From the NCBI GenBank assembly GCA_012728415.1, contig JAAYFD010000022.1:55459-119458 (forward strand): a DNA stretch of 64,000 nt, written 5' to 3'. Below, one piece after another: positions 1-64,000 of this stretch. Position numbers and translations under genes: made by a program. Origin of the DNA: Gammaproteobacteria bacterium (lineage in GTDB: Bacteria; Pseudomonadota; Gammaproteobacteria; Pseudomonadales; Pseudomonadaceae). Every line of letters starts with the position of its first letter. Positions within the stretch are counted from its first letter, which is position 1. The notes beneath the pieces were generated by a model, which was not told where the DNA came from, made no database searches, and saw nothing but the letters and a program-made list of their open reading frames with translations.

Positions 1-838
1 GGCCGAAAGCAGTATTCTATACGTGGGCGCAGGTTCGCTGGCGCATCAGGTGGCAGCACTGTTGCCGCGCTGGCATGGATGGGCACTACGGCGCTCCGCC
101 GGCAGTGTGTCCAGGGGGCTGCAGCTGTTGCAGGCGGATGTTACTGATGCGGCTTGTCCGGCCGGCTGGCCGCAGTCCTGTCCAGACTATGTGCTGATTA
201 CACTGGTGCCGGCAGCACGCACTGCTGCAGCTTACCGGCAGGCTTATGTGGAGGGTGTGCGCAATGTGCTGGCCTGGTTGCAGCAGCATGGGCAGCGGCC
301 ACGGCGCATCCTGTTCGCGTCCAGTGTAGGGGTTTATGGGCAGTCAGGGGGGCAGTGGGTGGATGAGCAGTCTGTCACACACCCTGAGCGCTGGTCCGGG
401 CGCGTGATGCTGGAGGCTGAGCAGCTGCTGTCCGCTTCCGGCTTGCCAGTAACCATGGTACGGCTGGCTGGAATTTATGGCGGAGTGCGACGTGGTTTTC
501 TGGAACGGGTACGGCAGGGCTACCACACTGGAGGTAACCTGAACCGCTATACCAACCGGATCCATGAAGCGGATGCGGCCGGGCTGTTGGCACATCTGTT
601 GCGGCTGGATGCTGCCGGTACGCCGCTGGCGCCGGTATATGTCGGGGTTGATGACGAGCCGGTGGAACAGGATGAGGTGGTGCGCTGGCTGCAGCAGCAG
701 ATGAAGGTGTCTGGCGACCCGCAGTTACTGCTTAATCCGGCGGGCAGCAGCAAACGCTGCAGTAACCGGCTGGCACGCAGTACCGGCTGGGTGCCGCGTT
801 ATGCGGGATATAAGGATGGTTATGCAGGGATGCTTTAG
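1..838 (+). CDS. NAD-dependent epimerase/dehydratase (SDR, YeeZ-like), 5' end probably truncated by window edge
   Basis: ORF 23..838; frame open to window start (..AESSILYVGAGSLAHQ..); motifs ILFASSVGVYGQSGGQWVDE typical of extended SDR. Confidence 0.75.
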   Translation, partial: AESSILYVGAGSLAHQVAALLPRWHGWALRRSAGSVSRGLQLLQADVTDAACPAGWPQSCPDYVLITLVPAARTAAAYRQAYVEGVRNVLAWLQQHGQRPRRILFASSVGVYGQSGGQWVDEQSVTHPERWSGRVMLEAEQLLSASGLPVTMVRLAGIYGGVRRGFLERVRQGYHTGGNLNRYTNRIHEADAAGLLAHLLRLDAAGTPLAPVYVGVDDEPVEQDEVVRWLQQQMKVSGDPQLLLNPAGSSKRCSNRLARSTGWVPRYAGYKDGYAGML

Positions 839-917
839 AATAATGCGGGACAGGTCCACTTTGCAGAGCAAGGCGGACCTGCCCCTTTATTCCTGATTTC
901 CTCTTGGTTTCGTGCAA

Positions 918-1511
918 TCAGCTTGCCAGTTTTGCGGCAAACTCTACCAGGCGACGGGCCTGGAAACGCACCGAAGCCAGCTCTTCTTCACTCGGGCCAC
1001 CCATGGTGATGCTGGCACCATAGGGGTTGCCGCCGGAGGCGAAAATCACCGGATCCGCATAACCCGGAGTGACAATGATCGAGCCCCAGTGCATGAAGGT
1101 GGTATAGAAGCCGACCAGAGTCGACTCCTGGCCGCCATGGATATTCTGGGCGCTGGTCATGGCGCTGACTGCCTTGTTGGCCAGGCTGCCTTTTTGCCAG
1201 ATGCCGCCCAGGGTGTCGATGAAGGCACGCATCTGGCTGGCCACAGTGCCGAAGCGGGTGGGTGCGCTGAACAGGAATGCGTTGGCCCACTCAAGGTCAT
1301 CCGCAGTGGCTTCCGGGATGTGGGCGGTGGCTTCGGCCTGTTTGCGCCAGGCTTCGACCGAGTTGACGATCTCGGCCGGTACGGTTTCGCGGGCCTTGCG
1401 CAGGCGCACTTCGGCACCGGCTGCTTCGGCTTCGTCCGCGGCCGCTTTGGCCATGGCATAGTTGGTACCGTAGGTGCTGTAGTAAACGATGGCCAGTTTG
1501 ACGTTGTTCAT
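918..1511 (-). CDS. wrbA: NAD(P)H:quinone oxidoreductase, WrbA family flavoprotein
   Basis: [56 protein letters not shown] at 1511 with GGAGA RBS chosen over longer ORF. Confidence 0.9.
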
Positions 1512-1609
1512 GGCAAATCTCCTGTTGCATTGATAGTAACCGGCGGCCGGACATGCCGGCCGGGACGGTCGTGGTCGCCAGCATCGGGCTGGTATCGTGC
1601 CGGCTGCGT

Positions 1610-2614
1610 TCAAACTCCGTGGATGACAACTGGCCCAAACCGGTCGCGCCCGTGCGTTGTAGTGAAGTCCTGTTGCGGGCCAGTGGAAATGATGCCATGC
1701 GGGTTGATGGTCGGGTGGCTGCGGAAATAGTGGTGGCGGATGTGATCCATATGCACGGTGCCTGCCACGCCGGGCAGCTGGTAGATGTCGCGCAGCAGGC
1801 CACTCAGGTTGGGATAGTCGGCGATGCGCTTGCGGTCGCACTTGAAGTGGGTCACGTACACGGCATCGAAGCGTATCAGTGTGGTCCACAGCCGCAGGTC
1901 AGCCTCGGTCAGGGTATTGCCGGTGAGGAACCTGTGGCCGGCCAGCCGCTCTTCGAGCTGCTCAAGCATGTCGAAAACCTCATGCACCGCTTCGTCATAG
2001 GCGTGCTGGCTGGTGGCAAAGCCGGCCCGGTAAACGCCGTTGTTGAGGCTCGGGTATATCATGCCGTTGAGCCTGTCGATTTCGTCACGCAGGGGTTCAG
2101 GGTAGTAATCGCCGGCCCGGGCACCTGTGCCGTCAAAGGCGCTGTTGAGCATGCGGATGATTTCCGACGATTCGTTGCTGACGATGGTCTGGCGTTGCTT
2201 GTCCCACAGCACAGGTACAGTCACGCGCCCGGTAAAAGCCGGGTCGGCTTTCTGGTACAGCTGATACAGCATGCCCAGACCATACAGCGGGTCGCCGTCG
2301 GCAGCGTTGAAGTCACTGCGCAGCTCCCAGCCATTTTCGAGCATCAGCGGGTGCACGCTGGAAACGCTGATATGCTGCTCCAGGCCTTTCCAGGCTCGCA
2401 TGACCAGGGTGCGGTGGGCCCAGGGGCAGGCGTAGGAAACATAGAGGTGATAGCGTCCGCTCTCGGCAGCAAAGTTGCCTTCGCCGCTGGGGCCGGCACT
2501 GCCGTCAGGCGTGATCCAGTTGCGGTACTGGCTTTCTTTGCGCTCAAAGCGGCCATCGGTGCTTTCGGTGTCATACCAGTGGTCGTGCCACTGGCCATCG
2601 ATTAAAAGTCCCAT
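1610..2614 (-). CDS. yqjG: Glutathionyl-hydroquinone reductase (YqjG/ECM4-type GST)
   Basis: [16 protein letters not shown]..; [34 protein letters not shown] characteristic of family. Confidence 0.9.
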
Positions 2615-2732
2615 TTGGTTCTCCCGAAACAAGAGTTGGCAGATGGTGTGGCTGCACAGTGTTGATAGGTGTTGCCCCCTGTTCTGGCTTGCTCCCGCCA
2701 GGCTTCATTGTCAAGGCCGGGCCGGGCAGCAT

Positions 2733-3659
2733 TTATCGGCTGGCGCGTGGCCGGCCGCTGAGCTCCGGTGCCGGCAGCCGTTCGCCCCGATAGGCCGTGA
2801 CCGTGCCGAAGCGTGTGCCGGCCTGCCAGTCGGCACGGGCCTGGGTGATGTCCTCGGCACTGCGCCCGACAAAGTTCCACCACATGACGATGGCTTCTGT
2901 AAATGGTGCGCCTCCAATCAGGATGGCGCGGGCAGCAGTGTCGCTGACAAGGTCGAGCTGCTGTGCACCAGGTGCAAGATAGTGCAGGGCTTCTGTGCCC
3001 AGTGATTGTTGTGTGCCGGTAACCTGCAACTCACCCTCGACAATAATCAGCGCGTATTCCCAATCAGCGTTCAGCGGCAGTCTGGTGCCGGCACCGGCTT
3101 GCAGGCTGATTTCGGCGGCTACAACAGGTGAAAATACCTGGGCCGGGGAATACAGCTCGCCCAGTGAGCCGATGAATACCTGCAGTCGGCTGCCATCTTC
3201 ATCTAGCTGCGGTAATTCCCTGTGGTGCTGAAAAGAGGGCTCGCAATTGCGCTGGTTGTCTGGCAGGGCCAGCCAGAGCTGCAGGCCGTGCAGGTTGTTG
3301 CTGTGCTCTGGCGGGGTTTCTTCTGCATGGCTGATGCCATGGCCGGCGGTCATCAGGTTCAGCTCACCCGGGCGTATGATGGAGCGGGAGCCAAGGCTGT
3401 CGTTGTGCAACAGCTCGCCGTCCAGCAGCCAGGTAACGGTTTGCAGCCCGGTGTGAGGATGGGGTGCCACATCCATGGCTTTCTTGCCGGGCGGTACCGG
3501 GCTGGGACCAAAGTGATCGGCAAAACACCAGGCGCCTACCATACGCTGCTGGCGTGACGGCAGCAGCCGGCTGACCCACAGCCCCTCACCGAGACTGGCA
3601 CGTCGTGCCGGGTGGCTGTACAACTCCGGTGCTGCAATGGTCGAGGGTGAAGCTGCCAT
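2733..3659 (-). CDS. Pirin family protein
   Basis: HPHTGLQTVTWLLDGELLHNDSLGS.. and LNLMTAGHGISHAEE typical of pirin cupin. Confidence 0.9.
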   Translation of the reverse strand: MAASPSTIAAPELYSHPARRASLGEGLWVSRLLPSRQQRMVGAWCFADHFGPSPVPPGKKAMDVAPHPHTGLQTVTWLLDGELLHNDSLGSRSIIRPGELNLMTAGHGISHAEETPPEHSNNLHGLQLWLALPDNQRNCEPSFQHHRELPQLDEDGSRLQVFIGSLGELYSPAQVFSPVVAAEISLQAGAGTRLPLNADWEYALIIVEGELQVTGTQQSLGTEALHYLAPGAQQLDLVSDTAARAILIGGAPFTEAIVMWWNFVGRSAEDITQARADWQAGTRFGTVTAYRGERLPAPELSGRPRASR

Positions 3660-3910
3660 GATGTTGCCCTCCTGGTCGCGCCAGGCACGGCTGTCCGCCC
3701 TGTTGTCCGGGCAGCCTGCTACAAGCGGATGCTATAAACGCTGGAACCGGCTGTGGGTATCACATGCCGGAAGCCAGACCGTCAAAGACAATGCCGCCAG
3801 CGTCGGCTGGCTTCACTGTCAGAGCACGTTCATGGTATAGGGTATGGTGGTGCCGGATAAAGGGGATAAGTACAACAGACTGTTGCACAGGCGGGAAAGC
3901 AAACTAGTGA

Positions 3911-3938
3911 AATCCGGGCCGTGTTGTGTTGGCCCGGG
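3911..3938 (-). terminator. Putative terminator downstream of ridA
   Basis: CCGGGCC..GGCCCGG stem just after ridA stop (minus strand); weak T tract. Confidence 0.35.
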
Positions 3939-3953
3939 ACAGGGTGTCAGCGC

Positions 3954-4343
3954 TTACTGGCGGTTTTCGATGTGCATGATGGCGTCCATTTCCACTGCAG
4001 AATCACGCGGCAGGGAGGCCACGCCAATGGCCGCGCGGGCCGGGTAGGGGGGGTGGAAATAGCGAGCCATCAGTTCGTTGACGGTGCCGAAATGCTGGAG
4101 GTCGGTCAGGAAAATGTTCAGCTTGACTACATCGGCCAGACTGCCACCGGCGGCTTCGGCAACTGCCTTCAGGTTTTCGAATACCTGGATGGTTTGTGCT
4201 TCAAAACCTTCAGCCATTTCCATGGTTTGCGGGTTCAGCGGGATCTGGCCGGACAAGTAAACTGCCGGGCCAACCTTGACCGCCTGGGAATAGGTGCCAA
4301 TGGCCGCAGGTGCCTGATCGCTGTTAATGATGACTCTGCTCAT
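3954..4343 (-). CDS. ridA: RidA family enamine/imine deaminase
   Basis: 129 aa; [24 protein letters not shown]; directly downstream of spoT. Confidence 0.93.
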
Positions 4344-4360
4344 GGGGTCTCCGTTAAGGG

Positions 4361-6469
4361 TTAGGTGCGGGCACGGGCGATGCGGGTGACGCCGCTCAGG
4401 GTGCGCAGCCGGCGTATGACACGTGCCAGGTGAATCCGGTCATGCACGCTGACGACCAGCTGTACGACGCTGAGGCGGCCATCTTTTTCGTCCACGCTAA
4501 TTTTTTCGATATTGGCATCCGCTTCACTGACAGTGCCGGCCAGCAAAGCAATCAGGCCGCGCTGGTGGGTCAGCTCAATGCGCAGCTCGACATTGAACTC
4601 GCCACGGATGTCTTTGGCCCAGCTTAGCGGGATATATTTTTCCGGCTGGTTGCGAATGTCGGCCAGGTTGCGACAGGACTCGCGGTGCACCACCATGCCC
4701 TTGCCGGCTGACAGGTGACCGACAATGGGGTCGCCCGGAATTGGACCGCAGCAACGGGCGTAGTTGAGCACCATGCCTTCGGTGCCGTGAATGACCAGTG
4801 GCTCGTCCACTACAGGGTGTTGCTCGGCATTGGCGTCGGCCAGCAGGCGCCGGGCTACGATCTGGGCGGTACGGCTGCCGAGGCCGATGCTTTCCAGTAC
4901 GGCATCAAGACTTTCTTGCTGGTATTCATCCAGTAGTGCGTCAATGCGGGCCACGGGAATGTCATCCAGTTTGACGGCATGAATATCCAGGGCTTTGTCC
5001 AGCAGGCGACGACCCAGCTCGACCGATTCATCATGCTGCTGCTGTTTCAGGGCGTGCCGGATGTGGGTGCGGGCCTTGCCGGTGACGACGAAATTGAGCC
5101 AGGCCGGGTTGGGGCGGTGGTTGGGTCCGGTAATGATCTCGACTGTGGCACCGCTGGCTAGTGGTTGTGACAGGGGAGCCAGGCGGCGGTTGACGCGACA
5201 GGCGATGCAGGCATTGCCGATATCGGTATGTACCGCATAGGCAAAGTCGACCGGGGTTGCCCCTTTGGGCATTTCCAGAATGCGGCCATTGGGCGTAAAT
5301 ACGTAGACTTCATCGGGGAACAGGTCGATCTTGACGTTCTCGATGAATTCCAGCGAGCTACCGGCGCTTTGCTGCAGCTCCAGCAGCCCCTTGACCCAGC
5401 GTCGGGCGCGGGCGTGACTGGTGCCGCTGTCTTCGCTGTCGCTCTTGTATAGCCAGTGTGCGGCAATACCGTTGTTGGCCAGTTCTTCCATGTCACGGGT
5501 GCGGATCTGGATCTCGATGGGCACACCGTGCATGCCAAACAGCGTGGTATGCAGGGACTGGTAGCCATTGGCCTTGGGAATGGCGATATAATCCTTGAAA
5601 CGGCCCGGAATCGGCTTGTACAGGCTGTGTACCGCACCCAGCACGCGATAGCAGGTATCCACCTTGTCAACCACAATACGGAAAGCATAGACGTCCATGA
5701 TCTCGTTGAACGACTTGCGCTTGGATTTCATCTTGCGATAGATGCTGTACAGGTGTTTTTCGCGTCCCTTGACTTCGCCGGGCAGATTCTCGCGTTCGAG
5801 GCAATTGATGATTGACGCTTCGATCTTGGTGACAATTTCCTTGCGGTTGCCGCGGGCCTGGCGTACGGCGGCCTGGATGCGTTCGGCACGCATCGGGTGC
5901 ATGGCGCGAAAACCCAGATCCTCGAATTCAGAATACATGCTGTGGATGCCCAGCCGCTTGGCAATGGGGGCATAGATTTCCAGGGTTTCCTTGGCAATGC
6001 GGCGGCGTTTTTCGGCGTTAAGGGCACCCAGAGTCCGCATGTTGTGCAGGCGGTCGGCCAGCTTGACCAGAATGACGCGAATGTCACGGGCCATGGCCAT
6101 GGCCATTTTCTGGAAGTTTTCTGCCTGGGCTTCGGCCTTGGTGCCAAACTTCATTTGTGTCAGCTTGCTGACACCATCGACCATCTCGGCCACACTTTCG
6201 CCGAACTGTGCGGTCAGTGCCTCTTTGGGAATGCCGGTATCCTCGATCACGTCGTGCAGCATGGCGGCCATCAGGCTCTGGTGGTCCATGTGCATTTCGG
6301 CAAGGATGGTGGCAACCGCCAGCGGGTGGGTAATGTAATGGTCACCACTACTGCGCAACTGGCCATCGTGAGCCTGTTCGGCGTAATAGTAGGCCCGCCG
6401 GACCAGGTTGACCTGATCCGGGCCAAGGTAGTCTCCCAGCTGTCCGGCTAGACGTTCAACAGCAGGCAT
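4361..6469 (-). CDS. spoT: Bifunctional (p)ppGpp synthetase/hydrolase SpoT
   Basis: 702 aa; HD domain (HDVIEDTG), synthetase domain, TGS and ACT domains; next to rpoZ. Confidence 0.97.
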
Positions 6470-6594
6470 GCAGGTCTCCTGTGGATGCGTGCGGCAGCAA
6501 GCGGCCTGGCTGGCTGCAGGCAGAGCGGCTGGCCTTGTTTTTGGTCACAGGTTCAGCCCGGCAGTGGTGCAGGGTGGCGCCGGCTGCGGACGGA

Positions 6595-6852
6595 TCAGTT
6601 GATGCTGTCGTCAAAGGCTGCAAACAGCGGCTCGTCAATGATGCTGGCTTCCTCAATGGCAACAGACTCGGCGTTGATCAGGCCTTCAGCAATTTCGCGC
6701 AAGGCCAGCACGGTTGGCTTGTCGTTTTCCAGTGGAACCTTGGGCTCCAGGCCACCGGTGGCAATTTGGCGGGCACGCTTGGTTGCCAGCATGACCAGTT
6801 CAAAACGGTTTTCTACGTTTTCCAGGCAATCTTCTACGGTAACTCGGGCCAT
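6595..6852 (-). CDS. rpoZ: RNA polymerase omega subunit
   Basis: [30 protein letters not shown]; 85 aa, start at 6852 (supplied ORF is over-extended). Confidence 0.95.
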
Positions 6853-7119
6853 GTCAGTCCTCTTGTCTGTCAACAGCCCGACAAGGGCTGCAGGGTATTG
6901 GAAACACCAGAGCAGGCCTGTGCAGTACCAGCTCTTGTGCGGTCCTGCCGTTACGGGACCGTTCGGTATTTCGGGTGTGTGAACATAAGTGTAAAAAAAT
7001 GCTTCCGATAAAGGAAGGGCTGCCTCGTGGGGCGGGTCGCCGGTCCAGGAAGCGTCTGGCACAGGCGCTCCATTCTAGCACAGCCCGGAGCGCTCCGGCA
7101 GCAAGCTGGATGCGGCCTG

Positions 7120-7824
<705 letters not shown>

Positions 7825-7904
7825 TCATGGCAACACTAAAAGGCTCTGCAGGGCATTTGGCTCGCCGCCCGGCGTTTTTCCGCAATATAACTCTGGAGGC
7901 ATGC

Positions 7905-8795
7905 ATGGACCTGAATTTGGCCAAAACTTTTTTGACTGTGGTGTACGGTGGCAGCTTTGTGCAGGCCGCCGAGCGACTCTGCGTCAGCCAGACCACGGTG
8001 ACAGCGCGGATCAAAAACCTTGAGGAGCAGCTGGGTACCCAGTTGTTTTTGCGCAGCGGGGGTGGCGTCAGCCTGACACCGGCGGGTGAGCGTTTCATTC
8101 CCCAGGCCCAGCAGTTACTGACGATCTGGGAAGATGCTTTGCGCAGTGCTTCGGCTACAGAAGGCAGCGAACCTTTGCGCATTGGTACCGAGATCAGCCT
8201 GTGGCAGCCCTGGCTAACCCATTGGCTTGGTGTGTTGCGGACCGGGCAGCCAGAGCTGAAGCTGCAGCTGGTCATGGGGCAGTGCGCCGAGCTGCTGGAT
8301 CGGCTGGAGGCCGGGCAGCTGGACATATTGTTGAGCCACCAGGCGCGTTACCGTCCGTTCTTGCAGGTGCGTTTGCTTATGGAGGAGGTGCTGATAAAAA
8401 TACGCAACGCACAGCAGCCCGGGCCACTTATCCATACCGACTGGGGCGAGGCGTTTCGTCAGCAGTTTGAGCTGGCGTTTCCCGGGCAGCAGGCACGCGT
8501 AGAAACCAATGTTGGCCAGCTGGCGCTACAGATGCTGCTGGAGCAGGGTGGCAGCGGCTACTTCCGCAGTCAGGTAGTAGCGCCCTGGCTGGCTGGTGGC
8601 CAGCTGGTTCGTGTTGAGGGTGCGCCCGAGTTCTCTCTGCCGGTGTACCTGTTGGTCAGTCAGCATTGTGAACATTCGCAGTTGCAGGTGGCACTGCATA
8701 CTCTTGAGCAGGCTGTCAGGCAGCCACAGTCGCAACATGGCAGCGTTGTAGCAGGAGTCGGTACATGGCATGGATCAGGTCACTCTGAGAAATGA
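7905..8795 (+). CDS. LysR family transcriptional regulator (HdfR-like)
   Basis: MDLNLAKTFLTVVYGGSFVQAAERLCVSQTTVTARIKNLEEQLGTQLFLR LysR HTH; GGAGG RBS before 7905. Confidence 0.9.
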   Translation: MDLNLAKTFLTVVYGGSFVQAAERLCVSQTTVTARIKNLEEQLGTQLFLRSGGGVSLTPAGERFIPQAQQLLTIWEDALRSASATEGSEPLRIGTEISLWQPWLTHWLGVLRTGQPELKLQLVMGQCAELLDRLEAGQLDILLSHQARYRPFLQVRLLMEEVLIKIRNAQQPGPLIHTDWGEAFRQQFELAFPGQQARVETNVGQLALQMLLEQGGSGYFRSQVVAPWLAGGQLVRVEGAPEFSLPVYLLVSQHCEHSQLQVALHTLEQAVRQPQSQHGSVVAGVGTWHGSGHSEK

Positions 8796-9864
8796 TACCT
8801 ATCACGTGCTGGTACTGATCAACGATTGGCAACTGGTGCAGACCGTTTTTTGACAGCAGCTGAACCAGCTCAAGAATCGATGTATCCGCTTTGGCGCTGA
8901 TCACTGGCTCGGTCATGAGGCGTTTCAGGGGCCGGCGCTTGCTGCCCCGGCTCAGGTTCCAGCGGCGTCTGGGCATTTTGGCAAAGGAGCGCTGGTTGAC
9001 AAGGTCCACCAGCGAAACAATCCCCATCAGCCTGTGTTGCGAGTCAATCACAGGAAGAGCCTCCAGCTTGTGCTTGGCCAGCAGTCCCCAGGCAAACTCG
9101 ACAGGGGTGTCCGGTGTTGCGGTAATCACATCGCGGGACATGATGTGCGCAGCCGTCAGGTTGCTGGACATGCGGGAAAACGCCTGCTGTTCGGTCAGTT
9201 GCAATAATTCGACCAGGTCTTCGATGCGCACGTCAACATAGCGGCCGAGCTGGTTCAGTGCCTGGTTCAGGTCTTCTTTTTGCAGCTGGGTGCGCTGCCA
9301 GCTGGGCAGGTCACTGGTTTGGTGGCGATTAACCACGGGCTTTGGCTGGCGTGGATAGCGCTGGCCGGTGAGGTTGTTGAAAACGGTGGCAAAGCCGAGC
9401 AGAAGCAGTGAATTTAGCGCTACCGGCCAGAGCAGCATGTAGCCCCACTGCAGGGTCAGGCTGCTGTTGAGGGCAATCGCCACCGCCAGCGCGCAGCTGG
9501 GCGGGTGCATGCAGCGCAGCGATAGCAGACATAGCATGCTGCCAGCCAGAACCAGGCCGATGCGCAGGGCCGGCTCGTCAATCCAGATACCGACAGTGAT
9601 GGCAATGGCTGCTGCCAGCAGGTTGCCAGACAAGAGCGACCATGGGTGCGCCAGTGGTGTGGCGGGTGTCAGAAACACCAGCACGTTGGATGCCGCCAGT
9701 GCTGCCATCAGTGCTGTGGTGGTTGGCTGGTCGAAAAATTGCAGGCAGACCAGCATCACCAGTGACATGGACAGAAAAGCCCCACAGGCTGCACGGACGG
9801 CTTCTTTTGGGGGGATATTAAGGGCGAGGGGTTTAAAGGCTTTTAGCCAGGGCAGGACGTTCAC
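8716..9864 (-). CDS. HPP-family membrane protein fused to tandem CBS domains
   Basis: N-terminal HPP-type TM region (PPKEAVRAACGAFLSMSL.., LAHPWSLLSGNLLAA, MHPPSCALAVA) and two CBS repeats; likely GTG start at 9864 with GGAGCAAA RBS. Confidence 0.8.
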   Translation of the reverse strand: MNVLPWLKAFKPLALNIPPKEAVRAACGAFLSMSLVMLVCLQFFDQPTTTALMAALAASNVLVFLTPATPLAHPWSLLSGNLLAAAIAITVGIWIDEPALRIGLVLAGSMLCLLSLRCMHPPSCALAVAIALNSSLTLQWGYMLLWPVALNSLLLLGFATVFNNLTGQRYPRQPKPVVNRHQTSDLPSWQRTQLQKEDLNQALNQLGRYVDVRIEDLVELLQLTEQQAFSRMSSNLTAAHIMSRDVITATPDTPVEFAWGLLAKHKLEALPVIDSQHRLMGIVSLVDLVNQRSFAKMPRRRWNLSRGSKRRPLKRLMTEPVISAKADTSILELVQLLSKNGLHQLPIVDQYQHVIGIISQSDLIHAMYRLLLQRCHVATVAA

Positions 9865-10247
9865 TTTGCTCCTTGAGATTGTGGGTTGAGGTTGTGGACA
9901 GGGGGCTAGTGCCCGGGCTGTGCCAAGGGCAGAATTTGCCTCGCCATGGCCGAATGCTGGTATGGGGTATGACCGTATCAGGCAGGGCAGGTATCGCTTT
10001 GCAGCATTGAAGCCAGGGTAACGCTGAATAGTTACCTGCGTTGCCAGGGCGAGGTTGAACGTCAGCTCAAAATGTTCACTTGCTCCAGGCAGGCTGTGCT
10101 TTTTGTTGCTTTTAGCCGGGCTCTGACTGCCTCGCCAACACCCTTCTGCGCACCCTAAAGCATTTTCGTCCGGCTTGCGCCAGACGAAAATGCTGTTCAC
10201 GGCTCATGCACTATGTGGGTGGCAGGGCCCTGCTATTCGGCGATGCA

Positions 10248-10448
10248 TTAGCCGGCCAATGTGGTTTGCTGCTCCAGATGTTCCGGCAGACAGGGCAGGC
10301 CGGTTTCCCGTTCAACTCTTAGTGCCAGCTCGGGGTCGTCAGCAAAGGGCAGCATGGCCGCCTGCAGTTCTTCGTTGTGGCTGGAATAACGCTGCCATTG
10401 CCGCCACAACCAGGGGCTGATCAGCAACAAAATTACCAGATTAAGCAT
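10248..10448 (-). CDS. Small single-TM protein overlapping ccoN stop; CcoQ-like candidate
   Basis: 66 aa, N-terminal TM; ATG overlaps the ccoN stop (ATGCTTAA), implying translational coupling. Confidence 0.6.
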
Positions 10449-11874
10449 GGCTCACCTCTGTTTCAGGTTGACGGGTCGGGGCAGGCTGGGGGGTACGCAG
10501 GGTCAGCCAGCAGTTGATGGCCAGCAGCAGCATGCCGGAAGCAAACAGGCTGCCGCCGACCAGGCGCACTACATAACCGAAGTGGCTGGCTTCCAGCGCC
10601 TCGACAAAGGAGTAGCTGAGCGTGCCATCATCGTTAATCGCGCGCCACATCAGACCCTGGGTAATACCGTTGACCCACATTGACGCGATATAGAGCACGG
10701 TGCCGGCGGTGGCCAGCCAGAAGTGCAGGCTGATCAGTGCGGTGCTGTACATGGTCTCGCGCTGCCACAGGCGCGGAATCAGATAATACAGGCTGCCGAT
10801 GGTGATCATCGCCACCCAGCCAAGGGCTCCGGCGTGTACGTGGCCAATGGTCCAGTCGGTGTAGTGTGACAACGAGTTGACTGTCTTGATGGCCATCATT
10901 GGGCCTTCAAAAGTGGACATGCCGTAGAACGCCAGCGATACCACCAGAAAGCGCAAGATGGGATCACTACGCAGTTTGTGCCAGGCACCGGACAGAGTCA
11001 TCATGCCGTTGATCATGCCGCCCCAGCTGGGCACCAGCAAAATTACCGACATGACCATACCCAGACTTTGTGCCCAGTCAGGCAGGGCGGTGTAGTGTAA
11101 GTGGTGTGGGCCGGCCCAGATGTAGATCGAGATGATGGCCCAGAAGTGCACAATCGACAGCCGGTAAGAATAGATCGGGCGTCCGGCCTGCTTGGGCACG
11201 AAATAGTACATCATGCCCAAGAAGCCCACCGACAGGATGAAGCCGACCACGCTATGGCCGTACCACCACTGGATCATCGCATCGGTGGCGCCGGAATAGA
11301 TCGAATAGGACTTCATCGCGGTCACCGGTACGGCGGCGCTGTTGATGATGAACACCATGGCCGTGACGATGATGAAGGCGCCGTAGAACCAGTTGCCGAC
11401 ATAGATGTGGGACACCTTGCGCCGGGCGATGAGGGTAAAGAACAGCCAGGTGTAAACCAGCCAGAGGAAAGTCAGCACGATCGACAGCATCCATTCCATT
11501 TCGGCATATTCTTTGGTGGTGGTATAGCCCAAGGCGTAGCTGATGATGATGGCTACCAGCATGGCTTGCCAGCCCCAGAACAGCACCGAGGCCATAAAAT
11601 CGGATGGCAGCCGTGCCTGACAGGTGCGTTGCACTACATAAAAAGAGGTGGCGAACAGGGCGCTACCGCCAAAGGCAAAAATCACCAGACTGGTGTGGAT
11701 TGGCCGAATACGGCCGAAGCTAGTCCATGGCAGGTCGAAGTTTAGTGCCGGCCAGACCAGCTGAGCCGCAATAAACACTCCCATGCTCATGCCAAGCACG
11801 CCCCAAACGATAGTCGCCAGTGTGAACTGGCGCACGACCTGCATGTTGTAAGCAGATTCCTGTACTGTCTTCAT
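10441..11874 (-). CDS. ccoN: cbb3-type cytochrome c oxidase subunit I (orphan CcoN)
   Basis: 477 aa, heme-copper oxidase motifs ([56 protein letters not shown]); no ccoO/P adjacent. Confidence 0.93.
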
Positions 11875-11932
11875 GATATCTGCGCGCCGCAGCCAAGAAA
11901 ATCCTGCTAGACTCGGTACGCGCCCTCCTGCA

Positions 11933-11946
11933 ATGACTTAAGTCAA
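11933..11946 (-). promoter_or_regulatory. Candidate Anr/FNR box upstream of ccoN
   Basis: Minus strand TTGACTTAAGTCAT, dyad matching TTGAY-N4-RTCAA; about 60 nt upstream of ccoN ATG. Confidence 0.55.
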
Positions 11947-12162
11947 GGTTATGGGTCGTTGAGTCTGCTTGCCAATGAATAATTTTGTAGTGCCAGTGCA
12001 AGATTATTCATTGCAGGCAGTTTTGTGCTTTTTGAGCCATAAGCCGGGCATTGCGGCAGGCAGGGTTGTGCGGGTCGGCCAGTGTATGGGCTTGTATCTG
12101 TCAAGGCTGTCTTGGGCAGAGCCGAAAACATGTCTTTACTTGGCTTGTGATCAATGTATATT

Positions 12163-12178
12163 GAGTGCAGATGCACTC
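12163..12178 (+). promoter_or_regulatory. Palindrome in cstA upstream region
   Basis: GAGTGCA-GA-TGCACTC, perfect 7-bp arms, about 44 nt before cstA ATG. Confidence 0.45.
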
Positions 12179-12221
12179 CAAAAGTCTGCACAATAAAAAC
12201 TAAAAAAGAGGGAATAGCACC

Positions 12222-13895
12222 ATGAATGCGATTTTCTTGGCTCTTTTTGGCCTAACCGTCATGTTCCTGGGGTTCTTTTTTTATTCGCGCTTTATCGCTG
12301 ATAAAATTTACCAACTTGATCCTGACTTCGAAACGCCGGCACACACCATGCAAGATGGTGTGGATTACGTGCCCACCAACAAATTTGTCCTCTGGGGACA
12401 TCACTTTACCTCTGTAGCAGGTGCGGCCCCGATCGTCGGGCCAGCCATTGCCGTGATTTGGGGCTGGTTGCCGGCGCTGCTTTGGGTGGCCTTTGGTACG
12501 GTATTTTTTGCCGGTGTGCATGACATGGGTGCAGTCTGGGCCAGTGTGCGCAACAAGGCTAAATCCATGGGTGCATTGTCTGGTGATGTGGTTGGCAAGC
12601 GCGCCCGCTCCCTGTTTATGATCGTGATTTTCCTGGTGTTGTTGATGGTCAACGCGGTGTTTGGTGTAGTAATCGCCAACCTGCTGATTAATAACCCGGG
12701 CTCGGTTGTCCCGGTATGGGGTGCGATTGCTGTGGCCATGGTGATTGGCCAGGCTATTTACCGCTTCAAATGGAACTTGCCGCTGGTGTCCCTGGTGGGT
12801 GTCGTGGTGCTCTACATGCTGATCTGGATTGGACCGCAGGTGCCGATTGCATTGCCGGAGACCACTTTCGGCCTGTCTGCCAGTGCTACCTGGATCCTGC
12901 TGTTGTTTGCCTATGCCGCGGTAGCGTCTCTGCTACCGGTGTGGATGCTGTTACAGCCCCGTGACTACATCAATGGACTGCAGTTGTTTGTTGGCTTGGG
13001 TCTGCTGTACATTGCGGTGTTTGTGGCCGGCCCGACCGTGGTTGCGCCGATGATCAACCCGGATGTACCGGCTGGCACGCCTTCGCTGTTCCCGCTGCTG
13101 TTCGTGACCATCGCCTGTGGTGCGATTTCTGGTTTCCACGGTATTGTGGCCTCCGGAACCACATCCAAACAGCTGAACCGTGAGCCGGATGCCCGCCTGG
13201 TCGGTTATGGTGGTGCGCTGGGCGAGGGCACTCTGGCTTTGGCTGCGATCATTGCCGCCAGTGCAGGCTTTGCCACCTATGGTGAATGGAAAGAGGTTTA
13301 CTCCAGTTTTGGTGGCGGTGGCCTGAAGGCCTTTGTTGACGGTGGCGGTGCCATCCTGCATGCCGGTACCGGCATCAGTCCCGAGGTTTCGGCAACCATG
13401 CTGACAGTGATGGCTGCGCTGTTTGCAGGAACCACCATGGATACCGGTCTGCGCCTGCAGCGCTATATCTTCCAGGAGTGGGGCGAAATCTATAACCTGG
13501 GCTGGATGAAAAAGGCCGCGCCTGCCACTTTCCTGTCAGTGGGGAGCTGTCTGGCGCTGGCTTTTGGTGCCGGCGGTGCGTCCGGTAGCGGTGGGTTGCT
13601 GATCTGGCCGCTGTTCGGCACCACCAACCAGTTGATGGCCGGTTTGACCCTGTTGGTGATTGCCGTCATGTTGGTGCGCCGTAAAACCAATGCGATTTTT
13701 GTCATTGCGCCGATGGCGTTTATCCTGGTAATCGGTTTGTTGGCACTGGCCATCCAGATATATACCTTCTTTAGTCAGTCCAAGTGGTTCTTGTGCGGAC
13801 TGGCGATTGTGGTGCTGGTAGCCGGTGTGCTGGTGACGCTGGAATGCGCGGCAGTGTTGCGCAAAGAAAAGCAGGCGGCCGCAGCGACCGGTTAG
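12222..13895 (+). CDS. cstA: Carbon starvation protein A family transporter (CstA)
   Basis: 557 aa multi-TM; FETPAHTMQDGVDYVPTNKFVLWGHHFTSVAGAAPIVGPAIAVIWGWLPA is CstA signature. Confidence 0.95.
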   Translation: MNAIFLALFGLTVMFLGFFFYSRFIADKIYQLDPDFETPAHTMQDGVDYVPTNKFVLWGHHFTSVAGAAPIVGPAIAVIWGWLPALLWVAFGTVFFAGVHDMGAVWASVRNKAKSMGALSGDVVGKRARSLFMIVIFLVLLMVNAVFGVVIANLLINNPGSVVPVWGAIAVAMVIGQAIYRFKWNLPLVSLVGVVVLYMLIWIGPQVPIALPETTFGLSASATWILLLFAYAAVASLLPVWMLLQPRDYINGLQLFVGLGLLYIAVFVAGPTVVAPMINPDVPAGTPSLFPLLFVTIACGAISGFHGIVASGTTSKQLNREPDARLVGYGGALGEGTLALAAIIAASAGFATYGEWKEVYSSFGGGGLKAFVDGGGAILHAGTGISPEVSATMLTVMAALFAGTTMDTGLRLQRYIFQEWGEIYNLGWMKKAAPATFLSVGSCLALAFGAGGASGSGGLLIWPLFGTTNQLMAGLTLLVIAVMLVRRKTNAIFVIAPMAFILVIGLLALAIQIYTFFSQSKWFLCGLAIVVLVAGVLVTLECAAVLRKEKQAAAATG

Positions 13896-13984
13896 TGCGT
13901 TGTCAGCCTGGTTGAACAGCGCCATGCGTCCGTAGCCGGGCGCGTGGCGTTGCCACATATGGCCTGTGTTACCGGAGGCGTACA

Positions 13985-14260
13985 ATGAGCAAGCTGGGCA
14001 ATATCAAGGGCTGGATCCTTCGCGCCAATACGGCGCTGAATACCTACTATAACGCGCCTTACCGGGCAGCCATCGCCCGGGCCAAGCGTGATGAAGATGA
14101 CTTGTTCATGCTGCTGGTGTTTTCCGAGATGATGGGCATTCCAAATCCTGCTTCGTGGTATACCCTGGAGCTGCAGCCCCTGCTGCTTGAACGCTTTCAC
14201 GACTGGCATGTGCGCATGGGCATGGAAAAATCCCCTTTTGACCATATTTCTTGCTGCTAG
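13985..14260 (+). CDS. Small cytosolic protein ending in Cys-Cys-stop (cory-CC-star family-like)
   Basis: 91 aa MSKLGNIKGWILRANTALNTYYNAPYRAAIARAKRDEDDLFMLLVFSEMMGIPNPASWYTLELQPLLLERFHDWHVRMGMEKSPFDHISCC*; between cstA and ArsA-like gene. Confidence 0.8.
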   Translation: MSKLGNIKGWILRANTALNTYYNAPYRAAIARAKRDEDDLFMLLVFSEMMGIPNPASWYTLELQPLLLERFHDWHVRMGMEKSPFDHISCC

Positions 14261-14476
14261 TGGCCTGTGTGATCAATTGCTTCATTCGAGCCAGGGTGCA
14301 GGGTCTTCAGTCAGCCATGACAGCGTGACAGAGAAACAACAACACAGCATTGACGCTTTTAAATATCGAAACTGGCCAGCCAGCAGGTCATTGATATGCA
14401 AGACGTCAGTGTGGTTGCGTGATGATGCGGCTGCGCCTGGTGCGTGGCTTTTTAACACTTTTGCTTCGGGGTGGCT

Positions 14477-15481
14477 ATGTTGAAGCTAGGGCAGCTGGTA
14501 CAAGAAAGGCGCGTGCTGTTTTGTGGCGGCAAGGGTGGTGTGGGCAAGACCACGCTGTCTTGCGCCATTGCAGTCAAGGCAGCGGCTGCAGGACGGCGCA
14601 CGCTGCTGGTATCGACCGATCCGGCCCACAGCCTGTCAGACGCCTTTGCCCGTCCTGTAGGCAACCGTGAGTTGTGCCTGGCAGAGAACCTGTTTGCCCT
14701 GGAGCTGGACCCGGATGCCGAAGTGGATGCCTATCTTGAACGGGTATTGTCACACATGCGGCGTTATGTAAACCCGGATCAGGTCAGCGAGCTGCGGCGG
14801 CAGCTGCAGCTATCCAGACAGTCACCCGGAGCGCAAGAGGCGGCTATTCTTGAGCGGTTGGCGCGCCTGCTCGATGACGGACTGGAGCAGTACGACCTGA
14901 TTGTCTTCGATACAGCGCCTACTGGTCATACCCTGCGCTTGTTGACTTTGCCGGAGGTCATGTCTGTATGGACCGAGGGGCTGCTTAAGCATAACAGGAA
15001 GGCCGAGCACCTGGGCTCGGTGCTGGAGCACTTGAGCCCCGGACGCAGCATCGACAGCCTGACGCAAGACCCGGCCAAGCATGCAGTGGAAGGGCTGGAT
15101 GATCGCCAGCAAAAATTGCTGAGTACCCTGCTGGAACGCCAGCGTCTGTTTCATCGCATGCGACATTTGTTGACAGACGCAGGAAAGACCGGTTTTTTGT
15201 TTGTGCTGACACCCGAACGCCTGCCAGTCATGGAGACCGAGCGGGCTGTCCGCGCCCTTGAAGAAGGCAAGATCGGTGTTGCCGGGTTGCTGGTCAACCG
15301 GGTGATGCCCGGGCAGGTCATGGATAACGAGTTCTGGCGCAGCCGCTTGCAGCAGCAGCAACAGTATCTTGCCGACATTGGGCAGCGTTTTGCCGGTTTG
15401 CCGCGACAGCATGTGGAGCTGCAGCAGCATGATATTCAGGGTCTGGAGGCATTGCAAGCACTGGCCCGGCAGCTGGTCTGA
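14477..15481 (+). CDS. ArsA/TRC40 (Get3)-family P-loop ATPase, single-domain
   Basis: CGGKGGVGKTTLSCAIAVKAAAAGRRTLLVSTDPAHSLSDAF; VFDTAPTGHTLRLLTLPE; possible GTG start at 14471. Confidence 0.88.
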   Translation: MLKLGQLVQERRVLFCGGKGGVGKTTLSCAIAVKAAAAGRRTLLVSTDPAHSLSDAFARPVGNRELCLAENLFALELDPDAEVDAYLERVLSHMRRYVNPDQVSELRRQLQLSRQSPGAQEAAILERLARLLDDGLEQYDLIVFDTAPTGHTLRLLTLPEVMSVWTEGLLKHNRKAEHLGSVLEHLSPGRSIDSLTQDPAKHAVEGLDDRQQKLLSTLLERQRLFHRMRHLLTDAGKTGFLFVLTPERLPVMETERAVRALEEGKIGVAGLLVNRVMPGQVMDNEFWRSRLQQQQQYLADIGQRFAGLPRQHVELQQHDIQGLEALQALARQLV

Positions 15482-15502
15482 GAGCTCCGCCGGAGCGGGG
15501 TT

Positions 15503-16366
15503 TTACTCTATGTTTTGAATTTGTTCGCGCATTTGCTCAATCAGTACCTTGATATTGACTGCAGCCTGGGTGGTGCGTACGTCAATTGCTTTGGAGCCAA
15601 GGGTGTTGGCCTCGCGGTTTAGCTCTTGCATCAGGAAGTCCAGCCGGCGGCCGACCGGCTGCTTGCTATTGAGTACACGGCGCACCTCGTTAAGGTGGGT
15701 ATGCAGACGATCGAGTTCTTCGGCAACATCACTGCGTTGGGCCAGCATGACCAGCTCTTGCTCAAGCCGCTGTGGATCGATTTCCAGGGCAATCTCCTGG
15801 CAGCGGTCGAGGATTTTCTGGCGCTGGGCGTCAAGCATGCCGGGAATGGCATCGGCCAGTGTGCGGGTTTCCTGTTCGATGCTGTCGAGCCGCTCGCTGA
15901 TCAGGCGGGCCAGCTCAGCGCCTTCACGGGCGCGGCTGTCTTTTAGCTGCGCCAGTGTCCGGTTGAACAGCTGCAGGGCGTCTGTCTGCAATTGTTCGCC
16001 ATTGGCTTCCGGTGGGCTGAGTACACCAGGTTGCAGCATGATTTGTATTGGGTCCAGTGGTGCGGGCTGACTTATCAGGGCGGCAATCTGTTCGGCGGCA
16101 GTGACCACTTCACGGGCACGCTCCAGGTTGAGACTGCCGCGGGTATCTGCGTGTGCTTCGGTTAGCTGCAGGCTGCACTCGATCTTGCCGCGTGACAGCC
16201 CCTTGCGCAGCAGCTCGCGTATCGTGCTTTCAAGGGTACGCAGGCTTTCCGGCAGGCGTAGATGGGGCTCCAGGAAGCGATGGTTGACCGAGCGGATTTC
16301 CCAAGTCAAGGTGCCGTAGGGGCCGCTGTGTTCTTGGCGGGCAAAAGCGGTCATGCTGTGAGCCAT
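15503..16366 (-). CDS. yicC: YicC/YloC family endoribonuclease
   Basis: MAHSMTAFARQEHSGPYGTLTWEIRSVNHRFLEPHLRLPESLR; C-term LDFLMQELNREANTLGSKA. Confidence 0.93.
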   Translation of the reverse strand: MAHSMTAFARQEHSGPYGTLTWEIRSVNHRFLEPHLRLPESLRTLESTIRELLRKGLSRGKIECSLQLTEAHADTRGSLNLERAREVVTAAEQIAALISQPAPLDPIQIMLQPGVLSPPEANGEQLQTDALQLFNRTLAQLKDSRAREGAELARLISERLDSIEQETRTLADAIPGMLDAQRQKILDRCQEIALEIDPQRLEQELVMLAQRSDVAEELDRLHTHLNEVRRVLNSKQPVGRRLDFLMQELNREANTLGSKAIDVRTTQAAVNIKVLIEQMREQIQNIE

Positions 16367-16634
16367 GGACTGTCCTCGTGATGGTAAAATAGGCATTCTA
16401 GCGAAAATACAGGCTGTGTGCCCTGTTCCCGGGCAGTGCCTGGCCGGACGGGCTGGTGGTGCTGTCTGTGCGTTGTTGCTCAAGTTGTCAGCGAGTGTCT
16501 GCATGTACCGGGCCGCACGGAATAGCCGCATAGGGCATGTGGTGTTTCAGTGCATAACAAACCAGGCTGACTCAACGGTTTGTGGCTTGTACAGCGGACA
16601 GTAACCGAATCCTTTATACTGCCTGTAGTGTATA

Positions 16635-16661
16635 GCGGCGAACCTGGTTCGCCGCTTTTTT
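16635..16661 (+). terminator. Intrinsic terminator-like hairpin in the rph leader
   Basis: GCGGCGAAC-CTG-GTTCGCCGC followed by T6. Confidence 0.7.
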
Positions 16662-16684
16662 GAAGCTTTGAGGGGGAGGCACCC

Positions 16685-17413
16685 ATGATCCGTCCTAGTG
16701 GCCGCGCAGCTGACCAGCTGCGAGAAGTAAAGATTACCCGCAACTATACCTGTCACGCCGAAGGTTCGGTACTGGTGGAGTTTGGCCAGACCAGGGTGAT
16801 TTGTACCGTTAGCGTGGAAAGTGGTGTGCCACGTTTTTTGCGTGGCCAGAACCAGGGCTGGTTGACGGCCGAATATGGTATGTTGCCCCGGGCAACGGGT
16901 GAGCGTACTCGTCGTGAGGCAACCAGTGGCAAACAGGGCGGCCGCACGCTGGAAATTCAGCGCCTGATTGGTCGTTCGCTGCGTGCTGCAGTAGATCTTG
17001 CCGCACTTGGCGAGTACACCCTGACCGTAGACTGTGATGTTATCCAGGCTGACGGCGGCACCCGTACCGCAGCTATTACAGGTGCCATGGTGGCAGTGGA
17101 AGATGCCCTGAAAACCATGCAGGAGCGTGGCTGGTTAAAAGCGGACAAGCCCTTGCCGCTGAAACAGCGCATTGCGGCGGTGTCGGTTGGCATCTACCAG
17201 GGTGGGGCGGTGCTCGATCTGGACTATCCGGAGGACTCAACTGCAGAAACCGACCTGAATGTGGTAATGACAGATGCGGGTGGTTTTATCGAAGTGCAGG
17301 GTACGGCAGAGGGCTCGCCGTTTAGCGCGCCAGAGTTCAATGCGATGCTGGCACTGGCGGAAAAAGGCATCAGCGAGCTGTTTGCCATTCAGCAGATGGC
17401 GCTGGAAAGCTGA
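16685..17413 (+). CDS. rph: Ribonuclease PH
   Basis: [45 protein letters not shown]. Confidence 0.97.
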
Positions 17414-17608
17414 CTCTTGTTGTGTTCAGTGAGCGGCCATCCTTACCCCGGCCTGTGTCCTGCCGGAAGGCGTGATGCACATGCGCGGCCAGGAAGCAAA
17501 GTCCGGCGAGGTGTTGCGACTATCAAGGGTGGCGCCTGCCGTGAGCGGAGAGGCGGATTGTCATGTTGCAGAACGACAGGCTGTATCTGGTGGGTGGCAG
17601 GGTAGCAC

Positions 17609-18388
17609 TTAAAAGCTCAGTGTCCAGTCATAGTCAACCTGCAGGGGTGCGTGCCCGGAAAAGCGCGGCTGGCGGAACAGGCGGGCGGTGCGCACAATAC
17701 GCTTCAGCCCGGGGGTGAGCAGCTGGTAGTCGAAACGCCAGCCCAGATTAAGCATTTCTGCTTGCTCGCTGTCGGGCCACCAGCTGAACTGCTCCCCCTC
17801 GCGTGAAACTTCACGTAGCGCGTCAATGTATCCCATGTTGTGTATCAGTTCGTCCAGCCAGGCACGTTCGGCTGGCAAAAAACCAGGTGTTTGCTGACAG
17901 TCGCGCCAGTGTTTGACATCAAACTTTTGATGGGCAATGAAAGCAGAAGCACAGTAGATGTAGTCGCGCCGCTTGCGTCGCTGCTTGTCCAGATAGCGGC
18001 CGAGGTCTTCCATGAATTTGAATTTGTCGTTGAGTTCGTGGTCACCTGCAGTGCCGTGGGGAAACAGCAGGCTGCCGATGCTGATTTTATCGAAGTCCGC
18101 CTGGATGTAGCGCCCATGGCGATCTGCGGACTCAAAACCCAGTGTGGTGATGATTGCCCGGGGCTGCACCCTGGTATAGAGGGCCACGCCCCCTTGCTCC
18201 GGCTGCTCGCCCGAAGCGGCGAATGCTTGGTAGCCGGGTAACTGAAACCCGGGCAGTTCAATGTCTGCGGCATCGATACGGGTATCCTGCAGGCAGATGA
18301 CATCGGCATCTTGCCGGATGAGCCAGTCTTGCAGGCCGCAGGAAACAGCGTGGTGCAAGCCGTTAACATTGATGCTGATAATGCGCAT
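17609..18388 (-). CDS. crc: Catabolite repression control protein Crc (EEP superfamily)
   Basis: 259 aa; YIQADFDKISIGSLLFPHG, YLDKQRRKRRDYIYC, WRFDYQLLTPGLKRIVRTARL match Pseudomonas Crc; flanked by rph and pyrE. Confidence 0.93.
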   Translation of the reverse strand: MRIISINVNGLHHAVSCGLQDWLIRQDADVICLQDTRIDAADIELPGFQLPGYQAFAASGEQPEQGGVALYTRVQPRAIITTLGFESADRHGRYIQADFDKISIGSLLFPHGTAGDHELNDKFKFMEDLGRYLDKQRRKRRDYIYCASAFIAHQKFDVKHWRDCQQTPGFLPAERAWLDELIHNMGYIDALREVSREGEQFSWWPDSEQAEMLNLGWRFDYQLLTPGLKRIVRTARLFRQPRFSGHAPLQVDYDWTLSF

Positions 18389-18611
18389 GGTTCGCCTCTG
18401 GGTAAAAACTGCGCATATGATACCTAAGCCGTATGGAATTGGCTAAGTAAAAGAGAATTGCTGAAACACGTGCTTTATGATGTGGGGCAGTCAGTGCGGT
18501 TTGCTGCAGGACAAAGTAAAATGCAGTGCTGGCCCGTATACTGGCAAGATGACAGAGTACATCACCGCTGGTTAAACAGGGTGTTCATCCAGATTTTGGC
18601 AAGAGTCCACT

Positions 18612-19256
18612 ATGCAAGATTACCAGGAACAGTTCATTCGTTTTGCCATCGAGCGCGGCGTGTTGCGCTTTGGTGAATTCCAGCTCAAGTCGGGCCGGGT
18701 TAGCCCGTATTTTTTTAATGCCGGGTTGTTCAACAGTGGGCAGGCGCTGAGTAAGCTCGGTCAGTTTTACGCCCGGGCGCTGCTGGAGAGCGGCGTTGAT
18801 TACGATGTGCTGTTTGGTCCGGCTTACAAGGGCATTCCACTGGCAACCAGCGTGGCGATAGCGTTGGCGAACGGGCATGACCAGGACCGTCCATGGTGTT
18901 TCAACCGCAAGGAAGCCAAGGCGCATGGCGAGGGTGGCACACTGGTTGGTGCACCGCTGCAAGGCAGGGTGATGATTGTTGATGACGTGATTACCGCAGG
19001 TACGGCCATTCGAGAAGTCATGCAGATTATCAGACAGGAAGGAGCCCGGGCTGCCGGTGCCCTGATAGCCCTGGACCGGCAGGAGCGTGGGCAGGGTAAG
19101 CTGTCGGCCATCCAGGAAGTTGAGCGGGATTTTGCCATGCCGGTAATCAGCATTGTTTCCTTGCAGCAGATTATGCAATATCTGGCAGAGGACAGGCAGC
19201 TGAAGGCGTACTTGCCTGCTGTACAGCGCTACAGAGACACCTATGGCATAGCCTGA
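18612..19256 (+). CDS. pyrE: Orotate phosphoribosyltransferase
   Basis: [25 protein letters not shown] motif; [16 protein letters not shown]. Confidence 0.97.
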
Positions 19257-19285
19257 TACCAGGCCAGGAACACAAGGAGCGCGAC

Positions 19286-19870
19286 ATGACCATCAAATAC
19301 GGCTGGGTTGCAGGGTTGTTTTTGCTGGGCTGTGCATCGGCACAGGCGGTTGAGTTTTATCGCTATGTGGATGCCAGCGGAGTGACCGTAATTTCCCGCC
19401 AGGGGGTGCCGTCCGATGTTATTGGCAATGGCTACGAGGTCATTAATGAGCATGGACGGGTTGTGCGGGTCGTTCCAAGAGCCTTGACCCCCGAGGAGCA
19501 TCGCCTGTTGCAAGAGGAAAGGCAGCAGGCTGAAATTGACCGGCAGCTGTTGCGCCTCTATCGTCAAGTGTCTGATGTGGAGCGGGCTGAAGAGCGCAAG
19601 CAGGCCGAAGTTGACAGCTTTATTGCTCTGGTGCGCCGAAATATCGAAGACATCAGGGAAGATAGGTCGGCGTTGCTGAAGCAGGCGGGCAACCATGAGC
19701 GGGCCGGCCGGGAAGTGCCGGCAGAATTGCTGGAAAAGATTGCCCAGCTGGAACAGAGAGAGCGCGGTTATCTTCAGGAAGTCGAACGCTATCAGCAAAT
19801 AAAGGTTGATATTGCGCAAGAGTTTGCGCTGGATAAAGAGCGTGTTGAGTTTCTGCTGAATTCGCGTTAA
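19286..19870 (+). CDS. DUF4124-domain secreted coiled-coil protein
   Basis: Signal peptide then VEFYRYVDASGVTVISRQGVP; C-terminal coiled coil. Confidence 0.65.
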   Translation: MTIKYGWVAGLFLLGCASAQAVEFYRYVDASGVTVISRQGVPSDVIGNGYEVINEHGRVVRVVPRALTPEEHRLLQEERQQAEIDRQLLRLYRQVSDVERAEERKQAEVDSFIALVRRNIEDIREDRSALLKQAGNHERAGREVPAELLEKIAQLEQRERGYLQEVERYQQIKVDIAQEFALDKERVEFLLNSR

Positions 19871-20143
19871 GCGCTAAAAAAAGCAGAAAAAATTGAGTCT
19901 GCGGATGAACTGCAGTACCCTTCCAGTCCTTTTTGATTAAAAAGGCGTCTTTCAAGCCGGAGCATTTCCGGACTTTTTGGGAGCATTGTTCCCATGTGAT
20001 TGGCCACAAAGGCAGACCTTCTGCCCGGCCGCTTTTGATTACCCTGTTGGTAATTGTCTTCCCTGCGGGGGATACCCAGTCGGGCAAGCTTTGTCGTGCC
20101 GTTTTTTTGGCGTTTATGCTTGCCATGGATATGGAGACTACCC

Positions 20144-21508
20144 ATGACTCAACTGATAAAAACAAAAACCTCAGATGAGGTTTTTACACGTAACACCAAA
20201 TTTACCGTTTACACCGAGCGGCAGCTCGACCGGATCGAGCCGCTGCAAAGTTTGACACCCGAGCAGCGTTTCGAGATGCGTGTGGTGGCCAATGTGCTGC
20301 CGTTCAGGGTCAATCAGTATGTGATTGACGAACTGATTGACTGGACCAATATTCCGGCTGATCCGATCTTTCAGCTTACTTTCCCCCAGCGTGGCATGCT
20401 TGCGCCGGAAGACTACGACCGCATGGCTGATGTGCTGCAGCGTGAGGCAGAGCGTAGCGAAGTCCAGGCGGTTGCCAATGAAATCCGTGAAAAGCTCAAT
20501 CCGCACCCTGCGGGCCAGCAGGAAATGAATGTGCCCATGCTTGACGGCGAACCTCTGCCCGGCATGCAGCACAAATATCGTGAGACTGTGCTGTTTTTCC
20601 CCAGCCAGGGCCAGGTGTGTCATACATACTGTACGTTCTGTTTCCGCTGGGCACAGTTTATTGGTGACAAGGAGCTGCGCTTTGCCAGCAACGAGGCTGA
20701 CACGCTGCATCGCTATCTGGCCAAACATAAGGAAGTGAGCGACCTGCTATTGACGGGGGGGGATCCCATGGTGATGAAAACCCATCACCTGAAAGGTTAC
20801 CTGGATGGTCTGATGCGTCCGGAGCTGGATCATGTCCAGAATATCCGCATTGGTACCAAGTCCCTGACGTTCTGGCCACAGCGTTTTGTGACTGATCCGG
20901 ACGCTGATGAGCTGCTCAAGTTGCTGCGCCGGCTGGTAAGGGGCGGCAAGCATGTGGCATTGATGGCGCACTTCAATCATTGGCGTGAAATGGAAACGCC
21001 GATCGTACGTGAGGCGATCAGGCGCATTCAGGCAACAGGTGCCATTATTCGTGCCCAGGCGCCTGTGGTGCAGCACATTAATGATGATCCTGATGTTTGG
21101 GCCCGCATGTGGCGTACCCAGGTCGGACTGGGTATTGTGCCGTATTACATGTTCGTTGAGCGTGATACGGGTGCCAAGCGTTATTTTGAAGTGCCGCTGG
21201 AGCGCACATATAAAATTTATCGTGAGGCCATTCAGCAGGTGTCTGGTCTGGCGCGTACCGCCCGGGGGCCATCCATGAGTGCGGGCCCTGGCAAGGTGGA
21301 AATTCAGGGTATTACCGAGCTTAATGGCGAGAAAGTATTTGTCCTGCGCTTTATTCAGGGCCGCAACCCGGACTGGGTCCAGCGCATTTTCTTTGCCAAG
21401 TACGATCCTGAGGCTACCTGGTTCGATGATCTGGTACCGGCGTTTGGTGAGGAAAAATTCTTCTTCACGGACGAGTATAATGCTATGCAGGAGCAGGCTG
21501 GCGCCTGA
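20144..21508 (+). CDS. KamA-family radical SAM aminomutase-like protein (substrate uncertain)
   Basis: CHTYCTFC (CxxxCxxC), DLLLTGGDPMVM, conserved Lys in AGPGKVEIQG; ATG at 20144 with GGAG RBS. Confidence 0.85.
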   Translation: MTQLIKTKTSDEVFTRNTKFTVYTERQLDRIEPLQSLTPEQRFEMRVVANVLPFRVNQYVIDELIDWTNIPADPIFQLTFPQRGMLAPEDYDRMADVLQREAERSEVQAVANEIREKLNPHPAGQQEMNVPMLDGEPLPGMQHKYRETVLFFPSQGQVCHTYCTFCFRWAQFIGDKELRFASNEADTLHRYLAKHKEVSDLLLTGGDPMVMKTHHLKGYLDGLMRPELDHVQNIRIGTKSLTFWPQRFVTDPDADELLKLLRRLVRGGKHVALMAHFNHWREMETPIVREAIRRIQATGAIIRAQAPVVQHINDDPDVWARMWRTQVGLGIVPYYMFVERDTGAKRYFEVPLERTYKIYREAIQQVSGLARTARGPSMSAGPGKVEIQGITELNGEKVFVLRFIQGRNPDWVQRIFFAKYDPEATWFDDLVPAFGEEKFFFTDEYNAMQEQAGA

Positions 21509-21525
21509 CTCTGGCAGAGCGGACG

Positions 21526-21561
21526 AAAAAGGCTGCAGTCTTTCGGGGTTGCAGCCTTTTG
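21526..21561. terminator. Bidirectional terminator between convergent KamA-like gene and argB
   Basis: AAAAGGCTGCA .. TGCAGCCTTTT inverted repeat. Confidence 0.8.
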
Positions 21562-21592
21562 TGTCTGGTCGTTACCGGTGTAGCGGTGCAGT

Positions 21593-25043
<3,451 letters not shown>

Positions 25044-25073
25044 GAAACCTCCGTGCCGGCCTGGCTGCCGGTG

Positions 25074-25529
25074 TTACTCTTGACCGGTATGGCCAAATCC
25101 GCCAGCGCCACGCTGGCTGGCGGCAAAATCATCGACCAGTTGCAGTTGTGCTTGCACCACAGGTACCAGTACCAGCTGGGCGATACGTTCGCCCGGTTCA
25201 ATGGTGAAAGCGCTGTCGCCACGGTTCCAGCAGGATATCATCAGCTCTCCCTGGTAGTCCGAATCAATCAGTCCGACCAGGTTGCCCAGCACTATGCCGT
25301 GCTTATGGCCGAGCCCGGAACGTGGAAGGATCATTGCGGCCAGGCTGGTGTCGGCAATATAAATTGCCAGGCCAGTGGGAATCAGCAGGGTTTGGCCTGG
25401 CTGCAAGCAGGTTGCCTCCTGCAACATGGCCCGCAGGTCAATCCCGGCAGAGCCCGGTGTCGCATGTGCGGGCAACGGAAACTCATTGCCCAGGCGCGGG
25501 TCGAGAATTTTGGCTTGAATGGCGCGCAT
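25074..25529 (-). CDS. dut: dUTP diphosphatase
   Basis: [47 protein letters not shown]. Confidence 0.97.
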
Positions 25530-25530
25530 G

Positions 25531-26745
25531 TCAGTTTGCCTCCTTGGACAGATATTGATGAATAAGCTCAATCAGTTGGGTGGCAATTTTGCTTTTGCTG
25601 GTTTGGGCAAAGTGGGTCTGGTGGTGTTTGCGGTCAATCACGGTGATGGCATTTTCTTCGCTGTCAAAGCCGATACTTGAGTTGGAAACATCGTTGGCAA
25701 CGATCAGGTCAAGGTTTTTGTCACGAAGCTTGCCTGCTGCGTAATCAAGCAGGTTTTGTGTTTCGGCAGCAAAGCCGACACTAAATGGGCGGTCGCTGCG
25801 CTGTGCAATGGAGGCCAGAATGTCTGGATTGCGTACCAGCCGTAACTGCATGCCGTCGTCACTGCCGGGGGTTTTTTTCAGCTTGTGCTCGGCGGGAAGC
25901 TCGGGGCGGAAGTCGGCGACCGCGGCAGTGGCAATCAGGATGTCACAGGGCATGGCCGACTCGCAGGCCAGCAGCATTTCACGTGCACTGGTCACGTTGA
26001 TCCGCTCTACCCGCTGGGGGGTGTCCAGCTGGACCGGACCGGTAATCAGGGTGACCCGGGCCCCGGCTTCGGCTGCAGCGCGAGCCACGGCAAAGCCCAT
26101 TTTGCCGGAGCTGTGGTTGGTGATGTAGCGTACGGGGTCGATGGCTTCACGGGTGGGGCCGGCGGTAACCAGCACGTGCTGGCCGGTCAGCAGACAGTGC
26201 TCGAAACACTCGGCTGCTTCCAGCGCAAGCTGGTCTGGCTCAAGCATGCGCCCCGGGCCAACATCGCCACAGGCCTGGCTGCCGGCCGCCGGGCCGAATA
26301 GCTGAATGCCGCGCTGCACAAGAACTTCAGCGTTGTGTTGGGTGGCCGCATCGCGCCACATGGCCTGATTCATCGCCGGTGCCAGCGCCACAGGTGCATC
26401 GGTGGCCAGTATCAGGGTTGTCAGCAGGTCGTTGGCGTTGCCCAGGGCCAGGCGTGCCATGATTTCTGCAGTAGCAGGCGCCACCAGGATCAGGTCAGCC
26501 CAGCGTGCCAGTTCAATATGACCCATGGCTGCTTCGGCAGCGGGGTCTAGCAAGTCGAGGTGGACCGGATGGCCGGATAGCGCCTGCAAGGTTAGTGGCG
26601 TAATGAATTCGCGTGCGCTACGGGTCATCACAACACGGACGTCGGCGCCCTGGTCCTTGAGACGGCGCACCAGCTCGGCGGCTTTGTAGGCAGCGATACC
26701 ACCGCCAATACCCAAAATGATGCGTTTGCTGGCCAGACGCTGCAT
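25531..26745 (-). CDS. coaBC: Bifunctional phosphopantothenoylcysteine decarboxylase/synthase
   Basis: [54 protein letters not shown]. Confidence 0.97.
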
Positions 26746-26897
26746 GGAATCGCCTCGTAGGAAGATGTGTATGGCAAAATAAAAAAACGGCATTAAGATA
26801 GCACAAGACACCTGGCGACACAGCACTGCCTGTGCTGCCAGGTGTACCATCAGGATCGGCGGCAGATTGTCCGCATGCATAGGGAGATGCGCATAGC

Positions 26898-27572
26898 ATG
26901 AGTATACGTTTATGGCCGGAGCAAGAACGGCCGCGTGAAAAATTGCTCCAGTCAGGCCCCGGAGCCTTATCGGACGCAGAATTGCTGGCGATTTTTTTGC
27001 GCACTGGCGTCAAGGGTTGCAGTGCAGTAGAGCTGGCGCGCCGGCTGCTGGGTGAGTTTGGGGGCTTGCGTCAGTTGCTGGAGGCGAATCAGGACGAATT
27101 TACCTCGCACATAGGTTTGGGGCCCGCCAAGTACGCCCAGCTGCAGGCGGTACTTGAAATGGGTCGCCGGCATCTGGAGGCAACCATCAAGCGTCAGTCG
27201 GCGCTGGAAAGCCCCGAGGCGGTACGTAATTTCCTCAAGGCGCAATTACGCCATGAGCCGCACGAAGTGTTTGCATGCCTGTTTCTTGATACAAAGCACC
27301 GGGTGCTTGCGTTTGAGCCGCTTTTTTACGGTACCATTGATGGTGCCAGTGTTTATCCGCGGCAGGTCGTCAAGCGCGCTCTGGCGCATAATGCGGCAGC
27401 CCTTATTTTGAGCCACAATCACCCGTCGGGCATCGCAGAGCCTAGCCAGGCAGACCGGATGCTGACCGAGCGCCTAAAAGAAGCATTGGCTCTTATTGAT
27501 GTGCGCATACTGGATCACTTTATCGTGGGCGATGGCGAGCCCCTGTCGATGGTGGAGTATGGCTGGATGTGA
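26898..27572 (+). CDS. radC: RadC family JAB-domain protein
   Basis: [43 protein letters not shown]. Confidence 0.96.
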
Positions 27573-27805
27573 TGTGAAGTTTTGCTGCAAGGCTTGCTGT
27601 TGCTGACAGTTTTTGTTATAAAGTGCGACTTCATTCCGGGCCTGATCTATGGCCTTGTGCGCCTGCAGCCTGCAGGCAGCGCTGCAGGTCAGGGTTGCGG
27701 AATGGCTAGCATCATTGAATACACTGCAGTTTCAATGGCTTACAAAACACGTTTTCAACAGCCAACCCATGCCGGGTTGGGCATGTGGTTCTAGAGGGCT
27801 GAGGC

Positions 27806-28042
27806 ATGTCAAGAGTTTGTCAAGTAACCGGTAAGGGTCCGGTTACGGGAAATAACGTTTCCCACGCCATGAACAAAACCCGCCGCCGTTTCCTGCCAAA
27901 CTTGCAGTACCATCGTTTCTGGGTCGAGTCCGAGAAGCGTTTTGTACGTCTGCGCGTATCTGCCAAGGGCATGCGTGTCATCGACAAGCGTGGCATTGAC
28001 ACTGTTCTGTCCGAGCTGCGCGCTCGCGGCGTCAAATATTAA
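27806..28042 (+). CDS. rpmB: 50S ribosomal protein L28
   Basis: [34 protein letters not shown]. Confidence 0.98.
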
Positions 28043-28053
28043 GGGGTAATTCC

Positions 28054-28209
28054 ATGCGTGATTTGATTCGTCTGGTATCCAGCGCCGGTACAGGCCATTT
28101 TTATACCACTGACAAGAACAAGCGTACTACGCCGGAAAAACTGGAAATCAAAAAATATGACCCGGTTGTCCGCAAGCACGTGATTTACAAGGAAGGCCGA
28201 ATCAAGTAA
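28054..28209 (+). CDS. rpmG: 50S ribosomal protein L33
   Basis: Read from sequence: [51 protein letters not shown], 51 aa (absent from ORF track because short). Confidence 0.97.
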
Positions 28210-28228
28210 CTGAACGGCCCTCCAGAGA

Positions 28229-28252
28229 AAGCCCGCTCAAGCGGGCTTTTTT
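28229..28252 (+). terminator. Intrinsic terminator after rpmG
   Basis: AAGCCCGC-TCAA-GCGGGCTT-TTTT. Confidence 0.92.
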
Positions 28253-28504
28253 GTATGCCTGTCTTGTGCAGGCCACTTTATTTGAGTGGGAAAGTTGTCA
28301 GGACGGATGTAACAGTCCGTAGTACAGGCGACGCTGGTTAACCCGTTGCTGACTGTTTCACATCTTGGGCTGACTGGTTATACTAGGCGGCAATTTGCAT
28401 GCGGCTGTGGCAGAAAGGCAGCTGTCGGCACTGTGCGCTGGCTTCAAGCCTGAAATCATGCCGGGCTGGGCGAAATATTAAACCTAATGCTAAGAGGGTA
28501 CCCC

Positions 28505-28954
28505 GTGAACCTGATCAAAAAAATTCTGGTCGCTCAGGCGACTGCATTGTTTGTCCTGGCGGGCACTGCTGCCCATGCGGCGGTTGACGAAGAAGTGGCT
28601 GCGCGCCTCAAGCCGGTTGGCGATGTCTGCATTGAAGGCCAGGAGTGTGCAGCAGCGACTGCGGCAGTCGCGGAGGCTGGTGACTCTGCTGGAGAAACTG
28701 CAGCAGCGGCGGGTCGCAGCGGCGAACAAATTGTTACCCAAAGCTGTGGGGTTTGCCATGGTACCGGTCTGCTGGAAGCTCCGTTGACTGGTGATGCAGA
28801 TGCCTGGGCAGAGCGTTTCGAGGCTGGGGGTGGCATGGATGGCTTGCTGGCCGTGGCCAAGGGTGGCAAGGGCGCCATGCCCCCGATGGGTACCTGTGGT
28901 GACTGCACAGATGACGAGCTGGTGAGCGCGATCAAGTTCATGTCCGGTCTCTGA
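28505..28954 (+). CDS. Cytochrome c5-like monoheme protein
   Basis: Signal peptide, CGVCHG heme motif, GAMPPMGTCGDCTDDEL c5 signature; GTG start. Confidence 0.88.
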   Translation: MNLIKKILVAQATALFVLAGTAAHAAVDEEVAARLKPVGDVCIEGQECAAATAAVAEAGDSAGETAAAAGRSGEQIVTQSCGVCHGTGLLEAPLTGDADAWAERFEAGGGMDGLLAVAKGGKGAMPPMGTCGDCTDDELVSAIKFMSGL

Positions 28955-28974
28955 CTTTGTAATCGGCACATGGA

Positions 28975-29007
28975 AAAACCCCGGGCATTTCCCCGGGGTT
29001 TTGTTTT
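28975..29007 (+). terminator. Intrinsic terminator after cytochrome c5 gene
   Basis: AACCCCGGG..CCCGGGGTT then TTGTTTTT. Confidence 0.88.
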
Positions 29008-29221
29008 TCCGGGAACAGGGTTGTCAGGAGCGTGGCACCATACCGGGTGGCCGCTTCATGGGTGCTGGTGGGCCGACACATGGCAATAGCCGATCTTTGT
29101 GATAGTATTTGTCACTCAGGAGAACGCCGGTTCCACGGTGTTTTCGCACAAATACCCGGGCACATGCATGCCCGGGAATATCTGAACTACTAGCCTGCAC
29201 GATGCAAAAAAGGAGAACCTT

Positions 29222-29803
29222 ATGGCCTTTGAATTGCCTGCACTGCCGTATGCGCAGAATGCTCTTGAGCCACATATTTCCGCTGAAACCCTGGACTTCC
29301 ACCACGGCAAGCACCACAACGCTTATGTCGTTAACCTGAACAACCTGGTGCCAGGCACCGAGTTTGAAGGTAAAAGCCTGGAAGAAATCATCAAAACCTC
29401 AAGTGGTGGCGTGTTCAACAATGCTGCCCAGGTCTGGAACCACACTTTCTACTGGAACTGCCTGAGCCCCAACGGCGGCGGCGAGCCAACCGGTGCCCTG
29501 GCTGATGCCATCAACGCTGCTTTTGGCTCCTTTGACGCATTCAAAGAAGAGTTTACCAAAACAGCCATTGGTACCTTTGGTTCCGGCTGGGCCTGGCTGG
29601 TGAAAAAGCCAGACGGTACAGTCGCCCTGAGCAGCACCATTGGCGCTGGCTGTCCGCTGACCACTGAAGACAAGGCGCTGCTGACCTGTGATGTGTGGGA
29701 ACATGCATACTACATCGACTACCGCAATGCCCGTCCGAAGTATGTTGAGGCGTTCTGGAATCTGGTCAATTGGGACTTTGTAGCGGCCAACTTTGCCGAC
29801 TGA
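29222..29803 (+). CDS. sodB: Superoxide dismutase [Fe]
   Basis: [49 protein letters not shown]. Confidence 0.97.
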
Positions 29804-29929
29804 CAAGCAGTCTTCCGGGGGCCCTGAAGTTTTGGGGCCCGACACATGCGGCAGGTAAGTACCCCTGTCGCATGTGTTTTTTCAATACACCACAGCTTTA
29901 ACCGCAAGCGTACAACACCAGGGCTTTGC

Positions 29930-31996
29930 ATGACTGCCAATGAAATCGCCCCTGCCGCCCGTCCTGCCCGATTGTCCAGCATGCTGTTGCGCTGGGTTTT
30001 GCTGGTAGCGCTGGGCGTTGGCATCACCATGAGCCTGGTGCAGATAGTACGGTGCGCAGTTGTAACGAAAGAGCAAGCCCGTGAAAAGGCCCATCAGCTG
30101 CTGGACGTCTCTGCAGGCGCTGCCCGGCAAGCGCTCGAAAACAACAATGCAGCTGTAGCCGGCCAGGTCGTTAGCAGCCTGCTGGCCCAGTCCTCTCTAC
30201 GCTATGCACGCCTGGCCAGCCCGGACGGACTGCCATTGGCCGAGCGTGTCCGGCCGTTACAGCACTCGGCGTTACGCTTCCTGACCGACCGGCTGTTTGG
30301 TGCAGAGCAGCATTTTTACCTTGATCTGGACAGTAAGCGGGATGGTGCCCGTCTGGGTCGACTGGAAATTAGCCTGGACATGGCAGCTTCGGGCGCAGCT
30401 TTCATGCGTGAGGCCGGCGTGATTTTACTGACCGGCATGCTGGGTCTGGTCATTTTGGTGACGGGGTTGTCGTTGGTGTTGCAGGCCTTGTTGACTCGTC
30501 CCCTGGCCAGAATGGTGGTCGGGATGAGCTATATCGATCCGCAGCGGCCGGGCAAGCATCAGCTTGGTATCGCCAGGGAGCACCGTCACAACGAGCTGGG
30601 CCTGTGGGTTGACCGGGTCAACCAGCTGTTGCGCGCCATCGAACATATCAATGAATTGCGTGAAGAGGCTGAAGAAAATCTTCAGAACCTGTCCCATGTC
30701 GATTTTTTAACCGGGCTGCCCAACCGCCTGGGCTTGCAGGGCAGGCTGGACAGCATTCTGACCAGGGCGCGACAAGAAAACAAAGCGGTTGCTGTCATGT
30801 GCATAGGCCTGGACGGCTTTAAATCTATCAATGAGCGTTACAGCTTTCAGCTGGGTGACTGGGTGCTGCGCTCTTTCGCCCAAAGGGTTGGCGGCCAGCT
30901 ATCCGCTGAGCTGGACAGCTTTGCCCGGCTTGGCGGTGACCAGTTCATCCTGATCCATTCCGGGCTGGAAAACTCGTACCAGGCAGCTGTGCTGGCCCAA
31001 AAGGTTCTTTTCCTTTTGCATCAACCCTTTCGTGTGCCACAGGAGGGCAAGGGAGATGTGATGATCCGGCTTGGCGCAAGCGTGGGAATTACTTTATTTC
31101 CCAGTGATGCGCAAACCAGTGAGCTGCTATTGCAAAAGGCCGAGCAGACCATGCGCTTGTCCAAAATGGGGGGGCGCAACCGTTATCAGTTCTACGTCGC
31201 AAGCATCGACCAGCAATTGCGTGAGCGGCGTCAGATGGAACTGGACCTGGAAACGGCGCTGGCTAAAAAAGAGCTGTTTTTGCTGTATCAGCCACAAGTA
31301 GAGCTGGCTACCGGCAAGGTTATAGGGGCTGAGGCCCTGTTGCGTTGGCGCCATAAAAATGGTGAAGTGGTCTCGCCAGATATCTTCATTCCACTGGCAG
31401 AGCAGACTGGCGCCATCGTCAAAATGGGTGAGTGGGTGCTGGAGCAGGCCAGCGAGCAGCTGCGCATCTGGACTGATATTGGTTGGCAGGATATGCGCAT
31501 GGCGGTGAATTTGTCAGCTGCGCAGCTGCACTATGACGGGCTGGAAGGCTCGATACAAAGAATTATCGAAACGTACCAGATTCCAGCAGGTTGTCTGGAG
31601 CTTGAGATTACTGAGACCAGTTTGGTTCAGGATGTAGAAATGGCCCGCAAGAAGCTGCTGTCTCTGCGCCAGCTGGGTGTTGCGATTGCCATTGACGACT
31701 TTGGTACGGGACACTCTTCACTGGCCTACCTGAAGCGCTTGCCACTGGATAAAATCAAGATTGATCGCAGTTTTGTACAGGAAATGGAGAGCAGCACCGA
31801 GGATGCAACCATTGTGCGCACAATTGTCGAGCTTAGCCATAGCCTGCAACTCAAGGTACTGGCCGAGGGTGTTGAAACCCGGGCAACAGAACACCTGCTG
31901 GCCGAGCTGGGCTGTGATGAAGGCCAGGGCTATCTGTATGGCAAGCCGGTAACAGGAGAAACATTGCTGGATCATTACGGACGTTTTAGTGACTGA
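29930..31996 (+). CDS. bifA: GGDQF-EAL c-di-GMP phosphodiesterase, BifA-like
   Basis: ARLGGDQFILIH (degenerate GGDEF), intact GAEALLRW and IDDFGTGHSSL; adjacent to sodB as for P. aeruginosa bifA. Confidence 0.8.
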   Translation: MTANEIAPAARPARLSSMLLRWVLLVALGVGITMSLVQIVRCAVVTKEQAREKAHQLLDVSAGAARQALENNNAAVAGQVVSSLLAQSSLRYARLASPDGLPLAERVRPLQHSALRFLTDRLFGAEQHFYLDLDSKRDGARLGRLEISLDMAASGAAFMREAGVILLTGMLGLVILVTGLSLVLQALLTRPLARMVVGMSYIDPQRPGKHQLGIAREHRHNELGLWVDRVNQLLRAIEHINELREEAEENLQNLSHVDFLTGLPNRLGLQGRLDSILTRARQENKAVAVMCIGLDGFKSINERYSFQLGDWVLRSFAQRVGGQLSAELDSFARLGGDQFILIHSGLENSYQAAVLAQKVLFLLHQPFRVPQEGKGDVMIRLGASVGITLFPSDAQTSELLLQKAEQTMRLSKMGGRNRYQFYVASIDQQLRERRQMELDLETALAKKELFLLYQPQVELATGKVIGAEALLRWRHKNGEVVSPDIFIPLAEQTGAIVKMGEWVLEQASEQLRIWTDIGWQDMRMAVNLSAAQLHYDGLEGSIQRIIETYQIPAGCLELEITETSLVQDVEMARKKLLSLRQLGVAIAIDDFGTGHSSLAYLKRLPLDKIKIDRSFVQEMESSTEDATIVRTIVELSHSLQLKVLAEGVETRATEHLLAELGCDEGQGYLYGKPVTGETLLDHYGRFSD

Positions 31997-32387
31997 CAGG
32001 CTGTTTGCTCCAGGCATTAACCCGGCACTGGCCTGGGCTGGCATTTTTGGTCTGCTCGCTGTGGCCATGGGTGCCTATGCTGCTCATGGCTTGCGGAGTG
32101 TGCTGGCAGCAGCCGAGCTGGCTACAGTGCAAACTGCCGTGCAATACCAGATGTGGCACGCACTGGTGCTGCTGGTGGTGGCCGGACTGCCACCTGGACG
32201 CGCCAGGGCGCTGGCCACTCTGTTTTTTGTGACCGGTATTTTCGGATTTTCCGGCAGCCTTTATATACTGGTTTTTACCGAATTGCGTCCCGGTCTGATG
32301 ACTCCGTTAGGCGGGCTGCTGCTGATGGCCGGCTGGCTGACTTTGCTATTGGCGGGCCTGGTCCGCAAGCGCGCAAACCCACATTGA
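31989..32387 (+). CDS. DUF423 membrane protein (YgdD-like)
   Basis: AMGAYAAHGLRSVL, QYQMWHALVLL, GIFGFSGSLYIL. Confidence 0.88.
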   Translation: MTDRLFAPGINPALAWAGIFGLLAVAMGAYAAHGLRSVLAAAELATVQTAVQYQMWHALVLLVVAGLPPGRARALATLFFVTGIFGFSGSLYILVFTELRPGLMTPLGGLLLMAGWLTLLLAGLVRKRANPH

Positions 32388-32400
32388 ATTGAGGAAAACC

Positions 32401-32607
32401 ATGACTATACAAATTGTATTGAATGGCAAGCCCCTGACCATTGATGAAGGCAGCACGGTTGCGGGGCTGTTGCAACAAATTGAATTGCACAACAGGCGTG
32501 TTGCCGTAGAATTGAACCGGGATATCGTGATTCGTAGTGAACATGAAACAACCATGCTGCAAGCTGGTGACCAGGTAGAAATTGTGCACGCCATTGGTGG
32601 CGGCTGA
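32401..32607 (+). CDS. thiS: Sulfur carrier protein ThiS
   Basis: [24 protein letters not shown].. C-terminal GG. Confidence 0.93.
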
Positions 32608-32687
32608 TATTCCCCGATGTCGCAGAAGCTGTTCTGACAGCAGACTCCCGCATTTGCCATCTTTCACACCAACCAGGATACCCTTGC

Positions 32688-33479
32688 ATGACACAACCAC
32701 ACATTGACCAGCCGTTTGTTCTGGATGGCACAACTTACCAGTCCCGTTTGCTGGTAGGCACCGGAAAATACCGTGACCTGGAAGAAACCCGCCAGGCCAT
32801 TGAAGCCTCAGGCGCCGAAATCGTCACAGTGGCGGTGCGTCGCACCAATATCGGCCAGAACCCTGATGAGCCCAACCTGCTGGATGTTATCAGTCCGGAG
32901 CGCTATACCATTTTGCCCAATACAGCTGGTTGTCATACGGCCGAGGAGGCGGTGCGTACTTGCCGTTTGGCACGGGAGCTGCTGGATGGCAAGTCATTGG
33001 TCAAACTGGAAATCCTTGCCGATGACAAGACGCTTTTCCCCAATGTGGTGGAAACACTCAAGGCGGCCCGGATGCTGGTCGATGAAGGGTTTGCGGTCAT
33101 GGTGTATACCAGTGATGATCCCATCATCGCCCGCGAGCTGGAGGCCATCGGCTGTATTGCCGTGATGCCATTGGCCGGCCTGATTGGCAGTGGGCTCGGC
33201 ATCTGCAACCCTTATAACCTGAAGATCATTCTGGAAGAAGCGAGTGTGCCAGTGTTGGTGGACGCCGGTGTGGGGACCGCTTCCGATGCCACCATCGCGA
33301 TGGAAATGGGGTGTGCCGCAGTGTTGATGAACAGTGCGATTGCCCATGCACAAAAACCGGTGCTGATGGCCGAGGCCATGCGTAATGCAGTGATCTCCGG
33401 CCGTCAGGCATATTTGGCTGGCCGTATGCCCAGGCGTTTGTATGCCACTGCCTCTTCTCCTTTGCAAGGTCTGATTTGA
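32688..33479 (+). CDS. thiG: Thiazole synthase
   Basis: [55 protein letters not shown]. Confidence 0.97.
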
Positions 33480-33480
33480 C

Positions 33481-34194
33481 GTGAACGGGCAATCACCGCA
33501 AGCGGCTGCGCAGCGCCGCGAAATCAAGAGCTTTGTCATGCGTGCTGGCCGCATGACGCCGGGGCAGCAGCGTGGACTGGATGAAGGCTGGCCACAGTAT
33601 GGCCTGGAGCTTGAAGATGGCCTGCTGGAGCCTGCTGACTTGTTTGGTCGCAGCGCACCCTTGACACTGGAGATCGGCTTCGGCATGGGACAATCCTTGC
33701 TGGAGATGGCGGCTGCCGCGCCCGAGCAGGACTTTATCGGTGTCGAGGTGCACCGGCCTGGTGTTGGCGCACTGCTCAGCGGCCTGCTCAAGCAGAAGCT
33801 GAGCAATGTCCGTGTCTACAGCTGTGATGCTATCGAAGTATTGCGTCACTGCATTGCGGACAGTAGCCTCGATCGCGTGTTGTTGTATTTTCCCGATCCA
33901 TGGCACAAGAGCCGTCACCACAAACGCCGTATCGTCAATGAGAGGTTTGCCGAGCTGGTGCGACAAAAGCTCAGGCCTGGCGGAATTTTGCATATGGCAA
34001 CCGACTGGGAGCCCTACGCCGAGCATATGCTGGAGGTGCTGCAGCAGGCACCAGGGTATGACAACCTGTCCACAACCGGCAGCTGGGTTGAGCGGCCGCC
34101 AGAGCGGCCGGTAACCAAGTTTGAGCGGCGTGGTGAACGCCTGGGGCATGGGGTCTGGGATCTGAAGTTTGTCCGTCAGGAGCAGGACGGGTAG
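33481..34194 (+). CDS. trmB: tRNA (guanosine(46)-N7)-methyltransferase
   Basis: [37 protein letters not shown] start. Confidence 0.96.
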
Positions 34195-34239
34195 ATAAAA
34201 AGCAGGCTGCAGGTACAAGCAACGGAGCATGCACACCCT

Positions 34240-35466
34240 GTGTGGGGACAAGAGTCTGAAAGCTGGAGCATTGCGTTGATGTCACGTATCGGTTTGAGAC
34301 AGTTACTGGTGTTGCTGGCGCTGACCAGCACGCTGGCGGTCAGCATGAATGTGCTTTGGGTCAGTAACTCGCTGCATCAACAGGCCCTGCTTGAGCACAG
34401 CCTGAAAAATCAGCAGGGATATGCAGCCCTGTTAGCCAGCAAGCTGCAGTGGCGTTTACAACAGGGCGCACAAACTGCTCCTTTCGACAGCCTGGAGCCG
34501 ACGGGGCAGCAGCGGATCTGGGTCATCAGCAATGACGGCAAGGTACTGTTCCCGGCAGGCTCGGACCTGGCGCCTGCTCAGGAGCGCGGGCTGGATGGAC
34601 GGTACAGGGAGCATTCTGCCCTGATACGAGACGAACAGGGTGTGGAACGGATGACCAGCGTGGTTGCCGTTCCCGGGACGGACTGGTTGCTGGTGCTGCA
34701 GACAGAGCTGTCAGAGCGGCCCAGGCTGCAGTGGGCGCTTGTCGACATACTGGCTGCTGTTTTGCCTGCCAGCTTGTTGTTGATTCTGCTGGCATGGCTG
34801 GCGGGCGGGCGTGTGGCCCGCCCGCTTGGTTCGCTGGCTGTTTATGTCCGCAACCTGAACCGTCCGGAAAGCATGGCCGCAATCAGGGCAGTGCAGCCGG
34901 CCTTGAAAGAGACAGCCGAGCTAAAAAAAGGGTTGCTGCAAGGCATCAGGCAGCTGCAGCCAGTGTCGTCGCCAGGACAGCCAGAAGGCGAATATCTGGA
35001 TCCGGTTACAGGGCTGAGCAGTCCAGATATTTTGCCGGAGCTCGTGGCCAATATCAGCCAGGGCGACATAGGTTTTACTGCGATGGCCTTGGCGGTGGAT
35101 GACTATGGGCAAGTGCAGGAGTATTTTTCTCAGCCGTTGCGCGACCAGGCACTGAAACATTTGGCCGAACTGCTGCTGAACCATTCCCGCGAGCTGGACA
35201 TCAGCGTACGTTTGGGTGAAGAAGTTTTTTTGTTGCTGCTGCCACAGTGCCCTGTAACCATTGCCCAGCGCATCGCTGAGCGCTTGCGGTGCAAAGTTCA
35301 GGAGAGTTTGTTTCCTGGTGTGGGGCACATGACCATTTCAATAGGCGTAGCCGGCTATCAGCCAGGCAGTGGTAACCCGCTGGATACTCTGAAACGGGCA
35401 CAACAGCTGTTGATCAGTGCACGGCGTGAGGGGCAAAATCGTGTTCATGCTGGGACAAGCGAGTAG
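34240..35466 (+). CDS. Membrane sensor with degenerate GGDEF domain
   Basis: Two TM segments flanking an extracytoplasmic region; DPVTGLSS and RLGEEVFLLLLPQ in place of GG[DE]EF. Confidence 0.75.
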   Translation: MWGQESESWSIALMSRIGLRQLLVLLALTSTLAVSMNVLWVSNSLHQQALLEHSLKNQQGYAALLASKLQWRLQQGAQTAPFDSLEPTGQQRIWVISNDGKVLFPAGSDLAPAQERGLDGRYREHSALIRDEQGVERMTSVVAVPGTDWLLVLQTELSERPRLQWALVDILAAVLPASLLLILLAWLAGGRVARPLGSLAVYVRNLNRPESMAAIRAVQPALKETAELKKGLLQGIRQLQPVSSPGQPEGEYLDPVTGLSSPDILPELVANISQGDIGFTAMALAVDDYGQVQEYFSQPLRDQALKHLAELLLNHSRELDISVRLGEEVFLLLLPQCPVTIAQRIAERLRCKVQESLFPGVGHMTISIGVAGYQPGSGNPLDTLKRAQQLLISARREGQNRVHAGTSE

Positions 35467-35487
35467 GGGTTCGGCACTGCAATAAAG

Positions 35488-35811
35488 TCAGTTGCGGTCG
35501 GCAAAGATACCGATGAGGGCGAAGAGCACCAGCAGCACGGGGAACAGGGTGTAATTGTTTAGCTGGGCCAGCAGCAGTTTCAGCTGTGGCGTCAGGTAGA
35601 TCATGGCCAGTCCATAGCCGATGGCAGATACCAGAATAAAAATTAGTGTGCGAAAGATGAAGTTTAATGTTGCAGTCTGGCGGCGCAGCCAGCGGTTGAC
35701 GTGTGGGCCGGCCAGCACCAGAGTGGCTGCCATCAGTGCCATACTGATATCGGACAGATGACTGCGGGACCATTGTGACAGGCTGACAATCCAGCTGATG
35801 AACATATCCAT
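35488..35811 (-). CDS. DUF3392 family membrane protein
   Basis: 107 aa, WIVSLSQWSRSHLSDISMALMAATLVLAGPHVNRWLRR. Confidence 0.8.
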   Translation of the reverse strand: MDMFISWIVSLSQWSRSHLSDISMALMAATLVLAGPHVNRWLRRQTATLNFIFRTLIFILVSAIGYGLAMIYLTPQLKLLLAQLNNYTLFPVLLVLFALIGIFADRN

Positions 35812-36002
35812 GATAATTCCTGTTTGAGTGACCAGATGGGTTGGGTATAACGGTTTGCTTTAAAACTCAGGGCCACGATGGTTGCAAGCCTGGACCTGTC
35901 GGTCATTGTGATATGACTGGGCCTCAGCAGTATGTTTGGCGTTGCTGAAAATAATGGCGCAAGCTGAGTCTCCGGTGAGGTCGGCAAATACGCTGGCCTG
36001 GA

Positions 36003-37187
36003 TTATAGCGCTGGTTCCAGAAATATTTGCAGTAGATCATTCAGAAACAGCTGTCCCTGGTGTGTGGCCGTCAGGTGCTGCGGGTTGGCAGACAACAAGC
36101 CGCGTTGCTGCGCCTGTTGCCGGGCCTGTGTCAAGACCTCCAGAGACAGGCCGGTACGTTCGGCAAACAGGCTGGTCGGCACACCTGCCGTAAGGCGCAA
36201 TGCATTCATCATGAACTCGAATGGCAGCTCGTCATCACTCAGTAGCTGTGTGCCGGCCCGCTGCGGCCGGTCGCCACGCAGATAGTCATCTGGCTGACGG
36301 GTTTTCCAGTAGCGCTCAATACGGCCGTCATTGTGGCTGACCTTGCCATGAGCACCGGCACCGATGCCGAGAAAGTCACCGAATTGCCAGTAGTTCAGGT
36401 TGTGCCGTGCCTGTTGTCCGTCGCGGGCATGGGCGGAGACCTCGTACTGGTGGTAGCCATGGCTGGTCAGCAGTGCCAGTCCCTGCTCCTGAATGTCCCA
36501 TAGGCAGTCGTCTTCTGGCAGCAATGGTGGTTTGCTCCAATATACTGTATTGGGTTCGATGGTTAGCTGGTACCAGGAGATATGGCCCGGATCAAACGCC
36601 AGTGCTTGCTGCAAGTCGTCCATGGCGTGTGCCAGGGTCTGGTCCGGCAGGCCGTGCATCAGGTCCAGGTTGATGTGCTCAAATCCGGCTTGCCGGGCTA
36701 TCTGTACTGCACGCAGGGCCTCGTCACCGTTATGCACTCGGCCCAGCAGTTGCAGGTGATTATTGTTAAAACTCTGCACACCGATCGACAACCGGTTGAT
36801 ACCCAGTGCGCGATAGGCGGAAAACTTGTCTTGCTCGAAGGTGCCGGGGTTGGCTTCCAGGGTGATTTCGATGCCAGCTTGCCAGTCCGTACGCGCCTGA
36901 ATGCCCTCCAGCAGGCGCTGGAGGGCTTCGGCAGAGAACAGGCTGGGAGTGCCACCGCCGATGAAAATTGAGCTCAGCGGGCGGTTGGCTGCCAGTGGCA
37001 GGTCCTGCTCCAGATCCTGCAGCAGGGCATCCACATAGGCCTGTTCCGGCAGGCTGGCCGGGGCTGCGTGTGAATTGAAGTCGCAATAGGGGCATTTGCG
37101 GATGCACCAGGGAATATGCACATATAGCGCCAGGGGCGGCAGCTGGGGCAGAGGGCGGCGGCTGTCGGTGGTCAGTAGCTGGTTCAT
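36003..37187 (-). CDS. hemW: Heme chaperone HemW (radical SAM)
   Basis: LYVHIPWCIRKCPYCDFNSH; SIFIGGGTPSLFS; INRLSIGVQSF. Confidence 0.95.
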   Translation of the reverse strand: MNQLLTTDSRRPLPQLPPLALYVHIPWCIRKCPYCDFNSHAAPASLPEQAYVDALLQDLEQDLPLAANRPLSSIFIGGGTPSLFSAEALQRLLEGIQARTDWQAGIEITLEANPGTFEQDKFSAYRALGINRLSIGVQSFNNNHLQLLGRVHNGDEALRAVQIARQAGFEHINLDLMHGLPDQTLAHAMDDLQQALAFDPGHISWYQLTIEPNTVYWSKPPLLPEDDCLWDIQEQGLALLTSHGYHQYEVSAHARDGQQARHNLNYWQFGDFLGIGAGAHGKVSHNDGRIERYWKTRQPDDYLRGDRPQRAGTQLLSDDELPFEFMMNALRLTAGVPTSLFAERTGLSLEVLTQARQQAQQRGLLSANPQHLTATHQGQLFLNDLLQIFLEPAL

Positions 37188-37512
37188 TTTTTTACGGCGT
37201 TATCCAGTGCATGCTGTTTGTAGGGGCTCTTGGCTACGATGTTGCGCGGGATGGGGCGCCCTGCAAAGCTACGCTGCCAGTCCCGCTGTAATCTTTGAAG
37301 CTGTTGTTGATGCTTTGCGGTGGCCCCGCCCCGCCTGTGGATACACCTTGCCGTTTGCGGAGAGTGACCAGGCTGTGCCGGGCTGCTGCCGCTTGTGTGA
37401 GGAGCTGGGCTGATATGGACCCACTCCCCCTGCTGGTGCGCCCCAGCACCGGGAGACAGCCTGTACGAGCCACTATTTTAGTGGCGACCCGCATTACAAA
37501 AAAGGCGCCTCA

Positions 37513-37577
37513 GGTCGCGGCTGAAGCCGTTCGTACAGGGCCGGTGCCGCAGCGCAGCGTTACGTCGCGCTGCACCG
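37513..37577. repeat. REP-like element between rdgB and hemW
   Basis: GGTCGCGGCTGAAGCCGTTCGTACAGGG followed by imperfect long hairpin CCGGTGC-CG-CAGCGC..GCGCTG-CACCGG. Confidence 0.6.
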
Positions 37578-37606
37578 GCTCTGCCGTACATCGGCAGGCA
37601 AAAGAG

Positions 37607-38191
37607 TTACAGCCCCAATCGTTGTCTAAACTGCTGCATGGCCAGTGCCCGGTGGCTAATGCTGTTTTTCAGCTCCGGCTTCAGCTCGGCGCTGCTGCAG
37701 TTGTGCTCTTCAACCCAGAACAGCGGATCATAGCCAAAGCCGTGTTTACCCTGCGCAGTGTGCAGGATGCGGCCCCGCCAGAGACCTTCACAGACAATCG
37801 GCAATGGGTCCTCTGCATGGCGTACCAGTGCCAGTGCACAGACGAATTGCGCGCCACGCTGGGCATCAGGTACATCAGTCAGCGCGGCCAGCAGCTTGCT
37901 GTTGTTGGCCGCGTCATCCCCGCTGCCTGAGTAGCGGGCCGAGTGGATGCCCGGCGCACCGCCGAGAAAATCCACCGCAAGACCGGAGTCGTCAGCCAGC
38001 GCCGGCAGGCCTGTTATACGCGCGGCATGACGGGCCTTGAGGATGGCGTTTTCAATAAAAGACAGACCGGTTTCTTCCGCTACTTCACTGCTGAACTCGG
38101 CAATCGAACGTACTTGGAAAGAGTCGCCCAGCATGGCTTGCAGCTCTTTCAGTTTGCCGGCGTTATGGCTGGCCAGAACAATGGTCTTCAT
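37607..38191 (-). CDS. rdgB: XTP/dITP pyrophosphatase
   Basis: [53 protein letters not shown]. Confidence 0.96.
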
Positions 38192-38607
38192 GGGTCGGGA
38201 AACACTTCCTGGTTGAATTTCAGGCTGTGGCTTTTGCCTTCAGTGTCCACTAGCTTGATGTCGAATTTAAGCAGCTCGCGGCTGTCGATCGGAAACTGGG
38301 CAATGTAATACACCGCCTCGCCCTCATCAATTTCGCGGAACTCGAGGCTTTTCACCTGGCCAAGCAGGTTGGTCAGGGTGCCACTGACGCTGCTTCTTTC
38401 GCCCTTGCCGTCACGCAGCGGCGAGACGTTGAGCACCGCGATATTCTTGCCGCGCTCAAGACCGCTGGCCTTGGCAATTTCCGGTTGCAGAAAGCTGGAG
38501 TTGAAGACGATGTAATGGATGTCCAGCGCTCCCGAGGTGATTTTTTGCTCAGCGGCAACGCCCAGGCTCAGCAGCAGGCCAAGGGTCAGGGTAATCAGTT
38601 TGTGCAT
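38188..38607 (-). CDS. DUF4426 domain protein
   Basis: Signal peptide, 139 aa, between rdgB and metW as in pseudomonads. Confidence 0.75.
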
Positions 38608-38622
38608 GTCCAGAATCCTCCG

Positions 38623-39231
38623 TCAGGCGGTTTTGACAGTATTGCGGGTGACGCGGTAAATGCCGATTTCGCCCAGCAGGTTGGGCCACAGTTTGCTGCC
38701 CAGGTGGTCGCGGTGCTGGTTGTCCACGGCCAGCCGGTCGAGTACCTGCATTTGCATCTCGCTGCACAGGGCTTCGAAGTCCTTGAAGGTGCAGAAGTGA
38801 ATATTGGGTGTGTTGTACCAGGTGTAGGGCATGAAGTCTGATACTGGCATGCGGCCACGGGTGGCCAGATACCAGCGGCAACGCCAGTGGCCGAAGTTGG
38901 GGAAGGTAATGATGCAGGTGCGGCCTACACGCAACATTTCTTGCAGAATGCGGTCGGGGTAGTGTACGACCTGCAGGGCCTGGGTCATCACCACCACATC
39001 GAAGCTGTTGCTGGCAAAGTTGCCCAGCCCCAGGTCCAGGTTTTGCTCGATTACGTTGACGCCCTTTTCTATACAGGCGTTGATTTTGTCCGGATCGATT
39101 TCCAGTCCATAGCCGGATACGTTTTTGTGCTCCTTGAGCCAGGCCAGCAGCTCGCCGTTACCACAGCCAAGGTCCAGCACACGGCTGTTTTCGGGAATCC
39201 ATTGCTGGATGATTTCCAGATCGGCTCTCAT
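38623..39231 (-). CDS. metW: Methionine biosynthesis protein MetW
   Basis: MRADLEIIQQWIPENSRVLDLGCGNGELLAWL. Confidence 0.94.
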   Translation of the reverse strand: MRADLEIIQQWIPENSRVLDLGCGNGELLAWLKEHKNVSGYGLEIDPDKINACIEKGVNVIEQNLDLGLGNFASNSFDVVVMTQALQVVHYPDRILQEMLRVGRTCIITFPNFGHWRCRWYLATRGRMPVSDFMPYTWYNTPNIHFCTFKDFEALCSEMQMQVLDRLAVDNQHRDHLGSKLWPNLLGEIGIYRVTRNTVKTA

Positions 39232-39233
39232 GC

Positions 39234-40385
39234 TTAAATCTCGATACGGTTCATGTAACTGGAAAACGCCTGCAGGTAGCGCGGATGCGGAATCAGGAAG
39301 GCATCGTGACCGTAGGGTGCGTCAATGTCTACATAGCTGACTTCCTTGCCGGCGGCGATCAGGGCATTGGCTATTTCCTGTGAGCGCTCTGGCGAGAAGC
39401 GCCAGTCGGTGGTGAAGGAAATCAGGTAATAGCGGGCGCTGACATGTGCAAAGGTTTGGGCCAGGTTGCCACCATGGGCAGCAGCAGGGTCGAAGTAATC
39501 CAGCGCCTTGGTCATGATCAGATAGGTATTGGCGTCAAAGCGGGTGGAAAACTGCTCTCCCTGATAGCGCAAATAGCTCTCGACCTGGAATTCGACATTA
39601 TTGACATCGAAGTTCAGCTGGCCGGTCTTCAGCTCGCGACCAAATTTTTGCCCCATTGAGTCGTCCGACAGGTAGGTTATATGGCCGACCATGCGGGCCA
39701 GCTTCAGGCCGCGGCGGGGCAAGGTGTTGTGTTCGAGGAAGTGGCCATTGTGAAAGTCGGGGTCACTGATAATGGCCTGACGGGCCACTTCGTTAAAGGC
39801 AATGTTTTGTGCGCTCAGGCGGGGTGCGGCGGCAATCGCGACGCAGTGGCGCACCCGGTCGGGGAAGTCAATGCTCCACTGTATGGCCTGCATGCCCCCC
39901 AGGCTGCCACCAATCACGGCAGCCCATTGTTCGATGCCGAGACGGTCGGCCAGCCGGGCCTGGCTGCGCACCCAGTCTTGTACGGTCATCATCGGGAAAT
40001 CGGCACCATATGCTTTACCGGTGGCCGGGTTGGTGCTGGCCGGGCCGGTGGAGCCGTGACAGCCACCCAGGTTGTTCAGGCTAACCACATAAAAGCGATT
40101 GGTATCTATGGGCTTGCCCGGCCCTATGCAGGCCTCCCACCAGCCTGGTTTGCGGTCGTCTGCACTGTGATAGCCGGCGGCGTGGTGATGCCCGGACAAC
40201 GCATGACAAATCAGCACCGCATTGCTGCGCGCCTTGTTTAGCGTGCCGTAGGTTTCATAGACCAGCTCGAACTGCTCCAGCTGGCGGCCACAGGCCAGCT
40301 CCAGGGGAGCGGTAAAGTGCGCGACCCTGGGGCTGACCAGACCAACGGAATCTTCTGGAAAATCGCGGGACACCTGATGCTCCAT
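39234..40385 (-). CDS. metX: Homoserine O-acyltransferase MetX
   Basis: [44 protein letters not shown]; start [12 protein letters not shown] at 40385. Confidence 0.96.
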
Positions 40386-40473
40386 GCGTGAAAGTGAAAG
40401 TTTGCAACAGCTTGCTGGCTGCCATGCTTTGCCGTGCCTGGTGCACCGGGCGGCAGCCTGTAAAAACCTTGAG

Positions 40474-40791
40474 TCAGCCCCGGGGCATGCTTTTCTGACT
40501 GCCTGCGGGCTGGTCAATACCGGTGGGCCATTGTACAGGATTCTGGATGCGTACGCGCTTTTGCCGGCTCAGCTCACCGCTTTCTATGCTGACTGCATTG
40601 CGTGGTACGGCAAACAGCTTGCTCAGAAAGCGGATCAGTTCGGTATTGGCTTTGCCGTCCACTGGCGGGGCCTGCAAACGGATTTTCAGGCGCTCACCAT
40701 GCTCGCCTGCCAGCTCGCTGCGTCTGGCCCCTGGCTGGATATGACAGTGCAAAACCAGGTCGGGGCCGTCAAATCGGGCATAGCTGCTCAT
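40474..40791 (-). CDS. DUF167 (YggU) family protein
   Basis: [45 protein letters not shown]. Confidence 0.88.
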
Positions 40792-40794
40792 TGC

Positions 40795-41400
40795 TTACAT
40801 GAACGGGCTGATGATGGCGGGCATGCGTGCCATCACCGCCAGGTTGGCAATCACGAACTTGTCCAGCAAATTGAGCGCCAGAAAGGCAAAAATCGGTGAA
40901 ATATCAATGCCGCCCAAGTCCGGGATAAAGCGCCGTATGGGTGACAGCACAGGCTCGCATACCTGATGTACCAGCTCAACAGCCGGGTGACGGCTGCCCT
41001 GGGCTACCCAAGACAGGATTACGCTGATAATCAGGGCGAAGAAAAATATTTTCACAAACAGGCTGGCCAGGCTGATCAGGCACCAGAGGGCCAGTATCGG
41101 CAGGGCCGACACCAGCTCGGCGCTGGAAGCACCGGCAATCAGCAGTACAGCCAGTGATAACGCCATATGCACCAGCAAAGCCAGCACCAGCGAGGCAAAG
41201 TCGATACCGCCAAGGCCGGGAACGATACGGCGCAGCGGCAGTAGCAGTGGCTGGGTAGCCTTGACGACAAACTGGCTCAGCGGGTTATAGAAATCGGCGC
41301 GAACCAGCTGCAGTACAAAACGCAGCAAAACCAGCAGAATGTATAGTTGTCCCAGGGTCTGCAGGACATAAATCAGGGCTTGGGGACCGGACATAGGCAT
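40795..41400 (-). CDS. YggT family membrane protein
   Basis: RFVLQLVRADFYNPLSQFVVKATQPLLLPLRRIVPGLGGID. Confidence 0.92.
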   Translation of the reverse strand: MPMSGPQALIYVLQTLGQLYILLVLLRFVLQLVRADFYNPLSQFVVKATQPLLLPLRRIVPGLGGIDFASLVLALLVHMALSLAVLLIAGASSAELVSALPILALWCLISLASLFVKIFFFALIISVILSWVAQGSRHPAVELVHQVCEPVLSPIRRFIPDLGGIDISPIFAFLALNLLDKFVIANLAVMARMPAIISPFM

Positions 41401-41617
41401 CTCTAAACGGGTGTGTTGTCAGCAAGTGGGTACATTAGCCTTTCCGTGGGGGTGTTGGCCAGTTTTGATGCACAAACAATGATGAGTATTGCCCATGCGC
41501 GCCCCAGATGTAAGTTTATTTGCAAGTACTGCAGTGATGCTGGCCATGTTTAAACCTGTACGGCATCGTTCTCTGACTGTCGACAGCCACATCTGGGGCA
41601 AATGGCCCGGGCAACAG

Positions 41618-42439
41618 CTAGCCGCTCCCCAGCTCGCAGGACAATTCTGCCGAGCGGTTAGCGGCAGCCTGCAGGGCGCGCTCGACCATCGGGCGGAAAC
41701 CGTCTGCCTCGAAGCTGCGGATGGCCGCATCGGTCGTGCCTTGCGGAGAGGTAACCTGTGCACGGAGGCTGGCAACATCCACATCGCTTTGGCAGGCCAT
41801 GTGCGCGGCTCCCAGAGCGGTCTGGCAAGCCAGCCTGGCGGCGGTGGCGGTATCCAGCCCGAGGCGGACGCCGGCATCGGTCATGGCCTCGATCAGCAAG
41901 AAAAAATAGGCCGGGCCACTGCCGGAAACTGCAGTAACGGCATCCAGCAGCTGTTCTTCGGCTACCCAGACACTGCTACCGACAGCGTTCATAACGGCAG
42001 TTGCCTGCTGACGCTGGGTGTCGCTGACCTGAGCAGCTGCATAGAGCCCGCTAATGCCTTGCTGCAGCAGAGCAGGCGTGTTGGGCATGCAGCGTACTAC
42101 CGGCAGGTGCCCTAGCCATTGCTGCAAGCTGGCACAGCTGATGCCGGCCGCGATGGAGATTATAAGCTGGCCGGGCTGAAGTGCCGGTGCCAGTGCCAGA
42201 CATACGTCACGCATAATTTGCGGTTTGACCGCCAGCAGTATGATATCTGCCCTGGTGCAGGCAGTTGCGTTATCGGCATGCACATGGATGCCAAAATCGT
42301 CGGTCAGTTGCTGGCGTCTCTGGCTGGACGGTTCGCTGGCGTGGATATTGCCAGATGGCATGCCCTGGGCCAGCAGGCCGCCGATCAGGCTGGCGGCCAT
42401 GTTGCCGGCCCCGATAAATGCAATACGCAAATTGTTCAT
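41618..42439 (-). CDS. proC: Pyrroline-5-carboxylate reductase
   Basis: RIAFIGAGNMAASLIGGLL; VRCMPNTPALLQQGISGLY; AVSGSGPAYFFLLIEAM. Confidence 0.97.
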   Translation of the reverse strand: MNNLRIAFIGAGNMAASLIGGLLAQGMPSGNIHASEPSSQRRQQLTDDFGIHVHADNATACTRADIILLAVKPQIMRDVCLALAPALQPGQLIISIAAGISCASLQQWLGHLPVVRCMPNTPALLQQGISGLYAAAQVSDTQRQQATAVMNAVGSSVWVAEEQLLDAVTAVSGSGPAYFFLLIEAMTDAGVRLGLDTATAARLACQTALGAAHMACQSDVDVASLRAQVTSPQGTTDAAIRSFEADGFRPMVERALQAAANRSAELSCELGSG

Positions 42440-42504
42440 GAGTAATCCATTGTCTGGTGTGGAAAAGTGTTTCGCAAAAGGATGCAGTGTCCTGCCGGGC
42501 GCAG

Positions 42505-43191
42505 CTAGGGCCGCGCGCCAAAAATTGCCGTACCTATGCGTACCCAGGTTGCGCCTTCAGCCACGGCAGCTTCCAGATCGCCGCTCATGCCCATCGACAG
42601 GGTATCCATTGGGTGTTGCAACAGTTCGTTGACGTGTTCCAGCAGCTGTCTGGCTTGCGCAAAAGCTGCATGTTGCTCCCTGATGTTGTCGCTGGGCTGC
42701 GGAATGACCATGAGTCCGCGCAAGCACACATTGTCCAGTTTCTCTACGGCCAGGGCCAGCTCTGGCAGCTCCCCAGGCGTGCAACCGGACTTGCTGGCCT
42801 CGCCACTGATGTTCACCTGCAGGCAGATGTTCAGTGCGTTGCGCCCGGGCGGGCGCTGATCAGACAGGCGCCGGGCGGTGCGCAGCCGGTCTACAGAGTG
42901 TACCCAGTCGAAGTGTTCTGCTACCGCACGGGTCTTGTTGGACTGGATATGGCCCAAAAAATGCCAAGTCAGTGGCAAATGTGACAACTGCGCTTGTTTT
43001 TCAAGGGCTTCTTGTAGATAGTTTTCACCCAGATCATGTAGCCCAGCGTGCCAGGCCTCTTCGATGGCCCTGGCCGGCTGTGTTTTGCTGACAGCCAGCA
43101 GGCCCACCTGTTCTGGAGAGCGTCCACATGCCAGCGCCGCAGCGGCAATACGGTTGCGAACGAGGCTGATATTCTCTGTTATGGTAGACAT
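42505..43191 (-). CDS. YggS/PLPBP family PLP homeostasis protein
   Basis: LLAVSKTQPARAIEEAWHAGLHDLGENYLQEALEK; WHFLGHIQSNKTR; LSMGMSGDLEAAVAEGATWVRIGTAIFG. Confidence 0.94.
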   Translation of the reverse strand: MSTITENISLVRNRIAAAALACGRSPEQVGLLAVSKTQPARAIEEAWHAGLHDLGENYLQEALEKQAQLSHLPLTWHFLGHIQSNKTRAVAEHFDWVHSVDRLRTARRLSDQRPPGRNALNICLQVNISGEASKSGCTPGELPELALAVEKLDNVCLRGLMVIPQPSDNIREQHAAFAQARQLLEHVNELLQHPMDTLSMGMSGDLEAAVAEGATWVRIGTAIFGARP

Positions 43192-43264
43192 TACTTGTCC
43201 CGTTGGTTGTAATGACGGCGGCTGCTTATGTTAACTGCTTGTGCATCATATTTGGGGGGGAACC

Positions 43265-44299
43265 ATGGATATTACCGAATTACTGGCGTTCAGCGCCAAG
43301 CAGGGGGCGTCCGACCTGCATCTCTCTGCCGGCTTGCCACCGATGATTCGTGTCGATGGCGACATTCGTCGCATCAATGTGCCGCCGCTGGATCACAAGG
43401 GTGTACACACCATGGTGTATGACATCATGAATGACAAGCAGCGCAAGGATTTTGAAGAATTTCTGGAAACCGACTTCTCGTTCGAGGTTCCAGGCATTGC
43501 CCGCTTCCGGGTCAACGCCTTCAACCAAAACCGCGGTGCTGGTGCTGTGTTCCGGACCATTCCCTCCAAGGTGTTAACGCTTGAAGACCTGCAGCTGGGA
43601 GAGGTGTTTCGCCGTATTGCTGATGTGCCACGCGGACTGGTCCTGGTCACGGGGCCGACCGGCTCGGGCAAATCGACCACGTTGGCAGCCTTGATCGATT
43701 ACCTGAACAGTACGCGCTACCAGCACATTCTGACCATTGAAGATCCGATTGAATTCGTCCACGAGTCGAAAAAAAGCCTGATCAACCAGCGAGAGGTGCA
43801 CCGTGACACTCTGGGCTTCAGTGAAGCACTACGCTCTGCCCTGCGTGAGGATCCTGACGTGATCCTGGTGGGTGAGCTGCGGGATCTGGAAACCATCCGT
43901 CTGGCGCTGACCGCGGCAGAAACCGGGCACCTGGTGTTTGGTACCCTGCATACCACGTCAGCCGCGAAGACCATTGACCGTGTTGTTGACGTCTTCCCGG
44001 CTGAAGAGAAGTCCATGGTGCGTTCTATGCTTTCCGAGTCATTGCAGGCGGTGGTGTCGCAGACACTAATGAAGAAAGTTGGCGGCGGACGGATTGCCGC
44101 ACATGAGATCATGCTGGGCACCCCGGCCATCCGCAACCTGATTCGTGAAGACAAGGTGGCACAGATGTACTCGGCGATCCAGACCGGCGGCAGCATCGGC
44201 ATGCAGACTCTGGACAGCTGCCTGAGCAAGCTGCTCAGCAGTGGCAAGATCACCCGCGACAGCGCGCGGGAAAAAGCCAAAAGCCCGGAAAACTTCTAA
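43265..44299 (+). CDS. pilT: Type IV pilus retraction ATPase PilT
   Basis: MDITELLAFSAKQGASDLHLSAGLPPMIRVDGDIRRI; VTGPTGSGKSTTLAALIDY. Confidence 0.97.
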   Translation: MDITELLAFSAKQGASDLHLSAGLPPMIRVDGDIRRINVPPLDHKGVHTMVYDIMNDKQRKDFEEFLETDFSFEVPGIARFRVNAFNQNRGAGAVFRTIPSKVLTLEDLQLGEVFRRIADVPRGLVLVTGPTGSGKSTTLAALIDYLNSTRYQHILTIEDPIEFVHESKKSLINQREVHRDTLGFSEALRSALREDPDVILVGELRDLETIRLALTAAETGHLVFGTLHTTSAAKTIDRVVDVFPAEEKSMVRSMLSESLQAVVSQTLMKKVGGGRIAAHEIMLGTPAIRNLIREDKVAQMYSAIQTGGSIGMQTLDSCLSKLLSSGKITRDSAREKAKSPENF

Positions 44300-44329
44300 C
44301 CCAGCCCAAAACAAACAAAGGACACGGAT

Positions 44330-45484
44330 ATGGAACTGGAAAAACTGCTGCGCCTGATGGTTGAAAAGGGAGGCTCTGACCTGTTCATCACGGCAGGCGT
44401 TGCGCCGTCCATCAAGATCCACGGCAAGGTCATGCCGGTTGGCCGTACGCCGCTGTCACCCGAGGCGACCCGCGAACTGGTTCTGGGTTCGATGAACGAG
44501 CAGCAGCGCCGCGAATTTGCCGAGACCCTGGAGTGTAACTTTGCCATTAGTGCGCGTGGTATCGGCCGCTTCCGGGTCAGTGCCTTTTATCAGCGTAACC
44601 TGGTTGGCATGGTGTTGCGGCGCATTGAAACAAGAATTCCGACAGTCGACGAGCTCAGGCTGCCGGAAGTCGTTAAACAGATAGCCATGGCCAAGCGTGG
44701 TTTGGTGCTCTTTGTCGGGGCTACAGGAACGGGCAAGTCAACTTCTTTGGCAGCAATGATCGGCCATCGTAACGAGAACAGCACTGGCCATATTGTTTCG
44801 ATTGAAGACCCGGTTGAGTTCATCCATCAGCATAAGGGGTGCATTGTCACCCAGCGTGAAGTCGGTATCGATACCGAATCCTTTGAGGTGGCACTGAAAA
44901 ATACATTGCGCCAGGCACCGGACGTGATCCTGATTGGTGAAGTGCGCACGCGTGAGACCATGGATTACGCGGTCACTTTTGCCGAAACCGGGCACCTGTG
45001 CCTGGCCACCCTGCACGCCAACAATGCCAACCAGGCACTCGACCGGATTATCAACTTTTTCCCGCCTGACCGGCACCAGCAAATTTGGCTCGACCTGTCA
45101 TTGAACTTGCGTGCGATTATTGCCCAGCAGCTTATCCCGACTGTGGATGGCAAAGGTCGCCGCGCGGTGATTGAAGTGATGCTGAACACACCGCTGGTTG
45201 CCGACCTGATCCGCAAGGGAGCGGTAGAAGAAATTAAGCCACTGATGACCCGCTCTACCGATCTTGGCATGCAAACATTTGATCAGGCGTTGTATGAACT
45301 TTATCAGGAAGGTGCCATCAGTTACGAAAATGCGCTGGCTTACGCCGACTCGGCCAACGACTTGCGCCTGATGATCAAGCTGGGGCCGGAAATTAACCAA
45401 GACAAGCTGGGCAAGGCGGCACAAAACCTGTCGCTGGAAATTTCTGACGAGCCTGGCGGAATCACCAACTTCAAGCTGGAGTAA
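44330..45484 (+). CDS. pilU: PilT/PilU-type retraction ATPase PilU
   Basis: FVGATGTGKSTSLAAMIGHRN; directly downstream of pilT. Confidence 0.95.
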   Translation: MELEKLLRLMVEKGGSDLFITAGVAPSIKIHGKVMPVGRTPLSPEATRELVLGSMNEQQRREFAETLECNFAISARGIGRFRVSAFYQRNLVGMVLRRIETRIPTVDELRLPEVVKQIAMAKRGLVLFVGATGTGKSTSLAAMIGHRNENSTGHIVSIEDPVEFIHQHKGCIVTQREVGIDTESFEVALKNTLRQAPDVILIGEVRTRETMDYAVTFAETGHLCLATLHANNANQALDRIINFFPPDRHQQIWLDLSLNLRAIIAQQLIPTVDGKGRRAVIEVMLNTPLVADLIRKGAVEEIKPLMTRSTDLGMQTFDQALYELYQEGAISYENALAYADSANDLRLMIKLGPEINQDKLGKAAQNLSLEISDEPGGITNFKLE

Positions 45485-45493
45485 TGCAAGCAT

Positions 45494-46177
45494 ATGTCGA
45501 AGCAAATCAGGGTATGGGACTTGCCACTGCGCCTTTTTCATTGGCTGCTGGTGGTTGCGGTGGCTGTTGCGATTTTTAGCGGTTTGAAAGGACGCATGGG
45601 CCTGCATGAGCAAGCAGGTTTGGCTGTGGTGACGTTACTGGCCTTTCGGCTGGCCTGGCTGTTTTTGGGTTCAACCTATGCCCGCATAGGTGCGCTGCTC
45701 TGCGCCTTGCCAAAAATCCCCGATTATTTGCGTGGCCACTGGCGTAATCCCGGGCATAATCCGTTGGGTGTGCTGTCGATGGCTGCCATGTTGTTGTTGC
45801 TTGGCTGGCAAGCGGTGAGCGGGCTGTTTACCAATGATGACAGCATCTTTACTGGTCCGCTGTACCGCTTGATCAGCAAGGCCGACAGTTTGTGGTTGAC
45901 GGGGCTGCACCGGCAGACTTTTTGGTTGCTGGTTGGGCTCATAGGGCTGCATGTGGCGACTGTGCTGTTCTATTGGCTGGTAAAAAAGAACAACCTGATC
46001 AAGCCGATGGTTACTGGCAAAACCGAACAGCTGAACGAGACGTACAAGCCGGCCACCGGCGGCCGCTGGCTGGCGTTTGTTCTTTCCTGCCTGTTTGCTG
46101 CCGGTGCTTTTTATGTGGCCCAGGGCAGCTGGGTGCCCAAGCCGCCGCCACCGCCTGCTACGGCGTTGCCGTTTTAG
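45494..46177 (+). CDS. Cytochrome b561-type membrane cytochrome
   Basis: VWDLPLRLFHWLLVVAVAVA; MGLHEQAGLA; LHRQTFWLLVGLIGLHVATVLFYWLVK. Confidence 0.88.
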   Translation: MSKQIRVWDLPLRLFHWLLVVAVAVAIFSGLKGRMGLHEQAGLAVVTLLAFRLAWLFLGSTYARIGALLCALPKIPDYLRGHWRNPGHNPLGVLSMAAMLLLLGWQAVSGLFTNDDSIFTGPLYRLISKADSLWLTGLHRQTFWLLVGLIGLHVATVLFYWLVKKNNLIKPMVTGKTEQLNETYKPATGGRWLAFVLSCLFAAGAFYVAQGSWVPKPPPPPATALPF

Positions 46178-46200
46178 GTGTGGTTGTTTTGTAGTTTTCT

Positions 46201-46225
46201 GCTGTGCTGTGCTGTGCTGTGCTGT
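46201..46225. repeat. Pentanucleotide microsatellite (GCTGT)x5
   Basis: gctgtgctgtgctgtgctgtgctgt. Confidence 0.95.
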
Positions 46226-46228
46226 GGC

Positions 46229-46325
46229 GGCGGGGCGGGTGAGGCGCTCCGTTAGTCTACGCTGGTTCGGTCCGGCCAGCCGGCCCAAACCGCGAAGGCC
46301 TGACTCCGGCCTCACCCGCCCCGCC
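46229..46325. repeat. Structured intergenic repeat, copy 1
   Basis: Perfect 17-bp terminal inverted repeat GGCGGGGCGGGTGAGGC / GCCTCACCCGCCCCGCC; inner core GGTTCGGTCCGGCC..GGCCCAAACCGC shared with copies 2-4. Confidence 0.85.
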
Positions 46326-46474
46326 TGTTCAAACTCTGAGGAATCCGCAGCTGGGTTTATACCTGTCGAACGCTGAATAAGTACGCCCGCGAACTGGGGT
46401 GATCATGTGGAGTCAATGGGCTGCTGTGATGCTGAGTGTGGCGACTCGATTGTTCAGCACCTCCCTATGGTGTC

Positions 46475-46506
46475 ATTCTGCGCGAAGCGAAGCGGAGTCG
46501 CAGAAT
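46475..46506. repeat. Palindromic intergenic repeat ATTCTGCG..CGCAGAAT
   Basis: ATTCTGCG-cgaagcgaagcggagt-CGCAGAAT, perfect 8-bp arms. Confidence 0.6.
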
Positions 46507-46576
46507 CCATGGAAAAGAAAATTAAGAATGCGCTGAATGATGCTGGCAAGGCAGTAGCAATGTGTTGCGCCAGACA

Positions 46577-46611
46577 TAAAAAAGCCGGCATCCAATGGAT
46601 GCCGGCTTTTT
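46577..46611. terminator. Bidirectional terminator downstream of cytochrome c' gene
   Basis: AAAAAGCCGGCATCC-AATG-GATGCCGGCTTTTT. Confidence 0.9.
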
Positions 46612-46629
46612 GTAGCGCAAGACTGAAAA

Positions 46630-47094
46630 TCAGTCCATGCGGAACTTGTCGTGACAGCCTTTGCAGCTTTCACCAGTAGCTGCGAAAGCCTTGGCTACTG
46701 CTGCCTTGTCGCCGGTTTCAGCAGCGGCGGCCAGCTCGGTGGCGGCGGTGTGGAAAGCCATGCCGACCTCGGTGACACCTTCAATGTCAGTGAACATTTC
46801 AGGCTTGACGCGGGTTTTGGTGTTGCCCACATCTTGTTCAGTGCCGGGAATGAACAGCGCACCCATGCCTGAGTTGGCGGTGGCTGCGATGCTGTTGGCG
46901 GCAGCCTGAACCTGCTGTGCGTTCCACTCCATGTCGCCATCAATGGCCATGGCCTTGATTTTGGCCATGTTCCAGGCCATGAACTTGTAGCCAGCCTGGC
47001 GGAATTCGATGGCTTCCTCGGCGTCCATGGCAAAAGCGTTCAGGCTGGTAGCCAGAACAATGGCAGACAGGCTGCCCAGTACGGTTTTTTTCAT
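46630..47094 (-). CDS. Cytochrome c' (class II c-type)
   Basis: Signal peptide; C-terminal ESCKGCHDKFRMD; start at 47094. Confidence 0.93.
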   Translation of the reverse strand: MKKTVLGSLSAIVLATSLNAFAMDAEEAIEFRQAGYKFMAWNMAKIKAMAIDGDMEWNAQQVQAAANSIAATANSGMGALFIPGTEQDVGNTKTRVKPEMFTDIEGVTEVGMAFHTAATELAAAAETGDKAAVAKAFAATGESCKGCHDKFRMD

Positions 47095-47583
47095 ATTAGT
47101 CTCCCAGGTTGAAGTATGTTTGCTGCGGCTGACATGAAACAGTGGCAGCCGGGCATCCAGCAGACGATTTGCCAGCCTGCTTGGGCTTTTTTTGATTCGT
47201 CCAAAGCGCAAGCAGCTGTCAGCCAGTTTGCAGGCTTCCGTATGGAGTGCAGAAAGGCTGTTGGGTTCCATGCTGTAGCTGCTTCAGCTGCCGCAAATAG
47301 TGGTTATCCAGGCCTGCTGCAGGCAGGTCGCAAGCAAGATGGTTTCGTATTATATAGATGAAAGCTGCCAAGGTATATCTATAGACGGGAAATCACCGGT
47401 TGTCGGAAAAAATCTTTGCCCCTTGCGATACAGCTCAATTGAGCGTACTTTATGCGTCCTTGTCGGCATGGACTGAGTTTGCAGCCTGCCGATATTGTCT
47501 TAAGTGCGCAGGTAATTGGTACTGTCGACTGCCAGAAGCATGGCACGTCTAAGTCTGTGAACAAGATTTTTTGAATGTAAACA

Positions 47584-47604
47584 AATCGTCCATTATGAAC
47601 GATT
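47584..47604. promoter_or_regulatory. Candidate operator palindrome upstream of first polyamine-binding-protein gene
   Basis: AATCGT-C-CAT-T-ATG-A-ACGATT; 9 matched positions per half-site. Confidence 0.45.
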
Positions 47605-47745
47605 GCCCAGACGCAGCTGGCGTCTGTGCAGGATGTTACAGTCACAAAAGCTTGTTTTGGTTAAAACATTGCTTTGCCCGAAACGGGCAGATTATTGTCC
47701 GCCTCCGGTGGCGGCCCATACAGACTGAATACAGGAGCTGTGCGC

Positions 47746-48843
47746 GTGAAAAAGCGTTTTCTTTCCTTTGCTGCCATTTCACTGGCAATTACCATGACCA
47801 CTCAGGCGCAGGGCGCTGGCGAGCGCACGCTGCATGTGTATCATTGGTCAGACTACGTCGCCCCAGACACCATCAGCAACTTTGAAAAACAAAGTGGCAT
47901 CAAGGTAGTGTTTGATGTTTACGACACTAACGAAGTGCTGGAAGCCAAGCTGCTCTCCGGTCGCTCCGGCTATGACATCGTAGTGCCGTCCAACCCCTTT
48001 CTGGCCAAGCAAATCAAGGCGGGTGTGTATCAGAAGCTGGATCGCAGCCAGTTGCCGCAGTGGGATAACCTAAACAAGGATTTGCTGAAAACCCTGGAAG
48101 TCAGCGATCCGGGCAACCAGTACTCGATTCCATACATGTGGGGCTCGATTGGTATTGGTTATAACCCAGCCAAGGTCAAAGCGGCGCTGGGTGTAGAGGC
48201 GGTGGATAGCTGGGAGATGATTTTCAATCCGGAAAAAATCAGCAAGCTGGCCGAGTGTGGTGTGGCTTTGCTGGATTCTCCGACCGAGATGATTCCAGCA
48301 GCCATGCATTACCTGGGCTTGCCGCCGGAAAGCGAAGATGCAGGGCATATCAGGCAGGCTGAAGAGCTGCTGCTGAAGGTGCGTCCGTACATTACCTATT
48401 TCCATTCGTCCAAATACATCTCGGACCTGGCCAATGGCAATATCTGCGTAGCGGTTGGTTACTCCGGTGATATCTACCAGAGCAAGGCGCGTGCCGAAGA
48501 GGGTACCGGCAAGGTGAGGGTTGAGTATCAGATCCCGCAAGAGGGCGCCGGTACTTTCTTTGATATGGTGGGCATTCCGGCTGACGCGAAGAATGTCAAA
48601 GAGGCCCATGAATTCATTAATTACCTGCTGCAGCCGCAGGTGATGGCGGATCTGACCAACTATTTGCAGTTCCCCAACGCCAACAGCGCGGCAACGCCAC
48701 TGGTGGACGAGGAATATCGCAATGATCCGGGCATCTATCCGAGTGACGAGATGCTGAAAAAACTGTATGCCTTTCCGGACTTGTCAGCCAAGGGGCAGCG
48801 CGCCATGACCCGTAGCTGGACCAAGATCAAATCTGGCAAGTAG
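47746..48843 (+). CDS. spuD: Polyamine ABC transporter substrate-binding protein (PotF/SpuD-like)
   Basis: [58 protein letters not shown] start with GGAG RBS. Confidence 0.88.
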
Positions 48844-49194
48844 TTTTGCTCTGCGGCGGCTGGGCCGGGTGGGGCGCTGCGTCAGTCTGCGCTGGTTCGG
48901 TCCGGCAGGCCGGCCCAAACCGCTAAGGCCTGACTCCGGCCCCGTCCGGCCCGAATCTGCCTTGAGCGGGCGGGGAGGGTTTGGCCCGGCGTTACCGGGC
49001 TGCTGTCGCGGTGTGGGGTTTTGCTCTGTGGCGGCTGGGCCGGGTGGGGCGCTGCGTCCGGCTGACGCTGGTTCGGTCCGGCAGGCCGGCCCAAACCGCT
49101 AAGGCCTGACTCCGGCCCCGTCCGGCCCGAATCTGCCTTGAGCGGGCGGGGAGGGTTTGGCCCGGCGTTACCGGGCTGCTGTCGCGGTGTTGGG
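48844..49194. repeat. Tandem duplication (about 175 bp x 2) carrying structured-repeat copies 2 and 3
   Basis: 48844-49018 and 49019-49194 near identical; cores at 48862-48952 and 49037-49128. Confidence 0.93.
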
Positions 49195-49248
49195 TTGAGC
49201 GTAGCGGAAGGTTTTACCTGTAGGTACGACTCGTACAGGTTTTGGTAA

Positions 49249-50436
<1,188 letters not shown>

Positions 50437-50456
50437 TTTTTTGCTCGGCGGCGGCT

Positions 50457-50548
50457 GGGCCGGGTGGGGCGCTGCGTCAGGCTGACGCTGGTTCGGTCCG
50501 GCAAACCGGCCCAAACCGCTAAGGCCTGACTCCGGCCCCACCCGGCCC
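50457..50548. repeat. Structured intergenic repeat, copy 4
   Basis: Perfect arms GGGCCGGGTGGGGC / GCCCCACCCGGCCC; core matches copies 1-3. Confidence 0.85.
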
Positions 50549-50667
50549 AAAGTCTGCCTTGTGCGGGTGGGGAGAAGGCTCGGCAAAGCCGCCCCTTATC
50601 CCCCCAGAAAAGGGTTGCGACCCACGCAGAGCTTGCGAGGCGGACGGGGTGGCTGGATGTAAAGCCT

Positions 50668-50746
50668 ATGCGGCCATGGATGGCCGCATGGAGCCTACAG
50701 GGCAGTTTTTTGCTCCTGCAAAAACTGCATTTCCGCCATCCATGGC
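50668..50746 (+). promoter_or_regulatory. Leader upstream of potG-like gene with alternative inverted repeats
   Basis: ATGCGGCCAT-GG-ATGGCCGCAT; GCAGTTTTT..AAAAACTGC; GCCATGGATGGC (50673) vs GCCATCCATGGC (50735). Confidence 0.55.
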
Positions 50747-50862
50747 AGTCAGATGTACTTGCGGCGTCTTTACAATCCAGCTACCCCGTCCGTCTAAACA
50801 CCACACAAACCACCAACAGCAACCCGTAAAAAGCAACCCCCTCCAACATAAAGGAGACATAA

Positions 50863-52017
50863 ATGGCTATACCTTCGGGCGCATATAAAAAAGCGCTGGC
50901 CAACATGCAAAAGCCCAAAGACGTTTTGGTCGAAATCCGCAAGGTGTCGAAGAGCTTTGATGACACAGTGGCCGTGGATGAGGTCAGCATCAAGATCAAC
51001 AAGGGCGAAATTTTTGCCCTGCTCGGTGGTTCTGGCTCCGGCAAGTCCACTTTGCTGCGCATGCTGGCCGGGTTTGAAACCCCTACCGAAGGCAAAATTT
51101 ACCTCGATGGCGTGGACATCACCGACATGCCGCCCTATGAGCGGCCAATCAACATGATGTTCCAGTCCTATGCGTTGTTTCCGCACATGAGCGTGGAGCA
51201 GAACATTGCGTTTGGTCTCAAGCAGGACGGCCTGCCGAAAGAGGAAATCCGCGAGCGCGTGGATGAAATGCTGCGCCTGGTACACATGACCAAGTACGCC
51301 CGGCGCAAGCCGCACCAGCTGTCCGGCGGCCAGCGTCAGCGCGTGGCACTGGCCCGTTCGCTGGCCAAGCGGCCCAAGCTGCTGTTGCTGGACGAGCCGA
51401 TGGGTGCGCTGGACAAAAAGCTGCGCTCGCAGATGCAGCTGGAGCTGGTGGAAATCATCGAGCGTGTCGGTGTGACCTGCGTGATGGTGACCCACGACCA
51501 GGAAGAAGCCATGACCATGGCCGAGCGCATCGCCATCATGAACCAGGGCTGGATCGAGCAGGTCGGCTCGCCGGTGGATATCTACGAAACCCCGGCCAAC
51601 CGCATGGTGTGCGAGTTTATCGGTAACGTGAACCTGTTTGATGGCGAGCTGATTGTGGAAGAGCCGGACCATGCCATCATTGCCTGCCCGGACATGCCGC
51701 TGCCGATCTACATCGGCCACGGGATTGCCTCGCGCGAGGAAAACAAGCGCGTAACCTTCGCCCTGCGCCCGGAAAAACTGCTGTTGAGCAGCGAAAAGCC
51801 GGACGACCTAGAGTACGAAGACTACAACTGGAGTACCGCCATCGTGCACGATATCGCCTATCTGGGCGGTCACTCGGTGTACTACGTCGAGCTGCCGTCG
51901 GGCAAGATTGCCCAGGCCTTCATGGCCAACTCAGAGCGCAACGTCAAACGCCCAACCTGGGATGACGAGGTGTTCGTACACTGGGTCGATGACAGCGGCG
52001 TGGTGTTCCAGCAATGA
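50863..52017 (+). CDS. potG: Polyamine ABC transporter ATPase (PotG/SpuF-like)
   Basis: LLGGSGSGKSTLLRMLAGFE; LSGGQRQRVALARSLAKRPKLLLLDEPMGALDK; TOBE region. Confidence 0.95.
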   Translation: MAIPSGAYKKALANMQKPKDVLVEIRKVSKSFDDTVAVDEVSIKINKGEIFALLGGSGSGKSTLLRMLAGFETPTEGKIYLDGVDITDMPPYERPINMMFQSYALFPHMSVEQNIAFGLKQDGLPKEEIRERVDEMLRLVHMTKYARRKPHQLSGGQRQRVALARSLAKRPKLLLLDEPMGALDKKLRSQMQLELVEIIERVGVTCVMVTHDQEEAMTMAERIAIMNQGWIEQVGSPVDIYETPANRMVCEFIGNVNLFDGELIVEEPDHAIIACPDMPLPIYIGHGIASREENKRVTFALRPEKLLLSSEKPDDLEYEDYNWSTAIVHDIAYLGGHSVYYVELPSGKIAQAFMANSERNVKRPTWDDEVFVHWVDDSGVVFQQ

Positions 52018-52925
52018 AAACTTTAACCGGATTGCATTTGCGCCGCTGGCTGCCCAAGGGCCGCCATGCGCTGATTGGCGTGCCTTTTCTGTGGCTGCTG
52101 GTGTTTTTCCTGCTGCCGTTCGCCATCATCCTCAAAATCAGCTTTGCCGAGGCGGACATTGCCATTCCACCCTACACCAGTCTGGTGGAGTGGGCCGACC
52201 AGCAGCTGACGGTGCTGCTCAATCTGGGCAACTATATTCTGCTTAGCGAGGACAAGCTGTACATTGCGGCTTATCTGGGCTCGGTGAAAATCGCGCTGAT
52301 CAGCACTTTCTTGTGTTTGCTGGTCGGCTACCCGATGGCCTATGCGATTGCCCGCTCCAGCGAGCCGATGCGCCCGGTGTGGCTGCTGCTGATCATGATG
52401 CCGACCTGGACCGCGCTGCTGATCCGCGTTTACGCCTGGATGGGCATCCTCAGCAACAATGGCATTCTGAACAATTTTTTGCTCTGGACCGGGCTGATCA
52501 GCGAGCCGCTGCAGATTCTCAACACCAACATTGCGGTGTATATCGGCATTGTCTATGCCTATCTGCCGTTTATGGTGCTGCCGCTGTACGCCAACCTGGC
52601 CAAGCATGACCTGTCCCTGCTGGAGGCGGCGGCTGATCTGGGCGCACGTCGGCATACCACTTTCTGGAAGATCACCTTTCCGTTGTCCAAAGGCGGCATT
52701 ATCACCGGCTGCATGCTGGTGTTTATTCCGGTGGTGGGCGAGTTTGTCATTCCCGAGCTGCTCGGCGGCCCGGAAACCCTGATGATCGGTAAAGTGTTGT
52801 GGCAAGAGTTCTTCAACAACCGCGACTGGCCGGTAGCCTCTGCGCTGGCGGTGGTGATGTTGCTGATCCTGATTATACCGATTGTGCTGTTCAACCGCGC
52901 CCAGGCAAAAGAGCTGGAGGGGTAG
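52014..52925 (+). CDS. potH: Polyamine ABC transporter permease (PotH/SpuG-like)
   Basis: ABC permease EAA-loop LLEAAADLGARRHTTFWKITFPLSKGGI; ATGA overlap with potG. Confidence 0.94.
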   Translation: MKTLTGLHLRRWLPKGRHALIGVPFLWLLVFFLLPFAIILKISFAEADIAIPPYTSLVEWADQQLTVLLNLGNYILLSEDKLYIAAYLGSVKIALISTFLCLLVGYPMAYAIARSSEPMRPVWLLLIMMPTWTALLIRVYAWMGILSNNGILNNFLLWTGLISEPLQILNTNIAVYIGIVYAYLPFMVLPLYANLAKHDLSLLEAAADLGARRHTTFWKITFPLSKGGIITGCMLVFIPVVGEFVIPELLGGPETLMIGKVLWQEFFNNRDWPVASALAVVMLLILIIPIVLFNRAQAKELEG

Positions 52926-52928
52926 GCC

Positions 52929-53801
52929 ATGGAATTTCTGAAAAAATACAGTTTCTCCCGCTTTATGCTGGTGCTGGGTCTGCTGTTTATCTACGTGCCC
53001 ATGCTGGTGCTGGTGATCTATTCCTTCAACGCTTCGCGGCTGGTCACCGTGTGGGGTGGCTGGTCAACCAAATGGTATGCGGGCCTGCTGGACAACAAGC
53101 AGCTGATGGGTGCGGTGTTGCGCTCGCTGGAAATCGCCAGTTACACCGCCATTGCCGCCACTGCACTGGGCACGCTGGCCGCGCTGGTGCTGACCCGTAT
53201 CAAGCGCTTCCGTGGCCGCACGCTGTTTGGCGGGCTGGTCACCGCACCGCTGGTGATGCCCGAAGTCATTACCGGCCTGTCGCTGTTGCTGCTGTTCGTG
53301 GCCATGGCCCAGCTGATCGGCTGGCCGATGGAGCGTGGTGTGACCACCATCTGGATTGCCCACACCACCTTCAGTACTGCCTATGTGGCGGTGATTGTGG
53401 CGGCGCGCCTGCGTGAAGTGGACCGCTCCATGGAAGAGGCAGCAATGGATCTGGGTGCGCGGCCCTGGCAGGTGTTTTTCCTGATCACCGTGCCGATGAT
53501 TGTGCCCTCGCTGGCCGCCGGTTTCATGATGGCCTTTGCCCTGTCGCTGGACGACCTGGTACTGGCCAGCTTTGTCTCCGGGCCCGGCTCCACCACCTTG
53601 CCGATGGAAATCTTCTCTGCGGTGCGTCTGGGGGTAAAGCCTGAAATTAACGCCGTGGCCAGCCTGATCCTTCTGGTGGTGTCACTGGCGACCTTTCTGG
53701 TCTGGTTCTTTACCCGTAACAAGGAAGAAAAACGCCGCAGAACAAGCAAGCAGATTGAAGCACTGGAACGCGCCAGCGCAGCGGTGCGGCTAGGGCCCTG
53801 A
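52929..53801 (+). CDS. potI: Polyamine ABC transporter permease (PotI/SpuH-like)
   Basis: EEAAMDLGARPWQVFFLITVPMIVPSLAAGFMMAFALSLDDLVLASFVSGPGSTTLPM. Confidence 0.95.
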   Translation: MEFLKKYSFSRFMLVLGLLFIYVPMLVLVIYSFNASRLVTVWGGWSTKWYAGLLDNKQLMGAVLRSLEIASYTAIAATALGTLAALVLTRIKRFRGRTLFGGLVTAPLVMPEVITGLSLLLLFVAMAQLIGWPMERGVTTIWIAHTTFSTAYVAVIVAARLREVDRSMEEAAMDLGARPWQVFFLITVPMIVPSLAAGFMMAFALSLDDLVLASFVSGPGSTTLPMEIFSAVRLGVKPEINAVASLILLVVSLATFLVWFFTRNKEEKRRRTSKQIEALERASAAVRLGP

Positions 53802-53944
53802 GACTCTCCGGGCACTTTTAATAAACCAAGCGCTGTGCTTTTGTTTTATGTCGGCAGACTTTGTTTTTCCGTGCGCGCGGGGGCAGGGCTTGCTATGCTT
53901 GTATCCGTATTGGCATTTGTTCGCTTGAGCGGTAGGAGGAGTTT

Positions 53945-54409
53945 ATGCAAGGCAATTCCAAAGTAGTCGCCTGCCTGGTTGAGCTGCTGCGTGGCGAGCT
54001 GGCGGCGCGTGACCAGTATTTTTTGCACTCCAGGCAATATGAAGACCTGGGGCTGATGAAGCTCTACGAACGTATCAACCACGAGATGGAAGAGGAAACC
54101 CAGCACGCGGATGATATTTTGCGCCGCATCCTGTTTCTGGAAGGCAGGCCGGATATGCGTCCTGAGCCGATCGAGCCGGGCACTGATGTACCGTCCATGC
54201 TGCGCAGTGATCTGGCGGTGGAATACCGAGTGCAGAAAAACCTGGCTGACGCCATTGCCCTGTGCGAGCAGGAGCAGGATTATGTCAGCCGTGACATGCT
54301 GCTGGCCCAGCAAAAAGATACCGAAGAAGACCATCTCTACTGGCTGGAAAAGCAGCTGGGCCTGATCGAACGTATTGGTCTGCCCAATTATTTGCAGTCG
54401 CAGATGTAA
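53945..54409 (+). CDS. Bacterioferritin-type ferritin lacking the heme-ligand Met (FtnA-like)
   Basis: [51 protein letters not shown]; heme-Met position is Thr. Confidence 0.9.
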
Positions 54410-54443
54410 AGGCTCTGGCTGATTTTGCGGATACACACCCTGC

Positions 54444-54470
54444 AAGCCTGCGTGCAATCGCAGGCTTTTC
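54444..54470 (+). terminator. Intrinsic terminator after ferritin gene
   Basis: AGCCTGCG-tgcaat-CGCAGGCT-TTT. Confidence 0.8.
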
Positions 54471-54493
54471 TATCATTATCTTGAACCTTTGCC

Positions 54494-55036
54494 ATGCAAA
54501 ATCCGGCTCCGCAACCCCGTCATGATTTTTTCACCCGTTTGTTGCACTGGCTGATCGCCCTGTTGCTGGGGGTGACTTTTGGCCTGGGCTTGTGGCTGGC
54601 CAGTTTGGGACTGTTTGACAGCCGGCAGGCCGGTGTTGGCCTGTGGCATAAAAGCCTGGGTGCGCTGGTGGCTGTGCTGATGCTGCTGCGTTTGCTGTGG
54701 CGCTGGCGACTGTCGGCCTTGCCGGCCATCGGCAGCCGGCTGGAGCAGCGTCTGGCCCAGCTGGTGCAGGGGCTGATGTACGTGCTGGTGTTTGTTGCCG
54801 GAGTCTCTGGCTACTTGTTGGCCACCGGCTCGGGCCGCGCGCTGGAGTGGTTTGGCGTACTGCATGTGCCTTCTTTGTTCGCATTGGGCTCCGGCATGCT
54901 GGATCAGGTTAAACAGGTGCACGAGGCTGCCGCATGGCTGCTGGTGGCACTGACCGTGCTGCATGTGCTGGCTGTATTCAAGCACCAGCTGCTGGACGGT
55001 GATCCGGTGCTCAGGCGCATGCTGGGAAAGAAATGA
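54494..55036 (+). CDS. Cytochrome b561
   Basis: DFFTRLLHWLIALLLGVTFGLGLWLA; GLWHKSLGALVAVLMLLRLLWR; VHEAAAWLLVALTVLHVLAVFKHQ. Confidence 0.9.
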   Translation: MQNPAPQPRHDFFTRLLHWLIALLLGVTFGLGLWLASLGLFDSRQAGVGLWHKSLGALVAVLMLLRLLWRWRLSALPAIGSRLEQRLAQLVQGLMYVLVFVAGVSGYLLATGSGRALEWFGVLHVPSLFALGSGMLDQVKQVHEAAAWLLVALTVLHVLAVFKHQLLDGDPVLRRMLGKK

Positions 55037-55117
55037 CAAGGCGGTGATCCGCTACAGACCCGGGTTTGTCCGGATAAAGCCAGGCCGGGCATGTCCCGTT
55101 GATGGTTGCCAATCCGT

Positions 55118-55822
55118 TTATGCAGGGCTGGAAGGCTCATCTGTCTCGGCGAGGCAGGCCTCCAGCTGCCGGCACACCCCGAAAAAATCACCAATATCAG
55201 CAAACTCGCCACAGTCTTTGGCCGGTTTTTGGCTGTCTGGTGTGGCTACGCAGCGCAGGTGGCCGATTCCGTAGCGTTGTGCGCTACGCAGCACGCTCAG
55301 GCTGTCGTCAACAAACAGTGTGCGCTGCGGATCAAAGGCAAACTGCTGTTGCAGCTGCTGCCAGAACTGCTGGTTTTCTTTTGGCTGCCTATAGTCATGG
55401 GAGCTGATCACGGCATCCAGCCAGGGTGCCATGGCGACCCTTTCCAGCTTGATTTCCAGCGAGTGACGGTGTGCATTGGTCACCAGTGCCACCCGTTTGC
55501 CGGCGGTCTGCAGGGCCTGCAGAAACTCCAGCGCATGCGGGCGCGGTGCGATGCGGGCGGCCTGTTCGCGCTTCATTTCGCGGATCGGCAACTGTAATTG
55601 CTCGCTCCAGAACTCCACGCAATACCATTGCAGCTGCCCCTGATGGCGGGCCAGTAGCGGTATCAGCCGTTCGCGTGCCGTGCTCACTGTCAGGCCATGT
55701 TGCTGTGCATAGCGCTGGTGCAGGTAGTCGAGCCAGAAAAAATTGTCAAAATGCAGATCAAGCAGGGTGCCATCCATGTCCAGCAGGACGGTATCAATGG
55801 CGGACCAGGGGAGTTCAGACAT
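55118..55822 (-). CDS. yrfG: GMP/IMP nucleotidase YrfG (HAD)
   Basis: IDTVLLDMDGTLLDLHFDNFFWLDYLHQRYA; TLFVDDSLSVLRSA. Confidence 0.9.
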   Translation of the reverse strand: MSELPWSAIDTVLLDMDGTLLDLHFDNFFWLDYLHQRYAQQHGLTVSTARERLIPLLARHQGQLQWYCVEFWSEQLQLPIREMKREQAARIAPRPHALEFLQALQTAGKRVALVTNAHRHSLEIKLERVAMAPWLDAVISSHDYRQPKENQQFWQQLQQQFAFDPQRTLFVDDSLSVLRSAQRYGIGHLRCVATPDSQKPAKDCGEFADIGDFFGVCRQLEACLAETDEPSSPA

Positions 55823-55884
55823 GTCAGCTTCAGGGGTTGGAGGTTTGGCGTTATCATACCCATAATTGCCCGTTGGAGTTGAAT

Positions 55885-56445
55885 ATGCGCATCAAGCCGG
55901 AAATCCTAGCCTGTGAAGAAGTAGCCCGTACCCATATTTTTCGTGTCGAACAGCTGCAGCTGCGCTTCAGCAATGGCCAGGAGCGTACCTATGAGCGCCT
56001 GCGTGGCAGGGCCGATGGCCATGGCGCGGTAATGGTGGTCGCGCTGACACAGGATTTGCAGGCAGTGCTGATCGAGGAGTATTGCGCTGGCAGCGCCCGT
56101 CATGAATGGTCATTGCCCAAGGGTTTGATTGATGCCGGTGAAACGCCGGAACAGGCGGCCAACCGCGAGTTGCAGGAAGAGGCCGGTTTTGCCGCCCGCT
56201 CGCTGGAGCATGTGTGTGAGCTGAGCCTGTCCCCCGGCTACATGACCCAGCGTATCACGGTGGTGCTGGCGCGCGAGCTGTATCCGTCGCGTTTGCCCGG
56301 GGACGAGCCGGAGCCGATGGGTGTGCGTACCCATGATTTGCGGGACTTGCTGGGCCTGCTGCGTGATCCGGACTTTTCCGAGGGGCGGGCGCTGGCGGCG
56401 CTGTATGTGGTGCGCGACCTGCTGGCCGAGCGGGGTGAGCTATGA
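55885..56445 (+). CDS. nudE: ADP compounds hydrolase NudE (Nudix)
   Basis: Nudix box GLIDAGETPEQAANRELQEEAGF; MRIKPEILACEEVARTHIF start. Confidence 0.92.
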   Translation: MRIKPEILACEEVARTHIFRVEQLQLRFSNGQERTYERLRGRADGHGAVMVVALTQDLQAVLIEEYCAGSARHEWSLPKGLIDAGETPEQAANRELQEEAGFAARSLEHVCELSLSPGYMTQRITVVLARELYPSRLPGDEPEPMGVRTHDLRDLLGLLRDPDFSEGRALAALYVVRDLLAERGEL

Positions 56446-57278
56446 CGCAGCAGCAACTGCAAGTCCTGTTGCAGCTGGTGGCGCAGGCCGGAGCGGCTAC
56501 TCTGGAGTACTGGCGCAGCGGGCTGGTTGTACAGCAGAAGGCGGATGACTCGCCGGTAACGGCTGCGGACCTGGCCGCCCATCGCATTCTGGCTGCTGGC
56601 TTGCCGACGGTGCTGGATATTCCGGTATTGTCGGAGGAGGCTTGTGACATTCCCTTGACCGAGCGCCGGCAATGGCAGCGCTGGTGGCTGGTCGATCCGT
56701 TGGACGGTACCCGGGAGTTTGTTGCCGGCAGTGCGGAATATACTGTTAATGTGGCGCTGATCGAGCAGGGCCGGGTGGTGTTTGGCGTGGTTGGAGTGCC
56801 GGCGGACGGGCAGATTTATTATGGCGGCCGCGGGCAGGGTGCCTATAGGCAGGGCGACGGTCAGCTACAGCGGCTGCAGGTGGCGGACACGCAACACCCG
56901 CTGCGGGTGGCCGGCAGCCGCCGGCATGGCAGTGAGGCACAGCAGGCTTTTGTGCAGGGTTTGCAGCAAAAGCGGGAGCTGGAGTTGATCAGTGCTGGCA
57001 GCTCGCTCAAGTTTTGCTGGCTGGCCGAAGGGCGGGTGGATTTTTATCCGCGACTGGCGCCGACGTCGCAGTGGGATACCGCGGCGGCCCAAGCCGTGCT
57101 GGAAGGGGCCGGTGGGCAGGTGCTGGATACCCGGGGGCAGCCACTGGAATATGCCCAGCGGGAGAACTATCTGAATCCGTATTTTCTGGCGGTAAATGCC
57201 GATCCTGTTTTGTGCCGGCTGGCTGTGGAGCTTTGTGGTGCCCTGCAGGTAAAATCAGGGCCTGGCACGCTGCCCTGA
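56442..57278 (+). CDS. cysQ: 3'(2'),5'-bisphosphate nucleotidase CysQ
   Basis: DDSPVTAADLAAHRIL; WWLVDPLDGTREFV. Confidence 0.93.
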   Translation: MTQQQLQVLLQLVAQAGAATLEYWRSGLVVQQKADDSPVTAADLAAHRILAAGLPTVLDIPVLSEEACDIPLTERRQWQRWWLVDPLDGTREFVAGSAEYTVNVALIEQGRVVFGVVGVPADGQIYYGGRGQGAYRQGDGQLQRLQVADTQHPLRVAGSRRHGSEAQQAFVQGLQQKRELELISAGSSLKFCWLAEGRVDFYPRLAPTSQWDTAAAQAVLEGAGGQVLDTRGQPLEYAQRENYLNPYFLAVNADPVLCRLAVELCGALQVKSGPGTLP

Positions 57279-57435
57279 TGGAAACCGTCAGGGCATAACC
57301 ATAATCCCACTTCAGGCGCGACATGTTGGTACGCGCCTGTTTGCACCGACAGGGAAGGTTAAGGTCGTGGCTGGGGTGGTCTGAGGTGCAGTGTTTGGCC
57401 GGAGGTTGGCGGTTGAGTTGGCTGGGCTGCTGCTT

Positions 57436-57462
57436 GGTCGCGGCTGAAACCGCTCGCATAGG
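57436..57462. repeat. REP-like element between cysQ and MFS gene
   Basis: GGTCGCGGCTGAAACCGCTCGCATAGG, near match to 37513. Confidence 0.55.
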
Positions 57463-57601
57463 CCCTGCAGGACTTGCAGAGCATACAGCTGGGAGGTCAT
57501 GCGAACTGTGAGTGGAAATATCGTACCCGACTATGGTCTGAAAGCAGGGCGGATAAAAACCAAGCACACTAAGCAAAACAAAAACCGGTTCTGAACGGCT
57601 A

Positions 57602-58780
57602 ATGAACAATAATAAGACACCTGACCTGCTCAAGGTCATTCTTGCTGGCGCCCTGGTGCTGTTGGTTGTCCACACACTGGGGCGCTTCATTTATACTCCC
57701 TTGCTGCCCTTGCTGATCCAGGACGGTGTACTGACGGTCAAGCAGGGAGCTGATATTGCCAGCTGGAATTATCTGGGCTATCTGACCGGTGCAGTTTTGG
57801 CCATGCGCTGGCACCGGATTGAACAAATTCGCGGGGTATTACCTTGGGCGCTAGGCATAAACGTGCTTTGCACCCTGCTGCAAACCCAGACCGAAAACTT
57901 TGAGCTGCTATCTTTTCTACGGCTGGTGAACGGTATCAGTAACGGTATCGTATTTGTTCAGGCTCCGGCATTGATTCTGGAGTGGCTGGCCCGGAATGGG
58001 CGTGCCAGTGCCAGTGGCCTGGTGTATCTGGGTGTGGGTGCCGGGCTGATTGTATCCAGCGGGCTGGTCAGCCTGCCGGCAGACTTGCTCGAAGGTGCGC
58101 AACGCTGGTGGCCGGCTTTTTTGTTGAGCGTGCCATTGGCGCTCTGGGGCTGGCGGCAGCTGTCACTGCTGGATGTGCCAGCACCTGTACAGATCGACAG
58201 GACGGGCGCACCACCCAGCACCCGGCTGCTGGACCGTGATAGCACGCCACTATTTCTTTCTTATGCCGGTGCGGGCATGGGATACATCCTGCCGATGACT
58301 TTTTTGCCGACACTGGTTTCGCAACTGGAGGGTTTGCCTGATTTTTTGGTTGGTGGCAGCTGGCTGGTTGTAGCGCTGGCAACTTTGCCGGCACCCTGGA
58401 TCTGGAATAAAGCCGGCTCTTTGCTGGGCGACAGCCCGGCCTTGCGGCTCAATTATGCGTTGCAGTTGCTGGGTGTGCTGGCGGTTTTGCTCATGCCCGG
58501 TACCTGGGGTGTTTTACTGTGCGCCCTGCTGGTCGGCAATACATTTTTGGGTACCGTGCTTCTGTCCCAGCGGCTGGCGCGCACATTGCATCCGCATCAG
58601 GGGCCACGCCTGTCCGCTGCGCTGGTTGCTTTGTATAGCGTGTTTCAGCTTGGCGGCCCCTGGCTAACCAAGCAGTGGCTGAATAATGGCGGCACCTTGC
58701 AGGGTGCATTCTGGCTGGGTGCCGGAGCGCTGATCTGGGGCTTGTTTTGGGCACTTTGGGTACCCAATAAAAACTCCTGA
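57602..58780 (+). CDS. MFS transporter, YbfB/YjiJ-like
   Basis: GRFIYTPLLPLLIQDGVLTVKQGADIASWNYLGYLTGA; 392 aa, 12 TM pattern. Confidence 0.85.
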   Translation: MNNNKTPDLLKVILAGALVLLVVHTLGRFIYTPLLPLLIQDGVLTVKQGADIASWNYLGYLTGAVLAMRWHRIEQIRGVLPWALGINVLCTLLQTQTENFELLSFLRLVNGISNGIVFVQAPALILEWLARNGRASASGLVYLGVGAGLIVSSGLVSLPADLLEGAQRWWPAFLLSVPLALWGWRQLSLLDVPAPVQIDRTGAPPSTRLLDRDSTPLFLSYAGAGMGYILPMTFLPTLVSQLEGLPDFLVGGSWLVVALATLPAPWIWNKAGSLLGDSPALRLNYALQLLGVLAVLLMPGTWGVLLCALLVGNTFLGTVLLSQRLARTLHPHQGPRLSAALVALYSVFQLGGPWLTKQWLNNGGTLQGAFWLGAGALIWGLFWALWVPNKNS

Positions 58781-59116
58781 CAGCGGACCGGCCGGGTGCT
58801 GCAGGGTGTTGGAACTGTGCAAATGCCAGCAAGTATAGCCTGACATGAAGAGCAATTGACTGTTTACAGATAGGTCAGGATCAAGTTTTTGGCAAGCGTA
58901 CTGCGGCAATTTGCCACAAATAACGGAATCTGCGATAAAATTTAAACACTAAATAAATAAAAATTCTGCCGGCTGTGGGCTTTTGCCTGCATATGGTCGC
59001 CGCAGGATGACAGATTGAGATTGCCGGTCGAGCGGTATGACAAGCCTGGCCGCAAAGAACACTCTTTGCGGGCCGGTGCTTTTCGCGGGCCGGCCATTGA
59101 CTGGATGGTTGATTTC

Positions 59117-59458
59117 ATGACTGATATCGAAAACAGAGTGTTTGATTTTGAGAAGCTGCGTGAGAATGCTGCTGACGCAGCACAGTTTCTCAAGGCCCTT
59201 GGCAATCCCGACCGCCTGCTGTTGCTCTGCCAGCTGGTAGAGGAAGAAATGAACGTGGGCGAGTTAGAGCGTCGGCTGGGTATTGTGCAGCCAACGCTAT
59301 CACAGCAGCTGGGCGTACTGCGTCGTGAAGGACTGGTGGACACCAGGCGTGAGGGCCGGCAAATTTTCTATAGCATCAGCAGTCCGCAGGCGATGGCGAT
59401 TATTGAAACGCTGCATGGGCTGTACTGTGCCGATCAGGCTTCAGTAACCGGTAGTTAA
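59117..59458 (+). CDS. ArsR-family regulator, BigR/YgaV-like
   Basis: AQFLKALGNPDRLLLLCQLVEEEMNVGELERRLGIVQPTLSQQLGVLRREGLVDTRREGRQIFYSI; two Cys (LLLLC, LYC). Confidence 0.85.
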   Translation: MTDIENRVFDFEKLRENAADAAQFLKALGNPDRLLLLCQLVEEEMNVGELERRLGIVQPTLSQQLGVLRREGLVDTRREGRQIFYSISSPQAMAIIETLHGLYCADQASVTGS

Positions 59459-59558
59459 TGACAGATGTAACAGTTTGTTTATTTATTGTTAATCTCTTTG
59501 CAGTTTATTTGCGACCTGACTAGAATGCCTGTGTGCATTCGATAGGGAGGGCGTAACA

Positions 59559-59750
59559 ATGAAAGTAAACATGGCACCCTGGGATCGTGCAGCCAGAGTT
59601 GTGCTCGGTCTGATACTGATTGTGCTGGGCCTGACTGGCACCATCGGGCTGTGGGGTTGGATCGGCGTGGTACCCGTGCTGACAGGGCTGGTTGGCAGCT
59701 GTCCGCTGTATTCAATTCTTGGTATCAAGACTTGTAAAAGCTGTAGCTGA
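59559..59750 (+). CDS. DUF2892 (YgaP-type) small membrane protein
   Basis: MKVNMAPWDRAARVVLGLILIVLGLTG..GSCPLYSILGIKTCKSCS. Confidence 0.85.
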   Translation: MKVNMAPWDRAARVVLGLILIVLGLTGTIGLWGWIGVVPVLTGLVGSCPLYSILGIKTCKSCS

Positions 59751-59762
59751 ATCTTGAGACAC

Positions 59763-59790
59763 AAAAAAGCATCCGCAAGGATGCTTTTTT
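59763..59790 (+). terminator. Intrinsic terminator after DUF2892 gene
   Basis: AAAAAAGCATCC-GCAA-GGATGCTTTTTT. Confidence 0.95.
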
Positions 59791-59919
59791 GTGTCTGGTA
59801 AAGTTTCCGGGCAACTGGTGAGCGAGCTTGCCGTACGGCTTGCACGCGCTTTGATTATTTGCGTGAATGGCAAAACCCTGTATCTTGGGCAGGGTAATTT
59901 TTGGCAAGGAACAACCACC

Positions 59920-60345
59920 GTGGAAACCTTTAGACACTTGACTTCAGGGCTTGCTGTGGCTGCGCAGCTGCAGCCGGCAGATATGGCAAGAGCGGCTGCC
60001 GATGGCTTTACCAAGGTTGTCAACAACCGGCCTGATGATGAAGAGGCTGGCCAGCCACATAGCTCAGTCATGCGTGATGCGGCAGAGGCTGCAGGGCTTG
60101 AGTATGAATATTTGCCAGTGATTGCTGGAAATCTGACGGACGACAATGTGCTAGAGTTCGACCAGTTGCTGCGAGCGTCTAATGGGCCGGTTTTAATGTT
60201 TTGCCGCTCAGGGACCCGCTGTACCCACCTCTGGGCGTTGCAGCAGGCGTGGACCCGGCAGCAGCCGCTGGAGTGTATTGTGGCAGCAGCCGCACAGGCA
60301 GGTTATGACATTCAGGCGCTGATACCCCGCATGCACAGGCGCTGA
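59920..60345 (+). CDS. DUF442/TIGR01244-type rhodanese/phosphatase-like protein
   Basis: LTSGLAVAAQLQPADMARAAADGFTKVVNNRPDDEEAGQP; PVLMFCRSGTRCTHLWAL; GTG at 59920 with AAGGA RBS. Confidence 0.8.
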   Translation: METFRHLTSGLAVAAQLQPADMARAAADGFTKVVNNRPDDEEAGQPHSSVMRDAAEAAGLEYEYLPVIAGNLTDDNVLEFDQLLRASNGPVLMFCRSGTRCTHLWALQQAWTRQQPLECIVAAAAQAGYDIQALIPRMHRR

Positions 60346-60457
60346 CTGGTTTATCAGGTGCGTTTGCGCACTCTTTGGCCAGTAGAATAATTTTATTAAC
60401 TGATTATGAAATAGCTATTACCCAAAAGCCCCCGCCTTCGGCTAATGTGAGTCGTGC

Positions 60458-60471
60458 TTGATCAGGATCAA
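60458..60471 (+). promoter_or_regulatory. Anr/FNR box upstream of cytochrome c peroxidase
   Basis: TTGATCAGGATCAA, exact TTGAT-N4-ATCAA. Confidence 0.85.
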
Positions 60472-60539
60472 GTAGCTTGAGTCCGGAATCAAGCAAGGTA
60501 TAGCCATAGAAATTACTAGACTAAAGAAGGGTGACCTTT

Positions 60540-61535
60540 ATGAATAAACTAACCGTGTTGGCCTTGAGCATTGGTGTAAGTGCCTCCGCCATGGCGGCAC
60601 CAAGAAATGAGCCAATCCAGCCTATTGAGCCGGCGCCGATAACTGATGAGGCCAAAGTCGAGCTGGGCAAGCAGTTGTTTTTTGATCCGCGCCTGTCCAG
60701 ATCGGGTTTCATATCCTGTAACTCGTGCCACAACCTGAGCATGGGCGGTAGTGACAACCTGCCGACCTCTATTGGTCATAACTGGCAGGAAGGCCCAATC
60801 AACTCGCCCACTGTTTTGAACTCCAGCCTGAACCTGGCCCAGTTTTGGGATGGGCGTGCTGCTGACTTGCAGGAGCAGGCTGGTGGCCCGATCGAAAACC
60901 CGATGGAAATGGGTTTCACTCACGACCTCGCGGTCGGCGTGATTGCATCCATTCCGCAGTATGTTGAGTCGATCAAGAATGTTTACAACGTTGACAAGGT
61001 AACCATCAACGAAATCACTGACGCCATTGCCGAGTTCGAGAAAACCCTGGTAACCCCGAACGCCCGCTTCGACCAGTGGCTCAAAGGTGATGACAACGCC
61101 ATTACTGCTTACGAGCTGGAAGGTTACGAGCTGTTCAAGAGTGTAGGTTGTACCGCCTGTCACAATGGTGTGAACATCGGTGGCAACTCCTTCCAGAAGA
61201 TGGGGCTGTACGAAGAGTACGTGACCAACAACCCGGCTGAGGGTGTCGCTGGTCTGAGCGGTGAAGATGCTGACCGCTTCAAGTTCAAGGTTCCGACCCT
61301 GCGCAACGTTGAGCTGACCTATCCGTACTTCCACGACGGTGCTTACTGGAAGCTGGAAGACGCTGTTGACGTGATGGCTCGCCTGCAGCTGGGTCGCAAG
61401 CTGGAGAAGGACGAGATTGACAAGATCACCGCCTTCATGAAGACATTGACTGGCGAGCAGCCCAGCTTCCAGATTCCGATGCTGCCACCGTCCAACAACA
61501 ACACGCCGATTCCTGAGCCTTTTGCCAAGAAGTAA
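60540..61535 (+). CDS. ccpA: Di-heme cytochrome c peroxidase
   Basis: Two CxxCH motifs (CNSCHN, CTACHN); LGKQLFFDPRLSRSGFISCNSCHNLSMGGSDN; signal peptide. Confidence 0.95.
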   Translation: MNKLTVLALSIGVSASAMAAPRNEPIQPIEPAPITDEAKVELGKQLFFDPRLSRSGFISCNSCHNLSMGGSDNLPTSIGHNWQEGPINSPTVLNSSLNLAQFWDGRAADLQEQAGGPIENPMEMGFTHDLAVGVIASIPQYVESIKNVYNVDKVTINEITDAIAEFEKTLVTPNARFDQWLKGDDNAITAYELEGYELFKSVGCTACHNGVNIGGNSFQKMGLYEEYVTNNPAEGVAGLSGEDADRFKFKVPTLRNVELTYPYFHDGAYWKLEDAVDVMARLQLGRKLEKDEIDKITAFMKTLTGEQPSFQIPMLPPSNNNTPIPEPFAKK

Positions 61536-61558
61536 CAGGGACAGGGCAGTGTGAAACC

Positions 61559-61593
61559 AAAGCCGGGCCGCTTATGGCGGTCCGGCTTTTTTA
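61559..61593 (+). terminator. Intrinsic terminator after cytochrome c peroxidase
   Basis: AAGCCGGGCCGC-TTAT-GGCGGTCCGGCTTTTTT. Confidence 0.88.
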
Positions 61594-61659
61594 TTTCTGG
61601 GTGTGCCTGTACCCATGGAAGTATGCAGCATGCCGGCTTCTGGGCTGTGCATGCTTTTG

Positions 61660-63939
61660 TTATTGCGGAGAGTTCGGGGAAGGCTGCTGTGCTGCGAGCA
61701 TGGCAGCAAAGTCGGCTGCCGGCATGGGTTTGCCATACAGATAGCCCTGCGCCAGCACTTGTGGATACTGTTGCAGGAACTCGGCTTGTTCCCGGGTTTC
61801 TACCCCTTCTGCCTGTACTTGCAAGTCCAGGCTTTCGGACAGGGAAATGATGGCGCGGATAATGGCGATGTCGGCCGGGTCGTGGGGCAGGTTCATGACA
61901 AAAGTACGGTCAATCTTGAACTTGTCGACCGGCAGGTGTTTCAGCCGGCCCAGTGATGAATAACCAGTGCCAAAATCGTCAATGGCCAGGCGTACTCCGG
62001 TACTGCGCAGCTCATGCAGCAGTTCAATGGACTGGGCCGGGTTGCCCATCATCGAACTTTCGGTGATTTCCAGCTCGAGGTGGTGTGCCGGCAGGCCGCT
62101 TTGCAGCAAGGCTTCTTGCAGGTTGGCTTTTAGGGTGCCGCTGCGGTCAAACAGACGGCTGGATATGTTGACTGATATGAATTCAAGCGCCAGGCCCAGC
62201 TGCTGCCACTGTTGTGCCTGTATGCAGGCCTGATGCATGACCCAGTTGTCTATTGCTCCGATAAGACCAGAAACTTCGGCAATACTGATAAATTCAGCTG
62301 GCATCAGCAAGCCTTGTTGCGGGTGTTGCCAGCGCACCAGAGCCTCACAGCCGATAATTTTCTTGTCATCCAGTGAATATACCGGCTGGTAATGGATGGT
62401 GAGCTGACTGTCGTCGATGGCAGTACGCAATTCATTGGCAATACGCAATTTTTTGGCAGCGGCTTCCGTGAGGATACTGTCATAAAAAGCGTAGCTGTCA
62501 CGACCGCTGTCCTTGGCTTTGGATAACGCGGTGGCAGCATAACGAAGCACTTCTTCGGCGGTAAGGCCCGTAAGCGGGTACATGCAAATCCCGATGCTGA
62601 CGGTGACAAAAATATCCTGCTGACCGATCAGGAAAGGTTTTCTGAATACAGTGAGGATTTGTTCGGCAGTATTGGCCGCCTGTACGTTGTCGTTGCAGCT
62701 GTCGGCAACAATGGCAAACTCGTCGCCGCCGAAGCGGCTAAGGGTGTCTTGTGGGTCCAGTACTTGCTGGATGCGGGCTGTGACCTGCTTCAACAGTTCG
62801 TCACCATTGATATGGCCCAGGCTCTCGTTGATGATTTTAAAGTGGTCAAGGTTGATCATCAGCAGGGCTGCCATGGACTGGAACTTGATGGCGCGCTGTA
62901 ACGATAACTTGAGGTGTTCATGCAGCAGGGCGCGGTTGGGCAGGCTGGTCAGCGGGTCGTAGTGGGCCAGGAAACTGATTTCTGATTGTGAGCTTTTTAG
63001 TAGTGAAATATCGGAAAATACGGCAACCCTGTGGGTAATCAGGCCATGCTCGTCACGCAGCTGGGTAATGGTTTGCAGCTGAGGCAGAACCTCGCCGTTT
63101 TTACGGCGATTCCAGATTTCTCCGGTCCAGCTGTCCGTGTTGTCGAGCGAGCGCCACATTTCGGTGTAAAACTCTTTGCTGTGACGGCCCGACTTGAGTA
63201 CGCGGGGGCTGTTGCCAACTATTTCGGTATATGAGTAGCCGGTGATATCACTGAATGCACGGTTGACGAATACTACAATATTGTTGGCATCGGAGATCAG
63301 GACCCCTTCATGCGTGCTGTCAAACACCACATTGGCCAGGCGCAGGCGCTCGTTATTGTGACGTTCTTCGCTGATGTCGGCGGCGATACCGATAAAGCGT
63401 ACCAGTTTGCCCTGGTTGGTAAACAGGCGGCCACGGGAGTGAATCCAGCGATAACTGCCATCCTTGTGGCGCATGCGATACGTGTTTTCATAGGTGCTGT
63501 CCTTGCCTTCGGCAAATAGCCGGGTCAGGCGGCGCAATACATGTTCGCGTTCGTCCGGGTGTAGCAGTTCTTGCCAGCCTTTCTGGTCATGGGCAAATTC
63601 TTTGCGCGTATAACCCAGCATCATGCAATAGGGCGTGGAAAAGTGGATGCTGGTGGCTTTATTTGCCAGTTGCCACTCCCACAGGCATTCGCCGGCAGAG
63701 TCGAGAGCCAGTTGCAGCTGTTGCTTTTCATTGCTGGCGTGCTTTTCATTGTCCAGCTTGAGGATGTGGTGCAAGACATAAAAAATACCGGTACACACCA
63801 TGATCACTGCTGCCAGCAAAATCACCAGCAAGGCTGGAGGCAGGCGGGTACCCAGAACGAGTCCGGCACAGGCGGCCACGCTGATGGCGGACACCACAAG
63901 ATGAAGCATGCTGGTTTTCAGCAACAGGTTTTGATTCAT
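61660..63939 (-). CDS. PAS-GGDEF-EAL membrane protein
   Basis: Two TM, two PAS (HKDGSYRWIHSRG; SDANNIVVFVNRAFSDITGY), FGGDEFAIV, CEALVRWQHP, IDDFGTGYSSL. Confidence 0.92.
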   Translation of the reverse strand: MNQNLLLKTSMLHLVVSAISVAACAGLVLGTRLPPALLVILLAAVIMVCTGIFYVLHHILKLDNEKHASNEKQQLQLALDSAGECLWEWQLANKATSIHFSTPYCMMLGYTRKEFAHDQKGWQELLHPDEREHVLRRLTRLFAEGKDSTYENTYRMRHKDGSYRWIHSRGRLFTNQGKLVRFIGIAADISEERHNNERLRLANVVFDSTHEGVLISDANNIVVFVNRAFSDITGYSYTEIVGNSPRVLKSGRHSKEFYTEMWRSLDNTDSWTGEIWNRRKNGEVLPQLQTITQLRDEHGLITHRVAVFSDISLLKSSQSEISFLAHYDPLTSLPNRALLHEHLKLSLQRAIKFQSMAALLMINLDHFKIINESLGHINGDELLKQVTARIQQVLDPQDTLSRFGGDEFAIVADSCNDNVQAANTAEQILTVFRKPFLIGQQDIFVTVSIGICMYPLTGLTAEEVLRYAATALSKAKDSGRDSYAFYDSILTEAAAKKLRIANELRTAIDDSQLTIHYQPVYSLDDKKIIGCEALVRWQHPQQGLLMPAEFISIAEVSGLIGAIDNWVMHQACIQAQQWQQLGLALEFISVNISSRLFDRSGTLKANLQEALLQSGLPAHHLELEITESSMMGNPAQSIELLHELRSTGVRLAIDDFGTGYSSLGRLKHLPVDKFKIDRTFVMNLPHDPADIAIIRAIISLSESLDLQVQAEGVETREQAEFLQQYPQVLAQGYLYGKPMPAADFAAMLAAQQPSPNSPQ

Positions 63940-64000
63940 GAAGGGTCACTGCGTCAGGCTGGAGAGTGGCATCACTGCAGAAACAGGGCGGTGTGCATCA

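Follow-up and report, generated by a model that had tools for sequence, protein, structure and literature searches.

The window, by which we mean the entire analyzed stretch of 64,000 nucleotides, contains an intact open reading frame on the forward strand that encodes a KamA-type radical SAM/PLP protein (Table 1). The longest mechanically called frame of this gene reaches upstream to a TTG at position 20054; we placed the start at the ATG at 20144 because orthologs (e.g., L032) start at the equivalent position. The gene is located between the gene of a DUF4124 protein and argB, within the pyrE...argB...radC region of a Pseudomonadaceae chromosome, and the nearest named relative of its product stems from Thiopseudomonas denitrificans (92% identity). 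A scan for promoters and terminators around the gene yielded a number of sites no higher than in shuffled sequence, and by its position the gene looks like a single-gene unit. Elsewhere in the window, a gene for an ArsA-type anion-transporting ATPase is found downstream of a cstA-type carbon starvation gene. The genome of the host (Thiopseudomonas) is ~90% complete, and absences reported for it are for this reason provisional.

Table 1. Coordinates of the genes and residues discussed in the text, numbered from the first nucleotide of the window.
Feature	Position	Strand	Remark
Gene of the putative KamA-type radical SAM/PLP 2,3-aminomutase (P0001, Arg-type branch)	20144..21508	+	454 aa
CX3CX2C motif C159-C166 (CHTYCTFC), [4Fe-4S]/SAM site	20618..20641	+	cysteines invariant
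R168, equivalent of LAM R134	20645..20647	+	column kept in superfamily rows except three
R340, position of LAM Asp293	21161..21163	+	90/90 orthologs; alignment
D341, invariant in the window family; Pro in the next Arg-type group	21164..21166	+	ortholog and superfamily alignments
S377, position of LAM Asp330; Val in most actinobacterial cluster members	21272..21274	+	alignments
K384, equivalent of the PLP-binding Lys337 of LAM, in AGPGK	21293..21295	+	invariant
DUF4124 protein gene	19286-19870	+	
argB	21593-22597	-	
cstA-type carbon starvation gene	12222-13895		
ArsA-type anion-transporting ATPase gene	14471-15481		

A previous sequence-only reading had described the product as KamA-like on the basis of a radical SAM motif (CHTYCTFC) and a PLP-lysine context (AGPGK), and both features were recovered: The radical SAM cysteines are C159, C163, and C166, the PLP-binding lysine is K384, and this combination of an invariant CX3CX2C motif with an invariant lysine in a C-terminal glycine-rich loop places the protein in the KamA superfamily. 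Its scores against the curated models all fall below the respective cut-offs, with 141.9 bits against 199.2 for the KamA family (TIGR00238), to which it is homologous while lying outside this curated subfamily model, 119 against 396 for the AblA-like model, 118.1 against 525.4 for lysine 2,3-aminomutase (LAM; KamA/AblA; TIGR03820), 95.3 against 369.3 for EpmB (TIGR03821), 90.7 against 650 for glutamate 2,3-aminomutase (Eam; TIGR04368), and 89 against 600 for arginine 2,3-aminomutase. The other KamA protein of the host, encoded on contig C40, is a true EpmB, as its 451.1 bits exceed the cut-off of TIGR03821. The sole solved sequence relative of the window protein is LAM from Clostridium subterminale (2a5h), to which it is 24% identical over 260 aligned positions. 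An AlphaFold model computed with 35 orthologs as input (pLDDT 85.6, pTM 0.87) has the LAM fold: 2a5h is its top Foldseek match (E 7.2e-17, TM 0.60/0.66), with an E-value roughly twelve orders of magnitude better than those of the other matches. Given the weak scores on the curated models and LAM as the best structural match, the window protein has the KamA fold but belongs to none of the named families.

We then turned to the substrate pocket. LAM binds its lysine substrate by means of two aspartates, which in the known glutamate 2,3-aminomutases are replaced by lysine and asparagine, an exchange associated with glutamate binding (PMC3965090). Between the PYY motif and the PLP-lysine, LAM (PYYIYQCD...VVDAPGGGGK) and the window protein (PYYMFVERD...PSMSAGPGK) are of equal length and can be aligned without gaps, so that D293 falls on R340 and D330 on S377; the numbering of the two lysine-binding residues follows the sequence-only reading. 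That reading had claimed the loss of both aspartates and had left their counterparts as VERD/R and S/M. The alignment settles these as R340 and S377, and a restoration of both aspartates, which would have spoken against the claim, does not emerge from it. Because R340 and the adjacent D341 are identical in all 90 orthologs, neither chance nor a sequencing slip accounts for the exchange at the Asp293 site; among the 89 orthologs with a residue in the S377 column, 86 have Ser and 3 have Val. In a 75-row alignment, the 293 column contains Asp in every LAM, AblA-like, and EpmB row, host EpmB included, and Arg in the window family, the rhizobial-type groups, and a Paenibacillus protein. Beyond this site, the window protein shares with LAM the fold, the three cysteines, and the equivalents of Y113 (Y145), R134 (R168), Q258 (Q305), and Lys337 (K384), and it differs by Lys144 in place of Arg112 and Thr148 in place of Arg116. 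By analogy with the LAM structure, R168 is the presumed anchor of the substrate carboxylate.

Where TIGR03820 calls for Asp293 and Asp330, the window protein has R340 and S377. With EpmB it shares the superfamily fold and the catalytic residues, whereas EpmB carries Asp at the 293 site and, in most rows, Glu at the 330 site. The likeness to Eam consists in the replacement of both aspartates, with a base at the first site and a small polar residue at the second; however, Eam has Lys and Asn where the window protein has Arg and Ser, similar in charge and not identical, and the two show no sign of being closer than members of one superfamily. The Arg/Ser change is likely independent of the Lys/Asn change, and should both groups act on glutamate, this specificity probably arose on two occasions, since the residues differ and the scores show no closeness.

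In the tree, the Arg-type proteins form one clade (support 100/93) beside a small Met-type group, and a 100/99 split parts the Arg-type side from the LAM, AblA-like, and EpmB proteins. Members of the Met-type sister group (L138, L139) carry Met at the Asp293 site (QCMP). About 100 orthologs with 50-92% identity are distributed over six phyla: Those in Gamma- and Betaproteobacteria, Binatota, Bacteroidota, Ignavibacteriota, and Gemmatimonadota are 53-92% identical to the window protein, those in Actinomycetota 50-54%. An ortholog of at least 55% identity is present in 12 of 399 genomes of an even sample of Pseudomonadota, and in the host's family 6 of the 37 genomes examined carry one, all in two small-genome genera. 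A record titled Nitrosomonas europaea ATCC 25978 (L036) contains a gene 82% identical to that of the window and may be mislabelled or contaminated, because other Nitrosomonas records reach only 66-69%. Sister groups in the tree are the rhizobial and alphaproteobacterial "lysine 2,3-aminomutases" (L134-L137, L144, L145), which likewise have Arg at the 293 site but are 27-35% identical and have Pro for D341. The proteins encoded on plasmids of Rhizobium etli (L144) and Sinorhizobium meliloti (L145), a second Arg-type group, are shorter and have ATP-grasp (biotin-carboxylase-like) genes nearby; the gene in L144 also lies near nif genes. Taken together, the Arg-type KamA proteins constitute a widespread branch that is named lysine 2,3-aminomutase in databases, probably wrongly for the branch as a whole.

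In most genomes there is no consistent partner gene beside the KamA ortholog, which is solitary, and its neighbors are pyrE/argB in Pseudomonadaceae, pilin- or secretion-type genes in Nitrosomonas, and an IF-2B family gene in Ignavibacteria and Bacteroidota. Since such neighbors mostly reflect lineage-specific synteny, we set gene neighborhood aside as a direct guide to function and regarded only the members of biosynthetic clusters as informative; for Actinomycetota, gene context was read from plasmid records only.

The clearest product logic is found on a Streptomyces plasmid (L121, L147, L148), which encodes an ortholog 50% identical to the window protein with the same R340 and D341. This ortholog, which scores 85.4 bits on TIGR04368 (cut-off 650), is part of a type I PKS cluster together with a proline-iminopeptidase-family hydrolase, a carrier protein, an ACP malonyltransferase-type enzyme, and two adenylating enzymes, and it is adjoined by a class-I PLP enzyme of 425 aa (L121). 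The hydrolase is of the VinJ type, and the cluster can be matched gene by gene to the Vin set. One of the adenylating enzymes has 5jjq, 7dq5/6m01, and 5jjp as its best solved relatives and shows 63% identity with 5jjq over the aligned portion; these structures represent CmiS6, HitB, and IdnL1, respectively, from β-amino-acid macrolactam pathways. Gene sets of this type start β-amino-acid macrolactams (PMC11284099, PMC10662134). In incednine biosynthesis, the radical SAM enzyme IdnL4 likely converts L-Glu into β-glutamate, and disruption of its gene shows that 3-aminobutyrate formation depends on it, although the expected activity was not observed in vitro; β-glutamate is decarboxylated by the PLP enzyme IdnL3, and IdnL1 activates the product (PMC11284099). 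Moreover, the pretilactam cluster, which has the same neighbors and protein sizes around KamA as L121, contains plmJ (419 aa, "PLP-dependent aminotransferase") beside plmK (450 aa, "L-lysine 2,3-aminomutase"), which was reassigned to glutamate (PMC6631532). By analogy, the L121 gene set may correspond to IdnL4, IdnL3, and IdnL1, the trio that leads from glutamate via β-glutamate to 3-aminobutyrate, in which case its PLP enzyme would be the counterpart of IdnL3. The IdnL4/PlmK-type enzymes of 3-aminobutyrate macrolactam clusters and the L121 ortholog share gene set, protein size, and public naming, and from gene content, size, and annotation rather than from sequence we infer that IdnL4 may belong to the Arg-type clade. 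The window gene differs from these clusters in that it has no decarboxylase, adenylating enzyme, or PKS neighbor.

Class-I-type PLP enzymes also adjoin the KamA gene in Halioglobus sp. (L093) and a gammaproteobacterium (L099), and in Binatota an enzyme of the same fold is encoded ~3 kb away; these proteins have the fold of the L121 PLP enzyme and are 32-34% identical to it, and the one adjoining KamA in Amycolatopsis (L119) is 50% identical. A decarboxylase-like PLP enzyme of the L099 type occurs in 4 of 12 genomes with KamA and in 3 of 387 genomes without it (Fisher p 1.6e-5); three of the four KamA-positive carriers belong to one genus, the counts at the genus level are 2/9 vs 3/204 (p 0.015), and the co-occurrence is suggestive only. 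The neighborhood of this enzyme in Marinobacter-like and other genomes contained nothing informative, and no protein close to it is encoded in the Thiopseudomonas genomes. At four loci (L063, L085, L093, L099), an acyl-CoA ligase of one cluster is encoded within about 1 kb of the KamA ortholog; in L093 and L099, this ligase scores above the cut-off of TIGR03098 (exosortase-A associated), and the decarboxylase-like PLP enzyme also lies beside KamA. Perhaps a β-amino acid is attached to a surface polysaccharide at these loci; as the TIGR03098 ligase is only ~25% identical to β-aminoacyl-ACP synthetases, a β-amino acid substrate of this ligase is a lead and not a result. On the Rhodococcus plasmid pDK3 (L116, 4999-19967), a KamA ortholog is accompanied by a cupin, a lysine/ornithine N-hydroxylase, a stand-alone MetRS-like protein, a saccharopine-dehydrogenase-like protein, and a carrier protein, a set that resembles nitrogen-nitrogen bond forming pathways. 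Orthologs are also found in or beside NRPS clusters in L118 (873-11275) and on a Streptomyces cellulosae plasmid with a complete dpgABCD set (L120, 1-11353), whose products are possibly β-amino acid containing peptides.

The sequence-only reading had reported neither an ablB-like nor an efp gene next to KamA, which holds: The host genome lacks ablB and carries efp on another contig. No ablB above the cut-off was found in 15 carrier genomes, which makes the AblA/AblB route to N-acetyl-β-lysine unlikely there. Because the charge at the Asp293 site is invariantly reversed, the clade is separate, and ablB is lacking, lysine is an unlikely substrate of the window enzyme, and the earlier suspicion to this effect is well supported. 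The accompanying suggestion that glutamate is one possible substrate gains in weight without being fully borne out, so that the overall interpretation stands in part: As the known glutamate enzymes carry a base at this site and an ortholog belongs to an IdnL4/IdnL3/IdnL1-type gene set, glutamate is now the leading hypothesis, and the likeliest reaction of the Arg-type branch is, with a fair degree of probability, the conversion of L-glutamate to β-glutamate (3-aminoglutarate).

By homology to LAM, the [4Fe-4S] cluster at C159, C163, and C166 would cleave SAM to yield the 5'-deoxyadenosyl radical, and the amino acid would be held as an external aldimine on the PLP released from K384, with its α-carboxylate on R168. 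Hydrogen abstraction at C3 would be followed by movement of the amino group from C2 to C3; the catalyzed chemistry would, by analogy, be a 2,3-amino shift. R340 would pair with the γ-carboxylate of glutamate, taking the place of Asp293 and its interaction with the ε-ammonium group of lysine. In actinomycetes, the product would feed a β-glutamate decarboxylase and a β-aminoacyl-ACP synthetase; in Thiopseudomonas, where the gene stands alone, β-glutamate might serve as a solute or as a building block. Several points tell against glutamate, besides the failure to observe IdnL4 activity in vitro and the lack of a close decarboxylase-like homolog in Thiopseudomonas: D341, located next to R340, could neutralize its charge, the protein reaches 91 of 650 bits on the glutamate model and has Arg/Ser where that family has Lys/Asn, and the members in the Rhodococcus N-hydroxylase cluster and the Streptomyces Dpg cluster may use other substrates.

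The variety of these clusters, with nitrogen-nitrogen bond type genes (L116), Dpg/NRPS genes (L120), and NRPS genes (L118), would also fit an Arg-type 2,3-aminomutase whose substrate is another amino acid, one bearing a carboxylate, an amide, or only a short side chain (2-aminoadipate, glutamine, aspartate, alanine), and whose product is a different β-amino acid. R340 disfavors an ammonium side chain and leaves the chain length unfixed, and S377 is exchanged for Val in cluster members. We nevertheless regard this as doubtful, since the identity of R340 and D341 across six phyla suggests one substrate and the one cluster whose product logic can be read, that of the macrolactam, points to glutamate. 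That the public records, which call the orthologs lysine 2,3-aminomutase, are right and the protein is an ordinary LAM that binds lysine differently is very improbable: LAM is indeed its best solved relative, but both lysine-binding aspartates are lost with an invariant charge reversal, the LAM model gives 118 of 525 bits, and none of the 15 carrier genomes has an ablB above the cut-off. Least probable of all is an enzyme whose target is not a free amino acid but a residue of a protein or carrier, EF-P in the case of EpmB, for although the superfamily includes such an enzyme and the gene is solitary in most genomes, a true EpmB is encoded elsewhere in the host genome, R168 as the presumed carboxylate anchor is kept (as it is in EpmB rows), and the macrolactam orthologs need a free β-amino acid.

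β-Glutamate serves methanogens as a compatible solute and is known from a few bacteria; for methanogens, early NMR work spoke against its formation by an aminomutase (PMC1224877). With regard to the osmolyte role raised by the sequence-only reading, the gene occurs in halophiles (Halomonas, Marinobacter) and also in strains of other habitats, so that salt can be no more than one factor, and the actinomycete orthologs serve biosynthetic clusters. It is conceivable, if somewhat less than probable, that glutamate activity arose a second time, on a deep KamA branch with Arg instead of Lys at the side-chain site, and that this branch makes β-glutamate in many ordinary Gram-negatives (Thiopseudomonas, Marinobacter, Halomonas, Nitrosomonas, Bacteroidota), with use as a building block in some lineages, in connection with exosortase-type genes for surface polysaccharides as well as with macrolactams. 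Should the glutamate assignment be true, β-glutamate production would no longer be confined to methanogens and a few bacteria but would include many Gram-negative groups, and the superfamily would show two separate solutions for the same substrate change at one active-site position.
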